From a virus, in IMG/VR virus record IMGVR_UViG_3300025314_000111, positions 1 through 21,991 of that record: a stretch of 21,991 bases of DNA; one strand, 5' to 3'. The notes under the pieces are model-generated. The model did no database searches, was not told where the DNA came from, and saw only the letters and a program-made list of their open reading frames with translations. The number at the start of each line of letters is the position of its first letter. Within the stretch, counting starts at the first letter, position 1. The position numbers were made by a program, and so were the translations under genes. This document shows positions 1 to 21,991 of this stretch, piece by piece.

Positions 1-57
1 GTTCAGCGCAACGTAGTCGGGAGTTCGTTGCCAAACTTTTCCATCCCCACCTACTTT

Positions 58-113
58 GCAGAGGGGTCTTCGTCCGGAGGTGGGCCTGCCGAAATCAGGA
101 TTCGAGGCGGACG
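58..113. repeat. Structured repeat, copy 1 (pseudoknot-capable)
   Basis: Copy 1 of an element shared with 239-298. Stem A pairs CGTCCG (71-76) with CGGACG (108-113), extended by T70-A114. Segment CTGC (86-89) in the loop of stem A can pair with GCAG (58-61) outside it, giving an H-type pseudoknot topology on either strand. An alternative inner hairpin, CCTG (85-88) with CAGG (96-99), competes with it. The conserved loop core reads CCTGCCGAAATCA. Function and functional strand are unknown. Confidence 0.55.
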
Positions 114-117
114 ATAA

Positions 118-141
118 TTTACTTTAGACACGGAAAGTAAA
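118..141. terminator. AT-rich hairpin, possible bidirectional terminator
   Basis: TTTACTTT (118-125) and AAAGTAAA (134-141) form a perfect 8-base-pair stem with an 8-base loop. It lies about 160 bases past the lysozyme stop on the late transcript, just before repeat copy 1. The stem is AT-rich and has no long T-run after it, so a terminator role is only a possibility; a protein-binding dyad is the alternative. Confidence 0.3.
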
Positions 142-238
142 ATAGTGGAAACAGTAGTTTACGCTTGAGAACTGTTCGGCACTTCCACAGGAAGAGCCTT
201 GAGCACATCGTCAAGATGAAGACATTCCTTGAGATTGG

Positions 239-298
239 GGCAGAGAGGAAGTGCCGTCCGGGGCGGAACCTGCCGAGATCAAGCCAGAAGCGGACGGC
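239..298. repeat. Structured repeat, copy 2 (pseudoknot-capable)
   Basis: Copy 2 of the element at 58-113. Stem A is 8 pairs: GCCGTCCG (253-260) with CGGACGGC (291-298). The loop segment CTGCC (270-274) can pair with GGCAG (239-243). Spacing matches copy 1: 9 bases from stem A to the loop segment in both, and 17 versus 18 bases from there to the second arm. Pair C254-G297 replaces T70-A114 of copy 1, a compensatory change. On the minus strand the element begins two bases after the lysozyme stop codon. Confidence 0.55.
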
Positions 299-300
299 GA

Positions 301-723
301 TTAAAATTCTTTTCCAGTTTCCATCATCACAGCCAATCTTTCAGCCCGCACGCCGACCTGGGTGTACCATCGAGAGTCTCTCATGCCGGAAGCAGCCAAC
401 GTATAGTTGCCTTCTCGCATGTTGAAAAGCGTATTTTTGAACGTCATCAATGTTCCAATGCCCATATTGAAGCACATATTTGCCAGCACACGTTGACGCG
501 GCTCGTTCATTGTTCTCCACCAACCCAGTTGACGGTCAAGTTCCTGGAGAACCTCTGCAATGTCGTTTGCAAGCAGGTATGTTGCTTCGTCCTCGGATAT
601 CCCCCGATCCGTGAGATTACGCCCGATGCCAATTGTGGTCTTTCCGACGGAATCCAAGTAGGGCTTCAAGCGGAGTCCCTCATCTCGCGTCAATTCAGCC
701 GCGAGCAATGTCAGATCAGGCAT
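301..723 (-). CDS. Endolysin, T4-type lysozyme (GH24)
   Basis: Peptidoglycan muramidase that cuts the MurNAc-GlcNAc bond at the end of infection. The N-terminus has the family signature: E15 in RDEGLRLKPY, D24 in YLDSVG and T30 in KTTIGIG. The spacing (+9, +15) is the same as the E11-D20-T26 catalytic triad of T4 lysozyme. At 140 residues it is slightly shorter than T4 lysozyme (164). There is no signal peptide or signal-anchor segment, so it should stay in the cytoplasm until a holin opens the membrane. It starts inside the end of the upstream holin-like gene (8-base overlap) behind a GGAAGGA-type ribosome site, and it is the last gene of the late operon. Confidence 0.95.
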   Translation of the reverse strand: MPDLTLLAAELTRDEGLRLKPYLDSVGKTTIGIGRNLTDRGISEDEATYLLANDIAEVLQELDRQLGWWRTMNEPRQRVLANMCFNMGIGTLMTFKNTLFNMREGNYTLAASGMRDSRWYTQVGVRAERLAVMMETGKEF

Positions 724-1114
724 CCTTTTTTCCTTCCGCTACTTCATTGGCCCTTGCTTTGATTTTCCAATACCAACTGAAGAGATAATCTGCCCCCATG
801 TAGATGACTGAGGCAGTCGCTATATAGTCCAGCCAGTAGGCAAAGGGTCCAAATGTCATCGTATCAATGCCTAGGAGCCTCGCCATAGCTCCATATTCGA
901 ACGACCGAAGAAAGATGAGGGCAATGATGAAGTTGAGTGTTCTAATCGTTTCTGGCGAAAGTGGCTGGTTCTTGAACAGCGTATAACCCAATTCCTTAAC
1001 AATACCAAAGACGCCTTTCGCGGAGATGCCTTTGATGACCTCAATGACCGCCGTGACGAACATCATAAAGACCACAAGCTGAATGGCCGAAAGTCCAAAT
1101 TGTGTAAAGTCCAT
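716..1114 (-). CDS. Holin-like membrane protein
   Basis: Hydrophobic 132-residue protein with about three predicted membrane spans: residues ~10-29 (IQLVVFMMFVTAVIEVIKG), ~58-76 (IRTLNFIIALIFLRSFEY) and ~92-112 (YWLDYIATASVIYMGADYLF). The tail is charged and lysine-rich. I do not recognise a specific holin family. The role is inferred from the direct overlap with the lysozyme gene, which encodes an enzyme without its own export signal and therefore needs a pore. The start is ATG at 1114 with AAGGAG about ten bases upstream. The alternative is another inner-membrane lysis regulator or antiholin. Confidence 0.65.
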   Translation of the reverse strand: MDFTQFGLSAIQLVVFMMFVTAVIEVIKGISAKGVFGIVKELGYTLFKNQPLSPETIRTLNFIIALIFLRSFEYGAMARLLGIDTMTFGPFAYWLDYIATASVIYMGADYLFSWYWKIKARANEVAEGKKDA

Positions 1115-1120
1115 AACCCG

Positions 1121-1555
1121 TTACTCCTTCGTTTGTGAGCCTAATTCCGGTATTTTCATGACAATACTTTCGCGCGTCTCTTTGTCGTAGATGAATAACT
1201 TTTGACGGCCTTGCATGACATAGACAGTAAAGAGAGGATCATAATAGCCATAGAGCTTGCCGTCAATCCGTATTTCGTTTGGCTTCTCTCCTGTCGAGGC
1301 GTATGCCTCCGGCATGATCGAGAACCTCCAACCCGTGTCCTCATCCAGTGGAAGTGCCTTTTCGATCTTCACTTTGGCCGAAGTGAAATAATCCCATCCG
1401 ACGTAGATAGGCCCTACGGCCATGAGCATCAGGACAAGCAGTGTCTTCAAGGTATGTTTCAAGAGGAAAAACTTCACTCCGATAAATATGTAGTTGATCG
1501 CCTCAGATGTGTCTCTGGCTTCCATCAATGAGACATCCGGCTTTTTAGGACTCAT
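1121..1555 (-). CDS. Single-span membrane protein of the lysis region
   Basis: A 144-residue protein of unrecognised family. The open frame extends much further upstream, but the ATG at 1555 is preferred: it overlaps the upstream stop as ATGA and has AAGGAG six bases before it, while the longer version would lie across the neighbouring gene in another frame. A hydrophobic stretch at about residues 20-53 (INYIFIGVKFFLLKH then LLVLMLMAVGPIYVGW) fits one or two spans. The rest is a polar domain of about 90 residues that includes DGKLYGYYDPLFTVYVMQGR. The position between a second membrane protein and the holin-like gene suggests a role in lysis or its timing; a spanin is possible but not shown. 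Confidence 0.65.
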   Translation of the reverse strand: MSPKKPDVSLMEARDTSEAINYIFIGVKFFLLKHTLKTLLVLMLMAVGPIYVGWDYFTSAKVKIEKALPLDEDTGWRFSIMPEAYASTGEKPNEIRIDGKLYGYYDPLFTVYVMQGRQKLFIYDKETRESIVMKIPELGSQTKE

Positions 1556-1878
1556 TGTTTTCTCCTTCGTTTGAGGCCAGCAAGGTCTTCCCTGTGAATC
1601 TGTCGGTCCATTGCAAGGCCAAGATTCTTGTCGATCTTTTCCAATCGTTCCCGTGAGTCTCCAAATCCCATTGCCATGAGTTCTTTCATGTCCGTCGTGT
1701 TTGCGGCTATCGTTGTCAAGGACATCTCGATATTCTTTGTCGATCCGTTGAATGTCTTCGTCCGCAAGCCAATCACGGAGCGAACGATGAGCAGGATAAT
1801 ATAGAGGCCGAGCGTCGAAAGACTTCCGACGCTGATAATCTGCACCCACAGCGGAGCGTGTTGAAGGAATTCAAGCAT
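1552..1878 (-). CDS. Small membrane-anchored coiled-coil protein
   Basis: A 108-residue protein with an N-terminal hydrophobic span at about residues 11-36 (VQIISVGSLSTLGLYIILLI). A polar, probably helical C-terminal region follows (about 45-108), rich in charged residues and ending KRRRKQ. This outline resembles small phage holin or inner-membrane spanin-like proteins, but no family motif is visible. It is the first gene of the putative four-gene lysis cassette, just after the long fibre gene, and overlaps the next gene by ATGA. The ribosome site is weak (AAAGGGGG about ten bases from the ATG). Confidence 0.65.
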   Translation of the reverse strand: MLEFLQHAPLWVQIISVGSLSTLGLYIILLIVRSVIGLRTKTFNGSTKNIEMSLTTIAANTTDMKELMAMGFGDSRERLEKIDKNLGLAMDRQIHREDLAGLKRRRKQ

Positions 1879-1901
1879 GGCGATTATTGCCCCCTTTGTT
1901 T

Positions 1902-3824
1902 TTATTTGAATCTGCTGTATGAGAACTTCAGTCCGCTTGTTGTTCCAGCCTGTCTCAGCACAATCAAGCTGTCAGCTTTGGCATAATAGGACATTTGATC
2001 GTCCGCTACCGGCAATGTCTCGGTTCCGCTTGCGTTTCGGTGACTGACCGTGTACTTGTCTGTTGAGAGCGCGCCCGCGATATAGACTGCGGCTCGCGTT
2101 GCAGTCGTGGTGAAGGCCGAAGTGTCCGCTACGTCGCCATCAACATCAAGACTACCTGTCATCGTTACCGTAGTGCCGGAGAGTCCTGCGGCGACGGTAA
2201 GTGCGCCCGCCTTAGAGAGAGTGAAAATATCGGATGATTCAACACTGTCCGCACGAATTGAAAAGGTTCTATTTGATTCGTTGGCATCGTTATCAATCAC
2301 AAAGATATGGGATGCCCGCGAAGTGTAATTCAGGTTGGCGGTTTTTTCAAAGATGGCGTTTTCTGCGTTTGTCTCGGTAGCGTCTGCGCCATCAATTATA
2401 ATCTTTGCCATACCACCGGAAGCCACGACAATATCCCCCCCGCCGAAGATTCCATAAGAACTTGCCGTTACCGTAGTGCCGGAGATGGGACCTGCAAATG
2501 AACTTGTTCCCGTCCCATTCACTATCAATTCATCGCCAACAATCAGATCATTGTTGATTGTGGTCGTCCCCGTGAGTGCGCCCATGCTTATCGTAGTTGC
2601 AGCTCCGAAGGCATTTATCGTCGTAGGGGTTACGTTGAGCAATGCAAACGTAGTCTGCGTAGTTGTTAAGTCACCACCATTTACCGCCACATCACCTGCG
2701 ATGGTAGCAAGTCCCGTCACCGTCAGCGAATCATCCACCACCACTGACGTAAGCGAATTACGGATTGTGTCCAGCAAAGCAATGCCGCCTACTGTAACAT
2801 CGCCCACTGTAGCGACCGTCCCCGTGAATGAGGCCGCGCTTGATATGGTCTGGAGGTTGATGGTGCTATTGAACGTCTGCGCTTGCGTGAAAGTGTTGGT
2901 TTTGTCCTGATAGGCGATACGAGTCGAGTCAACGTAAGCAGCCGAGCCGAGTGAAGATATGCTGGCCTTGAGTGAATTCTGGTAGAGCGTCGTCAGTCCT
3001 GAAAGAGCTGTCGTTGTGTCAGCAGAGAGCGTCCACGTTCTGTCGGCTGACAAATCTTGAGCGCCTGCCGACGAAGCCAATGGAGCATTGGCCGCCACCG
3101 TCAACATGCGCGTCATGGGAGTCTTGCCGTCTAACTCCCACTGCATGGCAACGAGAGAGGTGGTATCGGAGTTAAGAAGAAACTTCGTCGTGTCGGACAA
3201 GGCTGAACCCATGCGGATCACGCGACCGTTCAGATACGTGGAAAGGAGTGAATCGTAGTGGCTTGCCCTCCATGGTAGCACTGCAGAACCAAGCGCATAC
3301 GTTGAGGCGGCTGAGGGGAGAACATTGCCCGTGAAATTTGTGCTCGCCGAATCAATGCTGACTTCTATTTCACCTCCACTTCCATCGGATTTTGCAAGAT
3401 AGAAGCTGATTGTCCCCGTTGTCGAGGCATCCTTGCCCCATGCACCGAGCACGGCATTGCCGGTCGAGGGTTGATAATAGAATTTTGCAGACGCTACACC
3501 GGCAAGAGACCCCTGCGCAGTCGATTGCAGATTGCCGGTCATGGTCCAATCGCCGACGAGCGTATCGCCCGTGACTGTGCCATCAACGGTGAGGTTCGAC
3601 GTCAATCGAAGAGCTGTAATGATCGAGTCGATGGATAACGTTCCGTCAATCGCCACATTGCCGCTAAACTTTCCGATGCGCACGAAAAGACTATCCCATC
3701 GTTTATCGAATCGTCCCAAATCAAATCCGTAATCAGTATTTGGAACAGGATTGGCGCGGAAGAGATAATCCTGGCTGAAAGCCAACATGGGGAACAACAG
3801 TAATATGTACAATGCGTGTCTCAT
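1902..3824 (-). CDS. Long tail fibre-like protein with Sec signal peptide
   Basis: A 640-residue protein rich in Thr, Ser, Gly, Ala and Asp. It has degenerate beta-repeats such as TGLATIAGDVAVNGGDL, SGTTVTASSYGIFGGGDIVV and SGTTVTMTGSLDVDGDV, the composition of elongated trimeric phage fibres. The N-terminus is a textbook signal peptide: R2, H3, a hydrophobic core, then LAFSQ at 15-19. This is odd for a virion protein assembled in the cytoplasm. The C-terminal ~60 residues (after RAAVYIAGALSTDKY) differ from the repeats and could be the receptor-binding tip. It begins by ATGA overlap with the second tail-tip paralog and precedes the lysis genes, the usual place for a fibre. The structural role is inferred from composition and position. 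Confidence 0.7.
   Translation of the reverse strand: MRHALYILLLFPMLAFSQDYLFRANPVPNTDYGFDLGRFDKRWDSLFVRIGKFSGNVAIDGTLSIDSIITALRLTSNLTVDGTVTGDTLVGDWTMTGNLQSTAQGSLAGVASAKFYYQPSTGNAVLGAWGKDASTTGTISFYLAKSDGSGGEIEVSIDSASTNFTGNVLPSAASTYALGSAVLPWRASHYDSLLSTYLNGRVIRMGSALSDTTKFLLNSDTTSLVAMQWELDGKTPMTRMLTVAANAPLASSAGAQDLSADRTWTLSADTTTALSGLTTLYQNSLKASISSLGSAAYVDSTRIAYQDKTNTFTQAQTFNSTINLQTISSAASFTGTVATVGDVTVGGIALLDTIRNSLTSVVVDDSLTVTGLATIAGDVAVNGGDLTTTQTTFALLNVTPTTINAFGAATTISMGALTGTTTINNDLIVGDELIVNGTGTSSFAGPISGTTVTASSYGIFGGGDIVVASGGMAKIIIDGADATETNAENAIFEKTANLNYTSRASHIFVIDNDANESNRTFSIRADSVESSDIFTLSKAGALTVAAGLSGTTVTMTGSLDVDGDVADTSAFTTTATRAAVYIAGALSTDKYTVSHRNASGTETLPVADDQMSYYAKADSLIVLRQAGTTSGLKFSYSRFK
2163..2485 (-). 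repeat. In-frame direct repeat inside the fibre gene
   Basis: The 20-base word CGTTACCGTAGTGCCGGAGA occurs exactly at 2163-2182 and again at 2466-2485. The offset is 303 bases, or 101 codons, so both copies encode the same SGTTVT stretch in the same frame. This supports growth of the fibre shaft by segmental duplication or recombination. Confidence 0.7.
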
Positions 3825-4549
3825 TTGGCCTGTAATCCGATAACAACTTGGGCATAAAACAATCCATCAGAATATGCGTTGCCTATGTCGGAATGTGCGA
3901 CGGTAAAGCTTATGTCTGTCCCCGATTGCGTCACATCGCCAATACGATTGATGAGACAATCCTGACGTTCAATCAACATGACCGATACGACCCATGACGC
4001 AAGATTAATCGCCGGATAGGCTGCTCCCGTATCATCCGTAGCCAATGCCCCGGCGTTTGTCGTCAATGTCTGTGGACTTGCTTCTGTCCCTGTGATTTCT
4101 ACCCACGTTTTAATATACAAGGTTTCTGTCTCTACCGGTTCAAGTGAGTCGGGCCACGTTTGATAAATGACATTTTCTTTGAGCAGCACTTCGTAATATG
4201 GTGCGAGCTTGGTTTCCCAAAGCCAAAGATTCTCGAACCCCGCAACATCCGCGAGAACGCAATGGACTGCCGCAAAGACTCCCATGTCTATCCATCGCGT
4301 GGAGCTTTGCAAAAAATTCAGCATGAAGAGACGATCCGCAGCAGTTTGTAGGACTCCGATTCTCGCCAAGATGATACGTCGGAATCCCTTGATCTCTTCG
4401 ATCAGTGACCCATCCTGCGCCTCGAACTGCAAAGGAGGAACAAATTCCACCTCGTCGGGATCGTCCAACCCCTTTGTGTAGAGCAAGGGCAATGTCCGCG
4501 AATAAGTCGTCGCGCCTGATCGATATTTGAACGTAATGGTCGATGACAC
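3821..4549 (-). CDS. Tail-tip protein, paralog B of a tandem pair
   Basis: A 242-residue protein of unrecognised family, clearly homologous to its upstream neighbour. Residues ~29-83 (DDPDEVEFVPPLQ to AADRLFMLNFL) align without gaps to residues ~164-218 of the neighbour and share DGS..E.IKGFRR, GV...AADR and other positions. A second matching stretch is DVAGFENLWLWETKL versus DIGGYENEWKFDCSL. After the shared core it carries about 100 extra residues, beta-rich and ending FYAQVVIGLQAK. It uses a GTG start directly after the upstream TAA and overlaps the fibre gene by ATGA. The position between hub and fibre suggests a distal tail or fibre-attachment role. Confidence 0.6.
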   Translation of the reverse strand: MSSTITFKYRSGATTYSRTLPLLYTKGLDDPDEVEFVPPLQFEAQDGSLIEEIKGFRRIILARIGVLQTAADRLFMLNFLQSSTRWIDMGVFAAVHCVLADVAGFENLWLWETKLAPYYEVLLKENVIYQTWPDSLEPVETETLYIKTWVEITGTEASPQTLTTNAGALATDDTGAAYPAINLASWVVSVMLIERQDCLINRIGDVTQSGTDISFTVAHSDIGNAYSDGLFYAQVVIGLQAK

Positions 4550-5359
4550 TTAAACTGGGAATGTTGTTCTGATCGACGGTTCTTGAAGTGAGAATGTGAA
4601 ATACCGCAAGAGACTGCAATCGAATTTCCATTCGTTTTCGTATCCCCCAATGTCCTGTAAAGCTAGGGGCACATTGACCTCGGTTAGATAATCGACGGTT
4701 CGATCATTGTCGATCATCCAATAGAGTATTCTCTTTCTGTCTGCGGCAGCTGCTACGACTCCGACATCTAGCCAAATCTTCCGTCGGAATCCTTTAATGC
4801 CCTCATCCATCGATCCGTCAACATATGTATTTTGGATCTGCGGCCAGAAACCGACCGAATCAGGATCGGACATACCTCGTTCGCCGAGAACTGTGAGTTC
4901 CACATATTCTGCGAAAGGCTCAAGTTCAAACCAGATATTCCCGCCTCCCCCGGTCGTAACGGCTATTTGGAAAGCAGTCGTTGCCGTCAGACAGGTGAAC
5001 GTGAAATGAAATGCCGTCCAGGTATCCGTGACACATGTCAGGGTTGAAGACTCCACGCCGCCCGTCTTTAGCTGTGCTGTGAGGGCCGATGCTGCATAGA
5101 GCCAGATTGAAACGCAGTATTGATTCCCGACAGTAAATGTTGCGTTGTTCCCGGAGGCCAGAGAACCGTAGTTCGTTGTAAAATCTCCGGTCCCAGAGGC
5201 AGCAACTTTGAAGGACTTCGTTCCTGCATGCGCATGGGTGGCATCGGCGGTGACAACATGCGTCCCGCCGTCCACCCAATTCGTATCCACCTCGCCGTCC
5301 CGATCAGCGAGGACAGGCTTGGCTGTGAATCCATATTTTAGCCGAAGAGTATCAGCCAC
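4550..5359 (-). CDS. Tail-tip protein, paralog A with carbohydrate-binding-like insertion
   Basis: A 269-residue protein. The shared core with paralog B is split: an N-terminal strand (LRLKYGF, residues 5-11) matches ITFKYRS of the paralog, and the rest of the core resumes at about residue 150 (EYVELTVLGERGMSDPDSV). Between them lie about 130 residues that look like a jelly-roll carbohydrate-binding module: THAHAGTKSFKVAASGTG, then YCVSIWLYAAS, WTAFHFTFT and GNIWFELEPF, the pattern of CBM4/9-type folds. I infer an insertion of a glycan-binding domain into a tail-tip scaffold. It starts with GTG one base after the stop of the upstream gene and has no clear ribosome site, so it is probably translationally coupled. 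Confidence 0.6.
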   Translation of the reverse strand: MADTLRLKYGFTAKPVLADRDGEVDTNWVDGGTHVVTADATHAHAGTKSFKVAASGTGDFTTNYGSLASGNNATFTVGNQYCVSIWLYAASALTAQLKTGGVESSTLTCVTDTWTAFHFTFTCLTATTAFQIAVTTGGGGNIWFELEPFAEYVELTVLGERGMSDPDSVGFWPQIQNTYVDGSMDEGIKGFRRKIWLDVGVVAAAADRKRILYWMIDNDRTVDYLTEVNVPLALQDIGGYENEWKFDCSLLRYFTFSLQEPSIRTTFPV

Positions 5360-5360
5360 G

Positions 5361-6332
5361 TCACGCTACCACGCCATCAAAGCTGGAGTTGAGAATTTTT
5401 CCCTTGTGCGTGAATCGGATCACGCGGTTCTTGTCCATGTCGCCCAAAACTTCATAATTCAGACCGATGCCCACCTGGTTGTTGAGCGTAAAGGCCACAG
5501 CATCAATCATCGTTACAATGGCCTTGATTTCCAACGGCAGCATATCGTCGAGCAACAAAATATCAGCTGAATCCGTGGCCATCCAATCTATTTCAATGTT
5601 GATGTCCATCGAATTCGGCAGAAACCGTCGAAGTGAATCTTCCGTTGCCAGTTGTTCAAACGTCATCTTGACATTTTGGATGGGCGACATCGTCACGGGA
5701 CTCGATCCTCCTATCAAATCGAGGGTATACGTTGACACTCCGCAACCTCGAATATCGGTCAGTATGGGAGAACCGCCATCCGTTGCAACCGTATAGGTCC
5801 CAAAAGCGTGCATCGTCCCGCTTCCACCCGTAGCTTCAAAGTCTCCCGTCTCCAACGTAGGAGTAAAGAGCGCAATTTGATTGGCCGTTGAGATATAGAT
5901 TGACCCTTGCCACATGACCTCGACATACCTAGGGTCTTCCGGCGTGCCATCTGCTACGAGTTTTGCCTTGCAGGAGACTTGTGCGGCCGTGACTCCGACC
6001 CATCCGGCGTATGCCGCCGAAGTTGTTACTGTAGCGGCATCGGTGAGTTTGAACAGAAAAGCATTTGTCCCATCTGTCAAGGTATCGAGTTTTTCAAGTG
6101 CCGCAACCGATGTTTGCATCATCCTACAACTGGCCGTGAAATTCCAGACGGTCAGCGAACGATTGCGTCCTTGAGAATCCGAACCCTCAAAATTCTGGCA
6201 GTGAAGAACGCCTTGTGTAATGGCTCCCAATGTTTGCCATTTGCTGCCAGTGGTGTCCTTGACATAGACTGCCAGAACTGCCGCCGATTTGATATTGGCG
6301 GGACTTGCAGTAGTTACTGCTGGAAATGCCAT
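5361..6332 (-). CDS. Tail structural protein, possible tail tube
   Basis: A 323-residue, Thr- and Asp-rich beta protein with no signal peptide or membrane span. It appears to have two domains: residues ~1-150 (GAITQGVLHCQNFEGSDSQG, then YVEVMWQGSIY) and ~190-323 (TDIRGCGVSTYTLDLIGGSS, ending VIRFTHKGKI). Two-domain beta architecture and a very good ribosome site (AAGGAG six bases before the ATG) suit an abundant tail tube protein, and no other gene in the window is an obvious tube candidate. However, tube genes normally lie upstream of the chaperones and tape measure, whereas this one lies after the hub. The alternative is a distal tail or baseplate component. Confidence 0.5.
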   Translation of the reverse strand: MAFPAVTTASPANIKSAAVLAVYVKDTTGSKWQTLGAITQGVLHCQNFEGSDSQGRNRSLTVWNFTASCRMMQTSVAALEKLDTLTDGTNAFLFKLTDAATVTTSAAYAGWVGVTAAQVSCKAKLVADGTPEDPRYVEVMWQGSIYISTANQIALFTPTLETGDFEATGGSGTMHAFGTYTVATDGGSPILTDIRGCGVSTYTLDLIGGSSPVTMSPIQNVKMTFEQLATEDSLRRFLPNSMDINIEIDWMATDSADILLLDDMLPLEIKAIVTMIDAVAFTLNNQVGIGLNYEVLGDMDKNRVIRFTHKGKILNSSFDGVVA

Positions 6333-6347
6333 GATATTCTCCTTGAA

Positions 6348-8225
6348 TTATTCTTCGATCCACAATACAGTGGATGTATCGCTCTCGAAGTCTTTACGGA
6401 CTTCGGTCGCATAGTAATTAACTGTTGTGATTTGGTCGTTAATCTGAATTCTTTTCATCGGTTTCAGATGAATATGACTCGTTGTCGATCCGTCCGACCA
6501 TTTAAGCGAGCCATATTTACGCTCGTACATCTTGCGTCCGGAAGTAAACCGGCGCGCATAATACAGCATGAGCGCATTCTGCAAACACACTTGCTGATCA
6601 TTCCACGCCCCCGCAGCATAATCGTAGAAACCGACGAGAATACAAGGTAACGGAACTCCAGCACCAATAGTGTATGCCAATCGGCGATATATATATGTAG
6701 AACCCTCTAAACCAAACGGTGGGGGATTAAAATGCTGGAGTGAAAATTGTGCCGAAAAATCAAGATCAAATTCTATGTGTGGATTGGGTTCTGTCACACT
6801 TGGTGGGACTGGAATAAGAGCATTAATGGGTATTGGAGTACAACTATTTTCCTTACCTCCTGAGTACCAGGCATATCCAATTGTCAGATCAAATTCATCA
6901 GTATTGACTTCTTCATTTGCTGTTAAAACATCTGATACTCGGATATTTACGGATTTGTTTACAGTGTCCGAAAAAAGAGTTGATTCTTTTATTCCATTTT
7001 CCGGGGTTATGTAGTCAGCATAGGCATTACCGCGTGTGAGGAATTCGAACCTATGCTTATCCGTCGCATCGCCCGCATATAATCCATCCGATTGACCGTA
7101 GAAATACCGGCATACCCACCCAAAATTCAGACACAACGCCCTCAGAAAATCAAACGCATTGCCAAATTGATAATACCAATGCAAACGATTTGTGTCGGTT
7201 GCTGGAGCATCGAAATAACCTCTATTTGTTGTAAAGTCAGAATTATTCCCGCGAACTATGGCATCTTTTATCGCAACCATTGTTTCCAAGTCTGCTTTGA
7301 AAAGTCTCAAATCGGTCGCTCGGATATGGATATTGGATGTGCTATATTCTTGCACCATTCCGCTTGCAAGTATGGCAGCAAGAATACTTTCAATTGTCCA
7401 ATAATCAGCATTTGCACTTTCATGCGTCTGTATCTCGGCAATTGTTGTTTCGATGCCGACATCCCGAAGCGAATGAATCAATGAGACAAGCCGAACTTTG
7501 ACTGAACGAATGATATCAGTTTCTGCCGTATTGATATAAAGCTCCGGCCATTCAATCTCTTCTCGATACACTCTGCCCCAGAAGTAGAACGTCTCTGTCC
7601 CATCCTCATCCAAAATAAAGCGCAATTGCACATCCTTTGTCGGATCAGTTTGAATAATGTGATACCAAAAGCCTTCAGTATAGGTTGAGTAATCCTCTGC
7701 CAATTCGACTTCGAGATTTTGCACATCAACAATTCCAGGTTGGACATCAATCAATTCTGTCAATGTCCCTATGCTTAGAACTTTGACCCCCGTTGGTATC
7801 GTCGGTGCACTGACATCAGATTCAAGCAATAGGTCAATCTTCATCACGCCTGCCGGATTGTTTTCAATATCCGGGAGTGCATAAGCAGTCATCGGTGTGC
7901 CAGCTTCCGCCGTTATAACCAGATTGTAGGGTGAGGCGGGGGATGGAGCATTGTGAGTCACGGTCCACGTTACATCATCAACCTGCACTGTTGTCGGTGC
8001 ATAGATGACTTCGACGGTGCGTGATGAACCATTTCCAACAAGCGTAAAACTATTATCCCCCGCACCCAGAGTAAACGGACTTGTTGCTCCAGCAATTGTC
8101 ACATCAATATCAATCGATGGGCTGGATTGATTGGAGAATACGATATTTAATTGATGCGTCGTATTCGGAGCTACGATTCCGAAATCCAAACCAGCCGGGG
8201 ATTGATTGAGTCGTTGTATTGCCAC
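6348..8225 (-). CDS. Tail hub/baseplate-like protein with N-terminal ASH-type Ig domain
   Basis: A 625-residue protein. Residues ~13-108 have the pattern of ASPM/SPD-2/Hydin (choice-of-anchor) domains: LDFGIVAPNTTHQLNIVFSN, then a hydrophobic beta pattern ending NLVITAEAG. The remainder is long and beta-rich, with FYFWGRVYREEIEWPELYIN, YYQFGNAFDFLRALCLNFGW and a C-terminus reading TTVNYYATEVRKDFESDTST, similar in style to phage tail hub proteins that follow the tape measure. Position directly after the tape measure supports a hub or tail-associated role. It starts with GTG in a TAGTG overlap with the tape measure stop. The ASH domain may contact a host surface component; that is inference. 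Confidence 0.6.
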   Translation of the reverse strand: MAIQRLNQSPAGLDFGIVAPNTTHQLNIVFSNQSSPSIDIDVTIAGATSPFTLGAGDNSFTLVGNGSSRTVEVIYAPTTVQVDDVTWTVTHNAPSPASPYNLVITAEAGTPMTAYALPDIENNPAGVMKIDLLLESDVSAPTIPTGVKVLSIGTLTELIDVQPGIVDVQNLEVELAEDYSTYTEGFWYHIIQTDPTKDVQLRFILDEDGTETFYFWGRVYREEIEWPELYINTAETDIIRSVKVRLVSLIHSLRDVGIETTIAEIQTHESANADYWTIESILAAILASGMVQEYSTSNIHIRATDLRLFKADLETMVAIKDAIVRGNNSDFTTNRGYFDAPATDTNRLHWYYQFGNAFDFLRALCLNFGWVCRYFYGQSDGLYAGDATDKHRFEFLTRGNAYADYITPENGIKESTLFSDTVNKSVNIRVSDVLTANEEVNTDEFDLTIGYAWYSGGKENSCTPIPINALIPVPPSVTEPNPHIEFDLDFSAQFSLQHFNPPPFGLEGSTYIYRRLAYTIGAGVPLPCILVGFYDYAAGAWNDQQVCLQNALMLYYARRFTSGRKMYERKYGSLKWSDGSTTSHIHLKPMKRIQINDQITTVNYYATEVRKDFESDTSTVLWIEE

Positions 8226-9772
8226 TACATAATCCTTCCATTTCTAGAGAGATTTCCTTTCGCCTGCACAAGCACCAGATCGTTGCCGCGTATCCGTGTT
8301 TCGAGGACTATCGGTTCCATACCCACCCTCCCGCCGGAAAATCTCGCGCTCTTTGCATTGGACATAATCTGTCCGCCGCGATTCGGGACAAAAAGTTCCG
8401 GCCCGCGTTCCCCGACAAGATATGGACGACCGGAAGACACCGGACCACCGCCAGCCATGGCAGAGCCAGCAGCGGTAACAACAGTTCCGAGTCCGGGAAA
8501 AATTAAATTGAGAATTCCAGAGGCCACTACTTGTGCGGCCATATTCGCAAGTGCTGAAGTAAACGCACCAACAAACCCGCCGAGCAATGTTCTTGCTCCG
8601 CCGAACATATTGGCAAAGGCCCCTCCAACAGTATTGCCAATCATTCCGCCAACTGTGTTCATCGAAGAGCTGAATGCATCCTCAAACGCCCCGGTTGCTG
8701 TGAGCATTTCTTTGAACGTCATATCGACTTCTGTGCGAATTTTTTTCCCAACTTCCGCAGGAGGGCCAATCTTCATGCCTTCAACCGTTCCCTTGACGGG
8801 TTTTTGTCCAGACACAACGCCGGGGACATTCCCAAGGGCTGCTCCTATCCCCGTTCCCGGAGTCTCAAACTCCATTCGCGCAAAGGGAGCCATCTCTGCC
8901 ATGCGCTTGAATTCCAAATCCCATTGTTTGTCGGCTTCATCCGTTTGTTTTTTCGCTTCGTCCGTTATCGTTTTTTCCAGGTCTGCGCGTTCTTTTTTGA
9001 GTTTGTTGATTTCCGCCTCCCGGCGAAAGAATTTCCCAAGTTGTTCCTCCTGGATTTTTGCCGGTCCAAGAAATCTTGAGAGAACACCCGGTCCGCTGTC
9101 CGGTGTTTGGGCCAATACATTGATGCGTCGAGTGAGATCATCGACTTGTTGTTGCTTATTGATCTTACCGAGGTCAACAAGTGATTTGCGATATTCCAGA
9201 ACCGCTGCATTGAGTTCTTCCGTAACTTTTTTTGATTCGCCTATTGCAAGCCCAAGAAGAACAAATCCTGCCGCCGCCGCCGATAACGGTCCGGCCATAC
9301 CAAGAAGTGTCTGTCCAAAAGAAGCGAATTTCCCGCCACCTGCCACGGCTGAAATACCAAGAGCGTTCGTTGCAAATTCCATCTGTTGAAATCCGCCGAT
9401 AGCTGTTCCGACGACTTTCCCCAATCCTTCGCCGCCCAACATAGTGCCGAAAACTCCGACCGTTTGTGTAGCTTCCCGCATCGTCCGATTGCCGACCATT
9501 TGTTCTCGGTAGAATCGTCGGAGTTCTTCGCCGGTCTTGAAGTACGATCGCATCATCTTGCCTTGCGAACCGGCGGTAGCATCGGCGACTTGTGTTTGAA
9601 CCTCCTTCAGATCGAGCAATCCCTGTGAGCCGATTTTCGAGGAAGCCCTGAGATCGCGGAGACTTTTATTGTATTCCTTGATCGTCAGATTCCCACTGTT
9701 CAATTTTGCAATGAGTCCTCTGAGTCCCTCATCGTCGGTCGTAACGGTAATATGTAATTGGCTATCAGCCAT
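8225..9772 (-). CDS. Tail tape measure protein
   Basis: A 515-residue protein that sets tail length and is ejected with the DNA. Typical features are an N-terminal helical region; a hydrophobic segment near residues 155-180 (AGPLSAAAAGFVLLGLAIG); a charged coiled-coil region near 265-310 (RREAEINKLKKERADLEKT); Gly/Ala/Met-rich hydrophobic helices near 385-455; and the family's common C-terminal motif GGGPVSSGRPYLVGERGPEL. At roughly 1.5 angstrom per residue it predicts a tail of about 75-80 nm, if all residues are helical. Start ATG at 9772 overlaps the stop of the chaperone reading frame (TAATG). A plus-strand antisense frame over this gene is a shadow. Confidence 0.9.
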   Translation of the reverse strand: MADSQLHITVTTDDEGLRGLIAKLNSGNLTIKEYNKSLRDLRASSKIGSQGLLDLKEVQTQVADATAGSQGKMMRSYFKTGEELRRFYREQMVGNRTMREATQTVGVFGTMLGGEGLGKVVGTAIGGFQQMEFATNALGISAVAGGGKFASFGQTLLGMAGPLSAAAAGFVLLGLAIGESKKVTEELNAAVLEYRKSLVDLGKINKQQQVDDLTRRINVLAQTPDSGPGVLSRFLGPAKIQEEQLGKFFRREAEINKLKKERADLEKTITDEAKKQTDEADKQWDLEFKRMAEMAPFARMEFETPGTGIGAALGNVPGVVSGQKPVKGTVEGMKIGPPAEVGKKIRTEVDMTFKEMLTATGAFEDAFSSSMNTVGGMIGNTVGGAFANMFGGARTLLGGFVGAFTSALANMAAQVVASGILNLIFPGLGTVVTAAGSAMAGGGPVSSGRPYLVGERGPELFVPNRGGQIMSNAKSARFSGGRVGMEPIVLETRIRGNDLVLVQAKGNLSRNGRIM

Positions 9773-10017
9773 TACTTTCTATTCGCTTTTTCAACGGCAA
9801 GTTTTTGAAGTTCTTCCTGCACATGATTGTCGTAGGTTCTGAAATAATTCCATTTGATGGCATCATGAAGCGTGTACGTTTCCGCAACCGTTTCTCGTTG
9901 TTCAATTTTACCGTTGCAGAGCATATAGATATAGTATTCTGCGTCATAGCCGGGAGGCAGCGGAGTAGTCCTGTCTTTCTTGATAAATCTCGCAAAATCC
10001 TGTTGCCAACGGTTCAA
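9772..10017 (-). CDS. Tail assembly chaperone, T part expressed by -1 frameshift
   Basis: The independent frame would need a TTG start overlapping the upstream TGA, with no good ribosome site. The frame stays open upstream to 10047, and the slippery heptamer GGGTTTT (10053-10047) in the upstream gene shifts ribosomes into exactly this frame. The expected product is a GT-type fusion: 142 residues of the upstream protein, then YELCHGDQEELNRWQQDF and onward, about 233 residues in all. The T part is polar and aromatic (PPGYDAEYYIYMLCNGK). In lambda and many siphoviruses, G and GT coat the tape measure before tube polymerisation; position here, immediately before the tape measure, matches. No sequence family is recognised; the assignment rests on arrangement. 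Confidence 0.75.
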   Translation of the reverse strand: MNRWQQDFARFIKKDRTTPLPPGYDAEYYIYMLCNGKIEQRETVAETYTLHDAIKWNYFRTYDNHVQEELQKLAVEKANRK

Positions 10018-10472
10018 TTCTTCCTGATCGCCGTGGCATAATTCATAAAACCCCTGACAAGTTCGGCCACCTCCCCGGCCTTCAACTGCTCAATATCCAA
10101 AAGAAATTGCGGAGGATGTTCAACGATTGTCGAAACAAAATTCGGCCAATTTGTAACGAGCCGTGTCATTTCTTTTTCATCAATTGTCGCCTTTTGCCAA
10201 TTTTCCCGGAACTTTTCACCGAATCCGAATTTCTCAGCAGCTGCATAACGGCGAAGATTTCCAAATGCGAAGATTATCTTCTCGCCTTTCAAAAGAAGTT
10301 CCCCAGTTCCTTGTTTGGTAAATTCTTCGGCTTGTGCTTCGAGAATCTTCTGGACTACATCATAACGGATAACGATTGTATCCAGCCCCTCTGTCTCGAC
10401 GATTTCTTTGACAGTTTTCATCCCTTGAGAGATGATCTTTTGCCATTCAGGATTTTCCTGTTGCTCTGACAT
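10014..10472 (-). CDS. Tail assembly chaperone, G part
   Basis: A 152-residue soluble, mostly helical and acidic protein; no membrane span. It has a near-perfect ribosome site (AGGAGG then TAAC before the ATG), which fits a protein made in excess over the fusion form. The end of the gene contains the frameshift signal: codons AGG GGT TTT at residues 140-142 form G_GGT_TTT. An SD-like GGGGAGGT (10076-10069) sits 15 bases upstream, as seen in other -1 sites stimulated by internal SD elements. Its place between the gpG-type completion protein and the tape measure is that of chaperone G of lambda-like tails. The family is not recognised from sequence alone. Confidence 0.7.
   Translation of the reverse strand: MSEQQENPEWQKIISQGMKTVKEIVETEGLDTIVIRYDVVQKILEAQAEEFTKQGTGELLLKGEKIIFAFGNLRRYAAAEKFGFGEKFRENWQKATIDEKEMTRLVTNWPNFVSTIVEHPPQFLLDIEQLKAGEVAELVRGFMNYATAIRKN
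10047..10053 (-). promoter_or_regulatory. -1 ribosomal frameshift site GGGTTTT
   Basis: On the minus strand the zero frame reads AGG GGT TTT ATG; the heptamer G_GGT_TTT has the X_XXY_YYZ form in which both Gly and Phe tRNAs can re-pair after a -1 slip. The new frame (TTT TAT GAA TTA...) stays open into the downstream gene and reaches its stop at 9772. An SD-like GGGGAGGT lies 15 bases upstream. I saw no obvious strong downstream pseudoknot. Confidence 0.8.
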
Positions 10473-10480
10473 GTTACCTC

Positions 10481-10969
10481 CTATGATGGAATCGTTTCTG
10501 TGAATATCGCATTACTCAAGGTTTGGAGAATTTGCTCACGGTCTTCGTCCTGGAACATCATAAATTGACGTTGAGGAATATTGATGTCATGTGGTTTGGT
10601 CCCATGTGTGAAGATCATGCCACCATTGTAAGGAAAGACTTGAAACTTATCGGAACCCGGATGCTTGATCGTCCCTCCGAAATTATGAATCGCCGCATAA
10701 GGGACTCTCGTTGTGTCGATAGATACTTTTGCATGTTGGCCGTCATATTCCAACAGGATATTTTCAAACATAAAGCCGGATTTGTACAGATGCGAAGCAA
10801 CAGAACCGGCTAATCCAAACTCTTTCAATGCTGGCCATTGGTTCGGTCGTCCGCCGACGATGAAATTTTCCTGCACGCTCCGGAACATGATGTCGGCAAT
10901 CGTTTCAAAAGCCTCCGTAAAATCCGAGTTGACAACGGGCAAACTGCCCGAAATAGTTATATCAATCAT
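10481..10969 (-). CDS. Virion morphogenesis protein, Mu gpG-type
   Basis: A 162-residue protein matching the pattern of the phage virion morphogenesis family (Mu gpG; tail completion or head-tail joining). It has an N-terminal helical part (FETIADIMFRSVQENF), then RPNQWPALKEFGL, the SGFMFENILLEYDGQ region, the hallmark VPYAAIHNFGGTIKHPGS, and near the C-terminus IPQRQFMMFQDEDREQI, which corresponds to the family's IPARPFL segment. It starts in an ATGA overlap with the gp37-type gene and precedes the chaperones. The product probably caps or completes the head-tail or tail end; in Mu it is needed for infectious particles. Confidence 0.8.
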   Translation of the reverse strand: MIDITISGSLPVVNSDFTEAFETIADIMFRSVQENFIVGGRPNQWPALKEFGLAGSVASHLYKSGFMFENILLEYDGQHAKVSIDTTRVPYAAIHNFGGTIKHPGSDKFQVFPYNGGMIFTHGTKPHDINIPQRQFMMFQDEDREQILQTLSNAIFTETIPS

Positions 10970-11505
10970 GCCACAATCCGTACGGAAAAATCCGATTTAT
11001 AGACGACGATCCCCGGAAGATTGACCACCAAAGATTCATCCTGTCCACCCGACTCATAAAATGGGCCGAGAGGATTGAATTCCGGTATCGTTATCGGTAT
11101 GCCACCGAGGGCCATATAGCCCGATAATTGTTGTGGAGTGCAAGCTGGGACCCTGCCATGAATGTCATCATAGAGCGCAGCCATCATATCATAATTGTTT
11201 CTGACGGCTTCTTGAGTTCTTCGTACGGATTGCGCTCCGGTAAAAAATCGGAACGTCAGGGTATGAGCGTATATTTTCCCGCTGGAATCCCTGTCGAATT
11301 TCTGTCCGGCTCTTCCCCGATAACTCACCAACACAAACGGCAAGAGCTTGATAAATCCCTGCATCATTTCCGGATTGAAAAGCAACATCTGGGGATTGAC
11401 TTCTCCGGCCAGCGTGTCGATCAAATTGATGCTGCCGAAATTCGTCGTATCCTCTCGGAGTGTGGCAATCAATTGATCCTCGATCTGCGCGACGGAATAC
11501 CGCAT
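10966..11505 (-). CDS. Mu gp37-like protein (DUF1834 type), tail terminator candidate
   Basis: A 179-residue protein that follows the gp36-type gene as in Mu-like genomes. Its pattern fits the gp37/DUF1834 group: N-terminal IEDQLIATLRED, a central LLPFVLVSYRGRAG, then YAHTLTFRFFTGAQSVRRTQEAVR, and a C-terminal VYKSDFSVRI. This group shares the fold of tail terminator proteins that close the tail tube at the head end. It begins in a TGATG overlap with the upstream gene and overlaps the next gene by ATGA, so the three connector genes are translationally coupled. The family call comes from pattern memory and gene order. Confidence 0.7.
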   Translation of the reverse strand: MRYSVAQIEDQLIATLREDTTNFGSINLIDTLAGEVNPQMLLFNPEMMQGFIKLLPFVLVSYRGRAGQKFDRDSSGKIYAHTLTFRFFTGAQSVRRTQEAVRNNYDMMAALYDDIHGRVPACTPQQLSGYMALGGIPITIPEFNPLGPFYESGGQDESLVVNLPGIVVYKSDFSVRIVA

Positions 11506-12005
11506 CAGAAATCACTCAAGAGACTATCGTCGTCATTAAAATCAACCTTACCCGCACGGTCGGTATTCATTTCCGAAACTGTACTGGCGACCGTGGCTGT
11601 CGAGGGAAGCTTCAGCATTCCGGAGCCAAGAGCATCCAAAGTTTCCATTGCATTGTCATAAATCGTTTGCCAGTCCTTCGGCATGGCGGTATTGAATGAC
11701 CGTCGTTGAATCGCGAGATAACAAGAAATCTCAACCGAGAGATTCTTGATAACTTCCGGGACTGTCGTAAATGGCACGGTATAATAGCTCCCAACTTTCG
11801 AGTCGATCAACGCATCAGCTTCAGCGATCAACGCCGCAACTATTGCTGGATTGACCGCGCCCGATGTCGTCGTATCCTGCGTCAGTTGGATCAATGTCGC
11901 TGCACCGATGCGATACTTCAAGTCCTGCGTTGTGCAATATCCCGTCTCCGAGGCTGTTGGAGCCTGTATGCCGGATGAACCGTACGCATTGCCGCCGACA
12001 CTCAT
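11505..12005 (-). CDS. Mu gp36-like head completion protein (DUF1320 type)
   Basis: A 166-residue protein with the gp36 (DUF1320) pattern after a 22-residue glycine/serine-rich leader. It has YCTTQDLKYRIGAATLIQLTQD, then AALIAEADALIDSKVGSYY, VPFTTVPEVIKNLSVEISCYL and an acidic Asp-rich C-terminus. In Mu-like phages it lies downstream of the capsid gene and is thought to act in head completion, like the lambdoid adaptor proteins on the portal. The start overlaps the upstream signal-peptide gene by ATGA. Unlike typical Mu-like order, six cargo genes separate it from the major capsid gene. Confidence 0.8.
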   Translation of the reverse strand: MSVGGNAYGSSGIQAPTASETGYCTTQDLKYRIGAATLIQLTQDTTTSGAVNPAIVAALIAEADALIDSKVGSYYTVPFTTVPEVIKNLSVEISCYLAIQRRSFNTAMPKDWQTIYDNAMETLDALGSGMLKLPSTATVASTVSEMNTDRAGKVDFNDDDSLLSDF

Positions 12006-12658
12006 GGTGTGCCTGTGCGTTTGATGACAAACAACGGTACTTTAGACGGCGACAGAGCGTTGCTACCCGCCAATGTTGCCGGAAAATCCGCGAACCATGC
12101 TGACGGGGAGAGGGTTCCGACAATACCGAGCCTTTTCACGTTTGCATACCACTGCGCATTGTTGACAATATCCATCGTCGGCAGGGTCGTATTCGTATTA
12201 TGTGAATACATCAAGGCATACGTCTTCCAGGGCTTCAGGAGTACTGTCGTCGTAAAGGCTTGCGACCAGAGATTCCCCGTTGACGTAATGTTAGGTGATC
12301 CCCACGCCGTGTAACAAATCAGCGTCGAATCCTCCATGTCGTAGATCGCCACACGGAAACTGTCCGTCGCTACGAGGGTGTTGATAAAATACCAACTTAC
12401 AGAATCGGGTGTGATGTATTCGTTGACTTGAAATCCAAACCAATTCTGATTATATGCCGCTCCCATCCAGGCCGAGCCTGTTGCCGTCTCGACAAAATAC
12501 GGGACATACTGATAGTATTGCTCATTCGGCGTATCTTGTTCGAGCGTATTGACCTTCACCGTGCGGGTCGTATCGCTTGGGACCAACTTCCCTCCTGAGA
12601 CTTTCCATTGGCCGAAGGCGAGAACTGGTATGATGAGAAGTATGAGAAGTGTTTTCAT
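12002..12658 (-). CDS. Secreted-type beta protein with Sec signal peptide, in structural operon
   Basis: The open frame begins further upstream, but ATG 12658 is preferred because it overlaps the previous stop as ATGA and yields a perfect signal peptide: K2, a hydrophobic core of Leu and Ile, then VLAFGQ at about residues 12-17. The mature part (about 200 residues) is rich in aromatic residues, Asn, Thr and Ser, has few charges, and looks all-beta, with WYFINTLVATDSFRVAIYDM and LLKPWKTYALMYSHNTNTTL, reminiscent of jelly-roll exoproteins. No family is recognised. It lies between a fibre-type gene and the gp36 gene. Either a virion fibre partner with an unexpected signal peptide or a protein sent to the host envelope during infection. 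Confidence 0.65.
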   Translation of the reverse strand: MKTLLILLIIPVLAFGQWKVSGGKLVPSDTTRTVKVNTLEQDTPNEQYYQYVPYFVETATGSAWMGAAYNQNWFGFQVNEYITPDSVSWYFINTLVATDSFRVAIYDMEDSTLICYTAWGSPNITSTGNLWSQAFTTTVLLKPWKTYALMYSHNTNTTLPTMDIVNNAQWYANVKRLGIVGTLSPSAWFADFPATLAGSNALSPSKVPLFVIKRTGTP

Positions 12659-13308
12659 GACGGATACACCCTTATCGTTACGGTTGCCGTCCAACCGTCC
12701 TGCTCAAATGTGATCAGTTGAACGGTCGCGGTCGAGACATAATACCCATCCATTGTCAGGGGAAGGCTTGTTGTCGTGTCTCTACCATGCGGATCGACGG
12801 TAGTTTTCCCCGCAACAAATGCACCCGTGAGCGTGCCGAGATAGACTCCCGATGATGTCCGCGTCCATACAATGACTGCCGACAGAGTACTTTTAATGAC
12901 TGTTGCTACGGGGTCATCCGTCCCGGCCTGTGTTATGCTCGCGACATAGATATCGTCCCCTGCCCTCGTTGTCAGATCATCAATGATTTTCGCCGTGAGA
13001 TTGAGTTCAAAATTATAGGTATGTCCGGAAGTGTTGAACGCCCGTGCTGTTGTTCCTTCCTGCGCCCGCGTGACCGTGAAGGTATCGCTGGATTTGGCTG
13101 TAACCCTGCCTACCTCCGCAGCACTGGCATGATACGCCTCAGCTGCGGAATTATAGAGCGTATCCCAGATGACGACGTTATACTCGCCCGACGCGGGATC
13201 GGGAAACCTCGCACCCTGGCCGGATTCGAGCACAACGGACGTCGCCGCCGCAGTAATGCCGGTTAAGAGTTGGCCAATGCCGAAATTCGCTACTTGATCC
13301 TGTGCCAT
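12655..13308 (-). CDS. Fibre-type structural protein with phage FTVTRAQEGTTA motif
   Basis: A 217-residue beta-rich protein. The first half carries a pattern common in phage fibre and virion-associated proteins: TSVVLESGQGARFPDPASGEY, then EVGRVTAKSSDTFTVTRAQE, GTTARAF, and a LTAKIIDDLTTR segment. The second half (~110-217) is a separate beta domain with GDDIYVASITQAGTDDPVAT and a C-terminal ATVTIRVYPS. I infer a small adhesin or fibre. It lies between the glycosyltransferase gene (3-base gap) and the signal-peptide protein (ATGA overlap), so these three genes look co-translated and possibly functionally linked. Confidence 0.6.
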   Translation of the reverse strand: MAQDQVANFGIGQLLTGITAAATSVVLESGQGARFPDPASGEYNVVIWDTLYNSAAEAYHASAAEVGRVTAKSSDTFTVTRAQEGTTARAFNTSGHTYNFELNLTAKIIDDLTTRAGDDIYVASITQAGTDDPVATVIKSTLSAVIVWTRTSSGVYLGTLTGAFVAGKTTVDPHGRDTTTSLPLTMDGYYVSTATVQLITFEQDGWTATVTIRVYPS

Positions 13309-13311
13309 TCA

Positions 13312-14043
13312 TTACCTCGTAAGCATATGTCCAACCTGCCACTCGGTGATGCGCTTCGTGATTGCTTCCACCTTTTCTTGGACCGTCACCGTGTAGGTGT
13401 GAAAAAGAAACTCTTTTGAAATTCCTTTCTGACCGTCAGGCGTGGTCCCCTCTATCGGAGTTTGAGGACAGAGTTTGTAAATGTCCTCGAACGACTTAAA
13501 GGCAAGTCCGAAGCGCGCAATGTTCCGCGAAAGCGCATAGTCATCAACCAAATGTTCTCTCGTAATTCCATGTTTGACTTCATTCGGAGTCGGGAAGATA
13601 TTTGCAATAACTTCCTCCGGACTCATATCCAACGGCCGCCAAAGATCAAGGCAAAGGTCTGAGGCGATCATGAACCAATTACCCGGAGCCAAGTATCTCC
13701 CGTCTCTCAGCGAGTAATTGTCATTCCTGAATCGGATATGACTTATGTCCGCCGTGTGAAAACTGACCGTCCCTTTCGGGAGGTAGATCGTAAAGTCCGG
13801 ACACTCAGGATGAATCAGCGCATCCAAGTCCACATAAATCTGCCAATCGCTCGGACTCTCTTTTGCTAAAGAATATATCTGAAGTTTCTCATACGTTACC
13901 GGCCAATCGGGAAACTTTCTCTCAGTGATCGTCCTGATATTCGCCCCAATTCTTTCTGCGTAATGTCTGATGAAGGGAAGCGTCAGAGCCTTTACCTCTG
14001 GGGCGAAGTTGTCAATATCCAAGAGATAGATCGTCTTTGTCAC
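13312..14043 (-). CDS. Glycosyltransferase, GT-A type with DxD motif
   Basis: A 243-residue soluble protein. It opens with a strand (TIYLLDIDNF), and has VTYEKLQIYSLAKESP followed by DWQIYVDLDALIHP, in which D72-x-D74 fits the metal/nucleotide-sugar-binding DxD of GT-A fold enzymes. APGNWFMIAS, LVDDYALSRNIARFGL and a C-terminal LFHTY also recall GT8/GT34-like families. It would move a sugar from a nucleotide donor to an acceptor that cannot be named from sequence. GTG start in TAGTG overlap with the upstream mini-gene. Its position among virion genes suggests modification of a capsid, beta-helix or fibre protein, or of a host surface glycan. Confidence 0.75.
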   Translation of the reverse strand: MTKTIYLLDIDNFAPEVKALTLPFIRHYAERIGANIRTITERKFPDWPVTYEKLQIYSLAKESPSDWQIYVDLDALIHPECPDFTIYLPKGTVSFHTADISHIRFRNDNYSLRDGRYLAPGNWFMIASDLCLDLWRPLDMSPEEVIANIFPTPNEVKHGITREHLVDDYALSRNIARFGLAFKSFEDIYKLCPQTPIEGTTPDGQKGISKEFLFHTYTVTVQEKVEAITKRITEWQVGHMLTR

Positions 14044-14249
14044 TAGACTCTCTGACCGTAGAGAAAATTAGGCCACGTTGGTTTCCACTCATCTTTCTGC
14101 CACCATCTTTTTGTCGTAATCATCCTGCTCCCAGTCGGTGGGGGATTCGAAATACGAGTTCCGCAAACACAGATTATATCTTTCCCGTCCCAAAAGCTTC
14201 CCATCATATAACCGCTGCCGTGTGTTGATGGGCAATTTTTCTGTTCCAT
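14043..14249 (-). CDS. Small Cys/His protein, possible zinc-binding
   Basis: A 68-residue protein starting at ATG 14249, chosen because AAGGAG lies seven bases before it; the longer open frame runs through a hairpin and has no ribosome site. It has C6, H10, C27 and C29 in a C-x3-H ... C-x-C arrangement (NCPSTHG, ICVCGT) and a tryptophan-rich basic C-terminal half (KRWWQKDEWKPTWP). This looks like a tiny zinc-ribbon or metal-binding protein, but no family is recognised. It overlaps the glycosyltransferase start by one base. Confidence 0.6.
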   Translation of the reverse strand: MEQKNCPSTHGSGYMMGSFWDGKDIICVCGTRISNPPPTGSRMITTKRWWQKDEWKPTWPNFLYGQRV

Positions 14250-14289
14250 GACATTTCTCCTTGATTGATGGTATTGTGAAATTTTGTGA

Positions 14290-14315
14290 ATGCGGGAATC
14301 TCTCGACTCCCGCAT
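14290..14315 (-). terminator. Intergenic hairpin between mini-genes
   Basis: ATGCGGGA (14290-14297) and TCCCGCAT (14308-14315) form a perfect GC-rich 8-base-pair stem with a 10-base loop, seven bases after the stop of the 70-residue gene. On the minus strand the stem is followed by TCACAAAATTT, a poor T-run, so it may act as a weak terminator, an attenuator or an mRNA 3'-end stabiliser that lets capsid genes be expressed above downstream genes. Confidence 0.5.
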
Positions 14316-14321
14316 CCAATG

Positions 14322-14534
14322 CTACTGTTCCAACGCCGCAAGGATTGGCACGGCCAATGCCTTCGCTTCCGCAAGCGTATTGGCTATCTCGAAATATATC
14401 GGTCCGGTTGTTCTCAACATCACCGTGAACGTGCTCGAAAGATCATCATTCTTCACTTCGTCGATGAACACACCGTTAATCTCAGACAACCGCAATGCTT
14501 TTGTCTGCGCAGTATTGATAATGAATTTAGCCAT
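14322..14534 (-). CDS. Small protein of unknown function
   Basis: A 70-residue protein starting at an ATG with AAAGAGGAAA upstream. The sequence suggests a small alpha/beta fold: MAKFIINTAQTKALRLSEIN, then FIDEVKNDDLSSTFTVMLRT, then a C-terminal helix ANTLAEAKALAVPILAAL. No family is recognised, although its strands followed by a C-terminal helix are typical of small phage proteins encoded after capsid genes. It is followed by a strong hairpin. Confidence 0.6.
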   Translation of the reverse strand: MAKFIINTAQTKALRLSEINGVFIDEVKNDDLSSTFTVMLRTTGPIYFEIANTLAEAKALAVPILAALEQ

Positions 14535-14546
14535 GCGCTTTCCTCT

Positions 14547-15578
14547 TTATGCAGCGATAGTGATCTCGCCGGATTCGCCGTCGGTGATCGACTGCCCAAA
14601 ACTGGCTACGATATGAACCGTTGTTGGGAAGTCTCCACCAGTTCCGCCCGACTTGAACGTGATTTGTGTCCCGCCTGTTGCTGAAGTCTGGCATCCAAAC
14701 TTGCAGCCTTCAATCACGCCAACCGTTCCAGTACCCATGACGATATATTTTGCATTGGTTCCAGAACCAATGGCGGGTTTTTGCTGGAATGAGCAATTGC
14801 GAACCACAACGCCGTTGATACCGTCAGCCGCTACGTAGATATTGCAATCCACGCTTGCAGCCGGGCCGGAGAACACGCAGTCTTCAATAACGACATCTTG
14901 TGGCAATGAAGATGTTGTTCCTTTCATGACAATATCGCCAACGTTTTTGTAGAACCGGCAACCCTTGACGAGTATCTGCCACGCTCCGCCTACAGACTGC
15001 CAGTTGATCGCTCCGCCCGTCGCTGCGTTTGTTGCCGTTGTGCCGACGCAGTTCTTGAAGTGGCAATTTTCGATAGATGTTCCCCACGCCTGACCGTTGG
15101 CTGTGGTTTCATCGAAAACAATACCTCCACCCGTCCCGCCTGTACCATTGAAACCGAGGTTGCGGATAGTGCAGCCAGGAGCGCGAATGGTCAGAAGCGG
15201 CGAGGTCGTCGTCGCACCGACCTTCAATTGCGGAAGGCCGCCTTGGACCCGTCCGCGTGGAACACCGATGAGCGACAGATAGGCTTGCGTTGTCCCGATG
15301 ACCAGGTTTTCCGAGTAACTTCCCGGATCAGTGTCACCGGCAGCAACTTCGACCGGGGCAATCAAAATCGTATCGCCCTGCGAGGCTGCCGTAATGGCCG
15401 CCTGAATCGTCGCCTTGGCATTGGACCAACCGTCCAAACCATTGTTAGTATCTGCTCCATTCGTTTCATCGACATAATACACCTGTCCCGAACCGAACGG
15501 ATAGCCCTTCACGGCCAGTAGATCGGAGTATGCCTGTGCGGGAAGAAATGTGCTTTTGGTTGTTGAGGGAGTTCCCAT
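14547..15578 (-). CDS. Right-handed parallel beta-helix protein (pectate-lyase fold)
   Basis: A 343-residue protein. After VYYVDETNGADTNNGLDGWS, typical of DUF1565-type beta-helix domains, come successive rungs with a Cys at the same turn: GCTIRNLGFNG, IENCHFKNC, VKGCRFYKN, IEDCVFSG, VRNCSFQ and IEGCKFG. Such stacks are found in phage tailspikes, in polysaccharide lyases and in trimeric virion adhesins. No catalytic residues can be assigned by eye. It follows the major capsid gene by 17 bases with a strong GGGAGG ribosome site, suggesting high expression and possibly a capsid-bound decoration or spike rather than a classical tailspike. No signal peptide. Confidence 0.75.
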   Translation of the reverse strand: MGTPSTTKSTFLPAQAYSDLLAVKGYPFGSGQVYYVDETNGADTNNGLDGWSNAKATIQAAITAASQGDTILIAPVEVAAGDTDPGSYSENLVIGTTQAYLSLIGVPRGRVQGGLPQLKVGATTTSPLLTIRAPGCTIRNLGFNGTGGTGGGIVFDETTANGQAWGTSIENCHFKNCVGTTATNAATGGAINWQSVGGAWQILVKGCRFYKNVGDIVMKGTTSSLPQDVVIEDCVFSGPAASVDCNIYVAADGINGVVVRNCSFQQKPAIGSGTNAKYIVMGTGTVGVIEGCKFGCQTSATGGTQITFKSGGTGGDFPTTVHIVASFGQSITDGESGEITIAA

Positions 15579-15595
15579 TGTCTGTGTCCTCCCCG

Positions 15596-16636
15596 TTACG
15601 CGAGTGAATAATACATTGCACCGGCTTCGTTCGCAGTGATTGCTGGGTTGAAGACGTGCTGCTCATCCCATACCTGCGATTTGGTCTGGTTCTCGTAGTA
15701 ACTCTCGACCTTTGGATACGCCTGATGTTCCCAGGTATATCCGAATGCAGATTCGATCCCGGAACCCGAACCACGAATGATGATGCCAGCGTTGTTCGAC
15801 TGCACGGAATCCCACAAGAAGGCTTTGGTCAGTGCCGACTTCTTCACGCCGCCGTCAGAACCCGGAGCTGATGGAGTGCCATAGACCGCACCGCAGACAT
15901 GCACCTCATCAACGTGCAGCAACTGCGCTGCCGCTGCTTCGGACATTTGCGCTGGGCTGATTGCGCTTCCGCCATATTTGATGCGATTGAGGACTGCTGT
16001 GTTGTTGATAAATTTCAACCATGCACCCCATGAGAAGAACGCCACGTTGCCGAAGCGGCCATTCTTTTTCAGGATGAGTTCCTGGAGGTCCCACATATCT
16101 GCCACGGGATCTCCCGATCCCGCACCACCCCAAGCTTTTCCAGCACCGGAAATGTAATGCCCCGATGCGTAGTTGGTTGTGGTCGTCATCGCTTCAGCCT
16201 GGAGCTTCTCCCGATACAACCTGATACGGGCCGTGTTGGTGAGCAACCGGCCGTTCAAGAGCATATCCGGCGCACCCGCCCACTCTTCACGTTCGCTATT
16301 TTCAAGCGACACACCCGAAGCGTATTCGTCCATCGTGAGCGTTACAAACCCTGACTGGACATTCAAACGTGCAACCCTCGCACCCACTGCCCGCTTGAGA
16401 TCACCGGAGATCACAAATGCTTCCTGACCGAATGCCGGAAATCGTCCAGTCCGTTTCGGCATCTTGACCGGAGTAAGAAATTTGTCACCCTTCAACTCCG
16501 CGTTCGTATAACCCTGGACAAGATTCGTTGCCACGGGGTCAGAGATGCGCAAGAGCGACAGTTGCGAATCAGACGCGAACTCTTTCACATCGAGCAATCC
16601 CGTCTGGAGATTGCGTTGATAATAAACGCTTTTCAT
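15596..16636 (-). CDS. Major capsid protein
   Basis: A 346-residue protein in the canonical position after protease/scaffold and decoration genes. The N-terminal third has FLTPVKMPKRTGRFPAFGQE, followed by a VTLTMDEYASGVSLENSERE region, a pattern found in HK97-fold capsid proteins of Mu-like and related phages. The C-terminus has FGYTWEHQAYPKVESYYEN and QHVFNPAITANEAGAMYYSL, typical of the P-domain end. The start (ATG 16636) has AAAGGAG seven bases before it. It forms the icosahedral shell; the length is in the usual range. Confidence 0.85.
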   Translation of the reverse strand: MKSVYYQRNLQTGLLDVKEFASDSQLSLLRISDPVATNLVQGYTNAELKGDKFLTPVKMPKRTGRFPAFGQEAFVISGDLKRAVGARVARLNVQSGFVTLTMDEYASGVSLENSEREEWAGAPDMLLNGRLLTNTARIRLYREKLQAEAMTTTTNYASGHYISGAGKAWGGAGSGDPVADMWDLQELILKKNGRFGNVAFFSWGAWLKFINNTAVLNRIKYGGSAISPAQMSEAAAAQLLHVDEVHVCGAVYGTPSAPGSDGGVKKSALTKAFLWDSVQSNNAGIIIRGSGSGIESAFGYTWEHQAYPKVESYYENQTKSQVWDEQHVFNPAITANEAGAMYYSLA

Positions 16637-16647
16637 GTTCGTCTCCT

Positions 16648-17067
16648 TTAACCGGTCTTGCCGTCGTTAAGGAACAGCGCGACGAGGACGGTTTCATTTG
16701 CCACGCCGCCCGACAACGCTTTCCCGATTGGATATCCACTTGCCAAATCTGTAACTCCGGCAGAGGTGGTGTTAGTTTCTGTTCCGTTGATGTTCGCAAC
16801 CACTGTCGCCTGAAGGACTTCGACCTTCCCGCCCTTCGTCACTGTCCCAGTCACGATAACCTCAACGATTGATGGCGCCACCTTCACGTCAGCACTGTCG
16901 CCGGAGGGTGTATCGACTCTGATCACACCGAAGACGCTATTGGCCGCATTTGCGACCGCAGCACCTACGACCGTGATAAGACTTTTTCCCGCGAGATTCG
17001 CGGTCGTCGTGATGGGCAGGGTATGGGCTACCCAGACATCCCCGGCGACGTTATTTCCAGTGGCCAT
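16648..17067 (-). CDS. Capsid decoration/stabilising protein (DUF2190 type)
   Basis: A 139-residue, beta-rich, Val/Ala/Thr/Gly-rich protein with few charges. It has ANLAGKSLITVVGAAVANAA, followed by GVIRVDTPSGDSADVKVAP and TDLASGYPIGKALSGGVANE. The closing pattern of G.ALsg...v.V.L matches DUF2190-type proteins, which sit between protease and major capsid genes and bind the capsid surface as trimers. It follows the protease stop by two bases and precedes the capsid gene. The call is by pattern and position. Confidence 0.7.
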   Translation of the reverse strand: MATGNNVAGDVWVAHTLPITTTANLAGKSLITVVGAAVANAANSVFGVIRVDTPSGDSADVKVAPSIVEVIVTGTVTKGGKVEVLQATVVANINGTETNTTSAGVTDLASGYPIGKALSGGVANETVLVALFLNDGKTG

Positions 17068-17069
17068 TG

Positions 17070-17600
17070 TCAGGCCCCTTTCTGATTGATTGTTGATTCG
17101 GCCTCAAACTTGATCTGTCCAATGCTGTGGAGATACACGGCCCGGCTTATTGCATTCGCAGCCGTCAAGCCTGCAAATTCTTTGTCCGCCCTGTGTGCTA
17201 CTGCATACTTCTCCGCGCTTTGGAGTATTTGAGGTCGCTTATCGTCAGCACCATGCTGATCGATTTCCGATACTGTCCCAATCGGAACGATGGGTTTTGC
17301 ATACTTTTCCTGGAAGGATTTCAAAGCCGAAGGATCGACTTTGGCGAGGTTCAGCATGATTGGATTATCAGTCTCGACCATTGCGGGGGTCATGCGACCT
17401 TCTTTTACCGCCGTCTCGCAGAACGTCTTGACCTCAGCGGTCAGAGCATTAGACTTGGCCTTCTCAGCCGCGTCCTTGGTTGCCTTCTCTGTGGTTGCGA
17501 TAGCTTCTTTTGCCAGCCGTTCCTTCTCGGCGAATTCCTTCACCTGGATTTCAAGAGTGGAGATTTTCTCCTGATACTCTTTTTCTTTTGTTGCATCCAT
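17070..17600 (-). CDS. Nested in-frame scaffold protein (internal start)
   Basis: Inside the protease gene, ATG 17600 (MDATKEKEY) is preceded by AAAGGAAG with TCGAT as spacer, a strong internal ribosome site. It would give a 176-residue product equal to the coiled-coil C-terminal part, without the protease domain. In phage Mu the scaffold gpZ is made in the same way from within gene I, and lambda Nu3 lies within gene C. The product is inferred, not proven. Confidence 0.55.
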   Translation of the reverse strand: MDATKEKEYQEKISTLEIQVKEFAEKERLAKEAIATTEKATKDAAEKAKSNALTAEVKTFCETAVKEGRMTPAMVETDNPIMLNLAKVDPSALKSFQEKYAKPIVPIGTVSEIDQHGADDKRPQILQSAEKYAVAHRADKEFAGLTAANAISRAVYLHSIGQIKFEAESTINQKGA

Positions 17601-18410
17601 ATCGACTTCCTTTCTTTGAGTGATTACTTCGTGAACTCGTCCGGCCAGTCTGACCAGCCAACCTTTCTTTTCTGACATCTCCATTTTCCCATCTTCTTTT
17701 TTCTCCCCAACACTTTCCATCTTGTTCATAAATGCGAAGTGTTCATTGACACACGAAGACAGTTCTGATTGAAGGTCATACGCCGCGAGATTGATACGGC
17801 CCTTACGAGTCTCAGCGTCAACGTCCGCAGACAGAGCCATCTCCACCTTCGAGATGAAATTGGCGCAATACTCCGTCATGTTCTTCAGCGTATCCTCTTT
17901 CCCCATTTCCTCAACCTCTTCGATAGCCCCGTCTTCTGCGAACTCAACTACCATCTCCGAGAACTCCATACCACCACTGACCATCTGAGCAAAAGCAATC
18001 TGCTCAAGTCCTTTGACCGCCGGAGGAACACCACCTAAGAAAGCAAGGTGATGCAGATGCCACTTGCCAGGGGTCGGATTGTTCGGGTCGTTCGGTTGGA
18101 AGAACGCAGCCGAGACCTTCTTGTAGAATCCGTCCTTGATGAATCCCTTCAACTGCTCGGAGAACTGTGAGGCCACGAACTTCAGGTGATCTCCCACGAC
18201 CTTGACGGCGCCGATCCAGCCATAGGCCGGTATCGAACTCTTGCCTTTATAGGAGGGGTCTGAGAGATGCCCTATGAGTATCGGAGCCTCGTAGTTCTTC
18301 GGGTCGTAGGACGAGGCTAATTCCGATAGCTCTTTGGCTCCGAAGTTTCCTTGCGGATAATCACCCGCCTTGAAAGCATCAATGACTATCTCACTTTTCT
18401 TCTTCATCAT
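17070..18410 (-). CDS. Prohead protease-scaffold fusion, Mu gpI-type
   Basis: About 446 residues from ATG 18410 (ATG 18407 also possible). This start is chosen over the upstream in-frame ATG at 18428 because AAGGAG lies just before it. It overlaps the portal gene end by 20 bases. The N-terminal half has Mu gpI-like segments: IVIDAFKAGDYPQG, APILIGHLSD, FYKKVSAAFFQPNDP and HHLAFLGGVPPAVKGLEQI. The C-terminal half is charged and coiled-coil (EKISTLEIQVKEFAEKERL, then a Lys/Ala/Glu-rich run), as in scaffolds. The protein should build the prohead and then cleave itself and the capsid precursors. Catalytic residues cannot be assigned confidently by eye. Confidence 0.8.
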   Translation of the reverse strand: MMKKKSEIVIDAFKAGDYPQGNFGAKELSELASSYDPKNYEAPILIGHLSDPSYKGKSSIPAYGWIGAVKVVGDHLKFVASQFSEQLKGFIKDGFYKKVSAAFFQPNDPNNPTPGKWHLHHLAFLGGVPPAVKGLEQIAFAQMVSGGMEFSEMVVEFAEDGAIEEVEEMGKEDTLKNMTEYCANFISKVEMALSADVDAETRKGRINLAAYDLQSELSSCVNEHFAFMNKMESVGEKKEDGKMEMSEKKGWLVRLAGRVHEVITQRKEVDMDATKEKEYQEKISTLEIQVKEFAEKERLAKEAIATTEKATKDAAEKAKSNALTAEVKTFCETAVKEGRMTPAMVETDNPIMLNLAKVDPSALKSFQEKYAKPIVPIGTVSEIDQHGADDKRPQILQSAEKYAVAHRADKEFAGLTAANAISRAVYLHSIGQIKFEAESTINQKGA

Positions 18411-19770
18411 CCTTCTCCTTTGGTTCATCTGGATTCAGTTTATCCAGCTTCTTGTCAATCGGATTTGCAGGATTCAGTTTCAATGGTTCTTTCTTCGTCA
18501 ACGTATAGTTGAATTTCTCTGATAGTTCTTCTTGGTCGAAATCATATCCGGCATCTGAAAGCATCTTGACAATAGTCGCTTCCCGCACCAAATCTTCGGG
18601 GTCTTCTAGGTCGAACCTGAACCGTGGGTATCCCTCGACGTTGGCAAAGTTGAAATCTGTAATCCAGGGAATGACTGTTGCATTGAGTGTCGCCTCAAAA
18701 CCGTGCGCCCTATATACATCTCTCGCAGTCTGCGTCCCCTGATGGACGTTACCAAGAGCCTGAGTCCCTGTGCCTGTCCCCGAAGAAGCCTCAGTCGTGA
18801 GAGTCTGGCCGTTGATGGCCTTCGACATCTCATCATTGACTGTCCGAATGAAATTGTTGTATGTCTCTGCGTTTTGCGGACCGTTGGCAGCCTCAGCCCA
18901 AATGATTTTGAAATTATCTGGCAGCCGTCCATAGGCTCCTTGACGAATCATCTTTGCAATATCCAGGGCTTCAGTTTTCATTTCCGGCGGAGCTTTCGCC
19001 GGATGCTGCACCAAGGGAATTGATGATGAAGCGACATTGAGGTGCATCATCCAGTATTTCCAAACGGTCTTTTTGAAGAGCCACATCCAGTACAAACTCT
19101 GGTCTATTGCGTCTCCAAACGGATTGTCCCATTCAGCCGATACACGATGCACGACGAACTTCTTATCCGGTAGCGGAGTACCGTAGTAGGGATTCTTGAT
19201 GTCCCGAAGTTTCAAGGAACGATCAACCGCATCAAATTGAAATCTGCGCTGCGGACGATTGAGAATCTGCTTGATCCTCACACCTGGTCCGGTTACTGTA
19301 TCATACACAATCTCACTGACGGCGAATCCTTTGCCGAGTGCGCCCATCAGATTGTATATGTGCTGCGGGAAATACCCCGTATCAGTCAGAACCCTCTTGA
19401 CAAAATCCGCAATCGCTTGGTTTCTTAGCGATGGTTTCTTCTCTCCCGGCTTGAGATAGGCTGACATATCCCACGGTATACCGGCAATGTTAATTTTCGC
19501 CGATCCCATGACAGCCAAAACATGCGGGTCTCGCTCTACCTCCTGGTACAAATCAAACCATGCCAGCTCTTTATAGGACTGAGTAGTAAGCACCCGGTCC
19601 CAATTGATAAAGATGCCCTGCCCAGGTTCCGGCGTTCCGCCGACAATGCCGACATATTGCCTGACATAATCGGAAAGAATTGTGGCTGTTTCCGACTGCA
19701 TAATGGAAACCAATTCCCCGTATTCCGGGAGCTTCGCAGGCTGATTATCGGGAGAACGGCGTTTAGCCAT
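18391..19770 (-). CDS. Portal protein, Mu gp29-like (DUF935 type)
   Basis: A 459-residue protein forming the dodecameric ring at the packaging vertex. The pattern fits the DUF935/Mu gp29 family: an N-terminal YQEVERDPHVLAVMGSAKIN, then GFAVSEIVYD, PQRRFQFDAVDRSLKLRD, KKFVVHRVSAEWDNPFGDAI, an LYWMWLFKKTVWKYWMMHL helix, and NGQTLTTEASSGTGTGTQAL followed by GNVHQGTQTARDVY. The C-terminus is acidic (KEKDDEEEK). It lies two bases after the large terminase stop and overlaps the protease gene, the usual packaging and head order. Length is normal for the family. Confidence 0.85.
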   Translation of the reverse strand: MAKRRSPDNQPAKLPEYGELVSIMQSETATILSDYVRQYVGIVGGTPEPGQGIFINWDRVLTTQSYKELAWFDLYQEVERDPHVLAVMGSAKINIAGIPWDMSAYLKPGEKKPSLRNQAIADFVKRVLTDTGYFPQHIYNLMGALGKGFAVSEIVYDTVTGPGVRIKQILNRPQRRFQFDAVDRSLKLRDIKNPYYGTPLPDKKFVVHRVSAEWDNPFGDAIDQSLYWMWLFKKTVWKYWMMHLNVASSSIPLVQHPAKAPPEMKTEALDIAKMIRQGAYGRLPDNFKIIWAEAANGPQNAETYNNFIRTVNDEMSKAINGQTLTTEASSGTGTGTQALGNVHQGTQTARDVYRAHGFEATLNATVIPWITDFNFANVEGYPRFRFDLEDPEDLVREATIVKMLSDAGYDFDQEELSEKFNYTLTKKEPLKLNPANPIDKKLDKLNPDEPKEKDDEEEK

Positions 19771-19772
19771 TG

Positions 19773-21077
19773 TCAGTAATTCTCGGTTATGCTCACAGCT
19801 TCCATCTCAGGGATTTCGATTGCGCGCAGGTCAGCTGATGTCAAAGGCGGTTCAGTCTCAATAAGTTTCGTATAGGCCCAGACAAGAGCATCCATTCTGT
19901 TCGGCGAAGCATCCCCAGGAGTCCAAAGGGCCATTTCATCTTCCAATAATCCGAACACTCCGATATGATGCGCTCTTGATTGTTCGTAGATCGCAGCCAC
20001 CGGCTCAGCTCTCGTTGCTTTCCCTCTTGAAGCGTGGACCAACTCAACGGGAACATCTTTATCGACTTCATGAATAACGGAAGCAACCATTTCACCGCCG
20101 TTATTCTGCTCGGCAACAATGAAGTTAGCCTTATGCACATGATAGGCTGTCACCGCCGCTTTGGCCCAATCATTCGGCGAACCTTGTATGCTGTTGTCTG
20201 CAAGCGTGAAGTATTCATTCTTCGCTCTTCCTGCTACGACAATACCGGCTTCGTCTCCAGTGGAAGTAGCTGAAGGATCGACTCCGACGATGACCAAATC
20301 CAAATCAGGGTATGAGGTTCTGCGATTGACTTCGATATTCTCACGTGTCCATAAAGCCCCTGGAGCTGCATCAATGTCTTCGGCCATAATTTCTTGCCGA
20401 AAAGCAAGGTCGGTCATGTCATGTGAGATGTCCGCCAGGGCTTTGCGTGACAACGATGGATTACTGTATGAGGTGAAGTGGAAGGCTTGCCACCGGCCGG
20501 TTGTATCTGCCGTGGCTTTCAAAAACATTTTCGCGCAATAACGAGGATCATTTGCCTTTGTGACGCTGCGGGAATGTAACGAGGGTGGCGTATAGATGAA
20601 CACTGCGTCTCCGTTATTGTCTAACAACATTGGCGCACCAACAATTTCCCATGCATCCTCGTTCATCAGCTGAAACTCATCCAAGATCAATAGATCAGCG
20701 TAATCACCTCGAAGCGTATCGGCGTTCCAGGCCGTCTTTGCTCTGATACGCTGCTCTTTGTGTACGACTTCAATAACATGTTCCGTCTCGTTCTTTTTCA
20801 ATACTCCACGTTTGACCGCATGTGCAAAAGCTCGCGTGATCTCTGTCCAAAATCGTTGTATCTGGTCTGAGGTTGGTGTGGCATAGAGAACTCGCTTGCC
20901 CACCAGAAAAGCCTCACATGCAAGTATCGCCGCTCCTACTGTTTTCCCGCCTCGACGCCCGCCGCGAATGATTTTCCGTTTTACCTTCGATCGCAGAAAC
21001 GGCAATTGATTTTCGTGCGGTCGCGGAATATCAACCCATTCCTCGTTAATCGGTTTCGTCTTGCTTTGGCGTATCAA
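19773..21077 (-). CDS. terL: Terminase large subunit (ATPase and nuclease)
   Basis: A 434-residue packaging motor protein. The ATPase domain has Walker A RGGRRGGKT at residues 38-46 and Walker B LLILDE at 129-134. A Q-motif-like ENQLPFL lies before Walker A, and the FIYTPPS stretch near 165 fits the coupling motif. The C-terminal RNase H-type nuclease shows VIVGVDPSAT (acidic D), FIVAEQNNGGEMV and the last acid in NRMDALVWAY. The only reasonable start is TTG 21077, since no ATG lies before Walker A; it overlaps the small gene by 32 bases. It docks on the portal encoded next, cuts concatemers and pumps DNA. Confidence 0.92.
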   Translation of the reverse strand: MIRQSKTKPINEEWVDIPRPHENQLPFLRSKVKRKIIRGGRRGGKTVGAAILACEAFLVGKRVLYATPTSDQIQRFWTEITRAFAHAVKRGVLKKNETEHVIEVVHKEQRIRAKTAWNADTLRGDYADLLILDEFQLMNEDAWEIVGAPMLLDNNGDAVFIYTPPSLHSRSVTKANDPRYCAKMFLKATADTTGRWQAFHFTSYSNPSLSRKALADISHDMTDLAFRQEIMAEDIDAAPGALWTRENIEVNRRTSYPDLDLVIVGVDPSATSTGDEAGIVVAGRAKNEYFTLADNSIQGSPNDWAKAAVTAYHVHKANFIVAEQNNGGEMVASVIHEVDKDVPVELVHASRGKATRAEPVAAIYEQSRAHHIGVFGLLEDEMALWTPGDASPNRMDALVWAYTKLIETEPPLTSADLRAIEIPEMEAVSITENY

Positions 21078-21306
21078 CGTAGCGAACCTTGAGAGTTACT
21101 TCACCCGTGTTTTCGATCTCAACCGGAATAAGCCTACCGTAAATACGGTAGAACTCAGTTTGATTTTCCTTCGCCCACTTTGCTAATCCCGCTGGTCCTC
21201 CAAGCGTGTCGAACGCAATTTGAAATGCTTCGCGCGCCGTGCGTGTGAAAGTATTGGGTTTTCCTCTCGGTCTGCCAGCCCCTGGTCGCTTTCCTCCGTT
21301 TGCCAT
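21046..21306 (-). CDS. Small terminase-associated DNA-binding protein
   Basis: An 86-residue protein, first in the late operon. It opens with the Gly/Arg/Lys-rich ANGGKRPGAGRPRGKPN, an AT-hook-like basic tail seen in many small phage proteins encoded directly upstream of large terminases, followed by AREAFQIAFDTLG and LAKWAKENQTEFYRIYGRLI. It most likely serves as small terminase subunit or DNA recognition partner; it is shorter than typical TerS proteins. Start ATG 21306 follows an A-rich leader with only a weak ribosome site, unlike the strong sites further down the operon. Confidence 0.65.
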   Translation of the reverse strand: MANGGKRPGAGRPRGKPNTFTRTAREAFQIAFDTLGGPAGLAKWAKENQTEFYRIYGRLIPVEIENTGEVTLKVRYVDTPKQDETD

Positions 21307-21340
21307 GATTTTTTTTCAGCCTGCCTTACGTTTCTGGCCC

Positions 21341-21370
21341 AATATCCGCATTTTCTTTTGAGTATGTCAA
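21341..21370 (-). promoter_or_regulatory. Candidate sigma70-type promoter of the late operon
   Basis: On the minus strand, a perfect TTGACA (21370-21365) is followed after 18 bases by GATATT (21346-21341), matching four of six bases of the -10 consensus. It would start transcription about 25-30 bases before the first late gene. If the host is Bacteroidia-like, with a different promoter consensus, this would not apply. Confidence 0.4.
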
Positions 21371-21417
21371 ATTTACCGATTCACTGATTTTTTCGGAAAT
21401 AATAACCGGCTGTCGAT

Positions 21418-21426
21418 TGTTATAAA
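21418..21426 (+). promoter_or_regulatory. Candidate extended -10 promoter for rightward genes
   Basis: TGTTATAAA matches the extended -10 consensus TGnTATAAT except the last base. No good -35 is seen, as is usual for extended -10 promoters. It would give a leader of about 95 bases to the ATG at 21529, and that leader would contain the 9-base dyad. Confidence 0.35.
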
Positions 21427-21457
21427 ATGCCTGTGTCTATTGATGTTTATGATGCCT

Positions 21458-21501
21458 AACTGCTAATCAAAAATTGACTTTGTGAAACCATTTTAGCAGT
21501 T
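21458..21501. repeat. Perfect 9-base inverted repeat, possible operator or leader hairpin
   Basis: AACTGCTAA (21458-21466) and TTAGCAGTT (21493-21501) are exact reverse complements separated by 26 bases. They lie just upstream of the rightward gene's ribosome site. In RNA this would be a stem-loop ending about 17 bases before the TAGGAGG; in DNA the half-sites lie 35 bases apart centre to centre, a little over three helical turns, so a dimeric repressor could bind both. Confidence 0.5.
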
Positions 21502-21528
21502 TACATGCACCAAACATAGGAGGTCGCC

Positions 21529-21747
21529 ATGAAACACAACACAACATATCAGATACGTTCAGATTATGCCAGTGTTTGCGTTGACACAGACAATGAGCTG
21601 ATCATCGAATTAGACAGCGCGTGCAATCGTCCCACAATGAATTTCGCAACCCTACACGATGCTCAATCAGCATTTTTAGGATTAGCCGACAATTTCGAAA
21701 AATGGTCCGCGAGCAATTTTAAAATCATTGCAGTCAATCAACAATAA
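21529..21747 (+). CDS. Small early-type protein of unknown function
   Basis: A 72-residue protein transcribed away from the late operon, with an excellent ribosome site (TAGGAGG five bases before ATG). It is probably a small alpha/beta protein: an N-terminal beta-hairpin (YQIRSDYASVCVDTDNELII) followed by a helix (LHDAQSAFLGLADNFEKWSA). No family is recognised. The opposite strand and strong independent translation signals suggest it belongs to the early or regulatory region of the phage. Confidence 0.75.
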   Translation: MKHNTTYQIRSDYASVCVDTDNELIIELDSACNRPTMNFATLHDAQSAFLGLADNFEKWSASNFKIIAVNQQ

Positions 21748-21777
21748 ACCTTCACCCACTCTAATGATGAATGTTCC

Positions 21778-21912
21778 ATGAAGTCGAAGGACACGAAACG
21801 CGCAGAGGCAATCGACCGTCAGGAATTGCGCGACCCAACCGGCAATGATAATGACGTTACCTTTACTGTTTCTGATGACAACGAGGTACGTGGTCGTTAT
21901 CCACAGTCCTAA
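21778..21912 (+). CDS. Very small hydrophilic ORF
   Basis: A 44-codon frame with a highly charged, Asp/Arg/Lys-rich product (MKSKDTKRAEAIDRQELRD, ending VRGRYPQS). It lies between two genes with strong ribosome sites on the same strand, but no ribosome site is evident before its ATG. Other ATGs a few bases upstream are in other frames and close quickly. It may be a genuine mini-gene translated by coupling, or a chance frame. Confidence 0.4.
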   Translation: MKSKDTKRAEAIDRQELRDPTGNDNDVTFTVSDDNEVRGRYPQS

Positions 21913-21964
21913 TCATCCATCACATCCAACAGGCCGATTTATCGCTCACTCATAGGAGACAATC

Positions 21965-21991
21965 ATGACGCAGATTGTAATCAACTCTCAG
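21965..21991 (+). CDS. Start of a further rightward gene (truncated by window end)
   Basis: ATG 21965 follows TAGGAGA by five bases and opens MTQIVINSQ before the window ends. The ribosome site resembles that of the gene at 21529, so this is probably the next gene of the same rightward transcript. Nothing can be said about its function. Confidence 0.6.

What the first reader, a model, noticed from the sequence alone, without database searches (positions are those of the whole stretch)
12002..12658. Second signal-peptide protein embedded among head and connector genes
ATG 12658 in ATGA overlap gives K2, a Leu/Ile core and VLAFGQ, very like the fibre's LAFSQ. Two independent proteins of the structural operon with the same export signature is unusual and suggests a deliberate export step in this phage's life cycle, or two acquisitions from the same host lineage. 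The mature domain is an unrecognised all-beta protein.
Basis: partly seen in the sequence, partly recalled or inferred. Interest (0 to 1): 0.6.

Follow-up and report, generated by a model that had tools for sequence, protein, structure and literature searches.

The report
Exported fibre-like phage appendage protein
This phage, and its relatives, make fibre-like proteins with a cleavable export signal typical of Bacteroidota hosts; in well-studied marine phages proteins built the same way are found in the finished virus particle, so some tailed phages may add parts that were made outside the cell interior.

Summary
ORF 12658-12002(-) encodes 218 aa and starts in an ATGA overlap with a textbook Sec/SPase I signal peptide (MKTLLILLIIPVLAFG|QWK). 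It lies between a tail-fibre-like gene and the gp36 head-tail adaptor. The resemblance to the fibre's LAFS|Q follows from the Bacteroidetes 'Q-rule' (Gln at +1) and needs no shared acquisition. The mature protein matches no database family, but I found a syntenic phage orthologue (L154): 63% identity over residues 1-43 including the signal peptide, with a strongly diverged C-terminus. Related structural cassettes carry 14 signal-peptide proteins in 173 genes, 11 with [AGST]Q; more distant Mu-type cassettes carry 3 in 424, none with Q (p about 1e-6). In Cellulophaga phages phi18:3, phi10:1 and phi19:1, eleven proteins annotated as virion structural by MS/MS carry such signal peptides. One of their beta-helix domains occurs in other MS/MS-verified virion proteins (phi4:1, phi14:2) on an N-terminus without a signal peptide. 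Best reading: an exported, SPase I-processed virion appendage whose conserved N-terminus docks to the particle, most likely at lysis, and whose variable beta domain binds a surface ligand. Export is strongly supported; virion location and docking are inferred.

The parts
12002..12658 (-). The exported protein P0001 (218 aa)
   Evidence: ORF; syntenic orthologue L154:13930-14640; codon-position pattern of differences
12611..12658 (-). Signal peptide, residues 1-16 (MKTLLILLIIPVLAFG), predicted SPase I cut before Gln17
   Evidence: sequence; scoring and shuffle control; conserved in L154
12530..12610 (-). Conserved mature N-terminal segment, residues 17-43 (QWKVSGGKLVPSDTTRTVKVNTLEQDT), proposed docking segment
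   Evidence: conserved with L154 while the remainder diverges; docking role inferred
12005..12529 (-). Variable beta-rich C-terminal part, residues 44-218, proposed ligand-binding domain
   Evidence: strands in low-confidence models; no family match
12655..13308 (-). Upstream tail-fibre-like protein P0003, translationally coupled (ATGA), likely structural partner
   Evidence: phrog_8469 E 2e-15; 53.5% identical in L154, more than the major head protein (31%)
11505..12005 (-). gp36-type head-tail adaptor, next gene downstream
   Evidence: PF07030 E 2e-25, phrog_195
1902..3824 (-). The second signal-peptide protein of the window, fibre P0002 (640 aa)
   Evidence: same slot as L099:16272 signal-peptide protein, 3' of g3821
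3774..3824 (-). Signal peptide of the fibre, residues 1-17, cut before Gln18
1905..2114 (-). C-terminal domain of the fibre, shared with L097 signal-peptide protein 11826-12218
   Evidence: phmmer E 1e-20

Best explanation
P0001 is a late phage structural-operon protein made with a cleavable Sec signal peptide. Step 1 (well supported, not shown by experiment): it is exported through Sec and cut by host signal peptidase I before Gln17. Step 2 (inferred from the host rule): the new N-terminal Gln is cyclised to pyroglutamate by the host's glutaminyl cyclase, as for Bacteroidetes SPase I substrates. Step 3 (inferred): the protein folds in the periplasm, without a T9SS sorting domain, and is released at lysis. 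Step 4 (inferred, by analogy with MS/MS-annotated signal-peptide virion proteins of Cellulophaga phages): the conserved segment after the cut (QWKVSGGKLVPSDTTRTVKV) docks to the particle, plausibly through the translationally coupled neighbour P0003 near the gp36 neck. Step 5 (inferred): the fast-diverging beta domain binds a host-surface or environmental ligand. The second signal-peptide protein, the fibre at 1902-3824, would use the same route.
For: Signal peptide beyond chance and conserved in an orthologue with conserved start, overlap and gene order. N-terminus conserved and C-terminus diverged, the usual architecture of phage fibres. 14 signal-peptide proteins in 173 genes of related cassettes, 11 with [AGST]Q, against 3 in 424 with no Q in more distant Mu-type cassettes (Fisher p 6e-6 and 1e-6). 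They occupy variable slots: L085 9821, L086 8269, L096 6832/7229, L097 8430-11826, L098 11127/14138, L099 16272. Cellulophaga phages: phi18:3 gp085-087, phi10:1 gp091-094, phi19:1 gp101-104 are annotated virion proteins by MS/MS and begin with signal peptides, 10 of 11 with Q at +1. Their signal peptide plus N-terminal region is swapped as a module between phage families (118 aa at 82-83%). The same beta-helix domain in phi4:1 gp050 and phi14:2 gp096 (MS/MS) carries an N-terminus without a signal peptide. No T9SS domain.
Against: No proteomics exists for this uncultured phage. P0001 has no detectable sequence similarity to the Cellulophaga proteins. Only one orthologue is known (two contigs with identical copies). 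MS/MS-detected signal-peptide proteins could in principle be secreted proteins that co-purify with particles. Many Bacteroidota phages (phi38:1, phi46:1, phi17:2) have no signal-peptide structural proteins. The host is inferred from the Q-rule only. The structure models are poor.
Confidence: 0.62

Rival explanations
1. Exported, but not a virion part: P0001 acts at the envelope of the infected cell (surface remodelling, superinfection exclusion, or release of bound progeny), as proposed for Q-rule genes of Porphyromonas gingivalis phages.
For: PMC10367356 reports five unknown Nixviridae genes obeying the Q-rule and suggests effects on the host outer membrane; signal peptide and Gln conserved here.
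Against: Placed among head and neck genes in both phages with tight overlaps; N-conserved/C-variable architecture; MS/MS-annotated virion proteins with the same signal type in other phages.
Confidence: 0.22
2. The N-terminus is not cut: the hydrophobic helix stays on and serves as a virion-docking or membrane-inserting peptide, with assembly entirely in the cytoplasm.
For: Cytoplasmic assembly is the rule for tailed phages (general knowledge); cleavage has not been measured.
Against: A Gln after a small residue is maintained right at the cleavage position in 13 of 16 proteins (chance about 2e-10 with a 10-residue zone, treating the proteins as independent), which a docking helix would not need.
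Confidence: 0.09
3. Recent cargo gene (moron) taken from a host secreted protein, unrelated to phage assembly.
For: Orphan mature domain; Bacteroidota-style signal peptide.
Against: A syntenic, diverged phage orthologue exists; codon preference and GC3 fit the rest of the window.
Confidence: 0.05

Closest known systems
Virion structural proteins of Cellulophaga phages phi18:3 (gp085-087), phi10:1 (gp091-094), phi19:1 (gp101-104), annotated from MS/MS
   Same: Late tail/fibre arrays; Sec signal peptide, mostly Q at +1; N-terminal module conserved, C-terminal domain variable
   Different: No sequence similarity to P0001; lie in tail-fibre arrays, not between head and neck genes; P0001's presence in virions is untested
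Q-rule signal-peptide genes of Porphyromonas gingivalis phages, Nixviridae (PMC10367356)
   Same: Phage genes adapted to the Bacteroidetes Sec/SPase I/Q-rule pathway
   Different: Described as genes of unknown function thought to modify the host envelope, not as virion fibres
Bacteroidetes Q-rule SPase I substrates (PMC5837995, PMC10653852)
   Same: Signal peptide followed directly by Gln
   Different: Host proteins; cleavage and cyclisation of the phage proteins not measured
Ordinary tail fibres/tailspikes without signal peptide (phi4:1 gp050, phi14:2 gp096)
   Same: Same beta-helix domain as the signal-peptide protein phi18:3 gp087
   Different: N-terminus MAEPIIKNKNIQDIPIT..., no signal peptide, presumably assembled in the cytoplasm

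Membership tests
Sec/SPase I substrate following the Bacteroidetes Q-rule | Positive n-region, uncharged h-core of 8 or more, small residues at -3/-1 | tested here: met
   K2; TLLILLIIPVLAFG; A14 at -3, G16 at -1
Sec/SPase I substrate following the Bacteroidetes Q-rule | Gln at +1, conserved | tested here: met
   Q17 in P0001, QW also in L154; 11 of 14 in related cassettes
Sec/SPase I substrate following the Bacteroidetes Q-rule | Not a lipoprotein (no Cys at +1) | tested here: met
   sequence
Sec/SPase I substrate following the Bacteroidetes Q-rule | Cleavage and pyroglutamate observed | not testable with these tools
   needs N-terminal proteomics
Sec/SPase I substrate following the Bacteroidetes Q-rule | Host is a high-Q Bacteroidota (or Ignavibacteria) | tested here: inconclusive
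   genome scans found no prophage of this clade in Bacteroidota; only proteobacterial and other distant relatives
Signal-peptide virion fibres of Bacteroidota phages | Encoded in the late structural operon | tested here: met
   between fibre-like gene and gp36; same in L154
Signal-peptide virion fibres of Bacteroidota phages | Conserved N-terminal module, variable C-terminus | tested here: met
   63% over residues 1-43, poor afterwards; one orthologue only
Signal-peptide virion fibres of Bacteroidota phages | Sequence homology to the MS/MS-annotated members | tested here: not met
   no tblastn match of P0001 in the phages collection at E 1; so it works like, but is not shown to be homologous to, them
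Signal-peptide virion fibres of Bacteroidota phages | Present in virions | not testable with these tools
   uncultured virus
Type IX secretion cargo | C-terminal T9SS sorting domain | tested here: not met
   no NCBIfam T9SS sorting-domain hit at E 1

The most novel reading that the evidence does not exclude
Tailed phages of Bacteroidota build part of their virion outside the cytoplasm: fibres and depolymerases are exported by Sec, matured by SPase I and glutaminyl cyclase, and attach to particles at or after lysis. The same fibre domain can be swapped between a cytoplasmic and an exported N-terminal module.
Probability: 0.45. Interest if true: 0.85.

Novelty: new variant of a known kind. Interest (0 to 1): 0.62.

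Why it matters
Textbook tailed-phage assembly is wholly cytoplasmic. Virion proteins with cleavable, host-rule-conforming Sec signals imply a two-compartment assembly route, would explain how large glycan-degrading fibres could work on the host surface before lysis and on the particle afterwards, and give a sequence marker (signal peptide plus Gln) for receptor-binding proteins and for the host phylum of uncultured phages. It is directly testable in cultured Cellulophaga phages, whose virion proteomics was already done; neither the flavobacterial-phage paper read here (PMC8776804) nor the literature searches made here mention the signals on virion proteins.

Tried and rejected
Family searches of P0001: Pfam, PHROGs, NCBIfam, PDB sequences, phage records by protein and by DNA: nothing. 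AlphaFold2 alone and with the orthologue: pLDDT 40, pTM 0.47/0.40; Foldseek against viral structures best E 0.12, not used. Scan with P0001 itself found nothing; the orthologue came only through the protease scan, and scans with its N-terminus or full length added no third member. Host by prophage relatives: head-protein and protease scans of genomes gave none in Bacteroidota. Common ancestry of the two window signal peptides: rejected as unnecessary, since the Q-rule explains the likeness. T9SS export: rejected. Possible shared motif G[KS]L[VIT]P just after the cut (P0001, L154, phi46:3 gp081, phi18:3 gp087): a lead only, not tested statistically.

Full report
What is there. The window is a 21,991-base fragment of an uncultured siphovirus-like phage with Mu-type portal, protease and gp36 genes, all on the minus strand. 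ORF 12658-12002 encodes 218 aa, begins in an ATGA overlap with the preceding ORF 12655-13308 (PHROG tail-fibre-like, E 2e-15) and overlaps the next gene, the gp36 head-tail adaptor. Its N-terminus MKTLLILLIIPVLAFG|QWK is a standard Sec/signal peptidase I signal. With a simple predictor only this gene and the fibre at 1902-3824 (MRHALYILLLFPMLAFS|QDY) score among 26 window genes; shuffled proteins score at 0.36% per gene. No Cys follows the cut, so it is not a lipoprotein.

Is the start real. The mature protein matches no database family. A scan with the phage's head protease brought in L154, a contig whose major head protein is only 31% identical to the window's. It carries the same run: fibre-like gene (53.5% identical), ATGA overlap, a 236-aa protein, gp36 (38%). 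This 236-aa protein is 63% identical to P0001 over residues 1-43, including the signal peptide (MKRLLILLLLPMLASA|QWRLRDGKLTPTDPTRTVDVQTLEGDT), and much less alike afterwards. Nucleotide differences in this stretch concentrate at third codon positions, also within the signal peptide.

Why LAFGQ and LAFSQ look alike. In Bacteroidetes, SPase I substrates mostly expose Gln at +1, which is cyclised to pyroglutamate (PMC5837995, read; mean 71% of substrates across species; Ignavibacterium album 77%). Phage genes obeying the rule have been reported in Porphyromonas gingivalis phages as genes of unknown function (PMC10367356).

How common it is. In structural cassettes of related phages (15 loci, 173 called genes; one of the loci, L150, is a partial copy of the window's own phage and adds no signal-peptide gene) 14 genes have a signal peptide without further membrane segments, and 11 have [AGST]Q at its end. 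In 64 more distant Mu-type cassettes (424 genes; where titled, mostly proteobacterial) 3 do and none has the Gln (Fisher p 6e-6 and 1e-6; genes of related phages are not fully independent). The carriers sit in variable slots: head protein to neck (L085, L086, L097), portal to protease (L096, L154 8817), before the tape measure (L098), and behind g3821 exactly where the window's fibre sits (L099). Their mature parts look like fibre or spike domains: YadA-head repeats, a right-handed beta helix, a LamG-like domain. The C-terminal domain of the window's fibre recurs in the small signal-peptide protein L097 11826-12218 (E 1e-20).

Do such proteins end up in virions. Records of Cellulophaga phages state which proteins were found by MS/MS of virions. 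In phi10:1 the same holds for gp091-094, and in phi19:1 for gp101-103 plus gp104 with Lys at +1. The arrays recur in phi46:3, phi19:3, Nekkels and Ingeline. The first 118 aa of gp086, signal peptide included, are 82-83% identical in phages of another family, while the rest differs; the first 56-63 aa of gp087 behave alike. The beta-helix domain of gp087 also occurs in phi4:1 gp050 and phi14:2 gp096, MS/MS-annotated virion proteins that start with MAEPIIKNKNIQDIPIT and have no signal peptide. So the signal belongs to an N-terminal module, and the same fibre domain can be mounted on either kind of N-terminus. Not all Bacteroidota phages do this: phi38:1, phi46:1 and phi17:2 structural proteins examined have none.

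Mechanism. Shown or close to shown: a conserved export signal of the host type; an N-conserved, C-variable architecture; proteins with the same signal type among MS/MS-annotated virion proteins of other phages. Inferred: cleavage before Gln17 and cyclisation; folding in the periplasm (no T9SS domain); docking of residues 17-43 to the particle at or after lysis, probably near P0003 and gp36, because the P0003 gene is coupled to P0001 and the pair is better conserved than the head protein; ligand binding by the beta domain. The main rival is an exported, non-virion role at the cell envelope. An uncut docking helix is unlikely because the Gln at the cut site is maintained.

Limits. One orthologue, poor structure models, a home-made signal-peptide predictor and greedy ORF calling, no host assignment, no proteomics for this clade, and possible co-purification of secreted proteins in the Cellulophaga data.

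Noticed in passing
window 13312-14043 (-): A conserved protein with a glycosyltransferase-like YVDLDALIHPECPD stretch sits in the head operon; relatives in 37 viral contigs, often beside structural genes. No Pfam match.
   Followed up: partly
window 19773-21077 (-): The large terminase is 62% identical over 83% of its length to that of Methanosarcina virus MetMV (MK170447), far closer than to any other phage record.
   Followed up: no
L122, L124, L126 (e.g. L122:3837, L122:6137): Tandem large genes with signal peptides all followed by QFTTVTATV, in phage contigs of unknown, possibly other hosts: perhaps the same export trick elsewhere.
   Followed up: no
L082 4049-4672 (-): Just upstream of the small terminase in a near-identical contig lies a repetitive ORF (ENAHAELRGNAHAELWENAH...).
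   Followed up: no
L088 5795-8057: Four extra non-secretory ORFs inserted between portal and protease, a slot that holds signal-peptide proteins in L096 and L154.
   Followed up: no
window about 2510-2730 (fibre residues 366-437): Fibre repeat DVAVNGGDLTTTQTTFALLN... is shared with tens of unrelated viral contigs, some above 100 kb.
   Followed up: no
L136 45363-45806 (Flavobacterium phage FCL-2): FCL-2 also encodes a fibre-like protein with signal peptide plus Gln (MKTIVITLLLSISTYS|QVGIATTTPTETLDVNG), annotated hypothetical.
   Followed up: no
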